From Clostridia bacterium (GTDB taxonomy: Bacteria; Bacillota_A; Clostridia; Oscillospirales; CAG-272), in NCBI GenBank assembly GCA_017445115.1, contig JAFSUU010000032.1, forward strand, positions 9,356 to 73,355: DNA of 64,000 bases. Direction: 5' to 3'. Position numbers and translations under genes: made by a program. The notes beneath the pieces are model-generated. The model was not told the origin of the DNA and ran no database searches. It saw only the letters and a program-made list of their open reading frames with translations. Of this stretch, positions 1-64,000 are shown in pieces; position 1 is the first letter of the stretch; each line of letters starts with the position of its first letter.

Positions 1-291
1 GTTGAGAACGACCGTTCTCTTGTTGAGAAGATGGTCTGCGATCTGCGGAACGCTCTCGAACGTCTTCGGCTTGAGAACTTTCATCTCAATAGATGCGCCG
101 GAAAGGCTGATGCCGCCCATACCGGTTCCGGGAGTAGCTACGTTCTGGGGCTGAGTTCCCTGGGCGAGACTCTCGTCAGCAACGTTGTCATAGTCGCTGA
201 ACTCGTTGTAGTAATCGTCCTCGTAGTTGTCGGAATACGTTTCCTCCTGAGCAGGTTTTTTCTTGAAGTTTTCCATAAAACCAAAAGCCAT
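1..291 (-). CDS. sepF: Cell division protein SepF, N-terminal part (cut by window edge)
   Basis: The first 97 residues are visible; the C-terminal SepF core lies beyond the window start. The protein begins MAFGFMENFKKKP, continues through an acidic, tyrosine-rich linker (EDDYYNEF) and enters the DUF552/SepF fold at VLKPKTFESVPQIADHLL near residue 72. SepF binds FtsZ C-termini and tethers the Z-ring to the membrane through an N-terminal amphipathic helix, which fits the basic/hydrophobic start seen here. A GGAGG site (about 301-305) precedes the ATG at 291. It is the last visible gene of a minus-strand run after the HlyD-like gene and yggS, an order known from Clostridia division clusters. Confidence 0.88.
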   Translation of the reverse strand, partial: MAFGFMENFKKKPAQEETYSDNYEDDYYNEFSDYDNVADESLAQGTQPQNVATPGTGMGGISLSGASIEMKVLKPKTFESVPQIADHLLNKRTVVLN

Positions 292-348
292 TTTCAAATT
301 CCTCCGAAAAATATGATCTGAAATAATTTATAAAGAGAGGAGCCGGGA

Positions 349-1053
349 TCAGTGATAGGATCTTGAACCGAATACCGCGGAGCCGAGTCTTATCTCGGTC
401 GCGCCCTCCTCCACTGCTTCCTCATAGCTGTCGCTCATACCCATAGATAATACAGGTTCTATTATATTATAGAGATATTTTTGCGAAATGTCAAGGAATA
501 TCCCGTAAGTTTTACTAAAATATTTGCGGTACTCGTCTTTTTTCTCGCATTTCGGAGCCATCGTCATAATGCCGACCGGGCGCACGTGTTCAAATGCTCC
601 GAGTTCCGAAAAGAAGGCGTCGGCGTCCTCCGGCATGATGCCTCCCTTGGACTCCTCGCGTCCGATGTTGATCTCGACGAGCACGTCGGAGACAAGGCCT
701 TTTGCCGCGGATACCTTATCTATCTCTCTTGCGAGATGAACGCTGTCGACCGACTCGATAAGCGATACTTTTCCGACTATGCTCTTGACCTTGTTCGTCT
801 GAAGATGACCTATCAGATGCATATCCGTGTGATCCTTCAGCGCGTCGTATTTTGACAGAAGCTCGGGGACTCTGTTCTCGCCGACGAGCCTGTATCCGAG
901 CGTATCCGCGGCGAAAAGGATCCTCTCCGGTACCACCGTCTTCGTCGCGAGGAGAATGTTTACTTCTCTTGCCGACTTCCGCTTTACCGACGCTTCGCGA
1001 ATCTTATATTCTATTTCTTTCAGGTTTTTTCTTATGATTTCGAATTCGTCCAT
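349..1053 (-). CDS. yggS: YggS/PROSC-family PLP homeostasis protein
   Basis: This 234-residue protein is a fold-type III PLP-binding protein, a single TIM barrel that buffers pyridoxal phosphate and affects amino-acid pools rather than acting as a classical enzyme. The PLP lysine is visible in LLATKT (K38), followed by GENRVPELLSKY, HLIGHLQTNK, SVDS and the C-terminal phosphate-binding segment with LSMGMSDSYEEAV and RLGSAVFGSR. Length is normal for the family. A GAGGAC ribosome site lies just before the ATG, 8 nt downstream of the HlyD-like gene, so the two are likely co-transcribed, and sepF follows. Linkage of yggS to sepF is typical of Gram-positive division clusters. Confidence 0.93.
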   Translation of the reverse strand: MDEFEIIRKNLKEIEYKIREASVKRKSAREVNILLATKTVVPERILFAADTLGYRLVGENRVPELLSKYDALKDHTDMHLIGHLQTNKVKSIVGKVSLIESVDSVHLAREIDKVSAAKGLVSDVLVEINIGREESKGGIMPEDADAFFSELGAFEHVRPVGIMTMAPKCEKKDEYRKYFSKTYGIFLDISQKYLYNIIEPVLSMGMSDSYEEAVEEGATEIRLGSAVFGSRSYH

Positions 1054-1060
1054 TTTGTCC

Positions 1061-2455
1061 TCAGTTAATATTCGTGATTATCCTTCCGTCGGAAAGCCCT
1101 TTGCCGCTCGTTATCACGTTTTCGTTGAGCCCGAGCCATTTATACACCGTCGGCGTCGTTTCCGTTTCGGTCACCGATTCGCTCTCCGTATCGGTATCGC
1201 TGTCAGATTCCTTCGAGCCTCCGGGCGACCATTCCGGCGATTGCGCGACCTCTCCGGTATCCGCCTCTGACGGAGCTTTCGTCTCCTCCTCGACCGGCTC
1301 TTTGTGGTCCATTTCGACGATATACGTGTTCTCGTACTCGGTTATGACGTCGATCAGTCTGAAGTGCACGACTTCTCCCGTGAGAACGTAAACTCCCATC
1401 TGGCCGTCAACGATACGCACCGCCGATTTCGGTATCCTGAATCCCGTGTATTCGTTCTCGAGCAGTTCGTAGCTCTGCATACGGAGGAAGTTGAATCCCT
1501 CCGGGATCTTGTCCGACTTGAACACGGCGATGCCGACGTCGCCGCTGCGGCTGATCCTCTCGAGCGTCATAGAGATCTTCATGCCCCTGTTGTGCGGAAA
1601 ATAGATCGTGTAATCTTTTCCGACCTCTTTGGTGTCAAGACTCTCACTGCTCAGCTCGCACACGAAGCGCCAAACGGAAGAGGTCACCGTCTTTCCGGCG
1701 TCATTTTCGGTCGAGACGGGATCTGTGGCGACAATACTCTTGAATTCCGCGTAAGACGCGTTCGCAATTTTTTCGGGGGTGAACACCGTCTCGTAGCCGT
1801 CGGTCTCGGTATAGTACCATCCCGAAGACGGCGTCACCACGCTGGACACGAGATTCCCGAGCCCTGCGGTTATCTCGTCCCTTTTGCGCTTCAGCTCTTC
1901 TATCTGGGACGAGACGTCGGTAGACGTCCCCGCGGCGGCGTTTCTTCTCGTAACTATCGAAAGAAGACTTTGCTCGTGAGATATCGCCTCGGCGTACTTG
2001 CCCTGCTCGACGTTTCTTCTGATCTGCGCAATTATGTCGTACGTCTCGACGTCAAGCTTCGATACGTCGCGGTTCGTCAGAGAGTCCTCTGCGGAAAGCG
2101 AGAGCAGAGCAAGCTGCGCTTCAATGTCCGCAAGCTTCTGTCTCTCGTCCGCGGCGCTCGACGAATAGAGATTCGCGACGACGGTGCCGGCTGAGATCTT
2201 CGTCCCCGACTCGACGCTCGGTACGATACTGCCTTCTCCGGGAGACGCGATGACTTTTTCGCTTCTGAAAACGTATCCCTCTCCGGTCGTTTTGACGGTA
2301 TACGTATACGGCGTCGCGGGTTCGTATTTCACGGACGCCGTGACCTTATGCCAGATCTGATATCCGATGTAAAAGATGACGGCGATACCGGCTATCGTCG
2401 CCGCCGCCCGCATCAACACCTTTTTCAGATATTCCTTATCATAGTTTTCAAGCAT
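1061..2455 (-). CDS. HlyD-like membrane-anchored adaptor protein
   Basis: This 464-residue protein has one N-terminal membrane helix (about 15-34), then a beta/lipoyl-like segment (YVFRSEKVIASPGEGSI, SGTKISAGTVVANLYSSS), a helical hairpin region (about 105-200) and a second beta-barrel half. That is the layout of HlyD/RND membrane-fusion adaptors, but no exporter or ABC gene is adjacent. Near the C-terminus a Ser/Asp/Thr/Glu-rich low-complexity stretch (SDSDTDTESESVTETET) interrupts before the final VITSGKGLSDG motif. HlyD-like genes beside yggS and sepF recur in Clostridia, so a cell-envelope or division role is more likely than toxin export. Specific function unknown. Confidence 0.75.
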   Translation of the reverse strand: MLENYDKEYLKKVLMRAAATIAGIAVIFYIGYQIWHKVTASVKYEPATPYTYTVKTTGEGYVFRSEKVIASPGEGSIVPSVESGTKISAGTVVANLYSSSAADERQKLADIEAQLALLSLSAEDSLTNRDVSKLDVETYDIIAQIRRNVEQGKYAEAISHEQSLLSIVTRRNAAAGTSTDVSSQIEELKRKRDEITAGLGNLVSSVVTPSSGWYYTETDGYETVFTPEKIANASYAEFKSIVATDPVSTENDAGKTVTSSVWRFVCELSSESLDTKEVGKDYTIYFPHNRGMKISMTLERISRSGDVGIAVFKSDKIPEGFNFLRMQSYELLENEYTGFRIPKSAVRIVDGQMGVYVLTGEVVHFRLIDVITEYENTYIVEMDHKEPVEEETKAPSEADTGEVAQSPEWSPGGSKESDSDTDTESESVTETETTPTVYKWLGLNENVITSGKGLSDGRIITNIN

Positions 2456-2509
2456 TTTTTGCTCCTTGTGATCCCGCCTGTTGTGCCTTGCCGGGATCCG
2501 GCAGTCAAA

Positions 2510-4774
2510 TCAAAGTTCTGTGATCTTCGCGCTTTCGTATTCGATGAATTCCGGTCTGCAGGTAAGAAGGATGGACTGCGGCATACCTTCCGACGAGAGG
2601 ATCTCCACCATCTGTCCGGCGCGATCCTTGTCAAGTCTTGCAAAGCACTCGTCGAATATCATCGTCGGCACTTCTTCCGAATACATGACTTTGACGAGAG
2701 AAGTTCTGATGCTTATATACGACGCGTCTTTCGTTCCTTCGGACAGGAAGTCGACCGTGCGTCTCTCCCCTCCGGCTTTGACCGTGAGATTGAAATCTTC
2801 TCCCGAGGAAAGAGTTCCGTACTTTCCGCCGGTGACCTTGTCAAGTATCGCCGCGGCGTCCTCTGCAACTCTCGGCATGACGTCCCCGCGCATCTTTTCT
2901 CCCGCGGCTTCAAGCGCTTCGAGCGCCATCACGAGCGCCGAGTGTTTGCTCTCAAGGGTGTCTATCTCTTCCTCTATGACCGAGATCCTTCCGGCGACCT
3001 CAGAAGGAGTTTTGCCCGCCGCGTTAAGCGCCGCGAGCTCTTTTTCGATCGAGCTCTCGCGCTCCCTGAACGCCGCCGCGGAGCTCTCCGCAAAATCGCG
3101 TTCCCGCAGCGTGCGGTTGTATTCGTCCTTCGTCATCGTCAGCGCCTTTTCGCGGCCGGCAGAAAGCGCCTCGCGCTCCGCCGCTGCCTCGTCGCTTCTC
3201 TCTTCTTCGCCGACGTCCTCGAGGATCGCGGACAGTCTTCCCTTTGCGCCCTCAAGCCGCGCGGTGAGCTCACGCCTCTTCTCGGAGGATTCTTTTGCGA
3301 TGCGCCTTGCCTCCGCCAAAACCTCGAAAACGTTGTCCGACTCTTTGACTCCGACTCTTGCGCCGTAAGATATCCCGCGGTCTATCTCCGCGTCGTGCTT
3401 GGTTATCGCTTCTTCGGTTATCGAATCTATCCTGCTTATGTTCTCTTTGAGTTTTACGGTGTATTTGTAGCTGTCGTACTTCGCCATGACTGCGGCGTCG
3501 AGCGACTCGTCGTCATCGGCGCCCCAGCCCTCGAGAAATCTCTTATAAGTCGCGGAATATATCCTGTATCCGACAAACCCCGCCGCGGCGAGCAGGAAAA
3601 ACACCACCGTCAGAATTATCACGACGCCGAGATAACCCGCTTCGGAAATGCGCGTTCTGAGCGCCGGAATGACCGCGCAGAAAATGCCCATCAGCCCGAG
3701 TATCGCGAGCGTGCACGCCGCTGAAAGGCAGAACGCCACTCCTCTTTTCATCTTCTTCGTCGTCGCGCCGACACCCTCGAGCGTCTCGGGTTCTGTGTCG
3801 TCACGGCCGGCGAGCTTTTCTTCGAGCTCCGCCTTTTTGCGGGAGAGCGTTGCGATGTCGCGCTCGGTCTCGCGGACTCTCGATTCGCAAAGGTCGATCT
3901 TTGCGACGAGCTCGTCGTCCGCCGCGGGATTCAGCGCCGAAAGTTCTTCGCTGACGCTCTTCACTTCCGCTTCGCATCTGTCGATATCCTTGACCTTCGC
4001 GCCGATCCTTAATGCTTCGTATGCTTTGCAAAGCGCGGAAAGCTCTTTTGCCTCCTCCTCGCGCTTCGCCCTTTTAGCGACGACGTCCGCCAGAGTCCCT
4101 TCGAGGTCGACTATCTTCTGAGACGAGCTTTGCGCGTCCTTCAGAACGCCCCGGAGCTTTTCCTTCTCCGCTTCGAGCTCTTCTATCCTGCCGCCGGATC
4201 CTTTTTTATATCTGAGCAGTTTTCTCGCCGCGTCGAGCTTTTCGAGCGCGCGCTTTGTGTTTATCTCTTCATCGCCGGAAGACATCAGGTTTTCAAGCGC
4301 GACCTTCAATCCACCGCCGTCGATCTTCGCGTTTTCGGCGCCCTTGACGAACGCGCTCTGAAGATAAACTTTCTCGGGGAATCCGAAGAAATACTCTCCC
4401 GGGCTCTTCGAGGTCTTTACCGCCTCGCCGGTCGTTCTGTTCACGATCTTGACACCCTCGCGGTAGATGTCGCGTCCGCCCTCAGAGGTGCGGTAAAGTC
4501 TGCGCTCGACCGTGTATTCTCCGTCGCGGCACTCGGCGACGAGAAATCCCGCCGCAAGCCCGTTTTCCCAGTTGACGTAGTGCTCTTTTTCCGAGATCCC
4601 GTCACCTCCGGTCGCCTTTCCGGAAAGCCCGTAGAAAATGAATTTTATAAACGCGGCGACTGTGCTCTTGCCGCATTCATTCGCTCCGCTGATCACGTTA
4701 AGTCCCCGGTCGAGCTCGATCACTCTGTCGGTCAGCGTGCCGAAAGATTTTATGTTAAGTTGTTTAATATACAT
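2510..4774 (-). CDS. SbcC/YhaN-like AAA ATPase with central membrane hairpin
   Basis: This 754-residue SMC-type ATPase begins with the Rad50/SbcC N-terminal fold and a Walker A GANECGKST (residues 30-38). Long coiled-coil segments rich in E, K, R and A follow, interrupted near residues 340-410 by two hydrophobic spans. The C-terminal half holds LSSGEDFNL, FLSEGTKDASY (signature-like) and Walker B PTMIFDECFARLD. The size and hydrophobic middle match the YhaN branch better than full-length SbcC (about 1000 residues with a zinc hook). The nuclease subunit gene lies directly upstream, so a DNA-end-processing ATPase partnered with it is inferred. The membrane spans suggest the complex works at the membrane. 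Confidence 0.82.
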   Translation of the reverse strand: MYIKQLNIKSFGTLTDRVIELDRGLNVISGANECGKSTVAAFIKFIFYGLSGKATGGDGISEKEHYVNWENGLAAGFLVAECRDGEYTVERRLYRTSEGGRDIYREGVKIVNRTTGEAVKTSKSPGEYFFGFPEKVYLQSAFVKGAENAKIDGGGLKVALENLMSSGDEEINTKRALEKLDAARKLLRYKKGSGGRIEELEAEKEKLRGVLKDAQSSSQKIVDLEGTLADVVAKRAKREEEAKELSALCKAYEALRIGAKVKDIDRCEAEVKSVSEELSALNPAADDELVAKIDLCESRVRETERDIATLSRKKAELEEKLAGRDDTEPETLEGVGATTKKMKRGVAFCLSAACTLAILGLMGIFCAVIPALRTRISEAGYLGVVIILTVVFFLLAAAGFVGYRIYSATYKRFLEGWGADDDESLDAAVMAKYDSYKYTVKLKENISRIDSITEEAITKHDAEIDRGISYGARVGVKESDNVFEVLAEARRIAKESSEKRRELTARLEGAKGRLSAILEDVGEEERSDEAAAEREALSAGREKALTMTKDEYNRTLRERDFAESSAAAFRERESSIEKELAALNAAGKTPSEVAGRISVIEEEIDTLESKHSALVMALEALEAAGEKMRGDVMPRVAEDAAAILDKVTGGKYGTLSSGEDFNLTVKAGGERRTVDFLSEGTKDASYISIRTSLVKVMYSEEVPTMIFDECFARLDKDRAGQMVEILSSEGMPQSILLTCRPEFIEYESAKITEL

Positions 4775-4838
4775 GTTCCGTATCCGTTCCGTTGTCCCGG
4801 ACGATGTCCGTTATTTTATGATGCAAAACCTATCCGTC

Positions 4839-5969
4839 TCAAAAGTCCACGATGTTCTCGCCCGACAGCGCCGCAAGCCCGTACCTGAGCGCCTTTTCAG
4901 CCGTCGTGCGAACCTTCTCGTCGTCGCTTTTGAGAAGCGGTTCAAGCTCTCTGTAAAACTGTCCTTTCACGGTCCCGTCCGCCGCGAGCTCCTCACCGTT
5001 TTCCTCGGGGGACGTCGCGTCGACAAGCTCGAAGAAGAAAAGCCCTTTTATCTCCGATGCGATGTCGTCCGTATTGATCACGAGAGACGACGGTATGCGC
5101 CCGGTGATCTTCAGCGAGAGGAGAGTCTCCTCGCCGTATCCGCGCTCCGTCACATAATCGTTTATCTTCGCGACGAGCTCGTCTCGGGAGAGTATACCGT
5201 CAGCAGAGAGCTCCTCGCTCTCATAATGACGCTTCGAGAATCTGAGCCTTCGGGCCGTGATGTTCGCCTTTCCGTTTTCCTTCTCTCCTTCTATCAGGAT
5301 CGCGCCTTTCGGACCGCATTCTCCGAAATCGCGACCTTCAAGGCATCCGCAGTACGCCCACACGGAATCTCCCGTTTTCTTCGGCTCCGGAGCGTTGTGG
5401 ATATGAGCGATCGCCGTGTAATCCGCGCCGAACGAGCGGATTATCTCCTCGTTTATCGGGCAGTACGGCGAGTCCGCAGAGCGGGTATCCGCGTGCCCGA
5501 CAAGGATATTGAACCTTGACGGATCCTCGACGCGCTCCCCGATCGCCGGATTATTATACAGCGAACGCGACGTAAAGCTGTATCCGTAAACGTCGACTCC
5601 GAGGCGGTCGACCGGGATCTTCTCGAGCGAATCGTTTTTGAATATATGTACGTTTTCGGGAAAGATCCCCTCTTTGGCGTAGACGGAGGTGTCCGTCACG
5701 GGGTCGTGGTTCCCGGCGGCGATAAAAATTTCAGCCGAAGAATTCTTCGCCTCTCTGACTATTATCCCTATCGTCTCGCGCGTGACGTATTCCGAATCAA
5801 AAAGATCCCCGGCGATAAGGATTATATCTATCCCGTTCTTTTTCGCCCAGTTCATCATCGTCACGAACGTCGCGCGAAGTTCGTTTTTTCTTATCTCGGC
5901 GCGCTTGACGTCGAGCCTTGAAAACGGGCTGTCAAGATGGATGTCGCCGGTGTGAAGTATCTTTATCAT
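4839..5969 (-). CDS. SbcD/YhaO-like DNA repair exonuclease (metallophosphoesterase)
   Basis: This 376-residue Mre11/SbcD-type nuclease shows the calcineurin-like metal-binding motifs in order: HTGDIHLDSPF (residues 6-16), AGDLFDSEYV, GNHDPV, a GHAD segment and AIAHIHN. The C-terminal third is the capping region that would contact the ATPase. It is first in a minus-strand operon with the SbcC/YhaN-like gene about 60 nt downstream. A good promoter lies 50-80 nt upstream (6018-6046). The family cleaves DNA ends and hairpins with Mn2+. The short partner suggests the YhaOM/YhaN variant rather than classical SbcCD. Confidence 0.86.
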   Translation of the reverse strand: MIKILHTGDIHLDSPFSRLDVKRAEIRKNELRATFVTMMNWAKKNGIDIILIAGDLFDSEYVTRETIGIIVREAKNSSAEIFIAAGNHDPVTDTSVYAKEGIFPENVHIFKNDSLEKIPVDRLGVDVYGYSFTSRSLYNNPAIGERVEDPSRFNILVGHADTRSADSPYCPINEEIIRSFGADYTAIAHIHNAPEPKKTGDSVWAYCGCLEGRDFGECGPKGAILIEGEKENGKANITARRLRFSKRHYESEELSADGILSRDELVAKINDYVTERGYGEETLLSLKITGRIPSSLVINTDDIASEIKGLFFFELVDATSPEENGEELAADGTVKGQFYRELEPLLKSDDEKVRTTAEKALRYGLAALSGENIVDF

Positions 5970-6017
5970 AGTTTCTCCAATGCTCTGCAGGTCTTCAATA
6001 TATAGTTATACAGAATA

Positions 6018-6046
6018 AGTATATCACAATTATTTGTGAAGTTCAA
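6018..6046 (-). promoter_or_regulatory. Promoter for the sbcD-like/sbcC-like operon
   Basis: On the minus strand the sequence reads TTGAAC, a 17-nt spacer and TATACT, with TG one base before the -10 (extended -10). It lies about 50 nt upstream of the nuclease start at 5969. Confidence 0.6.
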
Positions 6047-6130
6047 TAGAAAATCGCGTGACAAAGCCAATTTTTTTGAAGCGATTTCGGGAGTTTTTTT
6101 ATCCAGCATATTTATTTTTTATATTTTTTG

Positions 6131-6139
6131 TGGTAGAAT
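6131..6139 (+). promoter_or_regulatory. Extended -10 promoter for rbfA-nrnA-truB
   Basis: TGGTAGAAT gives a TG-N-TAGAAT extended -10 about 60 nt upstream of the rbfA ATG. The -35 region (about 6111-6116, TTTATT) is poor, as often seen where an extended -10 compensates. Confidence 0.45.
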
Positions 6140-6199
6140 GTAAAATGTAATATTATGTGCACCGAGAAACAATCCGGCGCGGAAGGACAGATAACGCTT

Positions 6200-6565
6200 A
6201 TGGCAAAATACAGACAGGATCGCATCAACGACTCGGTCGCAAACGAAATGGCTCAGATAATAAGAGATATCAAAGATCCCAGGGTGTCATGCGCTCTCAT
6301 AACCGTCACCGGAGCTTCGGTATCGCAGGATCTGAAATATGCAAAGGTCTTTTATTCCTGCATCTCGGGAAAAAGCGAGGAATGTGAAGCGGGACTCGAG
6401 CGCGCGGCGGGCTTTGCCAGAGGACAGCTCGCGCGACGTCTCAATCTCAGGATCACACCGGAGATCACTTTCGTCTACGACAGCTCTCTCGAGCACGGAA
6501 TGAAGATAGCCAAAATACTTAACGAACTCGATATTACCGACGAAGATGCCGGGGAGGAAAAGTGA
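6200..6565 (+). CDS. rbfA: 30S ribosome-binding factor RbfA
   Basis: RbfA matures the 5' end of 16S rRNA and binds the 30S subunit, with a role in cold adaptation. The 121-residue product starts MAKYRQDRINDSVANEM and carries the KH-like core with IRDIKDPRVS, VTGASVSQDLKYAKVFYS, LARRLNLRITPEITFVYDSSLEHGMKI. I chose the ATG at 6200, preceded by GGAAGG, because it matches the family N-terminus; an upstream in-frame ATG at 6155 would add 15 unrelated residues. It overlaps the next gene by one base (TGATG). No infB or nusA precedes it here, unlike the usual nusA-infB-rbfA order. Confidence 0.93.
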   Translation: MAKYRQDRINDSVANEMAQIIRDIKDPRVSCALITVTGASVSQDLKYAKVFYSCISGKSEECEAGLERAAGFARGQLARRLNLRITPEITFVYDSSLEHGMKIAKILNELDITDEDAGEEK

Positions 6566-7602
6566 TGCCGGAATTTGCGATTTATGACGTCGCGAAAGCG
6601 GCGGAATTTCTGAAAAGCCGCCGCAGCGTCCTCGTGATGTGCCACAACAATCCGGACGGAGACGCGATCGGCTCATCTCTGTCGCTCGTCACCATACTCC
6701 GCGCGCTCGGCAAAGAGGCAAGGGCAGTCTGCCCGTCGGAAATACCGGAAAAGCTCGAATTTCTCGCCGAGGGAGAAGACTTTTCGTACAGCGACGGCGA
6801 CGAGGAAAAATACGACGCTCTCGTCACGGTCGACGTCGCGTCACGCGGTCAGCTCGGCCGCCTTTCGCCCCTCACAACAAAAGTCGACCTTATGATAGAT
6901 CACCACGCAAAAGGCGAAGCTTTCGCGCCGAACCTCATAAGACCGGAAGCGTCCGCGGCGGCAGAGATAATTTTCGATATATATGAGATTTACAAGCGCA
7001 CCGGAGATATAGGTTCACTTCCCGACGCCGCGAGATATATTTTTGCGGCGATCTCGTCCGACACCGGAAGCTTCAAATACAACAACGCGACTCCGCATAC
7101 TTTCAGAGTTGCCGCAGATCTCGTGGAAGAGATAACGGAGTCCGACGACGGAGGGTACGACGCGAGCGACCTTTCCCGCCTGCTTCACGACACGATGACG
7201 GAAAAGGATCAGAAGATCGCCAATATGGTCGCTGACAGGATAAAACTTTACGAAGACGGCGCGCTCGCGATGTGCCTTATAACCGCGGACATTATGGCGT
7301 CTCTCGACGCCGACGACAAGGATTTCGGCGGCGCGATAGACGTCGTGAGAAGCCGCAAGGGCGTGATCGTCGCGGTGACCGTAAGGCAGAGCGTCTCCGA
7401 CAGCGGAACTTTCAAGATCTCGGCAAGGGCGGCGTCCGACATCGATGTTTCCGAAGTCTGCGGAAAATTCGGCGGCGGCGGGCACAAGAGAGCCGCCGGC
7501 GCCACGATATACGCCAAAACCCCTGAGGAAGCCTATAACGCCGCACAGGACGCTTTTTCCGCGGCGGTAAGAGAATTCAAAGGCGGCAAACACGATGAGT
7601 AA
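6565..7602 (+). CDS. nrnA: NrnA-type DHH phosphoesterase (nanoRNase / pAp phosphatase)
   Basis: This 345-residue DHH/DHHA1 protein degrades short oligoribonucleotides and dephosphorylates pAp. Visible motifs are HNNPDGDAIGSSL (about 27-39), VTVDVASRGQLG, the DHH signature in MIDHHAKGEAF (about 110), SDTGSFKYNN and the DHHA1 C-terminal GGGGHKRAAGATI. The ATG at 6565 follows GGGGAGG with good spacing; a GTG at 6562 is also in frame. It sits between rbfA and truB, a conserved Firmicutes arrangement, and its 3' end overlaps truB by 8 nt, implying translational coupling. Confidence 0.93.
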   Translation: MPEFAIYDVAKAAEFLKSRRSVLVMCHNNPDGDAIGSSLSLVTILRALGKEARAVCPSEIPEKLEFLAEGEDFSYSDGDEEKYDALVTVDVASRGQLGRLSPLTTKVDLMIDHHAKGEAFAPNLIRPEASAAAEIIFDIYEIYKRTGDIGSLPDAARYIFAAISSDTGSFKYNNATPHTFRVAADLVEEITESDDGGYDASDLSRLLHDTMTEKDQKIANMVADRIKLYEDGALAMCLITADIMASLDADDKDFGGAIDVVRSRKGVIVAVTVRQSVSDSGTFKISARAASDIDVSEVCGKFGGGGHKRAAGATIYAKTPEEAYNAAQDAFSAAVREFKGGKHDE

Positions 7603-8509
7603 ACGAGTTCCGTCTCCCGCAAACGGTATTCTTATAGTCAACAAGCACGGCGGCGTCACCTCGCACGACATAGTCTCCGCCGTCAGACGTCTCTTTGACA
7701 CGCCGAAGGTCGGCCACACCGGAACGCTTGACCCGATGGCGACCGGAGTTCTGCCGATACTGCTCGGACGCGCCGTAAAAGCGGCGGATCTGCTTTTGTC
7801 GGAGAACAAGGAATACGAAGCGGAGCTGGCGCTCGGCGTCACGACCGACACCGAGGACGTTACGGGAAAGATCCTTTCGGAATCAAACGAAATTCCGGAT
7901 AAAGAGCGCGTCCTTGAAGTCTGCCGCTCGTTTCGCGGAAAGATCATGCAGACGCCGCCGATGTACAGCGCGCTGAAATCCGGCGGAAGAAAGCTCTGCG
8001 ACATCGCCCGCGAGGGCGGCGAGGTCGAAAGAGCGCCGCGCGAAATAGAGATCTATTCTATCGAGCCGAAAGCGGTATCGGACCGAGTTTACAGAATCAG
8101 AGTCTCGTGCTCCAAAGGCACGTATATCAGAACTCTTTGCGCCGATATAGGGCACGCGCTCGGCTGCGGGGCGGCGATGAGCGCTCTTTGCAGGACGAGG
8201 ACGGGAAGCTTCACGATAGAAGACTCCGTCACCGTTGAAGATCTTGAAAAAATGACGTTTGAGGAGAGACTCGCTCTCCCGCGCCCGACGGAAAGTCTGT
8301 TCAAGGACCTTCCCGAGGTCGAACTCGGAGACTTTTTCGCAAAGCTCGCGAAGAACGGCGCCGAGATCTATCAGAAAAAAATCGCCGTCTCCTTTGAGGA
8401 CGGCGCGCTCATAAGGCTGAAGCACGGCGGAGAGTTTTTCGCTCTCGGAAAAGCCGTGACCTTCCCCGGCGGACCGGCGATAAAGCCCGTAAAACTTTTC
8501 AAATTGTAA
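7595..8509 (+). CDS. truB: tRNA pseudouridine(55) synthase TruB
   Basis: TruB converts U55 in the T-loop of tRNAs to pseudouridine. The 304-residue protein contains GILIVNKHGGVTSHDIV, the catalytic HTGTLDPMATGVLP (nucleophile Asp46), YEAELALGVTTDTED, GKIMQTPPMYSALKSGGRKL and SCSKGTYIRTLCADIG, all in family order, and ends in a PUA-like segment. It overlaps nrnA by 8 nt. The ribF gene that often follows truB is missing; a drug/metabolite exporter gene comes next after about 40 nt. Confidence 0.95.
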   Translation: MSKRVPSPANGILIVNKHGGVTSHDIVSAVRRLFDTPKVGHTGTLDPMATGVLPILLGRAVKAADLLLSENKEYEAELALGVTTDTEDVTGKILSESNEIPDKERVLEVCRSFRGKIMQTPPMYSALKSGGRKLCDIAREGGEVERAPREIEIYSIEPKAVSDRVYRIRVSCSKGTYIRTLCADIGHALGCGAAMSALCRTRTGSFTIEDSVTVEDLEKMTFEERLALPRPTESLFKDLPEVELGDFFAKLAKNGAEIYQKKIAVSFEDGALIRLKHGGEFFALGKAVTFPGGPAIKPVKLFKL

Positions 8510-8548
8510 TCAACTACCCCATTTCAATTCGGTTTTCGGATGAGATAA

Positions 8549-9574
8549 ATGAAAAAAAGATTTAATGACCTGCATGTTCAGGAACAGCTTGCCCACAAGA
8601 TAGTCAGAAGGACCACGATACGCGGCACCGTGCTCACGGCGGTCGGAGCCGTGCTCTGGTCGTTCTCGAGCGCGTGCGGACAGTTCCTGATGCAGAAAAA
8701 AGACTTTCCTCCCGAATGGCTCGCCTCGACGAGGATCTTGCTCGCCGGATTTCTTCTGACGCTGATCGGCATCATAAGAAACCCGTCGGGTATCAAAAAC
8801 ATATTCAAAAGCGGAAAAGCGATAATCACGCTCATTCTGTACGGCGTGCTCGGCTTCATGCTCGCGCAGTATTCGTTCTTAATGGGCATTGAAGCGTCCA
8901 ACTCCGCGACGGCGACCGTTTTGCAGTACACGGCTCCAATTATAATAGTTGCGATAGTGTGTATCCGCACGAGACGGCTTCCCGCATGGACAGAGACCGT
9001 ATCGATAATCCTCGCTGTGACCGGCGTGTTCCTGCTTTCGACTCACGGCAACCCGTCCGAGCTCGCAATAAAGCCGGCGGCGCTGATCTGGGGACTCCTC
9101 GCGGCGGTCGGAATGGTGTTCTTCTCGCTGCTTCCGTCAAAGATAATCCCCAAATACGGCAGCATCACCGTCACCGGACTCGGTATGCTCTTCGGCGGGA
9201 TCGCGATGCTTTTCGTCGCCCGCCCGTGGAACTACACCGTCCATTTTGACGTCGTGAGCGTCTTCGCGTACATAGGTCTCGCCGTGATGGGAACGACCGT
9301 CGGCTACACGCTCTATATGCAGGGAGTTTCCGACATCGGATCCGCGAAAGCAAGCCTTATCGCAAGCATCGAGCCCGTCACGTCGACAGTCTTCGCCGCC
9401 GTGCTCGGAACGATGTTCGGAGTTATGGACATAATCGGCATCGCGTGCATCGTAGCGACGATCTTCATTCTGTCGATCCCTCCGAAGAAGCTGCACATTT
9501 CATTTCATCCCACACACCGCAAGCACAAGAAACAGAAAGGTCCCTCCGGTGAGACGGAGGCAAACGGCAAATGA
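8549..9574 (+). CDS. EamA/DMT-family transporter
   Basis: This 341-residue integral membrane protein has about ten predicted transmembrane helices in two EamA repeats. The first starts near TAVGAVLWSFSSACGQFLM and the second near IWGLLAAVGMVFFSLLPSKI. EASNSATATVLQYTAPIIIV and DIGSAKASLIASIEPVTSTVFA are the typical repeat-end motifs. The C-terminus is cytoplasmic and basic (HPTHRKHKKQK). Substrate cannot be read from sequence; relatives export amino acids or metabolites. Its stop overlaps the next small gene by 4 nt (ATGA). Confidence 0.9.
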   Translation: MKKRFNDLHVQEQLAHKIVRRTTIRGTVLTAVGAVLWSFSSACGQFLMQKKDFPPEWLASTRILLAGFLLTLIGIIRNPSGIKNIFKSGKAIITLILYGVLGFMLAQYSFLMGIEASNSATATVLQYTAPIIIVAIVCIRTRRLPAWTETVSIILAVTGVFLLSTHGNPSELAIKPAALIWGLLAAVGMVFFSLLPSKIIPKYGSITVTGLGMLFGGIAMLFVARPWNYTVHFDVVSVFAYIGLAVMGTTVGYTLYMQGVSDIGSAKASLIASIEPVTSTVFAAVLGTMFGVMDIIGIACIVATIFILSIPPKKLHISFHPTHRKHKKQKGPSGETEANGK

Positions 9575-9780
9575 AAAACAAAGTATCCTTCGACGTCAAG
9601 ATTGACGCCGAAACTTACAAAAAACTCTCTTATATCGCGTCGGCGGAGGGAAGGAATATAAACAACCAAATTCTCCACCTCACGAGGACCAATATAGCGT
9701 ACTACGAGAGAGTCCACGGAAAAATCAAGCCCGCTGAGCTTGACGGAATACCGCTGCCCGACGGCGACGCCGAAGAATAA
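9571..9780 (+). CDS. Small ribbon-helix-helix-like protein
   Basis: The 69-residue product begins MKNKVSFDVKIDAETYKKLSYIASAEGRNINNQILHLTRTNI. A short beta-strand followed by two helices in this pattern resembles Arc/CopG ribbon-helix-helix DNA-binding domains. The remainder is a short acidic tail. It overlaps the exporter gene by 4 nt and precedes the MBOAT gene by 15 nt, so it is likely co-transcribed. No toxin-like gene is next to it, so an antitoxin role is not supported. It could be a local regulator; function unproven. Confidence 0.6.
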   Translation: MKNKVSFDVKIDAETYKKLSYIASAEGRNINNQILHLTRTNIAYYERVHGKIKPAELDGIPLPDGDAEE

Positions 9781-9795
9781 ACCACGGGAGGGAAT

Positions 9796-11187
9796 ATGGT
9801 CTTTTCGTCTCTTGAATTTCTCTTCCTGTATTTTGCGGTGTCGATGCTGATCTATTTCGCGGTCCCGCTGAAGCTCCGGAACGCGGTCCTGCTCGTCGTC
9901 AGCCTCGTCTTCTACGGATGGGGCGAGCCGGTCTACGTCTTTTTGATGATCGGGACGATACTCATAGACTACGTCTGCGGATATTTCACCGACAAATACA
10001 AGAAGAAGGGGAATATAAAAGCCGCGCGCGCCTTTCTTATCGCGGCGGTCGTATCAAATCTGCTGCTCCTCGGATTCTTCAAATACTGGAACTTTATCAT
10101 CGACAATCTGAACTCGATCTTCGGACTCTCGATCAAGGCGGTCGAGGTGTCGCTGCCGATCGGTATTTCGTTCTACACGTTCCAGGCTCTCTCATACGTC
10201 ATCGATGTTTACAGAGAGGACGCCTCGGTGCAGAAGAACCCCGTTTCGTTCGGGGCTTACGTCACGCTCTTCCCGCAGCTGATCGCCGGTCCTATCGTCA
10301 GATACCGCGACGTCGACCGCGAGCTGCGAGACAGACCTCACAATCTCGTCATGATGTCGTCCGGCATCCGGACGTTTATCTGCGGATTTGCGAAGAAAGT
10401 GCTTCTCGCGAACTCCGCCGGCGCGGTCTGGGAGACGTTCCGAGACTCGAACACCGTTCTCGGCTCCTGGCTCGGCATAATCTTCTTCTCGTTCCAGATA
10501 TACTTCGACTTTTCGGGCTATTCCGACATGGCGATAGGCCTCGGAAAAATGCTCGGTTTCACGTTCAGAGAAAACTTTTACTATCCTTATACTTCAAAAT
10601 CCATCACCGAGTTCTGGAGGAGATGGCACATCTCCCTCGGGACATGGTTCAGAGAATACGTTTACATCCCGCTCGGCGGAAACAGACGCGGACGCGGCAG
10701 GACTTATCTCAATATCCTTATCGTGTGGTTCCTGACAGGTCTCTGGCACGGCGCCTCCTGGAACTTTATCCTCTGGGGGCTTTACTACTGCGTGATCCTC
10801 GTCATGGAAAAACTGTTCTTGAAGAAACTGCTTGACAAAGTGCCATCATTCGTATCGCACGTTTATTCGCTGATACTCATTCTTTTCGGCTGGTGGCTGT
10901 TCGTGTTCGACGATATGTCGGCAGGATTCTCTTTCCTCGGAAAGATGTTCGGCGCGGCGCCCTTCACGACCGGCGCGGTCACGCTTGACGCGCTGTCGAA
11001 CGCGGTGCTGCTTGTCGTGCTCGTCATCGCGTGCACTCCTCTCCCCAAGAAGCTGTACTACAAGCTTTACGAAAAGTCGGCGGCGGCAAGGTGGATTGCC
11101 GCAGGGCTCGCGGTAGCGGCGCTCTTCGTCTGCACGGCGTACCTCGTTAACTCCTCGTACAATCCGTTCCTTTATTTCAGATTCTGA
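9796..11187 (+). CDS. MBOAT-family membrane O-acyltransferase (AlgI/DltB-like)
   Basis: This 463-residue polytopic membrane protein has the MBOAT core: SLPIGISFYTFQALSYVIDVYR, TLFPQLIAGPIVRY, FFSFQIYFDFSGYSDMAIGLGKMLGF, EFWRRWHISLGTWFREYVYIPLGGNRRG and the catalytic-His segment TGLWHGASWNFILWG. Enzymes of this family (AlgI, PatA, DltB) move acyl groups across the membrane onto exopolysaccharide or wall polymers. The gene starts after GGGAGG and is followed 17 nt later by a DHHW/AlgJ-like partner, the usual two-component arrangement. Without dlt genes nearby, polysaccharide O-acetylation is the likelier role. Confidence 0.93.
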   Translation: MVFSSLEFLFLYFAVSMLIYFAVPLKLRNAVLLVVSLVFYGWGEPVYVFLMIGTILIDYVCGYFTDKYKKKGNIKAARAFLIAAVVSNLLLLGFFKYWNFIIDNLNSIFGLSIKAVEVSLPIGISFYTFQALSYVIDVYREDASVQKNPVSFGAYVTLFPQLIAGPIVRYRDVDRELRDRPHNLVMMSSGIRTFICGFAKKVLLANSAGAVWETFRDSNTVLGSWLGIIFFSFQIYFDFSGYSDMAIGLGKMLGFTFRENFYYPYTSKSITEFWRRWHISLGTWFREYVYIPLGGNRRGRGRTYLNILIVWFLTGLWHGASWNFILWGLYYCVILVMEKLFLKKLLDKVPSFVSHVYSLILILFGWWLFVFDDMSAGFSFLGKMFGAAPFTTGAVTLDALSNAVLLVVLVIACTPLPKKLYYKLYEKSAAARWIAAGLAVAALFVCTAYLVNSSYNPFLYFRF

Positions 11188-11204
11188 AAGGAGGGGATAA
11201 AATT

Positions 11205-12443
11205 ATGATAAAAGAAAAACACTCTCATATAGACGCCGACGAAGAGCAGAAGCGTCACCTCGACCTTGAAAAAGAGTTTCAGAGCAAGAACAAGGCGCTG
11301 AATATTGTTCTGACCGTCTCGTTCTTCGCTTTCATCTACGTCTTTGCGCTCCTCTTCTGGATCCTTCCCGACCGCGACGTTTCCGCGGAGGAAAACAGAG
11401 CGCTGGCGTCCGCCCCCGAGTTTTCGTTCGAATCGCTCGCCGACGGATCCTACACTTCAAAATTCGCGACTTATATGGCAGATCAGTTCCCTGCGAGAAA
11501 CTTCTTCGTAAACCTGAAAGCGGCATCGGAAGCTGCCCTCCTAAAAGGCGAAAACAACGGCGTGATCTTCGCGAAAGACGGATATCTCGTAAAGCGGTTC
11601 GATACGGTCGATACCGAGACCGTCGAAAAGAATATATCGAACATCTGCGAATTCGCGTCGGCGCTTGAGGACGCCGGGATCGACGTCACCGTCGCCGCCG
11701 CGGGGCGCGAGGTCGACGTCGCGGAGTCTGTCCTTCCCGCGGCGTACGGCACAGATTCTTCCGACGCCATGTGGTCGGCAATCGACGGAGCGTTCTCTAA
11801 GGGCAATATAAAATACGTCGACTTAAAGACGCCTCTGAAAGAAAGCTTTGACAAGGGCGAATACGTATACTACAGAACGGATCACCACTGGACGTCTTAC
11901 GGAGCGTATCTCGCTTACGGGATCCTCGCGAAAGAAATGGGATTTGCCCCGTCGGATAAAGATTCCTTCCGCCGCGAGACAGTGACGGACAAATTCCACG
12001 GCACGACCTGGTCGAGCGCCGGCGCGTCGTGGATCTCGCCGGACTCGATCGAATTCTTCAGATTCGACGGCGATGATAAGCTCACCACCGACCGTCAGGA
12101 CGAAAAGTTCGACGGACTTTACAAAACATCTTATCTTGAAGAAAAAGACAAATACTCCGCGTTTCTCGGAGGAAACGCCGCGAGGATCGACGTCAGGTCG
12201 TCCGGCGCGGAGAGAGAAAAACTCCTTGTCATCAAGGACAGCTTTTTCCACAGCCTCGCGCCGTTCTTCGCGGAGAAATACGACCTCGTCATAATCGATA
12301 TGAGATACTTCACCGGCTCCGCCGCGATGCTCTGCAAAGACGAGGGGATAGACAAAGTCCTCGTCCTGCTCAACGCCGAAACGCTCGGCGAGGAATGCGG
12401 GCTCGGAAGACTTAAAATGGGTCTTGCCGTACTCGGCGACTGA
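11205..12443 (+). CDS. DHHW/AlgJ-like extracytoplasmic SGNH-type acetylation partner
   Basis: This 412-residue protein has an N-terminal cytoplasmic tail, one membrane helix (about 35-55: IVLTVSFFAFIYVFALLFWIL) and an extracellular domain. PDRDVSAEENRALASAPEFS is the family entry motif, and YYRTDHHWTSYGAYLAY carries the DHHW signature; the acid-His pair of the SGNH-like site is in that motif. VIKDSFFHSLAPFFAEKYDLVIIDMRYF fits the Ser-containing block. Proteins of this type take the acetyl group passed by the neighbouring MBOAT protein and transfer it to a polymer outside the cell. Polymer identity unknown. Confidence 0.85.
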   Translation: MIKEKHSHIDADEEQKRHLDLEKEFQSKNKALNIVLTVSFFAFIYVFALLFWILPDRDVSAEENRALASAPEFSFESLADGSYTSKFATYMADQFPARNFFVNLKAASEAALLKGENNGVIFAKDGYLVKRFDTVDTETVEKNISNICEFASALEDAGIDVTVAAAGREVDVAESVLPAAYGTDSSDAMWSAIDGAFSKGNIKYVDLKTPLKESFDKGEYVYYRTDHHWTSYGAYLAYGILAKEMGFAPSDKDSFRRETVTDKFHGTTWSSAGASWISPDSIEFFRFDGDDKLTTDRQDEKFDGLYKTSYLEEKDKYSAFLGGNAARIDVRSSGAEREKLLVIKDSFFHSLAPFFAEKYDLVIIDMRYFTGSAAMLCKDEGIDKVLVLLNAETLGEECGLGRLKMGLAVLGD

Positions 12444-12482
12444 AAAAGACAACCGTGATCATTTAATACAGGAGATAAAGAT

Positions 12483-13184
12483 ATGAAAAGAATTATCGCC
12501 ATTTTACTAATCGTATTCACGCTCTTCGCTCTCGCGTCCTGCTCTCTTATCAGAAAAGCGACGCCGAAGGAAGAACAGACAAGACAGACGGAAAGCGACG
12601 ATGGAAACGTTTCCGACACAAAACCCGCGGACACCGAAGCCGACACCGATGATTCGCCTGCAGTCAGATATACCGTCGACGAGGCGTACGAGCTTCTGTC
12701 TCACTCTTTCCCCGATTACAAAACCGACGAGGTAAAGATCGAGCGCACTGATCTGATCATTGCCGAAAACGACGGAACCGAATATTATATTTTCAACGTC
12801 AGCCTTCCCAAGAAGGCGGAGACCGACACCGCGGCAGAGTCCGACACCGAGAGTGCGGACACGAAAGACACCGAAACGAAGGCGGTCGAATATGCCGAAC
12901 CCGTCCGCTATTACGTCTCCGTAAACGGAGTCGTTCACACGGAGCTCGTCGACAACAACGTGGACAACCGGTACGCTGAAAACGTGTTCATTCAGAAGCA
13001 CGGCGAAAAGGACGACGCGGGGCACGAGTACGTTCTGCGTTACGAAGGTCTGCTCAAGAGCCAGGACAATCTCTGCTACAACTTCGCAGTTTACAAAAAG
13101 ATGTCCGACGACAAAGAAGAGTACTATACCAACTTTCTCGTGACGATCGACGGTAAGTACAGCGCAGAAACGGCAAGACACTGA
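12483..13184 (+). CDS. Putative lipoprotein of unknown function
   Basis: This 233-residue protein has a lipoprotein signal peptide with lipobox LASC (residues 16-19), then a Thr/Asp/Glu/Lys-rich linker (about 25-62). A globular alpha/beta part with YTVDEAYELLSHSFPDY follows; it is interrupted by a second Thr/Asp/Glu-rich insert (about 116-135). I recognise no family. It lies 40 nt after the DHHW protein gene and 18 nt before the topoisomerase gene, so it may be a surface accessory to the acylation pair. The acidic low-complexity inserts resemble those in the HlyD-like protein at 1061-2455. Confidence 0.65.
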   Translation: MKRIIAILLIVFTLFALASCSLIRKATPKEEQTRQTESDDGNVSDTKPADTEADTDDSPAVRYTVDEAYELLSHSFPDYKTDEVKIERTDLIIAENDGTEYYIFNVSLPKKAETDTAAESDTESADTKDTETKAVEYAEPVRYYVSVNGVVHTELVDNNVDNRYAENVFIQKHGEKDDAGHEYVLRYEGLLKSQDNLCYNFAVYKKMSDDKEEYYTNFLVTIDGKYSAETARH

Positions 13185-13201
13185 GATCAAAAGGTGGGGC
13201 A

Positions 13202-15202
13202 ATGGCAAAGCAAGACATTACCGCAAAATATGACGACAAATCAATAGTCCTTCTGAAAGGCGCGGAACGAGTGAGGTTCCGCCCCGCCGTAATATTCGGC
13301 TCGGACGGACTTGAAGGATGCCAGCACTCGTATTTCGAGATCCTCTCGAACTCGGTCGACGAGGCGAGAGAAAATTACGGCGACGAGATAAAGACGACCG
13401 TGTTCCTCGACGGCTCGATCGAGGTCGAAGACCACGGGCGCGGCGTCCCGCTCGGATTCAACGAAGCGGAGGGCAGATACAACTGGGAGCTCATCTATTG
13501 CGAGCTCTACGCCGGAGGTAAATACGCGAACAACGACGACGATTCGGCGTACAAATATTCGCTCGGACTCAACGGACTCGGCGCCTGCGCGACGCAGTAC
13601 AGCTCCGAATATTTCGACGTTTCGTCCTACGACGGCGTAAACGTCTCCTCGATGCACTTTGAAAAGGGCGAGGCCGCCGGAGAATTCACGGTGCGCCCGA
13701 TCGAGAAGCGCGACCTGAAGCACGGCACGATCCAGCGCTGGAAGCCGGACCGCGAGGTCTTCACCGACACCGCGATCCCGAGGAGCTACTTCGAGCAGAC
13801 GCTGAAAACGCAGTCCGCGTCCAACGCTGGGATCAAATTCATTCTGAAATACGAGACCGCGCCCGGCGTCTTCGACACCGAAGAATTCTTCTACGAATCC
13901 GGCATCAGAGACTATATCAAAGAGATCGCCGGAGAAGACACTCTCACGGCGCCGACATACTGGTCGTTCGAGACTTCGGGACGCGACCGCGAAGATATGG
14001 CGGACTACAAGCTCAAGGGCGAGTTCGTCTGGTGCGTCTCGACGAAGGTCTCCGCGCTCAAGTATTTTCACAACTCAAGCTGGCTCGAGCACGGCGGAAG
14101 TCCGGATGACGCGGTAAAGCGCGCTTTCGTTTACGCGGTCGACAAGAGGCTTCGCGCCGTCGGAAAATACAACAAGAACGAGGCGAAGATCAAGTTCACC
14201 GACATCGAGGACTGTCTCGTCTTCATTTCAAACAGTTTTTCGACGCAGACGTCTTACGAGAACCAGACGAAAAAGGCGATCACAAACACTTTCATCGCCG
14301 ACGCGATGACTCAGTTCTTAAAGGAACAGCTTGAGTTCTATTTCCTTGAGAACCCCGCCGACGGCGAAAGATTCCTCAACCAGGTTCTCATAAACAGAAG
14401 AAGCCGTGAAAAGGCGGAGACGACGAGGATCGACGTCAAAAAGGCGCTCGCGACTTCAAACGACATCACCGGCAGAGTTGAAAAGTTCGTCGCGTGCAGA
14501 TCGAAAGACCCGACGCGCCGCGAGCTCTACATCGTCGAGGGAGATTCCGCGATGGGAAGCTGCAAGCTCGGGCGAAACGCCGAATTCCAGGCGATCATCC
14601 CCGTGCGCGGCAAGACGCTGAACTGCCTTAAAACGACTTACGATAAGATCTTCAAAAACGAGATCATACTCGACCTGCTCCGAGTCATTGGATGCGGCGT
14701 CGAGATAAGCGAGAAAAAGGTCAAGGGCGACGTGTCTCCGTTCGACCTCTCCTCGCTCCGCTGGTCAAAGATCATTATATGCACCGATGCCGACGAGGAC
14801 GGATTCCAGATCAGAACTCTGCTCCTCACGATGTTCTATCGCCTGCTTCCGACGCTGATCGACGAGGGGAAGATCTATATTGCGGAAACGCCGCTGTACG
14901 AGATAACCTGCCGCGACGACATCTATTTCGCATACGACGAAAACGAAAAAGCCGCGATAACGTCAAAACTCGACGGCAAAAAATACACCATCCAGCGTTC
15001 AAAGGGACTCGGCGAGAACGAGCCGGATATGATGTGGCAGACGACGATGAACCCCGAGACAAGACGGCTAATCAGAATATCAAAAGCCGACGCCGAAGAG
15101 ACCGCGCAGATCTTCGATACCCTGCTCGGAGACAACATCGTCGGAAGAAAAGAATTCATTTTCAAATACGGCAGCCTCTACGCCGACGAGGCGGACGTAT
15201 AG
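13202..15202 (+). CDS. Divergent GyrB/ParE-like type II topoisomerase ATPase subunit
   Basis: The 666-residue protein has the GHKL ATPase (EILSNSVDEARENYGDEI, VEDHGRGVPL, LNGLGACATQYSS), transducer with ENQTKKA (QTK loop), and TOPRIM motifs YIVEGDSAMGSCKLGR, PVRGKTLNC, ICTDADEDGFQIRTLLLTMFYR. Catalytic Glu and the DxD pair are kept, but usual residues are altered: RPAVIFGS for RPGMYIG, LNGLGACAT for GLHGVGASV, DADEDGFQI for DADVDGAHI. It is therefore probably a paralogue rather than the main GyrB. No GyrA/ParC gene lies in the window. It ends at a strong terminator, downstream of the lipoprotein gene. Confidence 0.85.
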   Translation: MAKQDITAKYDDKSIVLLKGAERVRFRPAVIFGSDGLEGCQHSYFEILSNSVDEARENYGDEIKTTVFLDGSIEVEDHGRGVPLGFNEAEGRYNWELIYCELYAGGKYANNDDDSAYKYSLGLNGLGACATQYSSEYFDVSSYDGVNVSSMHFEKGEAAGEFTVRPIEKRDLKHGTIQRWKPDREVFTDTAIPRSYFEQTLKTQSASNAGIKFILKYETAPGVFDTEEFFYESGIRDYIKEIAGEDTLTAPTYWSFETSGRDREDMADYKLKGEFVWCVSTKVSALKYFHNSSWLEHGGSPDDAVKRAFVYAVDKRLRAVGKYNKNEAKIKFTDIEDCLVFISNSFSTQTSYENQTKKAITNTFIADAMTQFLKEQLEFYFLENPADGERFLNQVLINRRSREKAETTRIDVKKALATSNDITGRVEKFVACRSKDPTRRELYIVEGDSAMGSCKLGRNAEFQAIIPVRGKTLNCLKTTYDKIFKNEIILDLLRVIGCGVEISEKKVKGDVSPFDLSSLRWSKIIICTDADEDGFQIRTLLLTMFYRLLPTLIDEGKIYIAETPLYEITCRDDIYFAYDENEKAAITSKLDGKKYTIQRSKGLGENEPDMMWQTTMNPETRRLIRISKADAEETAQIFDTLLGDNIVGRKEFIFKYGSLYADEADV

Positions 15203-15266
15203 GATGAATGCTATGACCGGCTTTCTTTTGGAAAAGAAAGCCTCGGCAAAGAAAGCTTCTATGAAA

Positions 15267-15302
15267 GCGCCCGAAACGGAATCGTTTCGGGCGCAGTTTT
15301 TT
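15267..15302 (+). terminator. Rho-independent terminator after the topoisomerase gene
   Basis: A perfect 12-bp stem (GCGCCCGAAACG / CGTTTCGGGCGC) with a GAAT loop is followed by AGTTTTTTT, about 65 nt after the stop codon. Confidence 0.9.
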
Positions 15303-15327
15303 TATTTCCCAAAGTTTTTTGAAAAGG

Positions 15328-15362
15328 GCGGGGAGAACTTTTTTCAAAAAAGTTCTCCCCGC
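15328..15362. repeat. Perfect inverted repeat, 17-bp arms (copy 1 of 3)
   Basis: GCGGGGAGAACTTTTTT, one C, then its exact reverse complement. Closely related inverted repeats occur at 31111-31146 and 44361-44396. It lies between two convergent genes and could stop transcription in both directions. Confidence 0.85.
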
Positions 15363-15370
15363 ATTCTCTT

Positions 15371-16690
15371 TCATCTCTTCTTTTTGATATATTCGATCAG
15401 CGCTTCTTTGTCGTTCGGCAGTTCTTCGTCTATCACGAGAGAAAGGAGTTCGTGAAGCGCCTCTCCTATCTCCGGCCCGGAGAGTCCGAGGGACGTCATA
15501 TCGTTGCCGTTCACGGCGAGGTCGCGGAGCGAAAAGCATTCGTTCTCGCGGACTATCTCCTCCGCGATCGCGGCGATCTTATCGGCGGTCTTAGCGCGTT
15601 CGCGGTATTCGGGCGCGTGGGCGACGGAGTCCGCGCGATATATCTTGCAGAACATCAGGAGCTCGTCGTACGTAAATATCGTGAGGAGCCGTTTGACCGG
15701 CTTCTTTTCGGGGACTATAGGTCTGTCGTGAAGCTTGCAGAACAGAACGACGAGTCTTGCCGTTTCCGCGTCGGAATGCATCGCGGCGAACCAGCGCTCC
15801 GCGATCTTTTCACTGACATCGGGATGGCCTTTGAAATGTCTCACACCGTCTTCTTCCGTACAGACGTACGGCTTTCCTATATCGTGGAACAGCATCGAGA
15901 GACGAAGCACCGGATCCGGCTCTATCGCCTCGACCGATTTCGCTATATGAGTATAGACGTCGTAGCAGTGATACTTGCTCTTCTGATCGAATCCGATCGC
16001 CGGCGTCATTTCCGGTATCAGCGTGCAGATGACGTCGGAATAATCCGTCAGGATTCTGTAAACATCCTTTCCGCAGAGCAGTTTTTTAAGCTCGGAATAC
16101 ACCCTCTCGACGGAAATATTCAAAAGTTTCCCGCGGTTTTTGTGTATCGACTCCGCGGTGCCGCTCTCTATCTCAAAGCCGAGCGTCGAGGAAAAGCGGA
16201 GCGCGCGGATGATCCGGAGCGCATCCTCGCCGAATCTTGTGTCGGGGTCTCCGGTGCATCTCACGACGCCGCGCGAAATATCCTCCATACCGCCGTAAGG
16301 ATCGACTGTCTTTCCGCGGCGGTCGACGGCGATCGAATTCATCGTAAAGTCGCGCCGCGCGAGGTCGTCTTCGATCTTCCGCGTGAAGGTCACGCTCTCG
16401 GGATGACGCGAGTCAAGATATTCGCCGTCAGATCTGAAGGTGGTTATTTCTATCGGCGAGCCGTCAATAACCACGGTGACCGTTCCGTGCGCGATACCGG
16501 TCTCGATCACCTTGTATTTCGCAAAAACTTTTTCAACTTCTTCGGGAAGGGCGGACGTCGTAACGTCGTAATCCGAGACTTCTCTTCCTATAGCGCGGTC
16601 GCGCACCGAACCGCCGACGATATACGCTTCGTATCCGGCGTCCTCAAGCGCGGCGAGAGCGCCGTCAATATTTTTCGGAAGCATTTCCAT
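15371..16690 (-). CDS. cca: CCA-adding tRNA nucleotidyltransferase with HD domain
   Basis: This 439-residue class II CCA enzyme adds or repairs the 3' CCA of tRNAs. Visible are the head motif YIVGGSVRDRAIGREVSDYDVTT with the two catalytic Asp residues, ARRDFTMNSIAVD, DALRIIRALRFSSTLGF and the tail arm. An HD domain follows (SMLFHDIGKP, GHPDVSEKIAERW), as is usual in Clostridia. A GGAGG site precedes the ATG. The gene is preceded by two unrelated minus-strand genes and converges on the topoisomerase gene, separated by hairpins. Confidence 0.93.
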   Translation of the reverse strand: MEMLPKNIDGALAALEDAGYEAYIVGGSVRDRAIGREVSDYDVTTSALPEEVEKVFAKYKVIETGIAHGTVTVVIDGSPIEITTFRSDGEYLDSRHPESVTFTRKIEDDLARRDFTMNSIAVDRRGKTVDPYGGMEDISRGVVRCTGDPDTRFGEDALRIIRALRFSSTLGFEIESGTAESIHKNRGKLLNISVERVYSELKKLLCGKDVYRILTDYSDVICTLIPEMTPAIGFDQKSKYHCYDVYTHIAKSVEAIEPDPVLRLSMLFHDIGKPYVCTEEDGVRHFKGHPDVSEKIAERWFAAMHSDAETARLVVLFCKLHDRPIVPEKKPVKRLLTIFTYDELLMFCKIYRADSVAHAPEYRERAKTADKIAAIAEEIVRENECFSLRDLAVNGNDMTSLGLSGPEIGEALHELLSLVIDEELPNDKEALIEYIKKKR

Positions 16691-16731
16691 ATTTCGCCCC
16701 TCCTTTCAAAAATCGTTTATAGTTCAATATA

Positions 16732-17532
16732 TTATCCGACGGTCACCGCGGCTCCAAGCTCCCCGAGTATCGAGGCAAACTGCATGAACGTGAATACGGC
16801 CGTCGGGAGCGAGTCGCCGTCTTTGAACGAACAGCTGAATTTTCCGTTATATTCGGCGCCGAAACGCGCGCAGGTCTCTTTGATTACCGCGCCGAACTGA
16901 CGGATATCGTCTTTATTGTTCCATTTTATACGCTCGATAATGTCGCCGCCGTCAAAGCCACCGCGGTCGGTGAGCGTGAAAATCCCGTTTCCGCTCTCAA
17001 CCTGAATGCTCATAGGATCCGTCTCGTCTTTGAAAGCGAAATTTGAGCGGACTATGCCGTCTTCAAGCGAGATCGATCTATTAAGATCTTCGACGAACTG
17101 AGCCGGGTACTCCCCATCGGACGGAAAATCGCGGCGCGTTATGTACTTCTCGCACTCTCCCTGCAATTCTTCATTGACGAAGGGATAAAGATCGGCGTTC
17201 GCGCAAATACTCACACACTGAATAAAAGTGAAAAATCGGCGCATATCTGATTCTGAAATAAGCCACGTCAGCGCTCTGTCCTCCGACGGCTCAATATTGA
17301 GGAAAACGCGCGCAAGATAATCGAACACTTCGCCGAGAATATACGGGTCGTCAGTTTTTTGCGACAGCTCGCGATACGCCGCTCCGCAATCGGAAAGTAT
17401 CACCGAGCTCTTCTTTTCCGTCGCGACAAACTCAAACCCGCCTTCGCTCATGGGAAAATAAAACGGCAGCTTTATCTTCGCCGTGCGCCCGTTCTTTTCG
17501 ACTTCAACATGACCGTAAAGCAAATACTCCAT
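16732..17532 (-). CDS. Unknown protein, possibly DUF1828-like
   Basis: The 266-residue soluble protein has no signal peptide or membrane span. The N-terminal part (KLPFYFPMSEGGFEFVATEKKSSVILSDCG, about residues 20-50) resembles the DUF1828 pattern in which a folded segment is followed by LSDxG, but I am not sure of this. The middle is alpha-helical, and a second similar block (VESGNGIFTLTDRGGFDG, about 178-195) suggests an internal duplication of the strand-plus-(L)(S/T)D(C/R)G motif. Its ribosome site overlaps the stop of the phosphatase gene 6 nt upstream, so the two are co-transcribed. Confidence 0.55.
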   Translation of the reverse strand: MEYLLYGHVEVEKNGRTAKIKLPFYFPMSEGGFEFVATEKKSSVILSDCGAAYRELSQKTDDPYILGEVFDYLARVFLNIEPSEDRALTWLISESDMRRFFTFIQCVSICANADLYPFVNEELQGECEKYITRRDFPSDGEYPAQFVEDLNRSISLEDGIVRSNFAFKDETDPMSIQVESGNGIFTLTDRGGFDGGDIIERIKWNNKDDIRQFGAVIKETCARFGAEYNGKFSCSFKDGDSLPTAVFTFMQFASILGELGAAVTVG

Positions 17533-17538
17533 CGCTTT

Positions 17539-18246
17539 TCACTCCAATATTGCACCCGCGCCGTCCGTCAGACTGTCTTCGACAACGAGCACGTTCACCT
17601 TTTTACTATCGTACGTTCCCGCGTCGATCGCAATAAAACCGTCGCCGCGGTATATTTTTGAATCCTCTGTCGGGTAATGACCGCAGACGATGGTCTTTCG
17701 CTCATTGTTCCCCGACATTTTACATCCTTTGATCCACCAGGTCCAGCGACCGGAGCTCCATTTGCTCTCGGGGGCGTTTCTCCAATCGGGCAGGATGGTG
17801 CCGTCCTCGTTCGGAAGCCATCCGTGAACGAAAATGTAGTTTTCGGTTTCAAAATAATCGCGCATTCCGCCGATAAAGTCATAAAGGCGGTTGATCATGC
17901 CCGTCTTGCCGGAAAAATCCACCGGATCGTATAGGCTCATAACGGAGTATTTCCCGAAAAACTCGAGGATTGTTTCGATCGTTCCGTTTATCATGTCGTG
18001 CTGCCCGAGTTTTCCCGTATCAAGGATCTCAAGCAGGCGCGCTTCGTGATTTCCCTTTATCATAACTTTACGCTCGATCCGCTCGAAGAACTTAAGTACC
18101 TCGCGGTTCTCCGTACCCCTGTCAAAAACGTCGCCGCAGCACACAAGAAGGTGGGCTTTGTTGTCCGAGTCATACCCTGCGTCCCGCAGCGCATCTTTTA
18201 GCTGATCTGCATATCCGTGAATATCCGACACTGCGAACAATTTCAT
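17539..18246 (-). CDS. PPP-family metallophosphoesterase (ApaH/PrpE-like)
   Basis: The 235-residue protein has the complete PPP signature: SDIHGYADQL (residues 7-16), GDVFDRGTENREVL, IKGNHEARLLEI and the later metal histidines in FVHGWLP and VCGHYPTEDS. Such enzymes hydrolyse phosphoproteins or dinucleoside polyphosphates with Mn2+; substrate cannot be assigned. I start at the ATG at 18246 because MKLFAVSDIHG is the family N-terminus; the frame extends 20 codons upstream without family match. It is directly followed by the unknown gene at 16732-17532. Confidence 0.88.
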   Translation of the reverse strand: MKLFAVSDIHGYADQLKDALRDAGYDSDNKAHLLVCCGDVFDRGTENREVLKFFERIERKVMIKGNHEARLLEILDTGKLGQHDMINGTIETILEFFGKYSVMSLYDPVDFSGKTGMINRLYDFIGGMRDYFETENYIFVHGWLPNEDGTILPDWRNAPESKWSSGRWTWWIKGCKMSGNNERKTIVCGHYPTEDSKIYRGDGFIAIDAGTYDSKKVNVLVVEDSLTDGAGAILE

Positions 18247-18349
18247 TTTCGATCCCTTTTCTGTCTCACCGTTTGGCGGCGTTTTGCGTTTTTTATATTC
18301 TATCATAATACTCAGTAATTGTCAATTTATCGCGCGCGTCAAAAAACGC

Positions 18350-18378
18350 TTTACATACTTAAAAAACCGTGATATAAT
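18350..18378 (+). promoter_or_regulatory. Promoter for the E2-like/HTH/ruvX operon
   Basis: TTTACA, a 17-nt spacer ending in TGA, then TATAAT (extended -10). It lies about 60 nt upstream of the start at 18438. Confidence 0.75.
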
Positions 18379-18437
18379 TATTATGTATATTTTTAATTCG
18401 GCTGACGCGAACGTTAACTGCCGGGGAAGCGTACGAG

Positions 18438-19316
18438 ATGAAAAAAGAAAAGACCGAAAAGAAGAGAAAAGTCAAGGACATAAGGAGGGTCAAAACTCTG
18501 CCTCCGATGTCGACTATCGTTCCTTTCATCATGCAGCAGAGAAACGAAAGCTCGAACCTCATGTTTGATACGGTGAACGTGTCGAAGCTTGAAAAATACA
18601 TAAAGGAAAAGCAGGCGGATGGAATGAAAAACATCTCTATGATGCACGTCCTTATCGCCGCTTACTGCCGCACAGTCGCTCAGCGCCCGGCGCTTAACAG
18701 ATTCATCCGCGGACAGAGAGTTTTCACACGCCGCTCGATCGAAGTCTGCCTGACGATCAAAAAAGAGATGTCGCTCGAATCTCCAGACACCTGCCTCAAG
18801 ATCTTTGTCGATCCGTCTGTGACGACTGCCGACGTGTATGAAAAGCTAAACCACGAGATCACGTCGTACAGAGACAACCCGGGCGGCGACTTTGACAACA
18901 CCGCCGGATTCCTGAGTCATATACCGTCGGTCATACTGCGCGGCACCATAGGATTTCTGAAATTTCTCGACTACTTCCGTATGTTCCCGAAATTTCTGGA
19001 GAGAGTAAGCCCGTTCCATTGTTCAATGTTCATAACCTCAATGGGCTCGCTCGGAGTTCCGGCGATATATCATCACCTCTACGATTTCGGTACCTGCCCG
19101 CTTTTCATCGCGTTCGGCGCAAAGCGCAGAAGCTACGAGGTCAATCCGGACGGCTCGATCTATAAGCGCCAGTTTATGGACGTCAAGCTCACGTGTGACG
19201 AGAGAATATGCGACGGATATTACTACGCTTCGGCTTTCAAGACCTTCAAAGCGATCCTCGCCGACCCGTGGCAGCTAGATTCGCCTCCCGAAAAGATCGA
19301 AGAAGATATTAGATGA
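18438..19316 (+). CDS. Stand-alone 2-oxoacid dehydrogenase acyltransferase-like protein
   Basis: The 292-residue protein matches the catalytic (CAT-like) domain of 2-oxoacid dehydrogenase E2 subunits but has no lipoyl or subunit-binding domains. Family-like blocks include VSKLEKYIKEK, VLIAAYCRTVAQRPALNRFI, CLTIKKEMSLESPD, FITSMGSLGVPAIYHHLYDFGTCP. Where E2 enzymes have DHRxxDG, this protein has CDERICDGYYYA, so the catalytic histidine is replaced by glutamate. The N-terminus is very basic (KKEKTEKKRKVKDIRRVK). It overlaps the HTH gene by 4 nt. It is probably not a true E2; acyltransferase activity is doubtful. Confidence 0.78.
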   Translation: MKKEKTEKKRKVKDIRRVKTLPPMSTIVPFIMQQRNESSNLMFDTVNVSKLEKYIKEKQADGMKNISMMHVLIAAYCRTVAQRPALNRFIRGQRVFTRRSIEVCLTIKKEMSLESPDTCLKIFVDPSVTTADVYEKLNHEITSYRDNPGGDFDNTAGFLSHIPSVILRGTIGFLKFLDYFRMFPKFLERVSPFHCSMFITSMGSLGVPAIYHHLYDFGTCPLFIAFGAKRRSYEVNPDGSIYKRQFMDVKLTCDERICDGYYYASAFKTFKAILADPWQLDSPPEKIEEDIR

Positions 19317-20221
19317 TACGGTTTGATACGACCGGTGAAAGATTTTCGTCATCATCGGTCCTTCGCGTGCTCGGCGAAATGGCAAAGTACAAAAAATGTA
19401 CCGCAAAGGCTCTTTCGGATGCGACGGGAAAATCAAAGACGACCGTCTGCCGCATACTGAAGTATCTTCTTTGCGAACGTCTCATACTAAAATACAAATA
19501 CAAGTCTATCGTCGGGCGCGGTGCAAAGCCCGACGAATACTTTATACACCCGAAGGTCTCTTTCGCGGTCCTCGATCTCAGAGAAGGACAGATCGGACTT
19601 TACGTTTACCGGATCCCGACTTTCCGCGAGCTTGCATTTTCTCCGAAAATACGCGCCGACCGCCGGATGACTGAAAAAGCGGAACTGATACGAAGTGACT
19701 GTTTCGACGAGCTGTCGCGCCTTGTGCCCGGAAAATATCTCTGGTCGCTGTCTGTGCTGACCGACAGAGTACCGGTCCGGTCGGAGGCCTATTCAAAGGA
19801 TGCGTCGCTCTACATTCCGGACGGCTTTCCGTCCGAAGTCTTTCATTTTACGTCGGAAGAGCTCGAAGTGAACGTGATAAGAAGAGCTTATCCGGACGAG
19901 ACCGTGCTTTACCTCATCGTCGAAGAATACCGGAGGGAAGCTCTCGTATTCGACGGCGCAGGCACAAAGCTTTCGAAAGATATTTCCGGCGTCTGCGATA
20001 TGAAGAACAGAGAGCGCGCAATACCGGAGATTATAAGCGATCTCTTTATCTCGCACCGGTTTTCGCGCGTTGTGATCTCGTCGCCTTATCTTTCGGCATC
20101 CCAAAAGAACGTCATCAGATCCGCCTCTCCGGCCGACGTCGTGTTTGCAGACAGAAAAGCACGCGACACAAGGATCGACGCGGTAAGGCGAGCTATTGAA
20201 ATTCAAACGGAGTTGATATAA
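19313..20221 (+). CDS. Winged-HTH protein with ROK-like C-terminal half
   Basis: The 302-residue protein starts with a winged-helix region (about 10-65: VLRVLGEMAKYKKCTAKALSDATGKSKTTVCRILKYL) like that of ROK/XylR repressors. The rest (FAVLDLREGQIGLYVYRIP, then RVVISSPYLSASQKNVIR) has the rhythm of an actin-like ATPase domain, but I see no clear ATP-binding or sugar-binding motif or CxCGxxGC zinc cluster. It overlaps the acyltransferase-like gene by 4 nt and is followed after one base by ruvX. A transcriptional regulator is likely; its ligand is unknown. Confidence 0.6.
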   Translation: MIRFDTTGERFSSSSVLRVLGEMAKYKKCTAKALSDATGKSKTTVCRILKYLLCERLILKYKYKSIVGRGAKPDEYFIHPKVSFAVLDLREGQIGLYVYRIPTFRELAFSPKIRADRRMTEKAELIRSDCFDELSRLVPGKYLWSLSVLTDRVPVRSEAYSKDASLYIPDGFPSEVFHFTSEELEVNVIRRAYPDETVLYLIVEEYRREALVFDGAGTKLSKDISGVCDMKNRERAIPEIISDLFISHRFSRVVISSPYLSASQKNVIRSASPADVVFADRKARDTRIDAVRRAIEIQTELI

Positions 20222-20222
20222 T

Positions 20223-20648
20223 ATGAAAATAATACTCGGAGTCGATTACGGCGACGCCCGCACGGGACTTGCCGTCAGCGACCGCCTCGGAATGCTCGCG
20301 GTCGGAGCCGGATGCATAAAATGTGAAGGATTCAAAAAAGCGGCGGAAGCGGTTGCCGAAGTCGCAAGGAAAAAGAGCGCGGAACTGATAGTCGTCGGAA
20401 ATCCCATCAATATGAACGGCACGGAAGGTCCGAGAAGCGAAAAATGCCGCGCTTTCGCCGCGACGCTCGAGGAACTGACTTCGCTTCCGGTAAAACTCTA
20501 TGACGAAAGACTCACCACAGTCTCCGCCCACCGCATACTTTCCGAATCGAACGTCCGCGGCAAAAAGAGAAAGGCCGCCGTCGACGAACTCTCCGCAACG
20601 CTGATCCTTCAGGACTACCTGGACAGAAACAGAAACGCGACTGACTGA
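20223..20648 (+). CDS. ruvX: Holliday junction resolvase-like YqgF/RuvX
   Basis: The 141-residue RNase H-fold nuclease shows GVDYGDARTGLAVSD (first catalytic Asp at residue 7), VVGNPINMNGTEGPRSEKCRAFA with the catalytic Glu, KLYDERLTTVSAHRIL and KAAVDELSATLILQDYLD with the last Asp. Members resolve Holliday junctions or mature pre-16S rRNA. The start sits one base after the upstream stop, with GGAG ahead, so translation is likely coupled. Confidence 0.93.
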   Translation: MKIILGVDYGDARTGLAVSDRLGMLAVGAGCIKCEGFKKAAEAVAEVARKKSAELIVVGNPINMNGTEGPRSEKCRAFAATLEELTSLPVKLYDERLTTVSAHRILSESNVRGKKRKAAVDELSATLILQDYLDRNRNATD

Positions 20649-20649
20649 T

Positions 20650-20755
20650 CGCGGCTGACGCTTCGCTGCCGCCGCGAAATGATGCGGCTGCGCCGTGATG
20701 TGTTGCTTCGCAACGTGATGTTCGCGGTTTCACCGCGAGTGATAAGTTACAACAA
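20650..20755. repeat. Cluster of short hairpins joined by GTGATG spacers
   Basis: Four small palindromes follow each other: a GCGGC-rich one (20652-20673), CGGCTGCGCCG, GTTGC-TTC-GCAAC and CGCGG-TTTCA-CCGCG, separated by ATGATG/GTGATG. The GTTGCTTCGCAAC unit also occurs in the hairpin cluster at 44215-44335. Confidence 0.75.
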
Positions 20756-20766
20756 CTGAATAACGT

Positions 20767-20799
20767 AAACGGGCTCGAAATATCGAGCCCGTTTTTCGT
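20767..20799 (+). terminator. Terminator after ruvX
   Basis: A perfect 12-bp stem (AAACGGGCTCGA / TCGAGCCCGTTT) with an AATA loop, followed by TTCG. The remaining 20800-20888 holds only a weak AAAACTT/AAGTTTTT palindrome (20824-20846). Confidence 0.8.
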
Positions 20800-20888
20800 G
20801 CACGATATTACTGCAGCCCTCAAAAACTTCCTAAAAGTTTTTGAAAGAGGTGCGTCTTTTAAATTATCTCCCCCTCCTTTCGCCTTTT

Positions 20889-20925
20889 TGTGACACTGTC
20901 ACAGGTCCTGTCATAGACTTATGAT
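20889..20925 (+). promoter_or_regulatory. Promoter with palindromic operator upstream of feoA-feoB (first system)
   Basis: TGTGACA-C-TGTCACA (20889-20903) is a perfect 7-1-7 palindrome. It overlaps a weak -35 (TGTCAC, 20897-20902), spaced 17 nt from a good -10 TATGAT (20920-20925). Placement over the -35 suggests repressor control, and the half-site differs from the TTAGC boxes of the second Feo system. Confidence 0.6.
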
Positions 20926-20956
20926 GAAAAATAATATTTTTTCAGGATGGATGACG

Positions 20957-21223
20957 ATGAGCAAAAAGAGAAAAAAGAACGTCAAAAGGAAGCAGAAAAC
21001 AGTGACGCTCGACACGCTGCCGGCAGGTTCCGAAGCGACCGTCGACCGCCTGACTTCAAAATGTAATATGAAAGACCGGCTCACGAGCCTCGGCTTTTGC
21101 CGCGGAGAAAAAATCGTATGCGTTATGGAAAGCCCCCTCGGAGATCCGACGGCATACCTTATCCGCGGAACGCTCGTCGCACTGAGGAGAAGCGACGCCC
21201 GCGGCGTCGCGGTGCTGCTCTGA
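20957..21223 (+). CDS. feoA: FeoA-domain protein with basic N-terminus
   Basis: The 88-residue product has a Lys/Arg-rich start (MSKKRKKNVKRKQK) then the SH3-like FeoA fold: LDTLPAGSEATVDRL, MKDRLTSLGFCRGEKIVCVMESPLGDPTAYLIRGTLVALR. FeoA is a small cytoplasmic partner of FeoB. I prefer the ATG at 20957, spaced 6 nt from AGGATGG, because the -10 at 20920-20925 would place transcription start downstream of the upstream ATG at 20921. It overlaps feoB by one base (TGATG). The basic leader is longer than in typical FeoA. Confidence 0.8.
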   Translation: MSKKRKKNVKRKQKTVTLDTLPAGSEATVDRLTSKCNMKDRLTSLGFCRGEKIVCVMESPLGDPTAYLIRGTLVALRRSDARGVAVLL

Positions 21224-23064
21224 TGCGAGAAGCCGAGAAAATATTTGAGAAGGAAGTAAAGATCACGCTCGCCGGCGCGCCGAACGTAGGAAAAAGCACC
21301 GTGTTCAACGCGCTGACGGGAATGAGACAGCACACCGGGAACTGGACGGGCAAAACGGTCGAAACGGCAAAAGGAACTTTTACATACAAAGGTGAAAAAT
21401 ACGTCGTCACCGACCTGCCCGGAGTGTATTCTCTCTCCTCGTCGTCCGCCGAGGAAGAGGCGGCAAAACAATATATCAATGAAAATCGCGCCGACGTCAC
21501 CGTCGTCGTCTGCGACGCTTCCGCGCTTGAGCGAAGCCTCACCCTTGCGCTTCAAATAATAAAGATCGCGCCGAAGTGCGCCGTCTTTGTCAATCTTTGC
21601 GACGAGGCTAAAAAAGCGGGCGTCGAAATAGATATAAATATCCTGTCTGAATACACCGGCGTTCCCGTTGTTGCAGGCGCGGCAAGGTATCGGCGCGGGA
21701 TTCCGGAGCTGATCAGCGTCTGCTCGGAGCTCTCAAAAAAAGAAGCGACCGCCACGGAAGCGTCCGCGGAATCCCAACCGGAGCTGATCTCAAGATGCGA
21801 CAGGATATGCAGTAAAGCTGTTTCAAGAAAACCGTCAAAGCCTGCCCGCGCGTCGACTTTTGACCGAATATTTACCGGGCGCCTCACTGCGTTTCCCGTT
21901 ATGGCGGCACTTCTCGCGCTCATCTTCTGGATAACGCTTCGCGGCGCAAATTATCCGTCAGAGTGGCTCATGAGCTTTTTCAGAACGGTCGAACACGGTC
22001 TCTCCGCGCTTCTCGGAAAGCTCGTTCTCCCCGATGAAGTGATCTCGTTTGTCACCGAGGGCGTATTCAGAACGAGCGCGTGGATCGTCTCCGTGATGCT
22101 TCCGCCGATGGCAATATTCTTTCCGCTTTTCACTCTGCTTGAGGATTTCGGCTACCTGCCGCGCGTTGCGTTCAATCTCGACAGAGTGTGCCGGACTTGC
22201 GGCGGATGCGGGAAGCAGGCGCTCTGTATGTGCGAAGGGCTCGGATGCAACGCGGTCGGCGTCACCGGATGCAGGATCATCGCGTCGCGCCGCGAGAGGC
22301 TGATCGCGACTCTGACGAATTCTTTTATCCCCTGCAACGGAAGATTCCCCGCGCTTATCGCGCTAATATCGATACTCTTTCTTAACGACCCATCGAGCGG
22401 CGTCTTCCCCGCGCTGATCTTGACGCTTGCCGTGATCATTTCCGTTTTCGCCTCGTTCGCAGCTTCTTTCATTCTGTCAAAAACGGTTTTCAAGGGTATG
22501 CCTTCGTCCTTCATCCTTGAACTTCCGCCGTACAGAAAACCAAAATTCGGTGAGGTGATCGTCCGCTCGATCTTTGACCGCACAGTCTTCGTGCTCGGAC
22601 GCGCGCTCGCCGTCGCGGCTCCCGCGGGAGCGATAATATGGCTCGCGGCGAACGTCAGGATCGGCGGCGTCTCTCTCCTCGCGTCCGCGTCGGCGTTTCT
22701 CGACCCCGTCGGAAAAATACTCGGCCTTAACGGCGCGATCATACTCGCTTTTATCCTCGGACTTCCCGCAAACGAAATAATTCTGCCGCTGATCGTTATG
22801 ATCTGTCTTTCGGGCGGAGCCCTGCCGGATACCGGGAATATTGCCGCACTTTCCGCCGTCTTTGCCGAAAACGGCCGAACGTCGACTACCGTTATATGCA
22901 CGATGATCCTCTATCTTTTCCACTCGCCGTGCTCAACGACGCTTCTGACGATAAAAAAAGAAACGGGCAGCGTGAAATATACCCTGCTCGCCGCGCTTCT
23001 CCCGACGTCGTTCGGCGTCGTTATGTGCACCGTGGTTAACGGAGTGTGCCGCTTGATTTTTTAA
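21223..23064 (+). CDS. feoB: Ferrous iron transporter FeoB (first system)
   Basis: The 613-residue FeoB has the N-terminal G domain: GAPNVGKST (G1), GNWTGKTVETAKG (G2), DLPGVYSLSS (G3), NLCDEAKKAG (G4). A short linker leads to the gate domains with FPLFTLLEDFGYLPRVAF, the Cys-rich GGCGKQALCMCEGLGCNAVG and SFIPCNGRFPALIAL, then about eight membrane helices. It imports Fe2+ driven by the GTPase-linked transporter core. It is shorter than the second FeoB (49058-51574) and lacks that protein's acidic insert. It ends at a hairpin terminator overlapping its stop codon. Confidence 0.92.
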   Translation: MREAEKIFEKEVKITLAGAPNVGKSTVFNALTGMRQHTGNWTGKTVETAKGTFTYKGEKYVVTDLPGVYSLSSSSAEEEAAKQYINENRADVTVVVCDASALERSLTLALQIIKIAPKCAVFVNLCDEAKKAGVEIDINILSEYTGVPVVAGAARYRRGIPELISVCSELSKKEATATEASAESQPELISRCDRICSKAVSRKPSKPARASTFDRIFTGRLTAFPVMAALLALIFWITLRGANYPSEWLMSFFRTVEHGLSALLGKLVLPDEVISFVTEGVFRTSAWIVSVMLPPMAIFFPLFTLLEDFGYLPRVAFNLDRVCRTCGGCGKQALCMCEGLGCNAVGVTGCRIIASRRERLIATLTNSFIPCNGRFPALIALISILFLNDPSSGVFPALILTLAVIISVFASFAASFILSKTVFKGMPSSFILELPPYRKPKFGEVIVRSIFDRTVFVLGRALAVAAPAGAIIWLAANVRIGGVSLLASASAFLDPVGKILGLNGAIILAFILGLPANEIILPLIVMICLSGGALPDTGNIAALSAVFAENGRTSTTVICTMILYLFHSPCSTTLLTIKKETGSVKYTLLAALLPTSFGVVMCTVVNGVCRLIF

Positions 23065-23080
23065 GCGGCACTTTACTTTT
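23046..23080 (+). terminator. Terminator overlapping the feoB stop codon
   Basis: GTGCCGCTT / AAGCGGCAC stem (23046-23054 and 23063-23071) followed by TTTACTTTTT; the TAA stop is in the loop and right arm. Confidence 0.85.
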
Positions 23081-23130
23081 TCAAAATACTGTTGTATCAT
23101 TATATTGTACGGAAAAAGGAGGCGTAAAAT

Positions 23131-24132
23131 ATGCGGGCGATATTCAATACTTCGACGGATCCATATTTCAATATAGCGTCCGACGAATTTCTGCTCAGGA
23201 CGACGCGCGGCGACGCGGTCATGATCTGGAGAAACTCCGCTTCCGTCATCATCGGTAAAAATCAGAACGCGTGGGCGGAGGTCAACGTTACGTTCGTCAC
23301 CGAAAACGCGATCCCGGTCGTCCGTCGCATCACCGGCGGAGGCGCGGTCTTTCACGACCTCGGAAACGTCAATTTCTCGTTCGTAACACCGGCGACCGAG
23401 GACACAAAACTCAATTTTGAAAAATTCACGCGTCCCGTGATCGAAGTTCTCCGGAAATTCGGCGTCGACGCCTCGCTCGACGGCAGAAACGACATCGTCG
23501 CGTCTGGTTACAAGATATCGGGAAACGCGGAGTGCGTGATAACGAACGATCACGGAAAGACCGCTCTTCTTCACCACGGAACGCTTCTCTTTTCCGCAGA
23601 CCTCTCACACCTCTGCGGCGCGCTGCGCGTCGACCCGGAAAAGCTAAAGAGCAAAGGGATAAAGAGCGCCCCGGCGAGAGTAAAAAATATTTCGGCGCTC
23701 GACGGATATTCCGGGCCGGAAAACGTCGAAGAATTCGCCGCGGCGCTGATCTCGGAATTCGCGCCTGACGGCGCGGAAGATTTTTCGGACGCCGAAAAAG
23801 AAGCTGTTCGCCGCCTTTCATCGGAAAAATTTTCAACGTGGGAATGGAACTTCGGCGCGTCTCCGTCGTTCGGAACAGAGAATAAGCAAAGATTCCCCTA
23901 CGGCACGGTATCGGTCTCGCTCGACTGCCGCGCCGGAAAAATAGAAAAAATAAAATTTACCGGCGACTTTTTCGGCTCCCGCGACGTCGCGCTGCTTGAA
24001 GAACTTCTGACCGGAATAAAATTCGACAGAGACGAGATAAACGGGACACTGACACGCGAGCACGCTTTACTTGCAGAGTGCATTTACGGCGCGGCGCCGG
24101 AGGATATCGCCGAGCTGATCACGAAAGGATAG
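23131..24132 (+). CDS. lplA: Lipoate-protein ligase A
   Basis: The 333-residue ligase activates lipoate with ATP and transfers it to lipoyl domains. Motifs: MRAIFNTSTDPYFNIASDEFLL, MIWRNSASVIIGKNQNAWAEVN, PVVRRITGGGAVFHDLGNVNFSF (the RRxTGGGxVFHD lipoate-AMP site), ASGYKISGNAE with the catalytic Lys, and LLHHGTLLFSADLSHL. The C-terminal accessory domain is present (KFSTWEWNFG onward). AAGGAGG precedes the start. No lipoyl-bearing protein is encoded in the window; the E2-like protein at 18438 lacks a lipoyl domain, so the substrate (for example GcvH) lies elsewhere. Confidence 0.93.
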   Translation: MRAIFNTSTDPYFNIASDEFLLRTTRGDAVMIWRNSASVIIGKNQNAWAEVNVTFVTENAIPVVRRITGGGAVFHDLGNVNFSFVTPATEDTKLNFEKFTRPVIEVLRKFGVDASLDGRNDIVASGYKISGNAECVITNDHGKTALLHHGTLLFSADLSHLCGALRVDPEKLKSKGIKSAPARVKNISALDGYSGPENVEEFAAALISEFAPDGAEDFSDAEKEAVRRLSSEKFSTWEWNFGASPSFGTENKQRFPYGTVSVSLDCRAGKIEKIKFTGDFFGSRDVALLEELLTGIKFDRDEINGTLTREHALLAECIYGAAPEDIAELITKG

Positions 24133-24139
24133 ATCAAAA

Positions 24140-24901
24140 ATGTCATACGGCTTTTACGATTCGGTCGCGCCTTTTTACGACCTTCTGAACGACAGCGTCG
24201 ACTACTCCGCCTGGGCGGACTTTATCGCGCAGACGATCGAAAAACACAAGAAGATCCCGACGTCGCTCGTCCTCGACCTCGGATGCGGGACCGGAAAGAT
24301 GACCTTTCTGCTCCGCGAGCGCGGATACGATATGACGGGAGTCGACAACTCGCCCGAAATGCTCTCCGTCGCGATGGAGGTCTGCCGCAAGGAAAAGATC
24401 GGCGACGTGCTCTTGCTATGTCAGGATATGACGGACTTTGAACTTTACGGCACGGTCGACGCGGCGGTCTGCTGCCTCGACTGCATCAACCACCTCACGA
24501 AGCCCGCTGACGTCAAAAAGTGTTTTTCGCTTGTCCACAACTACCTCGCTCCCGACGGACTTTTTATCTTCGACCTCAACACACCGTTCAAATTTGAAAC
24601 CGTTTATGCCGACCGTTCGTACATACTGGAAGACGAGGGCGTTCTCGTCGCGTGGCAGAATTCATACGATCCGAAAACAAAGCTTTGCGACTTCTTTATA
24701 AGCTCCTTTATAGAAAACTCCGACGGCTCATACCGCAGATGCGACAGCGCGTTTCGCGAGAGGTGCTATACGGAGCGTTCCGTTCGCCGGATGCTGTCCG
24801 ACGCGGGATTTGAACTGCTCTTCATCTCCTCGGATTACACCGACTGCCCCGCGTCGCAAGACGCCGAGCGTTGGTATATCGCCGCGAGATGTATAAAATG
24901 A
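24140..24901 (+). CDS. Class I SAM-dependent methyltransferase
   Basis: The 253-residue protein carries SAM motif I LVLDLGCGTGKMTFLLRERG (about 43-62), the acidic end of strand 2 (GVDNSPEML), and motif IV-like AAVCCLDCINHL. The N-terminal MSYGFYDSVAPFYDLLNDSVDYSAWADFI is typical of a common Firmicutes methyltransferase group without assigned substrate. It starts 7 nt after lplA and is followed by a second methyltransferase, so all three may share a transcript. Confidence 0.87.
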   Translation: MSYGFYDSVAPFYDLLNDSVDYSAWADFIAQTIEKHKKIPTSLVLDLGCGTGKMTFLLRERGYDMTGVDNSPEMLSVAMEVCRKEKIGDVLLLCQDMTDFELYGTVDAAVCCLDCINHLTKPADVKKCFSLVHNYLAPDGLFIFDLNTPFKFETVYADRSYILEDEGVLVAWQNSYDPKTKLCDFFISSFIENSDGSYRRCDSAFRERCYTERSVRRMLSDAGFELLFISSDYTDCPASQDAERWYIAARCIK

Positions 24902-24932
24902 TCATCTGCTGAAAACGGGAGGGATATAACGA

Positions 24933-25673
24933 ATGAGCGACAAATCGCAGAACATTTTCAACGATCCCGAGTTTTTTGCGGGATATTCTGCCCTGCGCGG
25001 GCAAAGCGACAATCTGAACGTTCTTATCGAGCAGCCGGAGATAAAAAAGCTCTTACCCGACGTTACTGGTAAGAGGGTGCTCGATCTTGGATGCGGGTAC
25101 GGCACGAACTGCGCCGAGTTTGCCGCCGCCGGCGCGTCACGCGTCGTCGGCGTCGATCTTTCGGAAAAGATGCTCTCCGTTGCAAGGTCCGAGCACGGCG
25201 GCGAAAATATCACGTTTTTACAAATGGATATGAACGACGTTGACCGCATCGACGGAAAGTTCGACCTCATTTTCAGCTCCCTCGCGTTTCATTACGTCGA
25301 AGACTTCAGTTCGTTTGCAAAAAAGCTCTACGGAAAACTCGACGACGGAGGAGTGCTTCTCTTCTCGCAAGAACATCCGCTGAACACCGCGGGAGACGAC
25401 GGATTCAACTGCGACGAGAACGGAAACGCCGTGAGCTTCAATCTCCGCGATTACGCGATACCCGGAAAGCGCAAAGTTGACTGGATTGTCACGGGAGTGG
25501 AGAAATACCACCGCACCTTCAGCGGCATACTGAACCCGCTGATCGAAGCGGGATTTAAGATTCAAAAGCTTGTCGAGACGACGCCTTCAAAAGAGGCGAT
25601 CGCGATCCGCCCGAGAGTCGTCAAACACTTTATCCGTCCGATATATCTTTTAGTTCTGGCAAAGAAGGACTGA
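24933..25673 (+). CDS. Class I SAM-dependent methyltransferase
   Basis: This 246-residue methyltransferase has motif I VLDLGCGYGTNCAEFAAAGA (about 49-68), VVGVDLSEKMLSVA and DLIFSSLAFHYVEDF. QEHPLNTAGDDGF and the C-terminal RPRVVKHFIRPIYLLVLAKK resemble widely distributed small-molecule methyltransferases. It is distinct in sequence from the neighbour at 24140, so not a recent tandem copy. GGGAGG precedes the start and a strong terminator follows the stop. Confidence 0.87.
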   Translation: MSDKSQNIFNDPEFFAGYSALRGQSDNLNVLIEQPEIKKLLPDVTGKRVLDLGCGYGTNCAEFAAAGASRVVGVDLSEKMLSVARSEHGGENITFLQMDMNDVDRIDGKFDLIFSSLAFHYVEDFSSFAKKLYGKLDDGGVLLFSQEHPLNTAGDDGFNCDENGNAVSFNLRDYAIPGKRKVDWIVTGVEKYHRTFSGILNPLIEAGFKIQKLVETTPSKEAIAIRPRVVKHFIRPIYLLVLAKKD

Positions 25674-25683
25674 TAAATAATAT

Positions 25684-25722
25684 CCCCGGCGGCTTTGAGT
25701 TATCAAAACCGCCGGGGTTTTT
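25684..25722 (+). terminator. Terminator after the methyltransferase genes
   Basis: CCCCGGCGG...CCGCCGGGG stem-loop (25684-25717) followed by TTTTT, between convergent genes. Confidence 0.9.
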
Positions 25723-25727
25723 CGTTT

Positions 25728-26561
25728 TCAGTTCACCGCAGGAATTTTTCCGTGAGGACGTTTTTCATTCGGTGAATTCTTTTTAACATATGCCACGATG
25801 AGTGACACCGCTTTGTAAAGTCCGACGACGAGCGCGGAAAGCGGAAAATGTGTGACAAGCATTATGAGAGTGTAAAGATACCTCTGCCCGCCCTCAGCGA
25901 GGAACGACGCAAGGTCTTCATAGAGCGGAACTCCGCCGCCGCTGTATAACAGCATATAGTCGCAGCCGAGGATATAGTCAAACGGTATCGCGACGACGGC
26001 GAGCATAAATACGGGGATGACCGACAGATATATATCCCTTCTGCCGAGCTTTTTGTATCCGGTTATGAGAAGGAAGACGCCGGTCGCGAACATAGAGGAA
26101 TGGAAGATCAGCGAGTAGAACGCGCCGAACGTCCAGAACGGATAGTAGTTTAACCCGTTACAGTATACGACGCCGATCCCTCCGAAAAGAAGGCTGATCG
26201 TAGTGAGAAACGACAGTGCGACCTCTCTTACCTTTCCCTTTCCCCACGCCGCAGCGATAAGCGTGTATATGAAGAGAGAGCAGGTGTAAAGCGGCAATAT
26301 TCCTCCGGTGTTGAAACCGTCGCCGTACTTCACGTCGTAAACGCTCTCCCAGGTGATCTTTGTCGCTTCGAGAATCGGAAACAGCACCGACATGACACGA
26401 AGCAGCGCCGTTATCCTGTTGTGCTTCACATTTCTGAAGAGGTACGCGAACAAAAAGGGAAGCAAAAAGACGAGAACGATATATACTATGTGCTCCGTAC
26501 AGAATAGATCCGACTTGAATCCCTGTATGAAAAGCTTGTGATCAAAGAATCCGTAATTCAT
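25728..26561 (-). CDS. YwaF-family integral membrane protein
   Basis: The 277-residue protein has about seven hydrophobic helices. CTEHIVYIVLVFLLPFLF near the start, LPLYTCSLFIYTLIAAAWG, the WTFGAFYSLIFHSSMFATGVFLLITG block and a tail ending in charged residues fit the YwaF/TIGR02206 family, whose function is unknown. I start at the ATG at 26561 (MNYGFFDHK); longer in-frame starts exist at 26567 and 26612. It stands alone, convergent with the methyltransferase gene. Confidence 0.75.
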   Translation of the reverse strand: MNYGFFDHKLFIQGFKSDLFCTEHIVYIVLVFLLPFLFAYLFRNVKHNRITALLRVMSVLFPILEATKITWESVYDVKYGDGFNTGGILPLYTCSLFIYTLIAAAWGKGKVREVALSFLTTISLLFGGIGVVYCNGLNYYPFWTFGAFYSLIFHSSMFATGVFLLITGYKKLGRRDIYLSVIPVFMLAVVAIPFDYILGCDYMLLYSGGGVPLYEDLASFLAEGGQRYLYTLIMLVTHFPLSALVVGLYKAVSLIVAYVKKNSPNEKRPHGKIPAVN

Positions 26562-26694
26562 AGTCATCACCGATAAAGCGACGCGCCGGAAATACGGCGC
26601 GCCGGAAAACATATTGGAATTTTATCCCGACTTCAGGAGATAGTATACGCTGAAAATCTAAAAAATCAATACTATTTTCATATTTTGGTTAAAA

Positions 26695-27414
26695 TCACAG
26701 TTCGACTTCCGCAAGATCCCGGATGATCTCGCCCGCAATGACAAGCCCTGCGGCGCCCGGAACGAACGAGATGCTTGCCGGGATGCGCTTTCCGTTTGAA
26801 GTCTCACCGATGGACGGGACGCGGGGTTCTTCTTTTGAATACACGACCTTGAGGTGATATATGCCTCTCGCCTTAAGTTCCCGCCGCATCACTCTTGCGA
26901 GCGGGCAGACGGAAGTCTTCGAGATATCGGCGACCTCAAAACGCGACGGATCGAGCTTGTTTCCGGTCCCCATCGAAGAAATGAGTTTTACTTCCGTCGC
27001 GGCGCATCTTTCGGCGAGAATCAGCTTCGACGTCACGCAGTCGATGGCGTCACAGACGTAGTCAAATCCGGCAAGGTCGATCTTGTCGGCACTGGCGGCA
27101 TCGTAGAACAGCACGAGCGCCGTCACACGGCACGCGGGATTGATCGATGATATCCTTTTTGCCTGGACCTCCGCTTTCGGAAGCCCTACGGTATCGACCG
27201 TAGCTATAAGCTGACGGTTGAGATTCGATGGTGCGACAACGTCGCCGTCGATGACGGTCAAGCTGCCGACCCCGGCTCTGGCGAGCGCTTCCGCGACGTA
27301 CGAGCCTACGCCGCCGCAGCCGAAAACCGCAACGGACGAACGTTTCAGCTTTTCCGTTCCCTCGCCGAGGAGCGCCTCGGTCCTTGTATAAATATCTTCC
27401 ATAATTATCGGCAT
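26695..27414 (-). CDS. tcdA: tRNA threonylcarbamoyladenosine dehydratase (TcdA/ThiF family)
   Basis: TcdA cyclises t6A37 to ct6A in ANN-decoding tRNAs using ATP. The 239-residue protein shows the E1-like nucleotide site AVFGCGGVGSYVAEALARAG, VIDGDVVAPSNLNRQ, DYVCDAIDCVTSKLIL, LISSMGTGNKLDPSRF and VVYSKEEPRVP, the order found in TcdA. It begins at the base where the phosphatase stop codon ends (TGATG), so the two genes are translationally coupled. An internal ATG at 27402 (MEDIYTRTEAL) is an equally plausible start since that is where family similarity begins. Confidence 0.9.
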   Translation of the reverse strand: MPIIMEDIYTRTEALLGEGTEKLKRSSVAVFGCGGVGSYVAEALARAGVGSLTVIDGDVVAPSNLNRQLIATVDTVGLPKAEVQAKRISSINPACRVTALVLFYDAASADKIDLAGFDYVCDAIDCVTSKLILAERCAATEVKLISSMGTGNKLDPSRFEVADISKTSVCPLARVMRRELKARGIYHLKVVYSKEEPRVPSIGETSNGKRIPASISFVPGAAGLVIAGEIIRDLAEVEL

Positions 27415-28169
27415 CACACGCCGCTGCCCGCTCTCAGCCTTTCAAGCGCGCAGACGTATTCTTTTATAAAATCTATGAAAAGCTCCCCGGTCAGACCGTA
27501 CGCGACAGGGAACGTAACGTCCCGTCCGACGACGACTATCGAGACCGCGCAGTTCTCGCAAAAGCTCTTTCCGGTACCGAGTCTGCCGCAGGTGATGACG
27601 GAGAACAGGGCGTTTATTATCCCCGCGTGAGTGACGCAGACCGCAGCGCCGTCACGTTTGATTTCTTGTGAGATCTCACAGAGCGCCTTTTTCATTCTCG
27701 CGGCGGCGTCCTCCACGCTCTCGGCGTCGGGATCGGGACCTCCGCTCCGGTAAAGCTTCTTTCTCTCGTCGAGAGTGAGGCCCGAAAGCGCGCCGTAATC
27801 TCGTTCGATCAGCGTTTCCCACGGCACGACCTCCTCTTCGCCGACCGCCCTCGCGATGGACTCCGCGGTTTCCACTGCTCTGCCGAGAGGTGACGAGTAA
27901 AAGCCGCAAAACTCTATCCCCGCATCCTTCGCCGAGGCGAAAAGGCGTCCGCAAGAAGCCGCCTGTTCTTTCCCCGCGTCGTTGAGCGGAATGTGCTCTC
28001 TGCCCTGGAGACGCCTTTCGGCGTTCCAGTCGGTCTGTCCGTGTCTCACGATGAGAAACAGACGCCTGTCCTTTTCGGCAAGATAAGCCGCGCCCGAAGG
28101 GGAACAAAGCACGACGGGGTCCTTTGAGATCGCCGGGTTGTTTCTGTATGGATTGTCTTTTCCGGTCAT
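27414..28169 (-). CDS. Histidine phosphatase family protein
   Basis: The 251-residue phosphoglycerate-mutase-like protein has the RHG catalytic motif in FLIVRHGQTDWNAERRLQG, then SPLGRAVETAESIA, WETLIERDYGALSGLTLDERK and VTHAGIINALF with the second His. Substrate unknown; relatives act on sugar phosphates, nucleotides or cobalamin precursors. I place the start at the ATG at 28169 (MTGKDNPYRNN); the open frame continues upstream through AT-rich non-coding sequence, and that extension does not resemble the family. Confidence 0.87.
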   Translation of the reverse strand: MTGKDNPYRNNPAISKDPVVLCSPSGAAYLAEKDRRLFLIVRHGQTDWNAERRLQGREHIPLNDAGKEQAASCGRLFASAKDAGIEFCGFYSSPLGRAVETAESIARAVGEEEVVPWETLIERDYGALSGLTLDERKKLYRSGGPDPDAESVEDAAARMKKALCEISQEIKRDGAAVCVTHAGIINALFSVITCGRLGTGKSFCENCAVSIVVVGRDVTFPVAYGLTGELFIDFIKEYVCALERLRAGSGV

Positions 28170-28350
28170 TTTTCGCGCCCCCGTTTCGTGAATTTGGTAC
28201 TGTTTCTGCCTCTTTATTACAATTATACACGGCTTTGTGCAAAAAAGCAACAAAGAGACCTTATTTTTGCAACAATTTACTATGGCAATATTTCGTTTTT
28301 TATAGTATAATTCTATCGGAAATATTATTATATACATAAGGAGAAACAAT

Positions 28351-29217
28351 ATGAAATTCGGTACACTTTACGCATACTGGACACGCGACTGGGAAGCCGA
28401 TTACTTCATGATCGCGGACAAGTGCAAAAAGGCCGGTTTTGACGTCATGGAGATCGGCGGCGGCCACCTGCTCGACATGAGCGACGCCGAGATCGAAAAG
28501 CTCCGCGACTACTGCCGCGACCTCGGTCTCACCATCTCCTGCAACATCGGTCCTCCGAAGGACTGCGACATCTCGTCGAGTGACCCGGTGAAGAGACAGA
28601 ACGGCGTCGATTGGGTGACGGGCATCCTTCGCCAGATGGTGAAAATAGGCTCAAAAGTGCTTATCGGCGCGTTTTACAACTGCTGGCCGAACACGACGAT
28701 CGACGGCTCCAAAGAAGCTATGTGGGACCGTTCCGTCACGGAGATGAAAAAGATCGCCGCTGTTGCGGAAGAGCTTGACATCCTTCTGTGCCTTGAGATC
28801 CTCAACCGCTTTGAATCCCCGCTGCTCAACGACTGCGACGAGGGTATTAAATACTGCCGCGAGGTGAACAGCCCGAACTGCAAGCTTCTCCTCGACACGT
28901 TCCACATGAATATCGAAGAGGACGACATGGCAGGCGCGATCCGCAAAGCCGGAGACCTTCTCGGCCACGTTCACGTCGGAGAAGCGAACCGCAAGCTCCC
29001 CGGAATGGGAAGACTTCCGTGGGCAGAGATGGGCAAAGCTCTCCGCGAGATCGGTTTTGACGGCTTCGTCGTAATGGAGCCGTTCATGAAACCGGGCGGA
29101 GCAGTTGCAAAAGACATCAAGGTCTACCGCGACCTGTCGAACGGCGCGGACGAGGAAACGATGGACCGCAATATCGCAGAGAGCCTCGTGTTCTTAAAGA
29201 AAGCCTTTGTCGGCTGA
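28351..29217 (+). CDS. D-psicose/D-tagatose 3-epimerase-like sugar isomerase
   Basis: The 288-residue TIM-barrel protein matches ketohexose 3-epimerases: MKFGTLYAYWTRDWEADY at the start, CLEILNRFESPLLN (metal Glu), KLLLDTFHMNIEEDD (metal Asp and His), HVHVGEANRKLPGMG and FVVMEPFMKPGG (second metal Glu). These enzymes interconvert ketoses at C3 using Mn2+ or Co2+. It heads a plus-strand operon with a PfkB kinase and class II aldolase, an arrangement suited to bringing an unusual ketose into glycolysis. GGAGAAAC precedes the ATG and TATAAT (28306-28311) lies about 40 nt upstream. Confidence 0.87.
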   Translation: MKFGTLYAYWTRDWEADYFMIADKCKKAGFDVMEIGGGHLLDMSDAEIEKLRDYCRDLGLTISCNIGPPKDCDISSSDPVKRQNGVDWVTGILRQMVKIGSKVLIGAFYNCWPNTTIDGSKEAMWDRSVTEMKKIAAVAEELDILLCLEILNRFESPLLNDCDEGIKYCREVNSPNCKLLLDTFHMNIEEDDMAGAIRKAGDLLGHVHVGEANRKLPGMGRLPWAEMGKALREIGFDGFVVMEPFMKPGGAVAKDIKVYRDLSNGADEETMDRNIAESLVFLKKAFVG

Positions 29218-29238
29218 TACGAAGAGGAGATCATCACT

Positions 29239-30186
29239 ATGGCTGATATAATCACAATGGGCGAGATCATCGTCGAGATAATGAGAGCGTCCGTCGACGA
29301 GCCGCTTGACCGCGCGGGCACTTTCAAAGGTCCGTTCCCGAGCGGAGCGCCCGCGATCTTCATCGACACCGCCGCACGTCTCGGCCACACCGCCAAGATC
29401 ATCGGCGGCGTTGGCGACGACGATTTCGGTAAATGTCTGCGTGAGCGCCTTTCCGGCGACGGAGTTGACGTTTCCGACGTCATCGTGAACGACCGCATTT
29501 CCACGGGATGCGCTTTCGTCACGTATTTCGCGGACGGCTCGAGAAAGTTTATTTTCCACATCGGCAACACACCGGCGGTACTCGCACCGGCGCCGAAGCC
29601 CGAAACACTCGCCGGCGCAAAGTACTTCCACATCATGGGCTGTTCCATGATGGCGGATCTCGCGTTCGGCCGCCGCATAGTCGACACTATGATCTCGGCG
29701 AACGAGCAAGGCGCAAAGGTATCCTTCGACCCGAACATCCGCCCCGAGCTGATGAAGGATCCCGAAGCGATGGACCTTGTAAAGGCGGTCACGGACCGTA
29801 TGAACGTCTTTATGCCGGGCGTCGGAGAACTTCTCCAGTTCAGCGGATGCGGCAACGTTGAAGACGCTGTGAAATATTACTTTGAAAATCCGAACCTTGA
29901 ACTTATCGTCCTCAAGGACGGCTCCCGCGGATGTCACATATACGACAGAAGCGGAAAGGTCTTCTCGTTCGGCGTTTACAAAGCGAAGCCTGTCGACGCG
30001 ACCGGCGCCGGCGACAGCTTTGACGCGGCGTTCCTTTGCGGACTTATCGAGGGAAAATCGATAGAAGACGCGACGAAGCTCGCCACCGCGGCGGCAACGC
30101 TCAACATCGCCGCTTTCGGTCCGATGGAAGGCAAGATCAACCGCGAAAACTGCGAAGCTATAATCAAAGAAAACAATATTCAATAA
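29239..30186 (+). CDS. PfkB-family carbohydrate kinase
   Basis: The 315-residue ribokinase-fold kinase opens with MADIITMGEIIVEIMRA, has the first PfkB signature region GGVGDDDFGKCLRERL, and the catalytic DATGAGDSFDAAFLCGL with the Asp base. It phosphorylates a sugar or sugar phosphate with ATP. Gene order suggests the substrate is the ketose made by the upstream epimerase, giving a phosphate for the aldolase; the exact sugar cannot be read. The gene starts 21 nt after the epimerase stop with GAGGAG ahead. Confidence 0.88.
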   Translation: MADIITMGEIIVEIMRASVDEPLDRAGTFKGPFPSGAPAIFIDTAARLGHTAKIIGGVGDDDFGKCLRERLSGDGVDVSDVIVNDRISTGCAFVTYFADGSRKFIFHIGNTPAVLAPAPKPETLAGAKYFHIMGCSMMADLAFGRRIVDTMISANEQGAKVSFDPNIRPELMKDPEAMDLVKAVTDRMNVFMPGVGELLQFSGCGNVEDAVKYYFENPNLELIVLKDGSRGCHIYDRSGKVFSFGVYKAKPVDATGAGDSFDAAFLCGLIEGKSIEDATKLATAAATLNIAAFGPMEGKINRENCEAIIKENNIQ

Positions 30187-30193
30187 AAATCAG

Positions 30194-30217
30194 GGGAGAG
30201 AGGTTCGCCTCTCTCCC
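30194..30217 (+). other. Intercistronic hairpin with UUCG loop
   Basis: GGGAGAGAGG-TTCG-CCTCTCTCCC is a perfect 10-bp stem with the very stable UUCG tetraloop, lying in the 50-nt gap between the kinase and aldolase genes. There is no T-run, so a termination role is unlikely; it may protect or separate transcript segments. Confidence 0.75.
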
Positions 30218-30238
30218 AAATAACGAGTGGAGAATATA

Positions 30239-31078
30239 ATGTACACAACAAGCAAAGAAATGATACTTAAAGCGAGAGAAGGCAGATACGCCGTTCCCGC
30301 TTTCAACGCAGAAAATATGGAGATGGTTCAGGCGATAGTCGCCGCGGCGGAAGAAATGAGAAGCCCCGTCATGATCCAGACGACGCCGACCACCGTAAAA
30401 TACATAACCCGCGAGATGGCATACGCTATGGTAAAGGCGGAAGCGGACAAGGCGACAGTTCCCGTCGCGCTCCATCTCGACCATTGCGAAAACTACGACG
30501 ACGTCGTTAAGGCTATGGAAGTCGGCTACTCGTCCGTCATGATCGACGCGTCGAAGATCCCGTACGAGGACAACGTGGCGCTGACCGCAAAGGTCGTCGA
30601 GGCGGCAAAGTCTTTCGGCGCGACTGTCGAGGCTGAACTCGGCACCGTCGGCGGCAAGGAAGACGGCCACTCCGCGGAAGTTATCTACACAGATCCCGAC
30701 CTCGCGCTCGATTTCGCAACGTGCACCGGAGTCGACATTTTCGCCGTCGCTATCGGCACAGCGCACGGTTTCTACAAGGGCGAGCCGAAGCTCAACTTCG
30801 AGCTTCTCGCAAAGCTCCGCGAGATCATCGCCGTTCCGCTCGTTCTTCACGGCGGTTCCGGCGTTCCCGACGAGATGATCCGCCGCACGATAGAGCTCGG
30901 CATCTCCAAGGTCAACTTTGCGACCGAACTTCGCGCCGCTATGACCGCAGCCGTCCGCGAGGCTCTGAAAAACGAGTCCGTCATCGACCCGAAGAAGTTT
31001 ATGGGCCCCGGCCGCGACGCCGTAAAAGCCCTCTGCATCCACAAGATCAAACTCTGCGGCTCCGACGGCAAAGCGTGA
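30239..31078 (+). CDS. Class II fructose/tagatose-bisphosphate aldolase family protein
   Basis: The 279-residue zinc aldolase shows MYTTSKEMILKAREGRYAVPAFNAEN, the metal site ALHLDHCENYDDVVKA, VEAELGTVGGKEDG, AIGTAHGFYKGEPKLNFE and VLHGGSGVPDEMIRRTIELG. It cleaves a ketose 1,6-bisphosphate to DHAP and glyceraldehyde 3-phosphate; GatY/KbaY and FbaA cannot be separated by eye. I choose the ATG at 30239, with GGAG 7 nt ahead, over a GTG at 30227. Last gene of the sugar operon. Confidence 0.9.
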   Translation: MYTTSKEMILKAREGRYAVPAFNAENMEMVQAIVAAAEEMRSPVMIQTTPTTVKYITREMAYAMVKAEADKATVPVALHLDHCENYDDVVKAMEVGYSSVMIDASKIPYEDNVALTAKVVEAAKSFGATVEAELGTVGGKEDGHSAEVIYTDPDLALDFATCTGVDIFAVAIGTAHGFYKGEPKLNFELLAKLREIIAVPLVLHGGSGVPDEMIRRTIELGISKVNFATELRAAMTAAVREALKNESVIDPKKFMGPGRDAVKALCIHKIKLCGSDGKA

Positions 31079-31110
31079 ATTAAGAAGATTCAAGAAGAAT
31101 GATGAGATAT

Positions 31111-31146
31111 GCGGGGAGAACTTTTTCCCCAAAAAGTTCTCCCCGC
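31111..31146. repeat. Perfect inverted repeat, 16-bp arms (copy 2 of 3)
   Basis: GCGGGGAGAACTTTTT, CCCC, and the exact reverse complement. It matches the element at 15328-15362 and probably ends the sugar operon. Confidence 0.85.
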
Positions 31147-31174
31147 ACCCCTGTTAAAAACTTAAAAGAAAAAC

Positions 31175-31198
31175 GAGCCGACCGGAAACGGTCGGCTC
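31175..31198 (-). terminator. Terminator for the DUF89 gene
   Basis: Perfect 10-bp stem GAGCCGACCG / CGGTCGGCTC with a GAAA loop. On the minus strand it is followed by GTTTTTCTTTT. Confidence 0.75.
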
Positions 31199-31229
31199 AA
31201 AAAATATTATCTCAAAAAAGTTTCTTTCG

Positions 31230-31255
31230 GTTCCTTTCTTTTCAAAGAAAGGAAC
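31230..31255. repeat. Inverted repeat, 12-bp arms
   Basis: GTTCCTTTCTTT-TC-AAAGAAAGGAAC, a perfect palindrome just downstream of the DUF89 stop. It is T/A rich and could act as a weak terminator. Confidence 0.6.
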
Positions 31256-31272
31256 AATCCAAGCTTTCAACC

Positions 31273-32166
31273 TTATAAAGCGGAGCCTTTGACGGTGAAT
31301 TTTTTATCGAGTTCGTTCACGAAGACGCCCTCGAGGTGCTTCATACCGAAGCGCATTTCGAACCATTCGCATTTGCAGAGAAAGGCGTAGTACACGTTTC
31401 TGTCGCAGCCGAACATCGTTTCAAAATTTCCCTGTCCTTTTGCGACGATGACGTCCGCCTCTTCGACAAGGCGGCGTGCTTCGTCTGAGAGCGCGGGATA
31501 ATAACATCCGGCGATACCGTTTCCGGTGTCGACTATCGGACAAATCTTGTCTATCCCGACATCCCTCGCGTCTGCCCTCGTAACGTCGTTCAGCACCGGC
31601 CTGCCGCGCACCATCGCTTTTACGTCGAGCGACGGATATTCTTCACAAAGAACACGAAGGAAGATCTTGTCAAAGACGATCTCGCCGCAGTTGTCCGGGA
31701 TAAAGATCAGCTTTTTCGCGCTCTCAAGATCGACAACGAATTTGTCATACGTCGCCATATCGATCTCGTTTTCGGGAGCGCTGCGGATCAACTCGGAGAG
31801 CTTTTCCTCCTCGACCGAGGCGAGCGCGCCGAAATCTATGTAGTTTCCGATCATCGAGAGCTTCAGCGCCGTGAGCAGTCTGTCGGACGACGACTCCACC
31901 ACCGCGGCAAGCTCTCCTTCTTTTGCGAGAAGAAGGTCGTTGTACTTCTTTTTGACTCCTTCAAAGCTGCGGTTTACCCCGAAATACTCGGTGAAGCGGC
32001 GGTCCATCCGCTCAGTCGCGACGGGCGACGCCTCGCCCTCTCCCATATTCGAGAGAGTTTCGAGCACTTCCTTCATATATTCGGCTTTTTTTACCTCGTC
32101 GTCAAAGTCCTTTATCAGCTTGTACTGCCTCGCGACGAGGCAGGAGATGCACTTTGCGCTTAACAT
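31273..32166 (-). CDS. DUF89/ARMT1-like damage-control phosphatase
   Basis: The 297-residue protein begins MLSAKCISCLVARQYKLIKDF with a Cys pair and has the DUF89 core: KLIFIPDNCGEIVFDKIFLRVL (metal Asp, Asn), VRGRPVLNDVTRADARDVG, DVIVAKGQGNFETMFG. Family members are metal-dependent phosphatases that hydrolyse reactive sugar-phosphate side products. The start at 32166 has AGGGAAGG 5-6 nt ahead, inside the end of the upstream gene, and overlaps it by 7 nt. Closeness to the sugar operon is suggestive but the strands are opposite. Confidence 0.85.
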   Translation of the reverse strand: MLSAKCISCLVARQYKLIKDFDDEVKKAEYMKEVLETLSNMGEGEASPVATERMDRRFTEYFGVNRSFEGVKKKYNDLLLAKEGELAAVVESSSDRLLTALKLSMIGNYIDFGALASVEEEKLSELIRSAPENEIDMATYDKFVVDLESAKKLIFIPDNCGEIVFDKIFLRVLCEEYPSLDVKAMVRGRPVLNDVTRADARDVGIDKICPIVDTGNGIAGCYYPALSDEARRLVEEADVIVAKGQGNFETMFGCDRNVYYAFLCKCEWFEMRFGMKHLEGVFVNELDKKFTVKGSAL

Positions 32167-32918
32167 TCGTCGCCTTCCCTGAACATAGCGGTGCATGCGG
32201 GCGCCGGGAAGTCGGTATCGCCGTGACTCCTCGCCATTACTTCGTCCGTGACGTTGAAATAGTCGTATCTGATCCTTCCGTACGCAGAAAGCGTCGCATC
32301 GAATGTTACGTCGACCGCATAAGCTGCGTCGTCAATAAATACGACGTTCCACGCGTGGCGCTCCGACTTCTTTCCGGTCGACTCGTCCGGAGGTACGCCG
32401 ATCCCAGTTACGACGACGGACTCGATGCCTGCCTCGTTGCAGAGCAACTTGAAGGTCTTCGCCATACCCTCACAGACGCCTATCCCGTGGCAGAGCGGTC
32501 CTGTTATCTCGTGCGAATACTGCTTCGTCGGGCGGTCGTAGCGCACGTTCCTGACGATATAGTCGTGAACGAACCTCTCCCTTTCGACGTCGCAAAAATC
32601 CATCACTCCGACGAATATCTTTTTGAGACGCTTCGCTATCACGGAACATGTATCCTCATATTCCTGCTTCATCATAGTGTAAACCGGCTTCACAGTCACC
32701 TTGGACGAGCCGTCAACGTATGAAAAATTCAGGCTGTCGGCGTGGAATATCATCGGATCGTCGAGTCTCACCATGCTGAATATCTCACCGAGACGCTTCA
32801 TATCGAAACGCGTCGTCTGAAACTGCTTTTCGCAATCGGCAAGTCCTCTCGCGATATCGCGATAAGCCGTGCGTTCCGCCGGGGAGAGCAAATTTTCATA
32901 ATATGAGTTCATAATCAA
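32160..32918 (-). CDS. Transglutaminase-like domain protein
   Basis: The 252-residue protein carries the transglutaminase/papain-like triad region: GPLCHGIGVCEGMAKTFKLLCNEAGI (catalytic Cys in VCEG), ERHAWNVVFI (His) and AYAVDVTFDATL (Asp). The N-terminal half is helical with no signal peptide or membrane helix, so it is cytoplasmic. Such proteins in Clostridia are uncharacterised proteases or transferases. It overlaps the aminopeptidase gene by 4 nt and the DUF89 gene by 7 nt, forming a three-gene operon. Confidence 0.85.
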   Translation of the reverse strand: MIMNSYYENLLSPAERTAYRDIARGLADCEKQFQTTRFDMKRLGEIFSMVRLDDPMIFHADSLNFSYVDGSSKVTVKPVYTMMKQEYEDTCSVIAKRLKKIFVGVMDFCDVERERFVHDYIVRNVRYDRPTKQYSHEITGPLCHGIGVCEGMAKTFKLLCNEAGIESVVVTGIGVPPDESTGKKSERHAWNVVFIDDAAYAVDVTFDATLSAYGRIRYDYFNVTDEVMARSHGDTDFPAPACTAMFREGDEC

Positions 32919-34141
32919 AACGCCCAGTTGCCGTCCTTGAATATAGGATGGCGTTTTCCTTTCTTATCGACGCCGACTATTTCAAGGTCGTCCGTGCCGA
33001 TCATAAAGTCGACGTGATTCATCGAATCGTTGATGCCTTTTTCACGGCATTCTTCAAGAGTATATTTATCATAATCCTTGAGGCAGTTCGGGAAGCCGTG
33101 GCCGAGCGCGAGGTGGCAGGCGGCGTTCTCGTCGAACAGCGTGTTGTAGAACAGAATATTAGACTCCGCGATCGGCGACTTCTGAGGAACGAGCGCGCAC
33201 TCGCCGAGCATCGCTGCTCCTTCGTCCATCGATATCATCTGCTTAAGAAGCTCCTCGCCCTTTTCGGCGTGGACTTCGACGGCGCGGCCGCCTTCAAATC
33301 TGACGGAGAAATTCTCGATCAGCTCACCGTGATACGAGAGCGGCTTCGAAGCATAAACGATGCCCTCCGCAACTCCCGCCTTCGGAGACGTGAAAACTTC
33401 TTCCGAGGGGATGTTCGGGTTGAAATATTCGTTCTTGCCGAGCGTGTATTCGCCGCCGCCGAGGAACAAACCGTCGTCGATGAGACCGACTTTGAAGTCC
33501 GTGCCGTTCGCCGACTTGTATTCAAGCGACGCAAGTCCGAGAGAATTCAGATATTCGCATCTTGCGGCGAGGTCCGCGTTGTGAGCGTCCCATGCGGCGA
33601 GAGGATCATCGTCCACGCGGGACGTGAAGAGGATCGCCTCCCAGAGTTTCTCGACCGCCTCGTTCTTCTTGAGTCCGGGGAAGACTTTTTTAGCCCACGC
33701 CACACCCGGTACCGCGGCGATGCACCACTTGTATTTGCTTTCCATCTGATCGCGGAACGGCTTTATTATCTTGTATTTTGCGGAAAACGCTTTTGATACT
33801 TTCTTCTGGTTGACGCCCTTCTGACCGTCGGGATCGGCGCTTTCGAGATAGATCATCGAGGGAAGCTTCTCGGCGCGCCATCTCCATTTTTCGATCTGCC
33901 AGTTCTCCATGTGCGAAAGATTCTTCACGCTCATGTTCCTGACGTGGATCTTTCCGAGCGGATCGTATCTCCAGTCGACGCTGACTTCCGCCGCGCCCGC
34001 TTTATAGCATTCCTCGACAACCATCTTTACGAATTCCGGCTGGTCGAGCTCCGCGACGATGAGAACGGAATCTCCCTTTTTCGTGCTGACGCCCTTGCGG
34101 ACGATCAGTCTTGCATACTGTCTGAGTACTGTTTTTTTCAT
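32915..34141 (-). CDS. M29-family aminopeptidase
   Basis: The 408-residue metallopeptidase resembles AmpS/PepS: LRQYARLIVRKGVSTKKGDSVLIVAEL at the N-terminus, then NIPSEEVFTSPKAGVAEGIVYASKPLSYHG with the metal Glu, ECALVPQKSPIAESNILFYNTLFDENAACHLALGHGFP and NHVDFMIGTDDLEIVG with the conserved His and Asp. It removes N-terminal residues from peptides in the cytoplasm. It is the first gene of a three-gene minus-strand operon; AAAGGAT precedes the ATG. Confidence 0.92.
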   Translation of the reverse strand: MKKTVLRQYARLIVRKGVSTKKGDSVLIVAELDQPEFVKMVVEECYKAGAAEVSVDWRYDPLGKIHVRNMSVKNLSHMENWQIEKWRWRAEKLPSMIYLESADPDGQKGVNQKKVSKAFSAKYKIIKPFRDQMESKYKWCIAAVPGVAWAKKVFPGLKKNEAVEKLWEAILFTSRVDDDPLAAWDAHNADLAARCEYLNSLGLASLEYKSANGTDFKVGLIDDGLFLGGGEYTLGKNEYFNPNIPSEEVFTSPKAGVAEGIVYASKPLSYHGELIENFSVRFEGGRAVEVHAEKGEELLKQMISMDEGAAMLGECALVPQKSPIAESNILFYNTLFDENAACHLALGHGFPNCLKDYDKYTLEECREKGINDSMNHVDFMIGTDDLEIVGVDKKGKRHPIFKDGNWAF

Positions 34142-34283
34142 ATCTTTTATCCTTTCAAGGTGATTTACCGGTTGGGTTTACGGAAAAATCCTCCGAAAAA
34201 AATATTTTTCGGCAATTTTCCCATTATTTATCTATATATTGACAGATCCGTGCAAAAAGCACCATATATTGTATCTCTTTTCC

Positions 34284-34310
34284 AACGTCGTAAAAACGAC
34301 GTTTTTCTTT
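34284..34310 (+). terminator. Small hairpin upstream of 34358
   Basis: AACGTCGT-AAAA-ACGACGTT then TTTCTTT. It sits upstream of a promoter, between divergent genes; origin of the transcript it would stop is unclear. Confidence 0.4.
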
Positions 34311-34319
34311 ATCTTTCCG

Positions 34320-34328
34320 TGTTATAAT
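34320..34328 (+). promoter_or_regulatory. Extended -10 promoter for the gene at 34358
   Basis: TGTTATAAT gives TG-N-TATAAT, 30 nt upstream of the start codon; no good -35 is visible. Confidence 0.55.
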
Positions 34329-34357
34329 TCGGAAAAAGAACAATAACGGAGGAAAAT

Positions 34358-34648
34358 ATGATCACAGAGGACACTGTTAAAAACGACGTTCTGACTGTCG
34401 TGGAGCGCACCGAAAAATACAGAGACGTCGAAAAACTCGTATACATACTCTACCGCAAAGAAAAAGACGGCAGAGATTCTTATTCGATCCAGGCGATCCA
34501 GTACAAGAACGGATATAAAGTCTGCCAGGCGACCTCGAGCGACGTTTCGAGCTTGTACGAGGCGGCGATGGAAATGTTTGAATTCGTCTCCGAGGGGTAC
34601 GTCGAGCCGTACGTCCTTTGCGACGTGATCTACGATCTTCTCCCCTGA
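34358..34648 (+). CDS. Small conserved-looking protein of unknown function
   Basis: This 96-residue soluble protein (MITEDTVKNDVLTVVERTEKY) has an alternating strand-helix pattern with YSIQAIQYKNGYKVCQATSSDVSSLYEAAMEMFEFV. It may be one of the small Clostridia DUF proteins (DUF6514-like), but I cannot confirm this. It has its own promoter, a GGAGG site 5-6 nt before the ATG, and codon use like its neighbours, so it is a real gene. It converges with the DUF1294 gene, with two bases between the stop codons. Confidence 0.7.
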   Translation: MITEDTVKNDVLTVVERTEKYRDVEKLVYILYRKEKDGRDSYSIQAIQYKNGYKVCQATSSDVSSLYEAAMEMFEFVSEGYVEPYVLCDVIYDLLP

Positions 34649-34650
34649 CG

Positions 34651-34932
34651 TCAGGTCAGTATCAGATATACGGTCAGCGCCTGAAAAAGAATTATCGCGG
34701 GAAGCCCCGCCATAAATCTTGCGTGCTTCGTCTTGTGACGAACGGTAAGCATCGCAAGAAGCATTGCGAGCGCGCCTCCGAGCGCGGCGAAGAGGAAAAA
34801 CGTCGCTTCTCTTATCCTCGTCTTATTTTTCTTCGCTCTCGATTTATCGGAGACGGTGATGATCACCGAGACGACCGAGGACAGCGCCGCAATGATACAC
34901 AAAGTCCAGAGAGCTGCGGTCCGAAGATCCAT
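34651..34932 (-). CDS. DUF1294 small membrane protein
   Basis: The 93-residue protein has three hydrophobic segments and the DUF1294 pattern: SDKSRAKKNKTRIREATFFLFAALGGALAMLLAML, then RHKTKHARFMAGLPAII. Function unknown. It is 13 nt downstream of rnhA and probably on the same transcript. Confidence 0.85.
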   Translation of the reverse strand: MDLRTAALWTLCIIAALSSVVSVIITVSDKSRAKKNKTRIREATFFLFAALGGALAMLLAMLTVRHKTKHARFMAGLPAIILFQALTVYLILT

Positions 34933-34945
34933 CTTTACCTCCGGA

Positions 34946-35449
34946 TCACTCTTCGGCGGGAGATTCCGCGTCAGGAGCCTTGTCTGTCTTAAACTTATCC
35001 GCCTCAGACTGCGCCATAGCGTCGCATCTCTCGTTGTACGGATGACCTGCGTGTCCTTTGACCCACTCGTATTCGAGTTTGTGTGTGCCGACGAGACGAA
35101 GAAGTTCTTCCCAGAGATCGGGGTTCAGCGCCTTTGATTTGTCGGGCTTTTTCCAGCCGTTTTTCCGCCAGGACTCCGCCCAGCCTTTTTCAAGCCCGTC
35201 TATCACGTACTTCGAATCGGAACAGAGATGAACTTCACACGGTTCCTTCAGCGCGCGAAACGCCTCTATGACCGCGGTCAGCTCCATTCTGTTGTTCGTC
35301 GTCTCGGGCTCTCCGCCGGAGATCTCCTTTTCTCGCTGTCCGTAGACGAGAACGGCTCCCCACCCGCCGGGACCGGGATTGAATTTGCACGAACCGTCAG
35401 TATAAATATCGACTTTTTTCAAATTTCGCACCGACCTCCGTCTCATCAA
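34946..35449 (-). CDS. rnhA: Ribonuclease HI
   Basis: RNase HI cuts RNA in RNA-DNA hybrids. Catalytic residues are visible in [19 protein letters not shown] (Asp), [13 protein letters not shown] (Glu), [16 protein letters not shown] (Asp) and [15 protein letters not shown] (Asp). The C-terminus has an extra acidic tail ([13 protein letters not shown]). The start is uncertain: GGAGG lies inside the longer frame, 3 nt before a GTG at 35431 and 12 nt before a TTG at 35422; the shorter forms fit the family N-terminus ([11 protein letters not shown]) better. Confidence 0.92.
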
Positions 35450-35564
35450 GTACTATAAATTATAGCATATATTCGCTATTATTACAAGTTTTATTTATTA
35501 TCGGACGATATTTTGTACAATATCGAAAAATAATCAAATAAATGCTTTTAATTATTCAAAATCA

Positions 35565-35593
35565 TTGACATAAGCGCTCAAAAACTGTATAAT
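35565..35593 (+). promoter_or_regulatory. Consensus promoter for glyA
   Basis: TTGACA, 17-nt spacer, TATAAT: a perfect sigma-A match, about 40 nt upstream of the glyA start. The upstream 35470-35560 is AT-rich, like an UP element. No glycine riboswitch fold is evident. Confidence 0.9.
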
Positions 35594-35633
35594 AGGGATA
35601 ATTATTCAAGAAACTATCGGAGGCGTCATCCCT

Positions 35634-36872
35634 ATGAACTTTTTTGAAGAGCTCTCGTCATTCGATCCCGAAGTCGGCGCGGCGTGCGCGGCGGAACTGA
35701 AAAGGCAGAGAGGCAACATCGAGCTCATCGCGTCGGAAAACATCGTATCAAAAGCAGTACTTCTCGCCGCGGGCAGCGTCCTGACGAATAAATACGCCGA
35801 GGGCTTCCCCTCAAAGAGATACTACGGCGGATGCGAATGCGTCGACGTCGTGGAAAATATCGCGAGAGACCGCGCCAAAGCACTGTTCGGCGCGGAGCAC
35901 GCAAACGTTCAGCCTCACAGCGGTGCGAGCGCAAACCTCGCCGCTTTCTTCGCATTCGTGCAGCCGGGCGACACCGTAATGGGAATGAACCTCTCCGAAG
36001 GCGGACATCTTTCCCACGGATCTCCCGTCAATATCTCGGGAAAATACTTCAACATCGTTCCTTACGGCGTCGATCCCGTGACAGAAATGATAGATTACGA
36101 CGAAATGCTAAGGATTGCAAAAGAAGTCAAGCCGAAGCTCATCGTCGTCGGCGCGAGTGCGTACTCACGCATCATCGACTTCAAGCGCTGCCGCGAGATC
36201 GCGGACGAAGTCGGCGCATACCTCATGGTGGATATGGCGCACATCGCGGGCCTCGTCGCGGCGGGACTTCATCCGAGCCCCGTGCCGTATGCCGACGTCG
36301 TCACCACCACAACGCACAAAACGCTTCGCGGTCCGCGCGGAGGTATGATCCTCTGCCCGGAGAAATACGCAAAGCAGATAGACAAAGCAATATTCCCCGG
36401 CACGCAGGGCGGTCCTCTGATGCACATCGTCGCGGCGAAAGCGGTCGCGCTCGGCGAAGCGCTGACAGACGAATTCAAGGACTACCAGAGACGAATCGTT
36501 GAAAACGCGAAAGTCCTCTCGACCTCACTCATCGAAAACGGCTTCCGTCTCGTCTCCGGCGGCACGGACAATCACCTTATGACGATAGACCTCCGCTCTT
36601 TCGGCATCTCCGGCAAAGAGATGGAAACGCGCCTCGACACGGTGCACATCACCGCGAACAAGAACACTATCCCGCGCGACCCCGCCAGCCCGTTCGTCAC
36701 GAGCGGTCTTCGCGTCGGCACCCCCGCGGTCACGACCCGCGGCTTCGGAACGGACGAAATGATAAAGATAGCGTCATGGATGAAAGACGTCGCGGCAAAC
36801 TACGAAGAGAGCCGCGAGCGCATCTCGGCTGAAGTTACCGAGCTCTGCAAAAAGTATCCCATTTACGACTGA
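35634..36872 (+). CDS. glyA: Serine hydroxymethyltransferase
   Basis: GlyA converts serine and tetrahydrofolate to glycine and methylene-THF using PLP. The 412-residue protein has [88 protein letters not shown] and the PLP lysine in [17 protein letters not shown], through to [13 protein letters not shown]. Length is normal. It has its own consensus promoter and terminator, so it is monocistronic. Confidence 0.97.
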
Positions 36873-36887
36873 ATAATCGCAATATAA

Positions 36888-36918
36888 AAAGCAGACTGAC
36901 TGTTTCAGTCTGCTTTTT
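36888..36918 (+). terminator. Terminator after glyA
   Basis: AGCAGACTGA / TCAGTCTGCT stem (36890-36914) followed by TTTTCG and preceded by AAAA, so it can act in both directions. Confidence 0.9.
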
Positions 36919-36943
36919 CGTTAGCAAAACGTCTTCATTCCTC

Positions 36944-37912
36944 TCAGATCTCCGCGTGAAGCTTTGCGAATTTGCTCGACTTACGGCTGAGATCAGCGAA
37001 AGCGGATTCCGAAGGAATGTCGTCCACGCCGGATTCGATGTAGTTACGAAGAACTCCGGTGAGAATGAATGGACGTACGAACGTGCTGTGCAGGATGCCC
37101 CAGACGATGAGCCCGCCGATCGCGGCTATGATTATCGTGAGCGTCGCGGGGTTGGTGAGAAACCCGGGGATTTCTCCCTCCATACGCGCGCCAGCCTCGG
37201 CGATCTCTCTTGCGAGAGACTCAAACGCCGCCGGAAACGCCGAGAAGATGAGATAGAATATGCCGAAGAACGCGCCGCCGATCAGGGCAAGAGACGCGAT
37301 TCCGATGCCGAAAATGCGTCCCACGTTTTTAGCGAGAGTCTTTCCGTGACGGAAGAAAAGCACCGCACCCTCGCAGGTCGCGCGAGCGGCGCTCTGTTCC
37401 TTGCGAAAAAACACCCACGCAAGGCAGCAGTCGCAAAGATATGCGACGATCGTCTGTACCGCGGAGGACACCGCGGAGCCCACCGCGCCTCCGACGTCGC
37501 CGCCAATAGAATCGCCTATCTTCGTGATGAGTCTGCCGATCTGATTGAAAATGCCCTTGATCACTCTCGTCGCCGCGAAGAATACCGCGACTGTGGTGAA
37601 GCGCTCCTTGACCATACGCTTTCCCTCTCCGTAAACGTCGTCCGGCAGTTTGCCGTCGACCACTCCGCGCATCATCATCGCTATCTGTCCCGCTTTGATG
37701 TTGTAACTCACGAAGCGAGAAATGATCGCGATTGCAATAAGCGCGACGACGATCCCTATCGCAAGTCCTATAAGCCCTTTGTCGGTAAATTTGTCCATGA
37801 GGAAAAATCCGCCGACGGAGAGAGCCGCGAGGAGAACAACGGAGAGAACGTCGAATCCCAGCTTTTTCAGCGAGAACACGAGTGTGCGTCTGTAAATTTC
37901 CTTATTGCTCAT
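36944..37912 (-). CDS. Multi-pass membrane protein of unknown function
   Basis: The 322-residue protein has about six hydrophobic segments (for example LSVVLLAALSVGGFFLM, LIGLAIGIVVALIAIAII, IFGIGIASLALIGGAFFGIFYLIF). It has several Gly-rich amphipathic parts (GRLITKIGDSIGGDVGGAVGSAVSSAV) and a cytoplasmic C-terminus ending SSKFAKLHAEI. It looks like bacterial proteins of unknown role with an EI24/choline-transporter-like feel, but no firm family is recognised. I start at the ATG at 37912 because GGAG is correctly placed; the open frame upstream runs through a hairpin repeat. Confidence 0.75.
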   Translation of the reverse strand: MSNKEIYRRTLVFSLKKLGFDVLSVVLLAALSVGGFFLMDKFTDKGLIGLAIGIVVALIAIAIISRFVSYNIKAGQIAMMMRGVVDGKLPDDVYGEGKRMVKERFTTVAVFFAATRVIKGIFNQIGRLITKIGDSIGGDVGGAVGSAVSSAVQTIVAYLCDCCLAWVFFRKEQSAARATCEGAVLFFRHGKTLAKNVGRIFGIGIASLALIGGAFFGIFYLIFSAFPAAFESLAREIAEAGARMEGEIPGFLTNPATLTIIIAAIGGLIVWGILHSTFVRPFILTGVLRNYIESGVDDIPSESAFADLSRKSSKFAKLHAEI

Positions 37913-37924
37913 ATATATCTCCTT

Positions 37925-37996
37925 TTCATCAGCCGCAGAGCGAAGCGTCGCCCCGACGCGGCGCAAATTTTCGTCTTCATCAGTCGGCAAAGCCGA
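37925..37996. repeat. Short hairpin cluster with TGATGAA spacers
   Basis: On the minus strand: GTCGGC-TTT-GCCGAC, TGATGAAGACG, a second palindromic part (GCGTCG-GGG-CGACGC) and CTGCGGCTGATGAAAAGGAG. It lies between two minus-strand genes and overlaps the last codons of the YoaP-like gene's downstream leader. Confidence 0.6.
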
Positions 37997-38001
37997 CGTC
38001 T

Positions 38002-38748
38002 TCATTTCCCTATCAGCTTCAGAAATCTCGTGTCGTTCATCTGCTCGTTCGTGAGATATTCTCCGTCGCGGAACAGAGCGTAGTTCGTCACGGGAGTCGG
38101 TGCATTTTGCGCTTTTTCTTTGCTGTCAAGAAGGATCGCCTTGAACTTCACGCCGTGTTCTTTTGCCGTCGCTTCCACGATCGGAACGTATTTCGCGTTG
38201 AAAGGACACTGATGCGTGTAATAGATAACGTATCCGTCGTCTTCGATATGCGGATGCTTCGCGCACTCTTTGAACTTTGGAGACGCCGCATCCTTTTCAA
38301 ACGGCAGATACCAGAGCTGGATCCCGCAATCCGACTCGTCGCAGACCGAAAATCCTTTGTATTTCAAAAACTTCGGATCGGCGAGAAACGACTTTTTCTT
38401 CGCAGAAGAAAGGATGCAAAGACCTGCTTTGCCGCCCTTTTTGCCGTCGGCGATACACTCTGAAAGCAGATCGTTCGAATAACCGTGCCCTTTGAAAGAT
38501 CCGGAGACCCAGAGGCAGTCGATATAAATATATCCCGGCGCCTCTATCGGCACCCACGCGTTCTCCGCCAGTATGTATTCGATAAAGCATTTGCCACGCT
38601 CCGTGCTCTTAAGAAAAACGAGCCCGTCGTCGAAGCGGTCCGCGAGCCACGCCTTTTTCGACGAGACCTGGACGTCGTTGTTGTTCGATATAGCGCAACA
38701 GATGTGCTCTTTTTCAAGATTCTCTTTTGTCACTCTTATGTATTCCAT
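38002..38748 (-). CDS. GNAT acetyltransferase with YoaP-like C-terminal domain
   Basis: The 248-residue protein has an N-terminal GNAT-like domain (IDCLWVSGSFKGHGYSNDLLSECIADGKK as the acetyl-CoA loop region) and a C-terminal YoaP-like part (VIYYTHQCPFNAKYVPIVEATAKEHGVKFKAILLDSKEKAQNAPTP) with thioredoxin-like spacing around a single Cys. YoaP-type proteins are widespread in Firmicutes without known substrate. GGAGG lies 5 nt before the ATG. Confidence 0.85.
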   Translation of the reverse strand: MEYIRVTKENLEKEHICCAISNNNDVQVSSKKAWLADRFDDGLVFLKSTERGKCFIEYILAENAWVPIEAPGYIYIDCLWVSGSFKGHGYSNDLLSECIADGKKGGKAGLCILSSAKKKSFLADPKFLKYKGFSVCDESDCGIQLWYLPFEKDAASPKFKECAKHPHIEDDGYVIYYTHQCPFNAKYVPIVEATAKEHGVKFKAILLDSKEKAQNAPTPVTNYALFRDGEYLTNEQMNDTRFLKLIGK

Positions 38749-38764
38749 AATTCCTCCGCAATCT

Positions 38765-39133
38765 TTATTCTATTGTTTTTTCGATCTTCATTTCCCGGCG
38801 CCACAAAGGAGCGTCACCGTCGTCTGCCCAGTATTCGTCGAGCTCTTTTATCAAGCCGTCTTCAAACTTTATAAAACTGACGACGTGACACGACTCTCTG
38901 CCGTCAGCGGAAAACACCCGTCCGGCAAGCACCGCCGTCTCACCGAGCTCCTCGACGCGCTCTATCTCGCCGCGCCACTCGCCCGGGTATTCGCAGTTCA
39001 CTCTGACGTATTCCGGAACGGAAAACTGTTCGTTCGTACAGTGCCACCTGACGACCGCGTCATCAAGAAAATATGACGTCAGGGCGTCCGCGTTCTTCGA
39101 TACGACGTCGTTCCAGAATGCTTTAACGTCCAT
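38765..39133 (-). CDS. NTF2-like/SnoaL-fold protein
   Basis: The 122-residue protein (MDVKAFWNDVVSKNADALTSYFLDDAVVRWHCTNEQFSVPEYVRVN) follows the cone-shaped NTF2-like fold: one helix pair, then AVLAGRVFSADGRESCHVVSFIKFEDGLIKELDEYW. The fold is used by small isomerases, hydrolases and binding proteins; no activity can be assigned. The start at 39133 has AGGAACAGG ahead; the open frame extends far upstream but those codons are out-of-frame nitroreductase sequence. It overlaps the nitroreductase gene by 11 nt. Confidence 0.82.
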   Translation of the reverse strand: MDVKAFWNDVVSKNADALTSYFLDDAVVRWHCTNEQFSVPEYVRVNCEYPGEWRGEIERVEELGETAVLAGRVFSADGRESCHVVSFIKFEDGLIKELDEYWADDGDAPLWRREMKIEKTIE

Positions 39134-40157
39134 CCTGTTCCTCATCTTTCTTTTCGACAAGCCCGCGGTATTCTTCGAGCAGGTCATATATCCCGTCCTC
39201 CGACAGAACTCCGCGCGAAAGATCCCTCGGGAGAAGCCCTGCCTCGTCCGCGGCAAAGTCGCGCCTCCATTCGACGCTGTCGTAATACGCTTCAAGAGAC
39301 GATACCATATCCCGAAGTTCTTCCGTCGCCGCGCCTTCGGCAATCAGGCGCGATACCTCGCGCATGATGTTCTCGTATTTCGTTATCCTCTCTGTCTGTA
39401 AAAGTTCGTCCGCACGCACTCCGATCTTATACGACGTCGCGAGCGTCATCTCTTCGTCGCCGTCGACGTCTGAAAAAAGCTCGCGCTCATACGAATAACC
39501 CTCGTGAGCGAGGCAGACTTCAAGGATATAGAGGTAAATACCGACGTCGATCCTGTTGTAGAACCCGACCTTGTTCGCCGGCATGATCCCGCGCTTTCCG
39601 GGCTTTCTGTAACGGTATACGTTCAGAACTCCGTCATTGTTCTCCGTCTTCCACGGCTGAGAATTGCAGGCGCTCGGAGCAAACCTTGCGATCTCCCCGA
39701 CGCCGAGCGTGTCGCCGCTCCATATCTCGTCGAGCACTTTGCGCTTGGATTTGAACATATCCTTCCGGAACTTGTCCTCCGGCATCTTCGAGAGCGCGAT
39801 CATTATGACGTAGTCGAGGCCGCCCTTTTGCATCTCCTTCGTCCTGCCGATGCCGAACCAGAGCGCGCCGATGTTCTCGCGGGCAAGCGCCAGATCGATC
39901 TGTTCTCCAATGTATCCGATATTTCTGAGATAGTCTCCCTTTTTCTCACTGTAAAACAGAATGCAGTATTCCGCTCCGCGGCGGCAGGTCGTCTCCGACT
40001 CGGGAACGAGAACTATCTCTGTCTTTATCCCGGGATAGAGCGGCTCGACCGAGGATATGATACTCCCGATCTTTTCAACGTCTGCGGGAGAGAGCTTTTC
40101 CGTACCGCGGAACAGATGGAACGATCTTCTCTTAAATATTTCAGCGTAAAGATCCAT
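39123..40157 (-). CDS. TM-nitroreductase-like flavoprotein
   Basis: The 344-residue protein contains the nitroreductase-like FMN fold: AEIFKRRSFHLFRG at the start, GYIGEQIDLALARENIGALWFGIG, EIARFAPSACNSQPWKTE (the classical SACNxQPW flavin motif) and NRIDVGIYLYILEVCLAHEG. The N-terminal half is a first, less conserved nitroreductase-like unit, as in the TM nitroreductase family. The electron acceptor is unknown. It begins at the ATG at 40157, with GAGGTG ahead. Confidence 0.87.
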   Translation of the reverse strand: MDLYAEIFKRRSFHLFRGTEKLSPADVEKIGSIISSVEPLYPGIKTEIVLVPESETTCRRGAEYCILFYSEKKGDYLRNIGYIGEQIDLALARENIGALWFGIGRTKEMQKGGLDYVIMIALSKMPEDKFRKDMFKSKRKVLDEIWSGDTLGVGEIARFAPSACNSQPWKTENNDGVLNVYRYRKPGKRGIMPANKVGFYNRIDVGIYLYILEVCLAHEGYSYERELFSDVDGDEEMTLATSYKIGVRADELLQTERITKYENIMREVSRLIAEGAATEELRDMVSSLEAYYDSVEWRRDFAADEAGLLPRDLSRGVLSEDGIYDLLEEYRGLVEKKDEEQDGR

Positions 40158-40165
40158 TTTGCACC

Positions 40166-40591
40166 TCACAGATCATCTATGTCCGCGACGTCGACGGCTT
40201 TGATGCCGCGCTCGCGGAGAAGCTTTGCGAACACGCCCTCGCCCGGAACGACGTTACCGGAAAAGGTCCCGTCGTAGACCGACCTCACGCCGCAGGACGG
40301 ACTTCTCGACTGAAGGATGACGAGCTCCGCTCCCGACTCGGCGACGATCTCAAGTGCCGCTTCGGCGCCGCGCCTGAACTCTTCGTCGACAGATACGCCG
40401 TCGGGATGCTTTACGATCCCGTTTACTATCTCGGACGGCTCTCGCGGGGTCGGAAGTCCTCCGAGTACCTCCGGGCAGACGCCGACGGCCTCGTGACCTT
40501 CAAGGAACGCCGCGAGCTTTTCGCTGTAATTGTTTTTGCCGTTGTATTTGCAGTTCTCGCCGAGAAGGCACGCGCTGCATGCGATCTTCAT
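40166..40591 (-). CDS. DUF523 family protein
   Basis: The 141-residue protein matches DUF523: MKIACSACLLGENCKYNGKNNYS with four early Cys-type ligands, AVGVCPEVLGGLPTPREPSEIV and LVILQSRSPSCGVRSVYDGTFSG. The conserved Cys residues suggest a metal or Fe-S site. Function unknown. It lies 9 nt from both neighbours in a minus-strand run of small genes. Confidence 0.9.
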   Translation of the reverse strand: MKIACSACLLGENCKYNGKNNYSEKLAAFLEGHEAVGVCPEVLGGLPTPREPSEIVNGIVKHPDGVSVDEEFRRGAEAALEIVAESGAELVILQSRSPSCGVRSVYDGTFSGNVVPGEGVFAKLLRERGIKAVDVADIDDL

Positions 40592-40600
40592 TTTCTCGCC

Positions 40601-40945
40601 TCAGGCGTCCGCCTGACCTTTAAGGTTGGCGAGCGCGTCCTTGTTGTCGGATATTATCATAGCGGCCTTCGGGCAGCCCTCGAGCAGTTCGCAGTCGCCG
40701 CAGGTGGAATACTCTTTCGCAATAGCGCATTTGCGTATCTCGCAAAGCGAGTCGCAGAAGACCGTCTTTTTACCGTCGACGCGGCAGCCCTCGCAGTTGA
40801 TCTGTTCGGGAAGGATCGTGATGCCGTTGAGCTCCGACCAGGATTTCGCGGTCTTCTCGCGAAGCGCGGCGTCGTTGTTCACCGTTGCGATATACGCGTC
40901 GCACTTTTCGCAGTCGAGCCCGCAGTATGCAATCATTTTTTTCAT
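40601..40945 (-). CDS. DUF3795 Cys-rich protein
   Basis: This 114-residue protein begins MKKMIAYCGLDCEKCDAYIAT, the DUF3795 hallmark, and has further Cys pairs in QINCEGCRVDG, VFCDSLCEIRKCAI and STCGDCELLEGCPKA. About eleven Cys residues point to zinc or Fe-S binding. Such proteins are typical of anaerobes and have no assigned function. GGAGG is present upstream. Confidence 0.9.
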   Translation of the reverse strand: MKKMIAYCGLDCEKCDAYIATVNNDAALREKTAKSWSELNGITILPEQINCEGCRVDGKKTVFCDSLCEIRKCAIAKEYSTCGDCELLEGCPKAAMIISDNKDALANLKGQADA

Positions 40946-40975
40946 ACCTTTATACCTCCGAAAATTATTCCTACG

Positions 40976-41389
40976 TCAGTCCTCGGGCGACCAGCTCGCC
41001 TGGACGTCCTCGATAACGACGTTCTCGTCGACCTTGACGACTATCTGATACTCGTCCTCATAGACGATCTCGCCGGGAAAGTTGGTGTAGACAACGTAAT
41101 AAGCATGATTATACCTTTCGAGCAGCCAGAGGAGCGGCTGGATCATCTTCATCATCATCTCGGTGTTCTCCACCTTGAAATAGCAGATGACCTTCTCCTG
41201 ACGCTTGCATTGAGGAGGAAACGGGAGCTCCTCCGCGAACCACGAATCTATCTCCTTGAAAAGTCCTACGTCTTCCTCTTCCATGACTCCGTTAGTCACG
41301 AGCTGGTTCAGCATACTGAATATGCCCTTGCCTGTTCTCGTATTGGCGGCAAGTTCCTTGCCCTGGATCCTGCAGTACTTGAATTTCAT
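40976..41389 (-). CDS. Unknown small protein
   Basis: The 137-residue soluble protein (MKFKYCRIQGKELAANTRTGKGIFSMLNQLVTNGVM) has no signal or membrane segment. It is acidic at its C-terminus (VKVDENVVIEDVQASWSPED) and has a central helix rich in Met and Leu. I do not recognise a family. It is 15 nt downstream of mnmA and preceded by a ribosome site; codon use matches neighbouring genes, so it is likely genuine. Confidence 0.65.
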   Translation of the reverse strand: MKFKYCRIQGKELAANTRTGKGIFSMLNQLVTNGVMEEEDVGLFKEIDSWFAEELPFPPQCKRQEKVICYFKVENTEMMMKMIQPLLWLLERYNHAYYVVYTNFPGEIVYEDEYQIVVKVDENVVIEDVQASWSPED

Positions 41390-41404
41390 AAACGATCCTT
41401 TCTT

Positions 41405-42472
41405 TCAATCGTCGCTGCGGATAATACCTCCGCCTATAACGCAGTCGGCGTCGTCGTAAAAGACCGCGGACTGCCCCGGCGTCGCCGCTCTGACCGGCTC
41501 GTCAAATTCGATCGTAACGCCGTCTTCCGCGCACTCGATCCACGCGTCTGCTGCGACATGGTGATAGCGGATCTTCGCGCGGCATCTGATTTTTTCGCCC
41601 GCCTCGGGCGGCGCTGTGCTCATCCAGTTGACGTCCGAGCAGACGACTCTTTTCGTGTAGAGCGACTCCTCCGGTCCGAGCACGACCTCGTTTCGCTCCG
41701 CGCATATTTTCTTGACGTAAGCGGGAGCGCCGAGCGCGATACCGAGCCCTTTCCGCTGACCGACTGTGTAATGAGTTATTCCGCGGTGAGTGCCGAGTAC
41801 TTTTCCCGACTCATCGACGAAATATCCCTCTCCGGGGACGGGAGTTTTCGCGTTCTCATCAATAAAGTCAGAGTAGTGACCGTCGGTGACGAAGCAGATC
41901 TCCTGCGAGTCCGGCTTGTTCGCGACAGGGATTCCCTCGCGCTCCGCTATTTCCCTGACCTCCGTCTTCGTAAAACCTCCGAGCGGCATCAGCGTCGCGG
42001 CGAGCTGTTCCTGCGACAGCCTGTAAAGCATATACGTCTGATCTTTTTCCGCGTGGCGCGCCTTTTGTACCGTGTACCGCCCGTTTTCAAGGCGCACGAC
42101 CGACGCGTAGTGCCCCGTCGCGACAAGATCCGCGCCGAGCACCTTTGCAAAGTAGAGCATTTTCTCCCATTTAACGTGTCTGTTGCACAGAACGCAGGGA
42201 TTCGGAGTCATGCCGCGCAAATAATCGCCGATAAACGGCTCGAGGACCTCTCTTTCAAAATCGAGAGTGCAGTTGAACGCGTGGAAAGGGATCCCTATTT
42301 TGCTTGCCGCCGCTCTCGCGTCGTCGATCTCACAGCATCTGCCCTCATCGCCTTCCGACGAGAGCCAGGTCCTGAGAGTCACCCCGACGACGTCGTATCC
42401 CTCTTTTTTCAAAAGATACGCGGCGACGGCGCTGTCGACTCCTCCCGACATTCCGACTATCACTTTTGACAT
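41405..42472 (-). CDS. mnmA: tRNA-specific 2-thiouridylase MnmA
   Basis: MnmA adds sulfur to U34 of Lys, Glu and Gln tRNAs. The 355-residue protein has the PP-loop MSGGVDSAVAAYLLKKEGY (residues 8-26), RAAASKIGIPFHAFNC, MTPNPCVLCNRHVKW with the first catalytic Cys, ATGHYASVV, DQTYMLYRLSQEQLAATLMPLG, and KPDSQEICFVTDGHYSDFI with the second Cys. The beta-barrel C-terminus ends GGGIIRSDD. No cysteine desulfurase gene is adjacent. Confidence 0.96.
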   Translation of the reverse strand: MSKVIVGMSGGVDSAVAAYLLKKEGYDVVGVTLRTWLSSEGDEGRCCEIDDARAAASKIGIPFHAFNCTLDFEREVLEPFIGDYLRGMTPNPCVLCNRHVKWEKMLYFAKVLGADLVATGHYASVVRLENGRYTVQKARHAEKDQTYMLYRLSQEQLAATLMPLGGFTKTEVREIAEREGIPVANKPDSQEICFVTDGHYSDFIDENAKTPVPGEGYFVDESGKVLGTHRGITHYTVGQRKGLGIALGAPAYVKKICAERNEVVLGPEESLYTKRVVCSDVNWMSTAPPEAGEKIRCRAKIRYHHVAADAWIECAEDGVTIEFDEPVRAATPGQSAVFYDDADCVIGGGIIRSDD

Positions 42473-42509
42473 TCTGTGCGATCCCCCTTTCCTGAGAACG
42501 GTCTTTTTA

Positions 42510-43180
42510 TTACCAGATAAACGGTATTACTCTGTATTTTACTTTCTTTTTGTACTCGGCGTATCCGTCAAGCCCCGTCTCAAGCACTTTTTCCTCGTTC
42601 TTTATCCTTATCGCGATGAGCGGGATGTAGAAGAGCGTTATTATAAACGATATGAACGAACCGAGCACGATCGGCATGCTTGAAAACAGTATTAGAGTGC
42701 TCATATACATCGGATGACGTACGATCCCGTAAAGCCCGGTGTCGATCACTTTCTGGTTTTCCTGGACTCGACCGTGCGGGAGAGATAGACGTTCTCGCGA
42801 AGCACCTCGGCATAGAGAACGTAGGCGGCAAGAAATACGCCCGCGCCGACGTAACTCGCCCACATCGGAAACACGAGAAATCCGAAACGGTAGGACAGCC
42901 CCGCCGCGACGAACGCCGCCGTAAACATTACCCCGCTGAAAAGAATGACCGCCTTTTGCTCTTTTTCTTTCTCTTTGACGCCGAGACGTTTCTTCAAAAG
43001 CTCCGGGTTTTTGAACATCATAACTATCCCGGCGACGAACATCGGAATAAAAAGTATCCCGAGGAGGATCCACCCCTGAACGTATGAAAAGGTCCCCGCC
43101 GGAAGGAACAGAAGCGCCCCGACCGCGACAAGCCCTGATAAAAACTTCGCTATCGCCTGGAAAAAGAGTTTTGCGTTCAT
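42510..43180 (-). pseudogene. Isoprenylcysteine methyltransferase-like membrane protein, broken by a frameshift
   Basis: The 5' part (43180 to about 42768) encodes MNAKLFFQAIAKFLSGLVAVGALLF and further membrane helices up to ENVYLSRTVE, then runs into an early stop. The 3' part continues in another frame from about 42766: QENQKVIDTGLYGIVRHPMYMSTLILF, then the conserved EEKVLETGLDGYAEYKKKVKYRVIPFIW. Joined, the two make one standard protein of about 223 residues of the ICMT/DUF1295-like family (the RHPMY motif binds SAM). One missing base between 42766 and 42767 (a GAG-GTC-CAG reading as GAG-TCC-AG) explains it. It may be a true mutation or an assembly error. Confidence 0.85.
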
Positions 43181-43308
43181 TGTGAGATCTCCGTAACTAT
43201 AACAGTACCTTTGACGTTATTATATCATATTATCATAGGTTTTTCAATTTGAAGATGAAACTAATTTGCATTATTATTTATAAGTACGTTTTTTCGGACA
43301 ACGGGTTG

Positions 43309-43317
43309 TGGTATAAT
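43309..43317 (+). promoter_or_regulatory. Extended -10 promoter for the ankyrin-like gene
   Basis: TGGTATAAT (TG-N-TATAAT), 40 nt upstream of the start at 43357; the -35 region is a T-run. Confidence 0.5.
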
Positions 43318-43356
43318 GATGGTACTCAAAAAGGCAAAGAAAGAAGGCAAACGATC

Positions 43357-43989
43357 ATGAAAAACGATTATCCGAACGGCATTCCCGAAATACTCGAAAT
43401 GATCGAAAATCAAAGATTTGACAAAGACCTTGCTGAAAAGCTATTGAGCGGAGTTGATCTAAATGCACCTATCATCACTCAAAATATAGGAAGCTTTGAA
43501 ATATCCGGAACATATTTATTTGAAGCAGTAGTTAATAATAACCTTCCGGCTGTCGAGTTTTTACTTGAACACGGCGCAGATCCTAACTACTTTAACGAAA
43601 AAATAGATGATGATTGCGCGCTTTGGGAACTTCAGTATATAGATAGCAATCAGGATTGGGAAACAAGGTATGAAATATGCAAGTTGTTTTTCAAATACGG
43701 TGCAGATCCAAACATAAAGAATGACGGCGAAACGCTGTATGAATATATACTTTTCAAAATATATTATGACACCGCTAATAACGATGTCGATTTTGAAAAT
43801 TTAACACATCTGTATATGCTTTTGTGCCTTTACGGCGGCGGAGACGACAGCGTCGGCAGACCAAAGCTCTATAATGCTAATCTTGACAAAATAAATGAAT
43901 TCGATATTTCTTTCTCAATGGATAAAAACGGTGTTTTAATTTCGGGAACGGTGATAGATAAAGAAGGAAATGTCATAGCGGAGGTATAG
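43357..43989 (+). CDS. Ankyrin-repeat-like protein, AT-rich gene
   Basis: The 210-residue protein has two recognisable ankyrin-type units: LFEAVVNNNLPAVEFLLEHGADPNYFN (about 48-74) and YEICKLFFKYGADPNIKNDGETLYEYIL (about 98-125), each with the HGADPN/YGADPN turn. The remainder is helical then a short beta tail (SFSMDKNGVLISGTVIDKEGNVIAEV). Its AT-rich codon use (AAT, AAA, ATA, TTT) contrasts with GC-rich neighbours, suggesting acquisition. I start at the ATG at 43357, with AGAAGG ahead, since the promoter -10 lies within the longer frame. Binding partner unknown. Confidence 0.8.
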   Translation: MKNDYPNGIPEILEMIENQRFDKDLAEKLLSGVDLNAPIITQNIGSFEISGTYLFEAVVNNNLPAVEFLLEHGADPNYFNEKIDDDCALWELQYIDSNQDWETRYEICKLFFKYGADPNIKNDGETLYEYILFKIYYDTANNDVDFENLTHLYMLLCLYGGGDDSVGRPKLYNANLDKINEFDISFSMDKNGVLISGTVIDKEGNVIAEV

Positions 43990-44064
43990 CTTAAAAAAAC
44001 ATCCGCGTTTATTCAGCAAAAGCACAGAAAGAGTTTTTGTGTATAAAATCATTGTAAGTGAACA

Positions 44065-44171
44065 AGCAAAAATGTCATCCTGAGGCGAAGCCGTGGGATC
44101 TCCTTAGCATAGTGTTACTCTGAGATTTTTGGGGTTCGCGGGTCAGAATGACGGAGTGGTGACGTTTTGCT
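44065..44171. repeat. Inverted-repeat element with GTCATCCTGA ends
   Basis: GTCATCCTGA (44074-44083) and TCAGAATGAC (44143-44152) are near-perfect inverted ends about 79 bp apart, with outer AGCAAAA/TTTTGCT (44065-44071, 44165-44171) also inverted. No coding potential. It resembles the TGTCATYCTGAGC-type intergenic repeats seen in many bacterial genomes. Confidence 0.7.
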
Positions 44172-44214
44172 GATAGTGATTTTGTTTCATAATACTTTAT
44201 CGTTCTTGTCGATA

Positions 44215-44335
44215 TATTTCAAAGCTGACGCTTTGAAATTCGATATGCTTTTGCATCCTCGCCAAAGGCGAGATATGCATAAAGCTCGATATGTTGCTTC
44301 GCAACTCGATATGCAAGGCTGACGCCTTGCAAGAA
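44215..44335. repeat. Array of short hairpins joined by CGATATG spacers
   Basis: Consecutive palindromes: TTTCAAAGC-TGAC-GCTTTGAAA, a nested TGCAT/ATGCA around CTCGCC-AAA-GGCGAG, GTTGC-TTC-GCAAC and CAAGGC-TGAC-GCCTTG, with CGATATG or GAGATATG between them. Stems differ in sequence but loop and spacer motifs recur. Confidence 0.8.
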
Positions 44336-44360
44336 AAGGGCCGATAGTTTCTGAAAAGGG

Positions 44361-44396
44361 TGCGGGGAAAATTCTTTGCAAAGAGTTTTCCCCGCA
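44361..44396. repeat. Inverted repeat (copy 3 of 3)
   Basis: TGCGGGGAAAATTCTTTG / CAAAGAGTTTTCCCCGCA, one mismatch. It belongs with 15328-15362 and 31111-31146; the left flank GTTTCTGAAAAGGG resembles GTTTTTTGAAAAGGG at 15314-15328. The whole gap 43990-44413 holds no gene, only these repeats. Confidence 0.8.
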
Positions 44397-44413
44397 TATC
44401 ATTCATTCCCCAA

Positions 44414-45373
44414 TTATTTAACTATCTTTATCTCAATATCTCCGGTGGTAGTGGATATCTCACACTTGCCTCCGGTCGTCGTGCGCGGAACGTCGACGTC
44501 TCCGGTCCTCGTGTCCGCGAAGAATATCATTTCTGACTTCAGCGTCCCGGTCACGTCGCCGGTCGACGTCTTGACCGCGATCTCCGCGGCGTCGCTGGAA
44601 TCAAATTTCACGTCGCCCGTGCTTCTTTTGACGTTGATTTTTCCGGACGCAACGACGTTTTTGAGCGTCAGGGATCCGGTGCTTCCTTCCGAGATAAATT
44701 CACGGCACGTTACGTCCGAAAGAGTTGCCTTTCCGGTGCTGACTTTTACTGACATATTGCCGCCGCACTCAAAACTCTCGACCAGTATCTTGCCTGTCGA
44801 TACGGAGAGCTCCGCGTCGCCGGCACCGGCGCCGTTCAAAGTGATATCGCCCGTGCTCGCCTTGATCTTCAAAGGACCCTCCGACGAAGCGGAACATAAT
44901 ACGTCTCCCGTGCTCATCTTGATATCGATGCTTCCGAACGAGAACGACGACGGTATCGAAACGTCTCCGGTCGAAGCGTCGATCTTCAAAGATTCATAAC
45001 GTTCCCCGGGAAGATATAAAGTCATCGTCATCGATTTGCTTAAGAAGCTGATATATTCGAACCACTCGCGGTCATCGTTTATCGTGATCTTCAAAGTCCC
45101 GTCTTCGACCGTGACCTTGTGATGCACCTTGTCGCGTTCCTCACTGCACACCGCGCTGAACTTTCCGTCCTCGGACGGCTTGAAGACGATGTCGGTCACG
45201 TTCGTGTCAATATCGATCCTGTCAAACTCTTTGTCGACTGTGTATGTGTTTGTCACGTAACTGTCACTTCCTATCTTTGAAAAATCAAATCCCGAGGCGA
45301 CGAACGCCCCTGCAAAAACCGCGAGCCCCACTGCGACGAGTACGACAGCGGCGATGATAAAACCTTTTTTCAT
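44414..45373 (-). CDS. DUF4097-type repetitive beta-helix membrane protein
   Basis: The 319-residue protein has an N-terminal membrane helix (about 5-28), then a beta-rich body with about ten STGDV-like turns (DASTGDVSIP, KMSTGDVLCS, KASTGDITLN, SVSTGKILVE, KVSTGKATLS, EGSTGSLTLK, KRSTGDVKFD, KTSTGDVTGT, TRTGDVDVP, TTTGDIEIK), one every 20 or so residues. This is the DUF4097 putative adhesin-like solenoid, exposed outside the membrane. It is third in a PadR-DUF1700-DUF4097 operon, overlapping DUF1700 by 4 nt. Such operons are thought to sense envelope state; role unproven. Confidence 0.9.
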   Translation of the reverse strand: MKKGFIIAAVVLVAVGLAVFAGAFVASGFDFSKIGSDSYVTNTYTVDKEFDRIDIDTNVTDIVFKPSEDGKFSAVCSEERDKVHHKVTVEDGTLKITINDDREWFEYISFLSKSMTMTLYLPGERYESLKIDASTGDVSIPSSFSFGSIDIKMSTGDVLCSASSEGPLKIKASTGDITLNGAGAGDAELSVSTGKILVESFECGGNMSVKVSTGKATLSDVTCREFISEGSTGSLTLKNVVASGKINVKRSTGDVKFDSSDAAEIAVKTSTGDVTGTLKSEMIFFADTRTGDVDVPRTTTGGKCEISTTTGDIEIKIVK

Positions 45374-45972
45374 TTTGTGCTCTCCTTTCTGATGAACAGA
45401 GACTTGATGCCGAGCGCCGCTTTCTTGGTCAGACGGATGATACCCTTTGACAGCGCGACGCAGCCGAAGAACGTGAATATCGAAAGACCGGCGAGGAATA
45501 TCGACGCGCCGATCAGCGCGACTCCGAACGCGGCGTCACCGCGGATCATATAAGCGACCGACGCGGCAATACCTCCGAACGCCGAAGCGATGAACGAAAG
45601 CTCAATCGCCCAAAGCGAGATTATCAGCGACCACGCTACGATATACAATGACAGGACCACCGCCCCGAACGCGATAAGAAGCGGGAACCAAAGCGGAAAG
45701 CCGAGACAGATCAGAACGATCTCCCACGCTTTCAGCGTGCGCTTCGGAGTTATCTTTTCCTTGACGAGCTTTGCAAGCGGTATTTCGGCGACGGTCTGCG
45801 AGACTATCTCGTCCACGCTCCCGATCATCGAGACCGCTTCTTCCTCCGTGACTCCTTCTTCAATACGGTCGTCTATCATTTCACTGTAGAACGCTATGCG
45901 CTCATCTACATCGTCCTGCGGCAGACCTGCAAGCCCCGCCCTCAGCTCCGACAGAAATTGATCCTTATTCAT
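45370..45972 (-). CDS. DUF1700 membrane protein
   Basis: The 200-residue protein starts with the cytoplasmic helical MNKDQFLSELRAGLAGLPQDDVDERIAFYSEMIDDRIEEGVTEEEAV, the DUF1700/HAAS-type domain, then about four membrane helices from residue 80. It overlaps both the PadR regulator gene (8 nt) and the DUF4097 gene (4 nt), so the three are translationally coupled. Possibly a membrane partner of the DUF4097 solenoid. Confidence 0.9.
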   Translation of the reverse strand: MNKDQFLSELRAGLAGLPQDDVDERIAFYSEMIDDRIEEGVTEEEAVSMIGSVDEIVSQTVAEIPLAKLVKEKITPKRTLKAWEIVLICLGFPLWFPLLIAFGAVVLSLYIVAWSLIISLWAIELSFIASAFGGIAASVAYMIRGDAAFGVALIGASIFLAGLSIFTFFGCVALSKGIIRLTKKAALGIKSLFIRKESTK

Positions 45973-46282
45973 GACTGTCCTCCTTGATCACAAACTGATA
46001 TATCGAGTCGACTTCCTTCCACTCTTCCTTGAATTCTTCGATCCTGCCGACGCCGGCCGCCGTGATGCGATAGTACTTTCTGAGCCTGCCGTCGTGCTCG
46101 GCGGTCCTTACCGTCAGCATCTCGGCGCTCTCAAGCCGTTTGAGAATGGTGTAGAGAGTCGATTCGGAAAGCTCTATGTACGGCTTCAAGTCTTTGATGA
46201 TCTTGTACCCGTAGGAGTCTTCATTTTTTATCGCGGCGAGAACGCAAACGTCCAGAAGTCCGCGCTTGAGTTGAATATCCAT
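45965..46282 (-). CDS. PadR-family transcriptional regulator
   Basis: The 105-residue winged-helix regulator opens with MDIQLKRGLLDVCVLAAIKNEDSYGYKIIKDLKPYIELSESTLYTILKRLESAEML and has the wing in HDGRLRKYYRITAAG, standard for PadR. PadR proteins of this class repress their own operon with envelope genes. The promoter at 46307-46335 overlaps an AATAC...GTATT inverted repeat that fits a PadR operator. GGGGAGG precedes the ATG. Confidence 0.92.
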   Translation of the reverse strand: MDIQLKRGLLDVCVLAAIKNEDSYGYKIIKDLKPYIELSESTLYTILKRLESAEMLTVRTAEHDGRLRKYYRITAAGVGRIEEFKEEWKEVDSIYQFVIKEDSHE

Positions 46283-46301
46283 GCTATACCTCCCCTTGCG
46301 G

Positions 46302-46335
46302 AATACATCATATCACGAAGTATTGTCTTTGTCAA
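46302..46335 (-). promoter_or_regulatory. Promoter and probable PadR operator
   Basis: Minus-strand TTGACA, 17-nt spacer ending TGA, TATGAT (extended -10), 25 nt ahead of padR. AATAC and GTATT arms (about 46302-46324) straddle the -10. Confidence 0.75.
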
Positions 46336-46380
46336 GAGTTTTTCGAAAACATTTCAGAATTTATTTTTCCCTTTATAAAA

Positions 46381-46412
46381 AGCTATGCCGCCCGAAGCCG
46401 GACGGCATAGCC
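46381..46412 (-). terminator. Terminator for the gene at 46456
   Basis: GCTATGCCG / CGGCATAGC stem (46382-46390, 46403-46411); the minus strand continues TTTTTATAAA. Confidence 0.75.
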
Positions 46413-46455
46413 TTTCTTGCATATTTTATTTCCGATAAACGATTTTATCTCACTT

Positions 46456-47382
46456 TCAATCCGTCGCCGAAGCCATTATCACTACGAAGCGGTCAAGGCT
46501 TTTGTCATAAACGGAAAGACAGAGTGCGCCCCACCACTCGTTGCCCTCGTCAAAGTATTCCGACCAGTTAGTCGTCCACTCGTACACCTCGAGCCCGTCC
46601 GTTCCGTTCGGGAACAGCGTGGCGTTGATCTTATCAAAATCCTCATCTTTACAGTTGTTCGGATACGGCGGAGCCAGAAACGCTTTTCGGTAGTTGAGTT
46701 TTTCGCCGTCCGCGGATACGGGAGCGAGCAGTTCATCAACGCTGATCCGTTTCGCGTCCGCTTTGCCGGCGTCGTAATGCCAGATCGCCTCGCCGTCATC
46801 GTCGAAGAACAGCCTCCGGCACGCCCGGACGAGCGCGAACCGGTGAGAATCACAGCCTCCAGTAATATTCTCATTCTCCACAAGGCAGTAGTCGATAACG
46901 CAATCGGGATATCCGGCGATCAGACCGTAGAACGGATCGTCCTTTATGATCCGTCCGCTCCCCGGGAGGTATTTTTCACCGTCCACGGACGGCATTTTGA
47001 TCTCTTTCTTATTATCGGTTATCTCAGGACGCTTCTTTTTCGCCCTGCCGCCGAACGATTTTTCCGCGTCGTCGATCCCGATGTTCACCATACCGGCGGC
47101 GTACTCAACCATTTTGCAGAAATCTTTCGCATCGTATTCAAATCCGGTGATCGACGTGACCGTCATTCCCCTTGAAAACGCCTGCAAGACGCTCGATGGA
47201 TCAAACGCGTTGTGCACCGCCGTCATAGCTCCGTTTTCCCCGGTGATATACAGACACGGCTCGTACGGATGGCAACTCAGTTTATACTTTTCGCCTCCGG
47301 CTTTAAGATAAGGAATGCCGCCCTTTCTGCCGAGGACGTATTTTTCATCGCTGTAAACCACGGTATCGTCTCGGGTGCTCAT
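46456..47382 (-). CDS. Unknown 308-residue protein
   Basis: A soluble protein (MSTRDDTVVYSDEKYVLGRKGGIPYLKAGGEKYKLSCHPYEPCLYI) without signal peptide or membrane span. It has a basic linker near residue 112 (GGRAKKKRPEITDNKKE) and an acidic, Trp-rich C-terminus (EWTTNWSEYFDEGNEWWG). I recognise no domain; the pattern resembles Firmicutes immunity- or SMI1-neighbour-like proteins only vaguely. GAGGAG precedes the ATG, and it has its own terminator, so it is probably monocistronic. Confidence 0.65.
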   Translation of the reverse strand: MSTRDDTVVYSDEKYVLGRKGGIPYLKAGGEKYKLSCHPYEPCLYITGENGAMTAVHNAFDPSSVLQAFSRGMTVTSITGFEYDAKDFCKMVEYAAGMVNIGIDDAEKSFGGRAKKKRPEITDNKKEIKMPSVDGEKYLPGSGRIIKDDPFYGLIAGYPDCVIDYCLVENENITGGCDSHRFALVRACRRLFFDDDGEAIWHYDAGKADAKRISVDELLAPVSADGEKLNYRKAFLAPPYPNNCKDEDFDKINATLFPNGTDGLEVYEWTTNWSEYFDEGNEWWGALCLSVYDKSLDRFVVIMASATD

Positions 47383-47439
47383 TTTTCTCTCCTCATTCTC
47401 GCCGCGCCGAGGCGGTCGTTTTCCGAAAAGTCAGAGTTT

Positions 47440-47859
47440 TCACTCTATCTCAAAATTTTCCGTCTTAAGGTCGCGGTAGTATCTGCCGCGCTCGGCGGTG
47501 AATTTCAGAACGCAATAGTCGGGGTCGGTGACGCCGCCTTTGTAGAACATCGTGTCGCCCCGCCTCCAGATCATCTCTTTCGACGCGCGGTCGGTCAGCA
47601 CTTCCATTTTTCCTTTAAGCATTACGCCCTCGTATCTCAGTAGCCCTTTGCGGTAAAAATATATGCAGGCTCTCGGATCGTCCCGATACTGTTTCACCCT
47701 CATCGAAGATGTGTTCGTCGAGAAATAAAATTCTTTTATCCCTTCGGTCTTCCTCGGCTTAAGCATCGCTTTTACATTGGGGAACCCCTCTTCGTCAACG
47801 GAACAGATAAAAGCGACCTTCTGCTTTCCGATAAACCTTGCGATCTTTTCGTTGTCCAT
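47440..47859 (-). CDS. Pyridoxamine 5'-phosphate oxidase-like FMN protein
   Basis: The 139-residue split-barrel protein (MDNEKIARFIGKQKVAFICSVDEEGFPNVKAMLKPRKTEGIKEFYFSTNTSSMRVKQYRDDPRACIYF) matches the general-stress/PNPOx-like family that binds FMN, F420 or heme. Asn/Thr and Arg residues for phosphate binding are in STNTSSMRVKQ. The substrate is unknown; anaerobe homologues often act in oxygen or nitro-compound handling. GGAGG sits ahead of the start. Confidence 0.87.
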   Translation of the reverse strand: MDNEKIARFIGKQKVAFICSVDEEGFPNVKAMLKPRKTEGIKEFYFSTNTSSMRVKQYRDDPRACIYFYRKGLLRYEGVMLKGKMEVLTDRASKEMIWRRGDTMFYKGGVTDPDYCVLKFTAERGRYYRDLKTENFEIE

Positions 47860-47963
47860 AATATCTCCTCCGTTTTTCTTTCCGTTTTACACCTTCAATT
47901 ATATTTAATCACTAAAAAAAACAAAAGTAAAGTTTTTTCGGGTAAATACTTAAAAAGAATGGA

Positions 47964-47997
47964 CCCGCCCTCCCGTATTTTCATACGGAAGGGCGGG
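47964..47997. terminator. Inverted repeat downstream of the ABC gene
   Basis: CCCGCCCTCCCGTAT / ATACGGAAGGGCGGG with one mismatch; TTTT follows on the plus strand and a weaker T-rich stretch on the minus strand. Confidence 0.65.
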
Positions 47998-48037
47998 CTT
48001 TTCTGTATTTTTACGCAAAAAGGCTTTGTTTCCCGGT

Positions 48038-48778
48038 TTACGACAGCTTCCAGCTTACCGCCTGCCGTCTTCCGGTGATGAAGCTGCGGTATATGCCGTC
48101 CTGCTTTACGAGTTCGTCGTGTTTGCCCTTCTGAACGATCTTTCCTTTGTCGATAACGATGATCTGATCGGCGCCTCTGACGGTTTTCAGTCTGTGCGCG
48201 ATCATGATGATGGTCTTTTGTTTCGTAAGATTACCGATCGCTTCGGTCAGCTCTTTTTCGTTCTCCGGGTCGACGTTCGCGGTCGCCTCGTCAAGAATTA
48301 TTATCGGCGCGTCTTTCATGATCGCGCGCGCGATCGAGATACGCTGCTGCTCACCGCCCGACAGCTCGGACGGAAAGTTGTTCAGGTGGTCGAGAAGTCC
48401 GACTTTATCGATCATATCCTTCGCACCGAGCGCGTTCTTTGATATTTCGGAAACGAGCTTGACGTTTTCATATACCGTCAGCGTGGGGATCAGATTGTAG
48501 AACCGGAACACGAAACCGACTGTCGACGCGCGGTAGTCGGCGAGCTCGTTGTCGGTAAGTTTTGAAATGTCCGCACCGTTCACCGTGATCGTCCCCTCGC
48601 TCGGGCTGTCGAGCCCGCCGAGAAGGTTTAAAAGCGTGCTTTTTCCGGCTCCCGAGGGACCGAGGATCACGACGAATTTGCCCTCGTCGAGCGTAAAGCT
48701 CACGTGATCGAGCGCGCGAAGCTCGTGATCTCCGCTTGTATAGATCCTTGATACGTTTTCAAATTGCACGATAGACAT
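48038..48778 (-). CDS. Orphan ABC ATPase, apparently a fusion of MacB/LolD-type and exporter-type halves
   Basis: The 246-residue protein has Walker A GPSGAGKST (40-48) and, up to about residue 146, typical LolD/MacB sequence (ENVSRIYTSGDHELRALDHV, LLGGLDSPSEGTITVNG, GFVFRFYNLIPTLTVYENV, FPSELSGGEQQR). From there it reads like an ABCB exporter NBD: ILDEATANVDPENE (Walker B/D-loop), IMIAHRLKTVRGADQI (H195) and a C-terminal RRQAVSWKL tail. The Q-loop glutamine is Arg92 (FVFRF for FVFQF). No permease gene is adjacent. I start at the ATG at 48778, after GGAGGT. Confidence 0.8.
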   Translation of the reverse strand: MSIVQFENVSRIYTSGDHELRALDHVSFTLDEGKFVVILGPSGAGKSTLLNLLGGLDSPSEGTITVNGADISKLTDNELADYRASTVGFVFRFYNLIPTLTVYENVKLVSEISKNALGAKDMIDKVGLLDHLNNFPSELSGGEQQRISIARAIMKDAPIIILDEATANVDPENEKELTEAIGNLTKQKTIIMIAHRLKTVRGADQIIVIDKGKIVQKGKHDELVKQDGIYRSFITGRRQAVSWKLS

Positions 48779-48804
48779 AGTTACCTCCGATGTATCCATA
48801 AGAA

Positions 48805-48850
48805 TTGCCCGGGAACAGACGATAAAGCTTAATCATGAGTTCCCGGGCAA
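48805..48850. terminator. 12-bp-stem hairpin between the Cys-rich gene and the ABC gene
   Basis: TTGCCCGGGAAC / GTTCCCGGGCAA, perfect, with a 22-nt loop. It could end the feo transcript before the ABC gene, although the T-run is poor. Confidence 0.55.
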
Positions 48851-48854
48851 GCGG

Positions 48855-49034
48855 TCAGTTCTTTTTATTGTAGGAGCATCCCATTCCGCACGTCGCGCAG
48901 TTCCCCGTGCATCCGCCGGATTTCTGTTTTTTCTTTTTATCTTTCACAATTGAGAACACCGCTATTCCGACAACTGCAAACAAACCTGCAAGTGCGATTA
49001 CGGTCGTCACGTTCTCTGCGATCCATGCAAACAT
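48855..49034 (-). CDS. FeoB-associated Cys-rich small membrane protein
   Basis: Read directly from the sequence: 59 residues, MFAWIAENVTTVIALAGLFAVVGIAVFSIV as one membrane helix, then DKKKKQKSGGCTGNCATCGMGC near the C-terminus. The Cys pattern CxxxCxxCxxxC is typical of the small FeoB-associated proteins found directly after feoB in Clostridia, thought to help iron transfer at the membrane. It starts 24 nt after the feoB stop, with AAAGGAG in front. Too short for routine gene callers. Confidence 0.85.
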   Translation of the reverse strand: MFAWIAENVTTVIALAGLFAVVGIAVFSIVKDKKKKQKSGGCTGNCATCGMGCSYNKKN

Positions 49035-49057
49035 TTTCGTATACTCCTTTCATTTTT

Positions 49058-51574
49058 TCAGATCTTTACTTTCTGAGTAAGCTTTGTCGCTTCCTTATAT
49101 TTTTTGAAAAACAGCATATAGATCATAAATCCGAGCAGCAGGAACGAGGCGACAAGGCCGATAATGTTTACGACGAGTCCCGCGCCGGTCGCAAGACTGC
49201 CTGTGAAGAGGTTGCCGAACTGATTGATCATCAGGGCGATCGCGTAAGCGAAGCCGCACTGATAGCCTATGGCGAACCATGTCCACCTTGCACTGTTCAT
49301 CTCACGCTTGATAGCGCCGATAGCCGCGAAGCACGGAGCGCAAAGCAGATTGAACACGAGGAACGAGAAGCCTGCGATCTTTGTCGCAAAAGCTGCTGCG
49401 ATACCCGTCCAGTCGCCGTAGAGGATGCCCATCGTACCGACGATGTTCTCCTTTGCGACAAGTCCGGTGACGGAAGCGACGGCCGATTTCCAGCTGCCCC
49501 ATCCGAGAGGCGCGAAGAGCCATGCAAACGCTTTGCCGAAGTACGCAAGGATCGAGTGTTCCATCTCTTCTTCGCCGAGCATGCGGAACGAACCGTCGAC
49601 CCATCCGAAGAAGGATGCGAACCAGACGACGATCGTGGAGAGCAGAATGATCGTTCCGGCTTTCTTGATGAATGACCAGCCGCGCTCCCACGTGGAACGA
49701 AGGACGTTTTTAAGTGTGGGAAGGTGGTATGCGGGGAGCTCCATAACGAACGGAGCGGGATCTCCCGCAAATCTCTTCGTCTTTTTGAGCATCACGCCGG
49801 AGACGATGATCGCCGCCATGCCGATGAAGTAAGCCGAGACCGCGACCCACGGAGATTTTCCGAACAGAGCGCCGGCTACCATTGAGATAAACGGAAGCTT
49901 TGCCCCGCAGGGGATAAACGTTGTCGTCATGATCGTCATACGGCGATCGCGCTCGTTTTCAATAGTTCTTGACGCCATGATACCGGGAATACCGCATCCT
50001 GTGCCGACGAGCATCGGGATAAACGATTTTCCGGAAAGACCGAAACGTCTGAAAATACGGTCGAGTACGAAAGCGATACGTGCCATATAGCCGCAGCCTT
50101 CAAGTATCGCGAGCAGGAAGAACAGCACGAGCATCTGAGGAACGAATCCGAGGACGGCGCCGACGCCTGCAACGATACCGTCCTGAATAAGTCCGTAGAG
50201 CCATTCGGGAACTCTTGGCTCGCCTTCATCGTCCAGAAGCGCTTTATCGAGCAGCGCGGGAATGCCGGGCACCCACACTCCGTCATCAGCGGGATCGGGC
50301 TCCTCAAAGCCGTTTTCTTCAAAATATGCAACGGCTTCCTTGAACGTCATTCCGTTAGTCTCTTCTTCATCCGCTCCGTCCGGAACGGTGTCAAAGTATA
50401 CCGTCAGCGTCGACGTTTCAAGCGTTTCGTCGTCCGTTACGTCGACTGTCGCCGATTCGGCGCCGGTAAACTCCTTCGCCTCTGCGATAAGCGCGTCGCC
50501 GTCGAACTCTTCATCTTCAAGATCGAACTCAAAACCGTATGCGGCAAACGCATTTGACGCGGCTTCAAAGTTTTCCGCTTTTTCTTCATAAGCGGACGAG
50601 CCGATGCCGAGCAAATGCCAGCCGTCGCCGAACACCCCGTCGTTCGCCCAGTCGGTCGCAAAGGAGCCGACGGTGACCATAGATATGTAATATACGAGGA
50701 ACATCACGACAGCAAAGATCGGAAGACCGAGAAAACGGTTGGTGACGATCTTGTCTATCTTGTCGCTCTTTGTCAGTTTCTTTATCTGCTTTTTCTTGTA
50801 GCACGCTTTGATGACGTTCGCTATGTAGATATAACGCTCGTTGGTGATGATACTTTCCGCGTCGTCGTCAAGCTCGCTTTCCGCGGCTTTTATGTCCTCT
50901 TCGATATGACCGAGAACGTCCGCGTCGAGCTTCAGCTGCTCGAGCACTTTTTCATCGCGCTCAAAGATCTTGACCGCGTACCATCTCTGCTGTTCCTCGG
51001 GAAGATCGTGAACGACCGCTTCCTCGATGTGAGCGAGCGCGTGTTCCACAGGTCCCGAAAAAGAGTGCTGAGGGATCGTCTTCGCGCCGTTTGCGGCGGC
51101 GATCGCCGCCTCTGCCGCTTCTGCGATACCCGTTTCTTTCAGCGCGGAGATCTCAACGACCTGACAGCCGAGCTGGCGCGAGAGTTCGGCGATGTTTATC
51201 CTGTCGCCTTCCTTTCTCACGAGATCCATCATATTTATCGCAACAACGACCGGGATGCCGAGCTCGGTGAGCTGCGTGGTGAGATACAGGTTTCTTTCGA
51301 GATTTGTTCCGTCTACTATGTTGAGGATCGCGTCGGGACGCTCGCCGATCAGATAATTTCTTGCGACTACTTCCTCAAGAGTGTAAGGGGAGAGCGAATA
51401 GATGCCGGGAAGGTCGGTGATTATAACGCCGTCGTGCCGTTTGAGCTTGCCTTCCTTTTTCTCCACCGTGACGCCGGGCCAGTTTCCTACAAACTGATTG
51501 GAGCCGGTCAAGGCGTTGAACAGCGTCGTCTTTCCGCTGTTAGGGTTGCCCGCAAGGGCTATCCTTATGTTCAT
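49058..51574 (-). CDS. feoB: Ferrous iron transporter FeoB (second system), with acidic loop insert
   Basis: The 838-residue FeoB has G1 GNPNSGKTT (9-17), G2 NWPGVTVEKKEG, G3 DLPGIYSLSPY, G4 NMMD and a helical GDI-like region to about 270. After the first membrane helix (about 284-303) there is an unusually long acidic region (about 325-435: DLEDEEFDGDALIAEAKEF, DVTDDETLE, DGADEEETNG, EEPDPADDG). The core then resumes at LYGLIQDGIVAGVGAVLGFVPQ with gate motifs FLLAILEGCGYMARIAF and TTFIPCGAKLPFISM. Other FeoB proteins have a short loop here. It is preceded by two feoA genes and ends with a Cys-rich peptide gene. Confidence 0.95.
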   Translation of the reverse strand: MNIRIALAGNPNSGKTTLFNALTGSNQFVGNWPGVTVEKKEGKLKRHDGVIITDLPGIYSLSPYTLEEVVARNYLIGERPDAILNIVDGTNLERNLYLTTQLTELGIPVVVAINMMDLVRKEGDRINIAELSRQLGCQVVEISALKETGIAEAAEAAIAAANGAKTIPQHSFSGPVEHALAHIEEAVVHDLPEEQQRWYAVKIFERDEKVLEQLKLDADVLGHIEEDIKAAESELDDDAESIITNERYIYIANVIKACYKKKQIKKLTKSDKIDKIVTNRFLGLPIFAVVMFLVYYISMVTVGSFATDWANDGVFGDGWHLLGIGSSAYEEKAENFEAASNAFAAYGFEFDLEDEEFDGDALIAEAKEFTGAESATVDVTDDETLETSTLTVYFDTVPDGADEEETNGMTFKEAVAYFEENGFEEPDPADDGVWVPGIPALLDKALLDDEGEPRVPEWLYGLIQDGIVAGVGAVLGFVPQMLVLFFLLAILEGCGYMARIAFVLDRIFRRFGLSGKSFIPMLVGTGCGIPGIMASRTIENERDRRMTIMTTTFIPCGAKLPFISMVAGALFGKSPWVAVSAYFIGMAAIIVSGVMLKKTKRFAGDPAPFVMELPAYHLPTLKNVLRSTWERGWSFIKKAGTIILLSTIVVWFASFFGWVDGSFRMLGEEEMEHSILAYFGKAFAWLFAPLGWGSWKSAVASVTGLVAKENIVGTMGILYGDWTGIAAAFATKIAGFSFLVFNLLCAPCFAAIGAIKREMNSARWTWFAIGYQCGFAYAIALMINQFGNLFTGSLATGAGLVVNIIGLVASFLLLGFMIYMLFFKKYKEATKLTQKVKI

Positions 51575-51611
51575 AATATATGCTTCCTTTCTGCTCAGAT
51601 GAGCTTTGAAC

Positions 51612-51653
51612 GATTAGCGTCCGCTAACCGGTGTCTGAAAAAATAAGCGGTTA
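51612..51653. promoter_or_regulatory. DtxR-type box and duplicated leader between feoA and feoB
   Basis: TTAGCGTCCGCTAA (51614-51627) is an inverted repeat TTAGC-N4-GCTAA. The surrounding 42 bp nearly repeats 52136-52176 (GCTAAC....TG.CTGAAAAA..GCGGTTA), which lies upstream of the first feoA. Confidence 0.75.
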
Positions 51654-51875
51654 TTATTCGACCTCTATCATTTCCGCATCCGCTTTGCGGATAGACAGTT
51701 CATAGTTACGCACCGTGATCTCGATCGGGTCCCCGAGCGGAGCTACCTTGCGAACGTAGACGGGGGTGTGCTTCGTTATCCCCATATCCATAATGCGCCG
51801 TTTGACCGCGCCCTCGCCGTGAAGCTTTACGACGGTCGCGCTCTCGCCGATCTTTACGTCTCTCAGAGTCTTCAT
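51654..51875 (-). CDS. feoA: FeoA-domain protein (second of the pair)
   Basis: The 73-residue SH3-like FeoA reads MKTLRDVKIGESATVVKLHGEGAVKRRIMDMGITKHTPVYVRKVAPLGDPIEITVRNYELSIRKADAEMIEVE, containing the family's R-R-I-M-D-M-G-I and APLGDPIEI blocks. I start at the ATG at 51875 because AGGAGG precedes it; a start at 51896 is possible. It lies 27 nt after the other feoA. Confidence 0.92.
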   Translation of the reverse strand: MKTLRDVKIGESATVVKLHGEGAVKRRIMDMGITKHTPVYVRKVAPLGDPIEITVRNYELSIRKADAEMIEVE

Positions 51876-51902
51876 TATATATATTCCTCCTTGCAATAAT
51901 TA

Positions 51903-52115
51903 TCAAACCATGATCTTTCTCGCCAGCTCGTCGCTTATCGCGACGCGCGCTTCTTTTACTTTGACGATTATGTTTTCGCCGAGCGTATTGACGATCAGAA
52001 CCTCTCCGCCGACGTTGAAGCCGAGGTTTTCAAGATGCTGTTTTACTTCCGGTGCTCCGCCGATCCTTTTGATGATCTGCGCTTCGCCGGGTTCAGCTAA
52101 ACAAAGCGGTATCAT
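51903..52115 (-). CDS. feoA: FeoA-domain protein (first of the pair)
   Basis: The 70-residue FeoA (MIPLCLAEPGEAQIIKRIGGAPEVKQHLENLGFNVGGEVLIVNTLGENIIVKVKEARVAISDELARKIMV) has the HLENLGFNVG and LGENIIVKVKEARVAI blocks. It is divergent from the neighbouring feoA, so the two are not a recent duplication. It heads the iron operon; GGGAGG is upstream, as are two DtxR-type boxes and a near-consensus promoter. Confidence 0.92.
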   Translation of the reverse strand: MIPLCLAEPGEAQIIKRIGGAPEVKQHLENLGFNVGGEVLIVNTLGENIIVKVKEARVAISDELARKIMV

Positions 52116-52137
52116 TTTATCCTCCCTGCGCCGCGAA

Positions 52138-52224
52138 TTAGCGTATGCTAACTCAATGCCTGAAAAATGCGGTTAGCCTTACCTAACCGTCTATCATTAT
52201 AATTAGCCTATGCTAACTTGTCAA
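52138..52224 (-). promoter_or_regulatory. Promoter of the feoA-feoA-feoB operon with three DtxR-type boxes
   Basis: Minus strand TTGACA (52219-52224), 17-nt spacer, TATAAT (52196-52201). Box TTAGCCTATGCTAA (52203-52216) lies inside the spacer, TTAGCCTTACCTAA (52173-52186) near the transcription start, and TTAGCGTATGCTAA (52138-52151) further down the leader. Confidence 0.9.
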
Positions 52225-52273
52225 GAGGTTTTTGAAAAAAATATGCCGATTACCAATATTTTTTGATATTTTA

Positions 52274-52319
52274 TTGAAATTTCACCGGTTTTAAGCTATA
52301 ATTAGTAAGCACAGACTAA
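52274..52319 (+). promoter_or_regulatory. dtxR promoter with operator at the start site
   Basis: TTGAAA (52274-52279), 17-nt spacer, TATAAT (52297-52302), then TTAGT-N8-ACTAA (52302-52319), a related inverted repeat, placed over the likely transcription start. This suggests autoregulation. Confidence 0.85.
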
Positions 52320-52339
52320 CAGGCAGGGAGGAAAAATTC

Positions 52340-52717
52340 ATGACGATCCGCGAATCCGGAGAAATGTACCTTGAAACGATATACGTTCTGTCACAGAAGT
52401 CTTCAGCCGTCCGCGGTATCGACGTCGGCGCCGAAATGGGATTTTCAAAGCCGTCTGTAAGCCGCGCGATCGGCATCCTTAAAAAAGACGGACTTGTTAT
52501 AATCGACAGTCAGGGATATATCAAGCTGACCGAAGAAGGCGAAAAGAGGGCAAAAATCATTTACGAACGGCATACGCTCCTCAGCCGTCTGCTCATAAAT
52601 ATAGGCGTGGATGAGAAAACCGCCGAGGAAGACGCCTGCCGCATTGAGCATTATATAAGCGATGCGACTTTTGACGCGATAAAAAAACACGTTAAGGAAT
52701 ACGGCTCAAAGCAATAA
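52340..52717 (+). CDS. DtxR/MntR-family metal-dependent repressor
   Basis: The 125-residue regulator has the winged HTH RGIDVGAEMGFSKPSVSRAIGILKKDGLVIID and metal-binding/dimerisation residues in YERHTLLSRLLINIGVDEKTAEEDACRIEHYIS (His, Glu, Cys, Glu-His as in the DtxR group). It lacks the C-terminal SH3-like domain, so it is the short MntR-type. It is divergent from the feo operon, and matching inverted repeats lie in both promoters, so it most likely represses feo genes with Fe2+ (Mn2+ possible). GGGAGG precedes its ATG. Confidence 0.92.
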   Translation: MTIRESGEMYLETIYVLSQKSSAVRGIDVGAEMGFSKPSVSRAIGILKKDGLVIIDSQGYIKLTEEGEKRAKIIYERHTLLSRLLINIGVDEKTAEEDACRIEHYISDATFDAIKKHVKEYGSKQ

Positions 52718-52796
52718 CTTTCCCGGGGTTTTGTGAAAAGGAAAACGCCGTATCTTTCGATTTACCGTCCGTACCCCGGCTCAATAACGAAATATC

Positions 52797-52831
52797 AAAA
52801 CCGCGATTTGGTTGACAAATCGCGGTTTTTT
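52797..52831. terminator. Bidirectional terminator after dtxR
   Basis: AAAACCGCGATTTG / CAAATCGCGGTTTT stem with GTTGA loop and TT tail; T-runs occur in both directions between convergent genes. Confidence 0.88.
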
Positions 52832-52860
52832 GTCTTGATCGAGCTTTATCTGCCTGTGCT

Positions 52861-53283
52861 TCAGTCCGTCTTTCCGGGCCCTCTCTCTGTGAATTCATAT
52901 TTGTCACGCTCGATATGGAGATCAAACTCCGTCTTCCCGCCGTCGGGCGAAACGAGTGTCATCACCGTATCGCCGGCGCGTTTGAAATCGGCGTGAATCA
53001 TATACTCTTCAAGACCGTCAATATATCTTATATCAACGTCGCCGTATTTCTCGTCCTCAAGAGATACGGAATAGCTGCCGTCGAACTTATAGTCGCCGCT
53101 GCCGCCCATTATTTCCGTGCTGTAAACCGGAGGATTGAGAAGACAGATCACCGTCAATACAATGACGGCGGCTCCTCCGATCGCCGCGCCTGTCGCTTTG
53201 ATCTTTTTGTCCTCGAAAACAAAGACGGGATAAAGTATCATCCCCGCGGCGCAAAACAGAACGATCAGTATATATCTCGGCAT
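52861..53283 (-). CDS. Small membrane protein, unknown
   Basis: The 140-residue protein has two N-terminal hydrophobic helices (about 4-22 and 32-50) and then an extracytoplasmic beta-like part (SGDYKFDGSYSVSLEDEKYGDVDIRYIDG). It overlaps nothing but starts one base from the stop of the gene at 53284, so the two form a pair. No family recognised. Confidence 0.65.
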   Translation of the reverse strand: MPRYILIVLFCAAGMILYPVFVFEDKKIKATGAAIGGAAVIVLTVICLLNPPVYSTEIMGGSGDYKFDGSYSVSLEDEKYGDVDIRYIDGLEEYMIHADFKRAGDTVMTLVSPDGGKTEFDLHIERDKYEFTERGPGKTD

Positions 53284-53754
53284 TTAAAACTGAAAATCCG
53301 AGAAGTATCCGAAATACGAAAATCCGGTCAACGCGATCATCGGAAGCAGGATCAGATATCCCCACCATTTGCCTTTTTTCATCCAGTAGCCGACAAAGCC
53401 CATAGGGAAGCAGAGCAGCGTCCAGATGAACCAAAACTTGTAGTATCCGAACAACGACCATCCGAGTTCGCTGAACGGAACCTGTATCAGGTAAACCAGC
53501 GGTTGGCTTATAAGAAAGAACACAAAGCATTTCAGCGCAGAGTCGAGGTTGGACTTGCTGTTCATAATTATCAGAATCCCAAACAGTATCCAGACCTCGA
53601 AAGATACCGCGATCGTGTGGAAAGAGGTATAGTGCAGCGCCGGAATGAGCGCCATGACGGCAGTAAATACACCCGCGGCGAGTGCAAATATGATAAGTTT
53701 CGGCCACGTCAGATCGATCCCGCCGAACAGTTTTTTAATTGCTTTTGTCATCAT
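53284..53754 (-). CDS. Multi-pass membrane protein, unknown
   Basis: The 156-residue protein has four hydrophobic helices (WPKLIIFALAAGVFTAVMALI, FEVWILFGILIIM, CFVFFLISQPLVYLIQV, WFIWTLLCFPMGFVGYWM) and one more near the C-terminus. It resembles small uncharacterised Firmicutes membrane proteins. Its start overlaps the left end of a degenerate 60-bp element (see 53753-53813). Confidence 0.7.
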   Translation of the reverse strand: MMTKAIKKLFGGIDLTWPKLIIFALAAGVFTAVMALIPALHYTSFHTIAVSFEVWILFGILIIMNSKSNLDSALKCFVFFLISQPLVYLIQVPFSELGWSLFGYYKFWFIWTLLCFPMGFVGYWMKKGKWWGYLILLPMIALTGFSYFGYFSDFQF

Positions 53755-53818
53755 AATACTCCCGTTTAATTATACGTTTTGATATGTCATTCTTCTCTGC
53801 AAACCGGAATTTGTCAAT
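53753..53818. repeat. 60-bp palindromic element, right half clear (copy 1)
   Basis: TCTGCAAACCGGAATTTGT (53796-53813... within TCTCTGCAAACC) matches the right half of the complete copy at 63149-63208 almost exactly. The left half is weak (ATAATACTCCCG, 53753 onward) and overlaps a ribosome site, so may be chance. The stop codon of the nucleotidyltransferase gene lies at its right edge. Confidence 0.6.
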
Positions 53819-54608
53819 CTTTCAAAAAAACGACCTTATATTCTCGGTTCATTGTATTAATATCTTCTTCGGTTATTTCATCCGGTGAAAAACGGTTTTT
53901 ATGGCAGAGCCTTAATAAGTTAAGATATGAAAGATTGGGCATTTCTTTTTCTATAAGTTCCAATATTTTAAACTTGCTTGAACAGGATCTTCCGGTGCAG
54001 AAATAATAATCTGACAGTGCCGTAGTAAGCACAATCTGTGTCATTATACGGATTGTGGGGCGCTTTCGCATTTCGGTATACGCCGAAAACCACTCGGAAT
54101 TTTCTTTTGCTAACAGCTTTAGCTGCTTCTGTTCAAGTTCAACGGAAGTTTGCACATCGTCCATCGTCGGTCTTTCAAGCGTGGATAATATGTCCTCTCC
54201 GTATAGAAGTTTACCGCTGTCAAGCATACGAAAGATTTCTATCGGTCGTTCAATAAGGTCCTTGTTGTCTATGCTTAAATCGAAATTATAGTTATAGGGA
54301 TGCAGCAAATGTCTTTCGCTGTAAATGGTCTGTGATATGGGAATGTCGTTGTTTGTTTCACGCTCCACTTTAGAAATCAAATCTTTGATATTCTTTTTTT
54401 CCTTCTCATAATCATACCGGTCATAAATTATATGTACCAAATCAATGTCGCTTCCGACATTTCCTGTATATGTATCGTCAGACAAAGAGCCGACAAGGAT
54501 GATTGACTTAATACTTTTGACAGCCTCAACAGCTTTCAAATAGATATTAATGATTTCCCAAGCCCGTTCTTTGGTCTTATTATGCATAGCGCTTTCCCAT
54601 TCAAACAT
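53814..54608 (-). CDS. Nucleotidyltransferase-domain protein, AT-rich gene
   Basis: The 264-residue protein has the Pol-beta-like nucleotidyltransferase motif SIILVGSLSDDTYTGNVGSDIDLVHIIYD (GS...DxD, about 42-68), then a helical C-terminal part like aminoglycoside nucleotidyltransferases and their relatives. It may modify a small molecule (antibiotic resistance-like) but the substrate is unknown. Its AT-rich codons differ from neighbours, and it sits exactly between two halves of the 60-bp element, so transfer is likely. Start could be 54608 or the ATG at 54587 (better spaced from GGGAA). Confidence 0.8.
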   Translation of the reverse strand: MFEWESAMHNKTKERAWEIINIYLKAVEAVKSIKSIILVGSLSDDTYTGNVGSDIDLVHIIYDRYDYEKEKKNIKDLISKVERETNNDIPISQTIYSERHLLHPYNYNFDLSIDNKDLIERPIEIFRMLDSGKLLYGEDILSTLERPTMDDVQTSVELEQKQLKLLAKENSEWFSAYTEMRKRPTIRIMTQIVLTTALSDYYFCTGRSCSSKFKILELIEKEMPNLSYLNLLRLCHKNRFSPDEITEEDINTMNREYKVVFLKD

Positions 54609-54616
54609 ATATTGAT

Positions 54617-54642
54617 TCTCTCACAAATCCCGGTTTGCCGGA
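54617..54642. repeat. 60-bp palindromic element, left half (copy 2)
   Basis: CTCACAAATCCCGGTTTGCCGG matches the left half of the complete copy at 59514-59573, including the flanking CTC. No right half follows; the next gene's stop codon is adjacent. Confidence 0.65.
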
Positions 54643-54646
54643 TCCT

Positions 54647-54958
54647 TTATTTTTTCTCATGCCGGCGGACCGCTTTATTCATCGTTTCATTTGCTTCTTC
54701 GTCCCATACCGTTCTCTCGGGGCCGAGCGTGCCGTACATCGTATTTTCAAAAGAATACGTCATCTTCGCCTCTTTGATAAGTCTTTCGTTTTCCACGTCG
54801 TCGCCGAAAGTGCCGAGCCTGTCGTAAACGTCTTTCGTTATCTCGTAGTCGTACTGCTCGCGTCCCTCGCGGCTGGTATACATGATCTCGGCGAAGTACC
54901 GTCCCGTTTCGGGATCATAATACGCCGTCCAGTTGTTGCCCTGTTTTTTTGTTTTCAT
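54647..54958 (-). CDS. Unknown 103-residue protein
   Basis: A basic small protein (MKTKKQGNNWTAYYDPETGRYFAEIMYTSREGREQYDYEITKDVYDRLG) with Tyr-rich beta-like start and a helical charged tail (WDEEANETMNKAVRRHEKK). No family recognised. The start ATG at 54958 lies 9 nt after the acyltransferase stop, so they are probably one transcript. Confidence 0.6.
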   Translation of the reverse strand: MKTKKQGNNWTAYYDPETGRYFAEIMYTSREGREQYDYEITKDVYDRLGTFGDDVENERLIKEAKMTYSFENTMYGTLGPERTVWDEEANETMNKAVRRHEKK

Positions 54959-54966
54959 ATATTTTA

Positions 54967-55797
54967 TCACTCTTTTGCGTTACTGTTTTGTAATACCGCG
55001 CCGTCCCGGCTTTCTGCCGGGCCCGCGGCCGCGTACTCGTAATACGCGTAATTGTCCGGAGAGGACGTCTCGCGGCACATAAAATCATATACCTGATCGC
55101 GGAGCTTTTTTCTCGCGGCGCGCTCGCCGAGCGAAACGTCGGGGTAAAACAGTTCCGACACCGTGATCGTCAGACGAGGAGGGAGATTTTTCAGTATCTT
55201 GCGCCTGCGGTAAGTCGTGACGAACGCCGCCGCAGGAACGGCGTCCCTTACGGGATACGTGAAGCTCGCATCCGGAAAGGAACGTATGCCCGTGTACCAC
55301 GGCCAAATGTGCGCCTCGGGATATATCGCGACCGTGCGCCCTTTCCCGACGCGGAATGACAGCGCTTTCGTAAACGAGCGCAGTCCGGAAGCTCCCTTCG
55401 GCACCGGGATCCCGCCGAGAAGCTGTACCGGGACCCGCAAAGCCGGCGACGAAACAGACTGAGGACCGACGACCACGTGCGCGAACCTCGGAAAACATAT
55501 AAGCGTCGGTGTATATGCGTCCATCATACCCTGCGTATGGTTGCCGTAAAGATAACATCCCGTGCCGCGCAGTTTGCGAACCGCCCGCCTGTTTTTAATC
55601 CGCAATCCGAACACGGTCTTTCCGATGATCCAGACGACCGGCGTCGCTATTATCCTGTAACAGACGAATTCCGCGGCACGCCAGAGCGGATTTTTGATCA
55701 CGAAACGGAAATCCGAAGGCACCGGTTTCGAATTGAGCGCGGTGGAAGCAAAATCGTCGTTTACGGGATCACTGTAAATGATAGTTTTCTTAGCCAT
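54967..55797 (-). CDS. PlsC-like 1-acyl-glycerol-3-phosphate acyltransferase family protein
   Basis: The 276-residue protein shows the acyltransferase motif YLYGNHTQGMMDAYTPTLICF (NHxQxxxD in place of the usual NHxxxxD) and a later GIPVPKGASGLRSFTKAL and IYPEAHIWPWYTG (PEG-like block). A hydrophobic stretch at about 48-68 anchors it. It transfers acyl chains to a glycerolipid or glycolipid. It overlaps the glycosyltransferase gene by one base, so the pair probably builds a membrane glycolipid. Confidence 0.87.
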   Translation of the reverse strand: MAKKTIIYSDPVNDDFASTALNSKPVPSDFRFVIKNPLWRAAEFVCYRIIATPVVWIIGKTVFGLRIKNRRAVRKLRGTGCYLYGNHTQGMMDAYTPTLICFPRFAHVVVGPQSVSSPALRVPVQLLGGIPVPKGASGLRSFTKALSFRVGKGRTVAIYPEAHIWPWYTGIRSFPDASFTYPVRDAVPAAAFVTTYRRRKILKNLPPRLTITVSELFYPDVSLGERAARKKLRDQVYDFMCRETSSPDNYAYYEYAAAGPAESRDGAVLQNSNAKE

Positions 55798-56933
55798 TAT
55801 CTGCCCTTGTCTTCATGGACCTGTATTATCATCTGCTCCATACGGTCCATACAATAGTCAAAATCGAACTGTTTTGTATATCCGAGATATTCTTTGCTTC
55901 TGGCATCCTTCTCGTCCGGGTGGTCGAGCCAGTAATCTATCTTTTTCGCGAGATCGGAACTGTTGTTGCACGAAAAAAGATTTTTTTCGTCGAGAGCGAA
56001 AAAGCGTGTGGCGCTGCGCGGGGAATCGGAAATGACCGGCACAAGCCCGCACGATATCGCCTCGAGGCACGAGATCGCCTCGATCTCGATCTCCGCCGGA
56101 TGAACGTAAAGATCGGCGGTGTTGATCATTTCAACCATTTCCCGCCGGTTGAAAAATTTGAAAATCGGCGGATTGGAAAGACTCTCGGAATGCTTTTCCA
56201 GCTTGTCCTTCAGCGGTCCCTCGCCCGCGAAAACGAGCCGGATCGTCTTTTCGTACCGACTCTTTCTGACCGCGTCGATAAGTACCCGGTGTGATTTTTC
56301 CCTGCTGTAACGTCCTGTGAACAGGATCACCTGCTGCCCGGCAAATTCCGCCGGGCGCTCGACGTACGCAGGGCGGAAATCTCCGCTGACACCGTTTGAT
56401 ATAACGAACGCGTTCGTTTTCCCTCCGTAACGGTCAAATACCCTGCGGATAAACTCGGTCGGAAAATGGACTCCGTCGACGTATCTGTAAAAATGGCGGT
56501 AAAACAGCCGGTAGATCTGTTTGTTGAGAAATACGTTGTTTTTCATGCCCAGGTGGCTCGATATATTTTCCGCCTGACAGTGGAATCCCGCCGTAACGGA
56601 TATGCCGGTTCCGCGAAGAACGTGGAGAGCGGCAACGCAGAGCGGCAGCGGAGTCATAAGATGGACGTGATCGACCCCGTCGAACGCCTTTTGCAGCGTT
56701 TCTCTGTCCGGCTTTGCCACCACTACACCGTTGTTATTCAGATATTTTTTTACGGGACCGATCCCGAGCGATTTTACAACGTAAAAGTCCGTCTGTCCCC
56801 TCCTGTCCTCGTCGGGACAGACCACCCGCACGGTATGTCCTTTACCGCGTAAAGAACGTATGAGGTTCATGGCGGCGATCGTCGTCCCGTTGTTTTCTTC
56901 TCCGAGCACGTCGCATACGACACAAATTATCAT
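55797..56933 (-). CDS. GT4-family glycosyltransferase
   Basis: The 378-residue protein has the GT-B fold: N-terminal VVCDVLGEENNGTTIAAMNLIRSLRGKGHTVRVVCPDE, central FIRRVFDRYGGKTNAFVISNGVSGDF, the donor-site motifs VILFTGRYSREKSHRVLIDAV and VHPAEIEIEAISCLEAISCGLVPVISD (E-x7-E). This resembles glycolipid-type glucosyl/mannosyl transferases that act on diacylglycerol (lipoteichoic acid anchor or PG-glycolipids). The acyltransferase gene follows, with the start and stop codons overlapping. Confidence 0.9.
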   Translation of the reverse strand: MIICVVCDVLGEENNGTTIAAMNLIRSLRGKGHTVRVVCPDEDRRGQTDFYVVKSLGIGPVKKYLNNNGVVVAKPDRETLQKAFDGVDHVHLMTPLPLCVAALHVLRGTGISVTAGFHCQAENISSHLGMKNNVFLNKQIYRLFYRHFYRYVDGVHFPTEFIRRVFDRYGGKTNAFVISNGVSGDFRPAYVERPAEFAGQQVILFTGRYSREKSHRVLIDAVRKSRYEKTIRLVFAGEGPLKDKLEKHSESLSNPPIFKFFNRREMVEMINTADLYVHPAEIEIEAISCLEAISCGLVPVISDSPRSATRFFALDEKNLFSCNNSSDLAKKIDYWLDHPDEKDARSKEYLGYTKQFDFDYCMDRMEQMIIQVHEDKGR

Positions 56934-57086
56934 ATTTTATCCTTTCCGGTCAGTCCGCCTGAGGACGCCGCCGTTATACTCACCAGATTTTAAGATGTCC
57001 GCATCGGTCTGTTTATATTTTGTGTGTTATCCCTTCAACTCCGATTTATCGAATAATGCCGGGAGTCTGTCTTCGCCGACATATTC

Positions 57087-57938
57087 TCATTGTCCGAATT
57101 CATACTCAAAAGAAGCGGAACCGGTGCAGAATTCAAGCAGCGTTTCACCGTTCACGCTCAGTTTGTACGCGGCGCGGCATGACGCGCTCTCGCGGATGGT
57201 ACGGATCATCGCCCCCGCGGAAGGAGCGGATAACGGATGCGCGGCTTTTTCGATAAGCTTTGCCGAAAAGCGCAGCTTGCCTTGCTTGATCTCGATCTCT
57301 CCGTCTTTGATACAGACCGTCCGCGCCCGTTTATACGTGGCTATCCGGTATTCTTTTCCGTTGATAAATACGAAGCCGATGATCCCGGTAAATCTGAGAA
57401 AGCCGACCGGTATCTCAGCCACAGACAGCATAAGCGAGCCGCCTTCAAAAAAAGTGTGTGTCCACGCATACTCCCGCGGGAAGGAATATCCTCTGTCACC
57501 CTCGATATATCCCGCGCCGCCGTTCATATCATACGTTTTCCCGTTTATCAAGACCGACCCGGAAAGCTCGTGTATCATGCTGTAAACGCTGTGACGGCAT
57601 TCCATAAAAGGTACGAATCTGAAAGGACCCATAATGTCCCCTTTGATCGGTGAAAAGGAGCCGAACCCTATATGTCCGCGCATGGATACTCCGTCTCCTT
57701 CGAGGTCGAGCGTCAACCCTTCTTTTGTGAAAGAGGATCTTCCCAAACCGACTCCGAAGCCGTCTTTGAGGTCGCGGTATTCTTCGGATGAAAACGGGAC
57801 GCAGAACGAAGCCGAATCGGTTATTATCTGCAGCGAAGCGGTGGTCACGCCCGCCGCGCGGTGATACGCGGGAATAAACGCGACCGTTCCGTCTTTACCG
57901 CAGCATTTGAAATATCTCCCGAAAAAATAATTTTTCAA
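57087..57938 (-). CDS. Tocopherol-cyclase-like family protein
   Basis: The 283-residue protein reads as a beta-rich fold with MKNYFFGRYFKCCGKDGTVAFIPAYHRAAG, GDIMGPFRFVPFMECRHSVYSMIHELSG and FPREYAWTHTFFEGGSLMLSVAEIP, the pattern of the tocopherol cyclase-like proteins (TocC) found in many Firmicutes. They share a fold with plant tocopherol cyclases but make no tocopherol; function unknown. No signal peptide. The 150-nt gap to the glycosyltransferase gene has no gene. Confidence 0.78.
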   Translation of the reverse strand: MKNYFFGRYFKCCGKDGTVAFIPAYHRAAGVTTASLQIITDSASFCVPFSSEEYRDLKDGFGVGLGRSSFTKEGLTLDLEGDGVSMRGHIGFGSFSPIKGDIMGPFRFVPFMECRHSVYSMIHELSGSVLINGKTYDMNGGAGYIEGDRGYSFPREYAWTHTFFEGGSLMLSVAEIPVGFLRFTGIIGFVFINGKEYRIATYKRARTVCIKDGEIEIKQGKLRFSAKLIEKAAHPLSAPSAGAMIRTIRESASCRAAYKLSVNGETLLEFCTGSASFEYEFGQ

Positions 57939-57983
57939 AACGTTTTGTCTCCCGCTTTTTAAGCAGATCCCTTACGATCGGAA

Positions 57984-58553
57984 TCATTTGTAATACTTTT
58001 CAACGCCTCCGTAACCGACGATCAGCTTGTTTTCTCTCGTCCTTTTTATGAAGTTTTCAAGCCGCTTTTCAAATTCTTCAGGACGCTTCCTCGCAGCGTT
58101 AATATAAGCTATGCGGATCCTTTTGTACGGCTCCGAAAACGACTGATAGTTCCGCCACGCGGCGGCGTCCTGACGGATCTTTTCAAGGATGTCTTCGGGA
58201 AATACGAACTCGGCGCTTAAAACGTCTTCCACCGAAATTCTGACTTTCGGATGGATCATACCGCACCGGTCGAGATATTTCAGCCGTTCGATATTCGGCT
58301 GCGAATAGGCGCTGCCTTTTCTGCGCGGGGTAAAGCGGCGCAGCTGATGCAGCTCGTCAAGAGTCCCCGCCTGACCGTCGATCCACCCGAAGCAGAGCGC
58401 TTCTTCGACCGCGTCGTTATAGGAAACTCCCGCCTCCCCCGAGCTTGCGGACGGAAAAACGAACCATATTTCTTTTTCAGTCTCAAAATTCTTTGAAAGC
58501 CAGTCCCGCCACTCACCGCGGTCGGCGCAGAATACCGTCTTTTTTTCACTCAT
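57984..58553 (-). CDS. YdeI/OmpD-associated-like (DUF1905/YdhG-type) protein
   Basis: The 189-residue protein contains SKNFETEKEIWFVFPSASSGEAGVSYNDAVEEALCFGWIDGQAGTLDELHQLRRFTPRRKGSAYSQPNIERL, the YdeI/OmdA core, and a C-terminal helical tail with KRPEEFEKRLENFIKRTRENKLI. Function unknown; homologues are common in Firmicutes. Either the ATG at 58553 or a TTG at 58565, with GGGA ahead, could be the start. Confidence 0.85.
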   Translation of the reverse strand: MSEKKTVFCADRGEWRDWLSKNFETEKEIWFVFPSASSGEAGVSYNDAVEEALCFGWIDGQAGTLDELHQLRRFTPRRKGSAYSQPNIERLKYLDRCGMIHPKVRISVEDVLSAEFVFPEDILEKIRQDAAAWRNYQSFSEPYKRIRIAYINAARKRPEEFEKRLENFIKRTRENKLIVGYGGVEKYYK

Positions 58554-58564
58554 AGCAGTAACCA

Positions 58565-58627
58565 ATATATCCCGTTTTACCTTGTTCGTCTTTCTGTATT
58601 ACCTCTGCAAACCGAATTCTGTCAGTT
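58565..58627. repeat. 60-bp palindromic element, degenerate (copy 3)
   Basis: Right half CTCTGCAAACCGAATTCTGTCAG is clear (58603-58625). The left half ATATATCCCGTTTT (58565 onward) aligns to ACAAATCCCGGTTT of copy 4 with gaps, giving about 58 bp in total. It overlaps the start of the YdeI-like gene, so the left half may be coincidence. Confidence 0.55.
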
Positions 58628-58640
58628 TATTTTACAATTT

Positions 58641-59447
58641 TTATTTTCCTATAGCGTCCAGCATTTTAAGAACAATTCTGCTTGAATTGTCTGCCGCGAT
58701 ATCTCCGAAATTTTCATAGCTCTCGTGTGCTTTCCCGTCAGCTTTGTCGGAAAGCGCACGGATCACCACGAAAGGAATTTTGTATTTGATGCAGACAACG
58801 GCTGCAGCCGCCCCTTCCATCTCGCATGCGTAGGCGTTATAGTCGTCCTGCAGCTTTTTCACATATTCACTGTTTGCTATAAACTGATCGCCTGTCGCGA
58901 CCGTTCCCTTGAAGACGTGATCTTCACCTATGACTTCGACCGCTGCATCGTAAGCGAGCTGTACAAGCTGCTCATCGCAATCGTAGTATACGCCCGGCTC
59001 GCCTCCGAATCCGGGATCGCCCGAACGCCATTCAAATCCATCGTTTGAAAGAATGCCGTAATCGTGCTCGACAAGGCGGGAGGCAATGACTTCGTCGAGC
59101 ACCTGCGGTTCATCCGCGACGCCTCCGGCAATGCCCGTGAATATAACTTTTGAAATTGGATATGTATTCAGCATATCAGTGACGCCGGATGCAGCGCGTA
59201 TCTTTCCGATACCGGAGTGTGTGATAACGACCGGTTGACCGCGCAGACTGCCGACGTGATATTCTACATCTGCCACGGTATCCACGCGGTCGATCACCGC
59301 TTCCCCCAGCAAAAGGTCGATCTCGTTATCCATAGCTGAAATGATACCGATATATTCCGTCGGTTCTTTGGATTTTGTCGCACATCCGCAAAAAAGTGTC
59401 GAAAACGCTAAACATACCAAAAACAGTGCAGTCAGTCTTTTTTTCAT
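58641..59447 (-). CDS. Lipoprotein 5'-methylthioadenosine/S-adenosylhomocysteine nucleosidase-like protein
   Basis: The 268-residue protein has a lipoprotein signal (MKKRLTALFLVCLAFSTLFCGC, Cys at about 22) followed by a complete MTAN domain: IGIISAMDNEIDLLLGEAV, VVITHSGIGKIRAASGVTDML, VIFTGIAGGVADE, CEMEGAAAAVVCIKYKIPFVVIRALSDKADG. These hold the purine-nucleosidase catalytic Glu and the late Asp. MTAN enzymes are normally cytosolic, so an anchored, extracytoplasmic form is unusual. Flanked by two 60-bp element copies. Confidence 0.87.
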   Translation of the reverse strand: MKKRLTALFLVCLAFSTLFCGCATKSKEPTEYIGIISAMDNEIDLLLGEAVIDRVDTVADVEYHVGSLRGQPVVITHSGIGKIRAASGVTDMLNTYPISKVIFTGIAGGVADEPQVLDEVIASRLVEHDYGILSNDGFEWRSGDPGFGGEPGVYYDCDEQLVQLAYDAAVEVIGEDHVFKGTVATGDQFIANSEYVKKLQDDYNAYACEMEGAAAAVVCIKYKIPFVVIRALSDKADGKAHESYENFGDIAADNSSRIVLKMLDAIGK

Positions 59448-59513
59448 TCGTTTTTTCCTCTTAATTGATTTGTTGCTATATACGTATTCTCTGTGTTACG
59501 GAAGGCCGACCTC

Positions 59514-59573
59514 ACAAATCCCGGTTTGTCGGGACGATTCTTTCGTTGGTTTTCCTTTGAAGCCGGGATTTGT
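59514..59573. repeat. 60-bp palindromic element, complete (copy 4)
   Basis: Perfect 11-bp ends ACAAATCCCGG (59514-59524) and CCGGGATTTGT (59563-59573), with inner GTCGGGA, a central GGTTTTC and outer flanks CTC / CGATCTC. It fills most of the gap between the MBL-rubredoxin and nucleosidase genes. Confidence 0.85.
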
Positions 59574-59592
59574 CGATCTCTTGCAGAGAGGA

Positions 59593-60543
59593 TCAAGCTT
59601 TGTTGAACTTCTCCTTCGGCTGTTTGCACCTCGGGCAGCGCCAGTCGTCCGGCAGGTCTTCAAAAGCAACACCGTCGTGCTCGGCGGGATCGTAAACGTA
59701 GCCGCAGATCGAGCAGACATATTTTCCGCTTGCCTCCACGGCGCTGAAATCGACCTCTGCAAGCACCGTCGGAACGGGATGATCGAGATCCATCACGCGC
59801 TTCGCTTCGAGATTCTCATATCCCTGCGGCGTGTGCGTTCCGCAGTAAACCGTCGGATGATTGCGAACGAAATCACGGACGCGGTCAAGCGTCTCGCGCG
59901 CCGCGGGAAGATCTTCAAACACGACCGAAAGCTTGTTCTCATACAGAGCCTCGTCCATGTAGGTGATATCCCCGTGGAGCATATAGAACAATCCGTCGTC
60001 CTCGACAATCACGATACTGTTTCCGTTGGTGTGACCTTTGGCTTTGATGAAATAAACCCCGTCCGCGATTTTCTGACTGTCCGGGAAATTGTAATACGCG
60101 CCGTCCGTGTATTCAACAGGCACGATATTATCAAGTCCCTGAAGTTCGGCGGCGGATACTTCTTCCGCGCCGACGTAGATCTTTGCGTTCGGGAAGGACC
60201 TGAGCTCTCCCGAGTGGTCGGCGTGCTTATGCGTCAAAAGGATCTTTGTGACCTGCTCCGGCTTATACCCGAGCGCGGCGAACGCTTCCATATAACTGCA
60301 AATATCTTTGCCGGTAAAGATGGGGCTGTTTTCGTCCGGTACTTCCTCCGGCGTTCCGGCGGGAAGTCCCGTGTCGACGAGGATCACCTCGTCGCCGGTG
60401 TCTATCAAATAATTCTGCAGACTGCCGCGATAGCGTATGTTCTTGTCGAACTTATCAACGCCTTCCTCGCCGCCGAAGATAAACGGCTGGGTGTAGAAGC
60501 CGTCTTTTCTGAATTTTACCGCTTTGATGACCATTTTCGGCAT
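59593..60543 (-). CDS. MBL-fold hydrolase fused to rubredoxin
   Basis: The 316-residue protein has a metallo-beta-lactamase core ([24 protein letters not shown] with HxHxDH at 105-110, [37 protein letters not shown]). A rubredoxin follows at the C-terminus ([12 protein letters not shown] and [16 protein letters not shown]) with four Cys iron ligands. This fusion order suggests a redox-linked MBL enzyme, related to NO/O2 flavodiiron or quorum-quenching-type proteins, but without a flavodoxin domain. A small winged-HTH gene lies 14 nt upstream. Confidence 0.9.
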
Positions 60544-60557
60544 CCTCCTCTTTCAGA

Positions 60558-60740
60558 TCACTTTTCCGCCGGCTCCCATTTGCATCTGACGGGAGATACG
60601 ATGGAGCCTTCTTTTTTCATTTCGGCGAACGCCTTGTCCACGACCTTGCGATCGAGCCCTGTCAGTTCGGCGACTTTCCCCGCGTTCAGCGGTTCTCCGG
60701 CTTTTTTCATTGCCTCAAGAATGATTGCTTTCTCGTTCAT
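60558..60740 (-). CDS. Small winged-helix-like protein
   Basis: The 60-residue protein MNEKAIILEAMKKAGEPLNAGKVAELTGLDRKVVDKAFAEMKKEGSIVSPVRCKWEPAEK is essentially one winged-HTH domain. It sits directly upstream of the MBL-rubredoxin gene and is likely its regulator or an accessory. Homologues occur next to similar hydrolases in anaerobes. Confidence 0.75.
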   Translation of the reverse strand: MNEKAIILEAMKKAGEPLNAGKVAELTGLDRKVVDKAFAEMKKEGSIVSPVRCKWEPAEK

Positions 60741-60791
60741 TTTTGTTTCCTCCTGATAAAGAATTTGATATTATTGATATGCTTATTCAAA

Positions 60792-61925
60792 TCAATCCGT
60801 AACGTCAACGTCGGGAATGATCATAAGTTCATAGTCCGGATACATTGCTCCGATCTCGGAATACAGCGTCTGCATCGCTTCTTTTCTTTCAATATCGAAA
60901 CTGACGACGACGTCGAAACGGATCGTCTTTTTTTCTGTGTCGGCGTAAAAACCGTGCATCTGCAAAGCCCAGTCGTGCGAGAGAACCGCTTTCTGAACGG
61001 CGTTTCGCATTTGCGCCGCCTCATCGTCCGAAGTGTTGAAAGAATAGACGCCGATACCCGTCAGGATAATTCCTGTCTTGTGAAAGACGTCGACCTGTAT
61101 TTTGCGGGTGATCCGGTCTACGTCGTCAACACTGAGAGAATCGGGAAGTTCGATATGCACCGAGCCGTAGTTCTTGTTCGGGCCGTAGTTGAAAAGCGTG
61201 ACGTCGTACGCGCCGAGCACTTCCTCTTCCGCGCAGATGATCTCTTTCAGTTCTTTGGTCGTTTCCGCGTCCTCGCGTTTTCCGATTATATCGTTCAGCG
61301 TTTCGATCATCATTTCGATACCGGCTTTTATGATGAATCCGGCGATGATAACGCCGACGTACGCTTCAAGCGATACGCCCCAGATCAAATATATGATTGC
61401 CGAGGCAAGCACCGATGAGGACAGGATCGCGTCAAAGAGCGCGTCGGATCCGGAGGCGGCAAGCGCGCCGGAGTTGACCTTTTTGCCCTGCTTTTTTACG
61501 TACGTCCCGAGTATCAGTTTCACGACGATCGCCACGGAAATAATGATGATCGAAACGGCGCTGTAATCGGCGGCTTCCGGCGTGATGATCTTCTTGATCG
61601 ACTCCACAAGCGACGTGATGCCGGCGTAAAGCACGAGCGCGGCGACGATCATGGAGCTTAAGTATTCGATCCTGCCGTAACCGAGCGGATGCTTTTTGTC
61701 CGGCTGCTTCGCGCCGAGCTTTGCGCCGATGATCGTAACGACCGACGACAGCGCGTCGGACAGGTTGTTGACCGCGTCGAGGATAACGGCGATGGAGTTC
61801 GAAACAAGTCCGACAAACGCTTTGAACCCGACCAGAAACAGGTTCGTCACGATGCCGATAATACTTGTTTTTACTATCGTTTTTTCTCTTTTTACGCTTA
61901 ATTCTTCAATGTTATTGTTTGACAT
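60792..61925 (-). CDS. Cation diffusion facilitator family efflux protein
   Basis: The 377-residue protein has six membrane helices with the metal-site repeats VILDAVNNLSDALSSVVTII (N/D-x3-D) and GSDALFDAILSSSVLASAIIYLIWG. A C-terminal ferredoxin-like metal domain follows (DVTLFNYGPNKNYGSVHIELPDSLSVDDV). This family exports Zn2+, Mn2+ or Fe2+ by proton exchange. The first helix and its repeat look intact; specificity is uncertain but location near iron and redox genes suggests metal detoxification. GGAGG precedes the ATG. Confidence 0.92.
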   Translation of the reverse strand: MSNNNIEELSVKREKTIVKTSIIGIVTNLFLVGFKAFVGLVSNSIAVILDAVNNLSDALSSVVTIIGAKLGAKQPDKKHPLGYGRIEYLSSMIVAALVLYAGITSLVESIKKIITPEAADYSAVSIIIISVAIVVKLILGTYVKKQGKKVNSGALAASGSDALFDAILSSSVLASAIIYLIWGVSLEAYVGVIIAGFIIKAGIEMMIETLNDIIGKREDAETTKELKEIICAEEEVLGAYDVTLFNYGPNKNYGSVHIELPDSLSVDDVDRITRKIQVDVFHKTGIILTGIGVYSFNTSDDEAAQMRNAVQKAVLSHDWALQMHGFYADTEKKTIRFDVVVSFDIERKEAMQTLYSEIGAMYPDYELMIIPDVDVTD

Positions 61926-61967
61926 CCTGACCTCCTTAAACGATCGTATTCAGTTCTTCTTTAATAA

Positions 61968-62513
61968 TTATCCGATCGCTTTTTCGACCGCCGCGCGCAC
62001 GTCCTTCATATCCGCGGTCGGTTCGAAGCGCGCGATCACTTTGCCTTCGCGGTCAACGAGGAACTTCGTGAAATTCCATCCTATATACGTCTTATCGCCG
62101 AATTTTTTGTTGTTCATTTTCGCAAACCTGTTCAGCATCGCGTTCTTTACGCCTTTCCCGAATCCCTCAAAAGGCTTTTCGGAGGCGAGATATGCAAACA
62201 GCGGATCAGCGTTGTCGCCGTTTACGTCGATTTTTGCAAACTGCGGGAATTCCGTTCCGAATTTCAGCGTGCAGAATTCGTGGATCTCGTCGTCGCTGCC
62301 CGGCGCTTGTCCCGCAAACTGATTGGACGGGAAATCGAGGATCTCAAAGCCCCGGTCTCTCAGATCCTTATACATCGCCTCCAGCGGTTCGTAATGCGGC
62401 GTGAAACCGCATCCTGTCGCCGTGTTGACTATCAGCAGAACTTTTCCCTTGTATTCCGAAAGGCTGACGTCGGATCCTTTTCTGTCTTTTACGGTAAAAT
62501 CATATACTGTCAT
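61968..62513 (-). CDS. Glutathione peroxidase family protein
   Basis: The 181-residue thioredoxin-fold peroxidase starts MTVYDFTVKDRKGSDVSLSEYKGKVLLIVNTATGCGFTPHYEPLEAMYKDLRDRGFEILDFPSNQFAGQAPGSDDEIHEFCTL, with the active-site Cys in TGCGFT and Gln/Trp-region residues. It is a cysteine (not selenocysteine) enzyme and reduces hydroperoxides, probably with thioredoxin-type donors. It is 19 nt downstream of an OhrR-like regulator. Confidence 0.92.
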   Translation of the reverse strand: MTVYDFTVKDRKGSDVSLSEYKGKVLLIVNTATGCGFTPHYEPLEAMYKDLRDRGFEILDFPSNQFAGQAPGSDDEIHEFCTLKFGTEFPQFAKIDVNGDNADPLFAYLASEKPFEGFGKGVKNAMLNRFAKMNNKKFGDKTYIGWNFTKFLVDREGKVIARFEPTADMKDVRAAVEKAIG

Positions 62514-62532
62514 TTTTCATTTCCCCCTGCGA

Positions 62533-62982
62533 TCATTTAGTATCTTTATTTCTTTCCTGATCGAGCATCTTATAAAGGATCCGGTACAGGTCAGCTGCTT
62601 CGTCAGGCGTAAGATCGAATTCTTTTGCGATAGACTCCGGCACGAAAAGCGCCTTGTCCTGAAGTTTTTTGCCGGACGGCGTCAGCGTAATGACGATGTT
62701 TCTCTCGTCCTCGCCGTCCTTGTCTTTTTTTACATATCCTTTGCTTTCAAGCTTCTGCAAAAGCGGGGCTACCGTGTTCGATTTTAAGCAGAGAGCCTCG
62801 CATAAAAACTTCTCGTTAACCTGCTTTTCCTCCCAAAGCACCATCATAACGATATACTGTGTATATGTTAAATCGAGATCATCGAGAAGCGGCTTATATT
62901 TACGCGTTATCATATTGGAAACCGCGTAAAGCGGAAAGCAAAGCTGATTTTTCAGTCTTAAAGCGGAGTATTTATCTTCCAT
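62533..62982 (-). CDS. ohrR: OhrR-type organic-hydroperoxide sensor (MarR family)
   Basis: The 149-residue regulator begins MEDKYSALRLKNQLCFPLYAVSNMI, with the sensing Cys15 in the same place and context (LxNQLCFxLYA) as OhrR of Bacillus. The winged HTH is in DLDLTYTQYIVMMVLWEEKQVNEKFLCEALCLKSNTVAPLLQKLESKGYVKKDKDGEDERNIVI. The start at 62982 fits the family N-terminus; the frame continues 9 codons upstream. Its promoter carries a perfect operator (see 63027-63055), and the target next door is a glutathione peroxidase rather than Ohr. Confidence 0.92.
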   Translation of the reverse strand: MEDKYSALRLKNQLCFPLYAVSNMITRKYKPLLDDLDLTYTQYIVMMVLWEEKQVNEKFLCEALCLKSNTVAPLLQKLESKGYVKKDKDGEDERNIVITLTPSGKKLQDKALFVPESIAKEFDLTPDEAADLYRILYKMLDQERNKDTK

Positions 62983-63003
62983 AATAATCACCTCGAATTT
63001 ATA

Positions 63004-63055
63004 TCGCACGCGACTTAACTGATCATATTATATCGCATGCGATACGATTTGTCAA
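63004..63055 (-). promoter_or_regulatory. ohrR-gpx promoter with palindromic operators
   Basis: Minus strand TTGACA (63050-63055), 17-nt spacer, TATAAT (63027-63032), a consensus promoter. The spacer contains the perfect palindrome TATCGCATGCGATA (63031-63044), and a second TCGC-NN-GCGA site lies at 63004-63013, just below the -10. Confidence 0.88.
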
Positions 63056-63148
63056 GGGGGGTACAGCGAAATTATTGTTAAGTATATAGAAAAGCCGGCG
63101 GTCAAGCGCCGGCTTATTCCACTCAATGTCTTATTTGTTATCTATTGT

Positions 63149-63208
63149 ATAAATCACGGTTTGTCGGGATCATTGTGTTCCGGTTTTCGTCTGCAAACCG
63201 GAATTTAT
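63149..63208. repeat. 60-bp palindromic element, complete (copy 5)
   Basis: ATAAATCACGGTTTG (63149-63163) and CTGCAAACCGGAATTTAT (63191-63208) form imperfect inverted ends with inner GTCGGGAT and GGTTTTCG, the same length as the element at 59514-59573. It lies in the 300-nt gap between ohrR and a GNAT gene, otherwise without genes. Confidence 0.8.
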
Positions 63209-63309
63209 AAGTTTCAGATTTTTCGAATGTAGCTTGAACATATCTTATCCGTATGAATCGTATCGAAGTAAGCTGTAACTGCGTCAATTTGTTAAAATCT
63301 GACCGCTCC

Positions 63310-63765
63310 TTATTCATCCGCTTTCTTCTTTGAATAATATACCAAGCCGCTGTCCCGTTTAATTTCCGTATATCCCAGTTTTGTATAAAAAGAATTAGTT
63401 CTTATATTCCAGTCGGGTGTGTCCAGGGCAAACTCTTTTACTCCGTGAAACATTGATTCTATTTCTTGCATCATAAAAGATCCGTAGCCCTTACGGAAAT
63501 GTTCCGGCGCAACAAAGATCCTGCCGATGTTCAGCGTATCTCCTTGCAAAAACAGGATCGCTCCGCCGACGATCAAGCCTTCGTCCGTCAATTTATACAG
63601 GTGACCTTGTCTTGCCATTTCCGTATAAAATGAATCCGACATATACCCGGGAGGACCTCCTGCCGACGGCCCGCCCATGAAAATATCGCTGTCAAATGCG
63701 CGCTTTGAAATTCCGTTCAGAGTCAATGCATCTGACGTACCCGCCTTTACTAACTGTAAACTCAT
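63310..63765 (-). CDS. GNAT-family acetyltransferase
   Basis: The 151-residue protein has the GNAT acetyl-CoA motif IFVAPEHFRKGYGSFMMQEIESMFHGVKEFALDTPDWNIRTNSFYTKLGYTEIKRD. N-terminal part: LQLVKAGTSDALTLNGISKRAFDSDIFMGGPSAGG. Substrate unknown. The start at 63765 follows GGAG; it overlaps the upstream GNAT gene by 4 nt (ATGA). Confidence 0.88.
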   Translation of the reverse strand: MSLQLVKAGTSDALTLNGISKRAFDSDIFMGGPSAGGPPGYMSDSFYTEMARQGHLYKLTDEGLIVGGAILFLQGDTLNIGRIFVAPEHFRKGYGSFMMQEIESMFHGVKEFALDTPDWNIRTNSFYTKLGYTEIKRDSGLVYYSKKKADE

Positions 63766-64000
63766 AATCTGCACTCCATTTGAATATCAAAAGGCTCATC
63801 TTCTACACAGGAAGGTATCGGATGTTCACTCAGTTTGAAGCCCATTGCCTTGTAAAAATCAATGGTTTCCTCGGCAGAACAGCAGGATGCGTACAGGGCA
63901 GAAGCCCCACGGCCTCTTGCATAATCAGCGACAGTTTCAACCAGCCGTCGTCCGATTCCGCACCGTCTGAATTCGCGGGAAACATGAAAACTGTCAATGA
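63762..64000 (-). CDS. GNAT-family acetyltransferase, C-terminal part (cut by window edge)
   Basis: The last 79 codons are visible (partial at the 5' end): FHVSREFRRCGIGRRLVETVADYARGRGASALYASCCSAEETIDFYKAMGFKLSEHPI. The CGIGRRL acetyl-CoA loop and DFYKAMGF beta-bulge motif identify the family. Its stop overlaps the next GNAT gene, so the two are co-transcribed tandem acetyltransferases. They are not close copies. Confidence 0.85.
   Translation of the reverse strand, partial: IDSFHVSREFRRCGIGRRLVETVADYARGRGASALYASCCSAEETIDFYKAMGFKLSEHPIPSCVEDEPFDIQMECRL

Follow-up and report, generated by a model that had tools for sequence, protein, structure and literature searches.

The locus raises the question of what a 60-bp palindrome does between two genes of a Clostridia bacterium. 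It lies at 59514-59573 of the window, by which we mean the whole 64-kb stretch of DNA that was analysed. The initial annotation had read it as a structured, dispersed element, possibly MITE-like or a recombination site. The palindrome is real and its 11-bp inverted ends are perfect (ACAAATCCCGG / CCGGGATTTGT). The second, diverged copy that had been reported at 63149-63208 was also confirmed, with 40 of the 60 positions identical in an ungapped comparison, against a best match of 36 and a mean of 31.8 in 60 first-order Markov versions of the window. The shared block sequence CGGTTTGTCGGGA is the same in both copies. The single-strand fold was compared to that of shuffled sequences and gave z values of -2.9 to -3.8 as DNA and of -2.5 to -3.1 as RNA. 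No Rfam family matched the 64-kb window at the gathering score.

Since the annotated genes around the sites, from 53.8 to 64 kb, are on the minus strand, the site is described in this direction. Read with the genes, the element at 59514-59573 (W1) starts with a left arm (ACAAATCCCGGCTTC..), continues with a spacer and ends with a right arm (..TCCCGACAAACCGGGATTTGT) that is followed by GAGG. On this strand the element consists of two antiparallel copies of a 16-bp core, ACAAATYCCGGYTTG.. on the left and ACAAAYCGGGATTTGT on the right. The right core, ACAAACCGGGATTTGT and then GAGG, occupies 59514-59529, and the left core, ACAAATCCCGGCTTCA, is inverted against it at 59558-59573. The full element is placed between the stop of an MBL-fold/rubredoxin gene (59593-60543, minus strand), which ends 18-19 nt ahead of the left arm, and an MTA/SAH-nucleosidase-like gene (58641-59447, minus strand). 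The second copy (W2, minus strand) is found past the stop of a GNAT-like acetyltransferase gene (63310-63774, minus strand; 34.2 bits to the RimI model, below the cut-off of 86.4). W2 looks like the end of an array, because a terminator-like hairpin and then the promoter region of an OhrR/MarR-like gene come next on its 3' side.

Scanning the 64 kb with a half-site matrix and nhmmer revealed additional half-sites at 53799-53814, 54623-54638 and 58608-58622, which the initial annotation had overlooked. All half-sites above 19 bits were within 53.8-63.2 kb, with the matrix built from the same half-sites and their own scores biased upward. The next-best matrix score elsewhere in the window was 15.1, in a terminator-like palindrome at 52797-52829. 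This palindrome has ACAAATCGCGGTTTT in common with the left arm, which may be chance. The right core GCAAACCGGGATTTGT (54623-54638, minus strand) lies immediately 5' of a nucleotidyltransferase-domain gene (53814-54608, minus strand; PF01909, 22.2 bits with a cut-off of 21) and has little left arm visible ahead of it. The left arm ACAAATTCCGGTTTGC (53799-53814, minus strand) overlaps the stop of this gene, the single gene between the two, and the right half beyond the arm is weak. A tentative, degraded site (W4, 58564-58622, minus strand) was seen ahead of an OmdA/YdeI-like gene (57984-58553, minus strand; PF13376), with the left arm ACAGAATTCGGTTTG at 58608-58622 by the matrix and a right-core-like AAAACGGGATATATT near 58564-58578 by eye. 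Candidate cassettes are the OmdA/YdeI-like gene 3' of W4 and the nucleosidase-like gene, which has the right core of W1 on one side and the left arm of W4 on the other. The related locus L003 shares synteny with the MBL-CDF-GPx block that separates W1 from W2 (79% over 2.9 kb), so W1 and W2 bound insertions beside an older operon; this block is no cassette array. As an example the window is sparse and partly decayed, and the case rests on its relatives.

The relatives were reached through the homologues of the MBL-rubredoxin protein, which gave 80 loci, mostly from ruminant-gut assemblies by title; the assignment of the relatives to Clostridia is taken from these record titles. The site was not a companion of this gene, as the flanks of 27 of the 80 homologue loci were checked by eye and none had a W1-like site after the gene. 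A partial likeness was seen in L002, where the alignment with the window extends 10 bp into the element, and a two-sequence model run over the 80 loci gave one match, elsewhere in L002. Homologues more than 80% identical are present in records titled Clostridia, Bacteroidales, Prevotella and Kandleria (e.g. L018-L080), which suggests wide gene transfer or misbinned contigs.

Further copies of the site were found in the related genomes. In 10 genomes of these loci, the half-site pattern with one mismatch gave 34 matches in 9 genomes compared to 4 for the reversed pattern, and full sites were observed between genes in L111, L112, L115/L002 and L117. A covariance model was built from 8 sites, W1 and W2 included, and the 58.8 bits that W1 obtained are those of one of the model's own sequences. 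Over 41 sources the model gave 30 matches, and after subtraction of 8 opposite-strand readings and 4 half-site or platform matches, 18 full sites were retained, 8 of them being the sequences of the model. When 147 relatives of G006 were searched, 9 genomes matched at E 0.01 or better, some of them weakly. A strict two-arm pattern had 0 matches in 146 relatives of G005; it was too strict and missed the known sites of G003 and G005 too. The left consensus arm holds the 16-bp core ACAAA-TYCCGG-TTTGT and the right one ACAAA-YCGGGA-TTTGT, and the site is therefore composed of two antiparallel copies of one core, which is itself the 16-bp palindrome ACAAATC-GG-GATTTGT.

The sites in the related genomes usually have a stop codon just before them and a ribosome-binding site and a start codon just after them. 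For 15 of the 18 full sites, the distance between a stop codon and the beginning of the site is -5 to +18 nt, and in 12 a start codon is present within 16 nt, a placement that is independent of the covariance model, which carries no gene information. In the window, W1 lies 61 nt from its start codon and W2 100 nt from its stop. An intrinsic terminator was rejected, since no run of T follows 3' of the site on the gene strand. Further copies do occur in the relatives, and they are not only ordinary terminators.

In G285:C7 (L165, minus strand), four tandem full sites were observed, one between each of the first five genes. This array starts with AGTATAATGAAATAAACAAATC|GGGATTTG and a methylated-DNA-cysteine-methyltransferase-like gene, followed by a hexapeptide-type acetyltransferase (over 350 bp, its DNA is 66% identical to vat(E)) and then by small genes. 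G005:C42 (L117) has six genes with three model matches, and two of its junctions contain only a remnant of the right half (by eye), as does the window at 54623. The cassette genes in the arrays, mostly named by eye, include acetyltransferases, nucleotidyltransferases, a methyltransferase and a MazG-like gene, a content that resembles that of known cassettes. Covariation between the arms was compared to shuffles. Pairing on the 18 full sites was 87.0% versus 85.6%, with 44-54 of 500 shuffles reaching the observed values, and on all 30 rows it was 85.4% in both; folding of the arms therefore has no support from covariation. Gene-less units, in which a left arm follows a right core within about 9-25 nt, occur at the start of the L169 contig (minus strand, 1-400) and in L235 (1982-2020) and resemble empty cassettes. 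Near-perfect short-loop palindromes (e.g. GATTTATCGGCAACGCCGATAAATC) are dispersed in G002 and G155 (L126, L133, L138, L145, L147, L148) and were rejected as members, being a separate family.

The exact 15-mer ACAAATCGGGATTTG was searched in 395 relatives of G285; 30 of these genomes contain it, at 36 places in total, with 0 for the reversed control. Thirty of the 36 places were analysed as loci L173-L202, and likely coding coincidences (L174 and L176, both hsdS-like by eye, and also L189 and L193) were kept in the counts. In the relatives, a lone right core is located between a promoter-like box and the first gene. A TATAAT-like box was present just 5' of the core in 20 of the 30 loci, compared to 53 of 380 control windows, and a motif like a ribosome-binding site just 3' of the core in 21 of 30, compared to 40 of 382. 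The stop of the first gene had a left-arm match in 11 of 19 cases versus 37 of 1908 control stops, the 19 being first genes with a closed reading frame that were chosen only for their right core. A tRNA gene of varied identity, located about 80-610 nt upstream of the core and on its strand, was observed in 9 of 27 distinct loci scanned without a control run (L116, L168, L118, L177, L180, L182, L183, L200 and L202). In three genome pairs the same upstream sequence is followed by a different first gene, as for a primary site with a putative promoter ahead of the first cassette. In G231, two contigs share one platform sequence. On one of them the first gene is an MBL-rubredoxin homologue (64% amino acid identity to that of the window), with a full site after it, and on the second contig a different MBL-fold gene comes first; these may be two loci or two strains. 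Empty sites in close relatives, which the initial annotation had proposed to look for, were not found: a search for empty platforms in 89 genomes gave 3 matches, and only G199's own was in a platform.

The exchange of genes at the core was followed by comparing 69 cores with 300 bp before and 600 bp after them. Similar pairs were found 33 times upstream, 23 times downstream and 2 times on both sides. Many of them were full sites that are alike, fragments of the same contig or cases in which the similarity lies at a distance from the core, and six pairs were informative. Three had the same gene behind a different upstream region (G009/G200, 86.7% over 588 bp; G231/G285, 99.2% over 363 bp; G472/G435, 87.8% over 394 bp), and here the identity begins 0-12 bp from the core. 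The other three had the same upstream region and a different gene (G359/G471, G200/G199 and G174/G281; 77-90% over 61-102 bp), and the identity stops within 0-6 bp of the core. For G199/G200, 55 bp of the 3' flank, counted from the left arm onward, are identical as well, so that what was swapped is the gene enclosed by both ends. At the protein level, genes in different contexts were alike for the GNAT cassettes of G009/G200 (89%), the methyltransferase cassettes of G231/G285 (100% over 114 residues), the nucleotidyltransferases of G002/G005 (73%), the MazG-like genes of G199/G005 (74%) and unclassified genes of G472/G435 (83%). The homology switch in both directions inside ACAAAYC|GGGATTTGT is the trace that would be expected of a site-specific exchange. 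The relatives are draft metagenome assemblies, in which circular cassettes are not visible. In the window, a GNAT-like gene at 38005-38748 (minus strand) is 75% identical in amino acids to the GNAT cassette protein of G009/G200 and has no core or left arm; it is possibly the chromosomal source of a cassette.

The best explanation, to which we assign a probability of about 0.75, is that the element is the attC-like recombination site of a site-specific gene-cassette exchange system. The matching sites appear to be places where single genes were swapped between ruminant-gut Clostridia. The swaps, the anatomy, placement and orientation of the sites, the switches at the core and the left arms at the gene ends can all be read from the sequences. 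In the proposed mechanism, the platform would consist of a promoter and one 16-bp core (ACAAATC|GGGATTTGT) just 5' of the ribosome-binding site and would take the role of attI and its promoter. A cassette would usually be one short gene, beginning right after the half core GGGATTTGT and ending with a left arm (ACAAATTCCGGTTTGTCG..) that is inverted with respect to the core. At the junctions of an array, the left arm of one cassette, the spacer and the next right core would form a palindrome of 52-68 nt. A recombinase encoded elsewhere in the genome would join right cores, probably by exchange within them, and cassettes would enter and leave as units and be read from the platform promoter. The left arm would take part and perhaps fold onto the right arm in single-stranded DNA, giving a duplex like the platform core. 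From the first reading, a structured, dispersed element that is possibly a recombination site is supported by the recurrence between genes and the homology switches at the core. A MITE-like nature is not favoured: in the cases compared, the gene between two cores changes, which makes the palindrome the place where two cassettes join and not an element that would insert on its own.

In MITEs and mobile insertion cassettes, inverted repeats enclose a passenger gene or nothing at all, which is also found here. An unlikely, although the strongest, alternative to gene-cassette exchange is that the units are transposon-like mobile insertion cassettes, in which a right core and a left arm are the inverted repeats that flank each gene, a transposase acts in trans and the palindrome arises where two units abut. 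Such repeats do surround single genes in L116, L177, L183 and at the nucleotidyltransferase gene of the window, the gene-less units in L169 and L235 would fit, and the swapped piece of G199/G200 is bounded by both ends. However, the outer ends do not match, as left arms often reach TCGGGAT whereas platform right cores are conserved only from ACAAA on. The same promoter segment, and one same platform, is found ahead of different genes, the genes keep one orientation to promoter and array, and they form tandem arrays. In an unsystematic look no target-site duplication was noticed.

The exchange system works like an integron. As in attI and attC, a primary site is linked to a promoter, cassettes of one short gene end in a palindromic site with two antiparallel cores, and all are in a single orientation; the 18 full sites and the arrays of G285:C7 and G005:C42 show this succession of a gene and its site, with the orientation kept. 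The ends of attC sites carry the R boxes GTTRRRY and RYYYAAC, and IntI is a tyrosine recombinase with an IntI-specific additional domain. Here, 0 of the 18 sites had GTTRRRY within their 3' part, 0 of 18 had RYYYAAC within their 5' part, and GTTRRRY on the other strand was also found in 0 of 18. The IntI model TIGR02249 had no match above the cut-off in any of 7 genomes, which are drafts and may be incomplete; weaker matches were present in 7 of 7 and likewise in 14 of 14 control genomes. The Xer-family proteins of L209, L212, L205 and L101 reach 79-125 bits to this model, compared to a cut-off of 265. In PMC2727003, a GTT/AAC consensus is given for the attC boxes, and attC has two antiparallel core sites. 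Only the right one recombines, yet the left core cannot be dispensed with, and the substrate is the folded bottom strand. The same source describes attC sites as poorly conserved in sequence. We do not class the system as an integron, because the R boxes are absent from the 18 sites, TIGR02249 is not reached above its cut-off and the sequence rather than the structure is conserved. A true IntI-driven integron is improbable, even less likely than the transposon-like units; its attC sites would have to be very diverged and its integrase overlooked through incomplete assemblies or CALIN-like arrays. The common layout with two antiparallel cores as in attC (PMC2727003) speaks for it, and so do the few CALIN that IntegronFinder 2.0 reported in Firmicutes (PMC9024848). 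The same study found one complete integron in Firmicutes, although this group made up 22% of its genomes (PMC9024848). The conserved arms, the missing boxes, the lack of an adjacent integrase and weak TIGR02249 matches that are no commoner than in controls argue against it. A regulatory element, with the core as a repressor operator or the hairpin as a leader or mRNA-stability element common to a gene set, is very improbable: the palindromic core does have a -10-like box on one side and the ribosome-binding site on the other, and full sites do sit between genes, but this leaves the homology switches in both directions, the left arms at 11 of 19 gene ends and the same cassette in different genomes and contexts unexplained.

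The dif modules (pdif, XerC/XerD) of Acinetobacter plasmids share with the gene-cassette exchange proposed here the small gene modules and the lack of a linked recombinase. The core is presumably unlike a dif site. In the dif system, short inverted-type sites flank the small gene modules, and the host Xer proteins move these modules (PMC13141974). The sites described here, in contrast, are palindromic pairs in head-to-tail arrays behind a promoter, on chromosomal-looking contigs, many with tRNA genes.

The recombinase was searched beside the core in the 30 core loci, within 1.5 kb on each side where the contig allowed and by the starts of the ORFs, and none was seen except an integrase-like ORF in L198 (by eye). 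A motif scan of 16 larger regions detected no recombinase; it was insensitive and missed a large serine recombinase in L235. The distance to a gene for a large serine recombinase is about 2.4 kb in L235, where the gene is found beyond the array, about 6 kb from the site in L169 and about 19 kb in G005:C42. Three contigs with arrays also carry such a gene, G231:C13 (5837), G200:C11 (8266) and G005:C42 (22993). Serine recombinases were present in 7 of the 8 array genomes and absent from G006. When 10 of 23 matches were compared together with those of L169 and L235, they were diverse, and among the matches listed the two near arrays matched neither one another nor any of the others closely. The integrases in L216, L217 and L222 were rejected, having no core nearby.

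Tyrosine recombinases were found in all 8 array genomes. G003 has only one, which belongs to the only group common to all 8; 20 of 23 matches from these draft genomes passed the motif filter for the grouping. The group members L209 and L212 are of the Xer family, with 235 and 221 bits to XerC (cut-off 335), and score below every curated cut-off. A Xer-family protein is tentatively the best candidate for the enzyme so far, its sharing being weak as evidence since a housekeeping Xer gene would be shared anyway.

Whether this amounts to an integron-equivalent gene-capture system of separate origin in gut Clostridia is, in our estimate, evenly balanced. The lone core would then be the promoter-linked platform, the inverted pair the cassette end and the recombinase unlinked, perhaps a diverged host Xer protein, with arrays that have no integrase of their own. 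If true, this would account for the circulation of small genes of the acetyltransferase, nucleotidyltransferase and repair types in ruminant-gut Clostridia, invisible to attC models, and the arrays without a linked integrase would make it possible to test cleanly whether cassette exchange can be driven by a recombinase of the housekeeping type. By titles and the starts of abstracts, no description of such sites in Clostridia was found in the literature searched, a scope that left out preprints and most subscription journals.

The distribution was controlled in other groups. The exact 15-mer core was found in 2 of 100 Bacteroidales genomes, neither with a platform layout (by eye), and 2 of 99 relatives of Ruminococcus flavefaciens matched, G177 and G162, both already in the G006 set. 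Two strict patterns gave 0 and 0 matches in viral contigs. Among plasmids, 37 records matched at 60-80% identity; none covers 80% of the array and, among the matches listed, only single genes were hit. In this sampling, the sites are confined to the relatives of G006 and G285. Genes for four-helix-bundle-like proteins of the 23S rRNA intervening-sequence type adjoin cores in four loci by eye (L166, 5430-5786, minus strand; L237, 362-727, plus strand; L234, 8826-9182, plus strand; L241, 494-895, plus strand), and one such gene is duplicated once (L202/L234).
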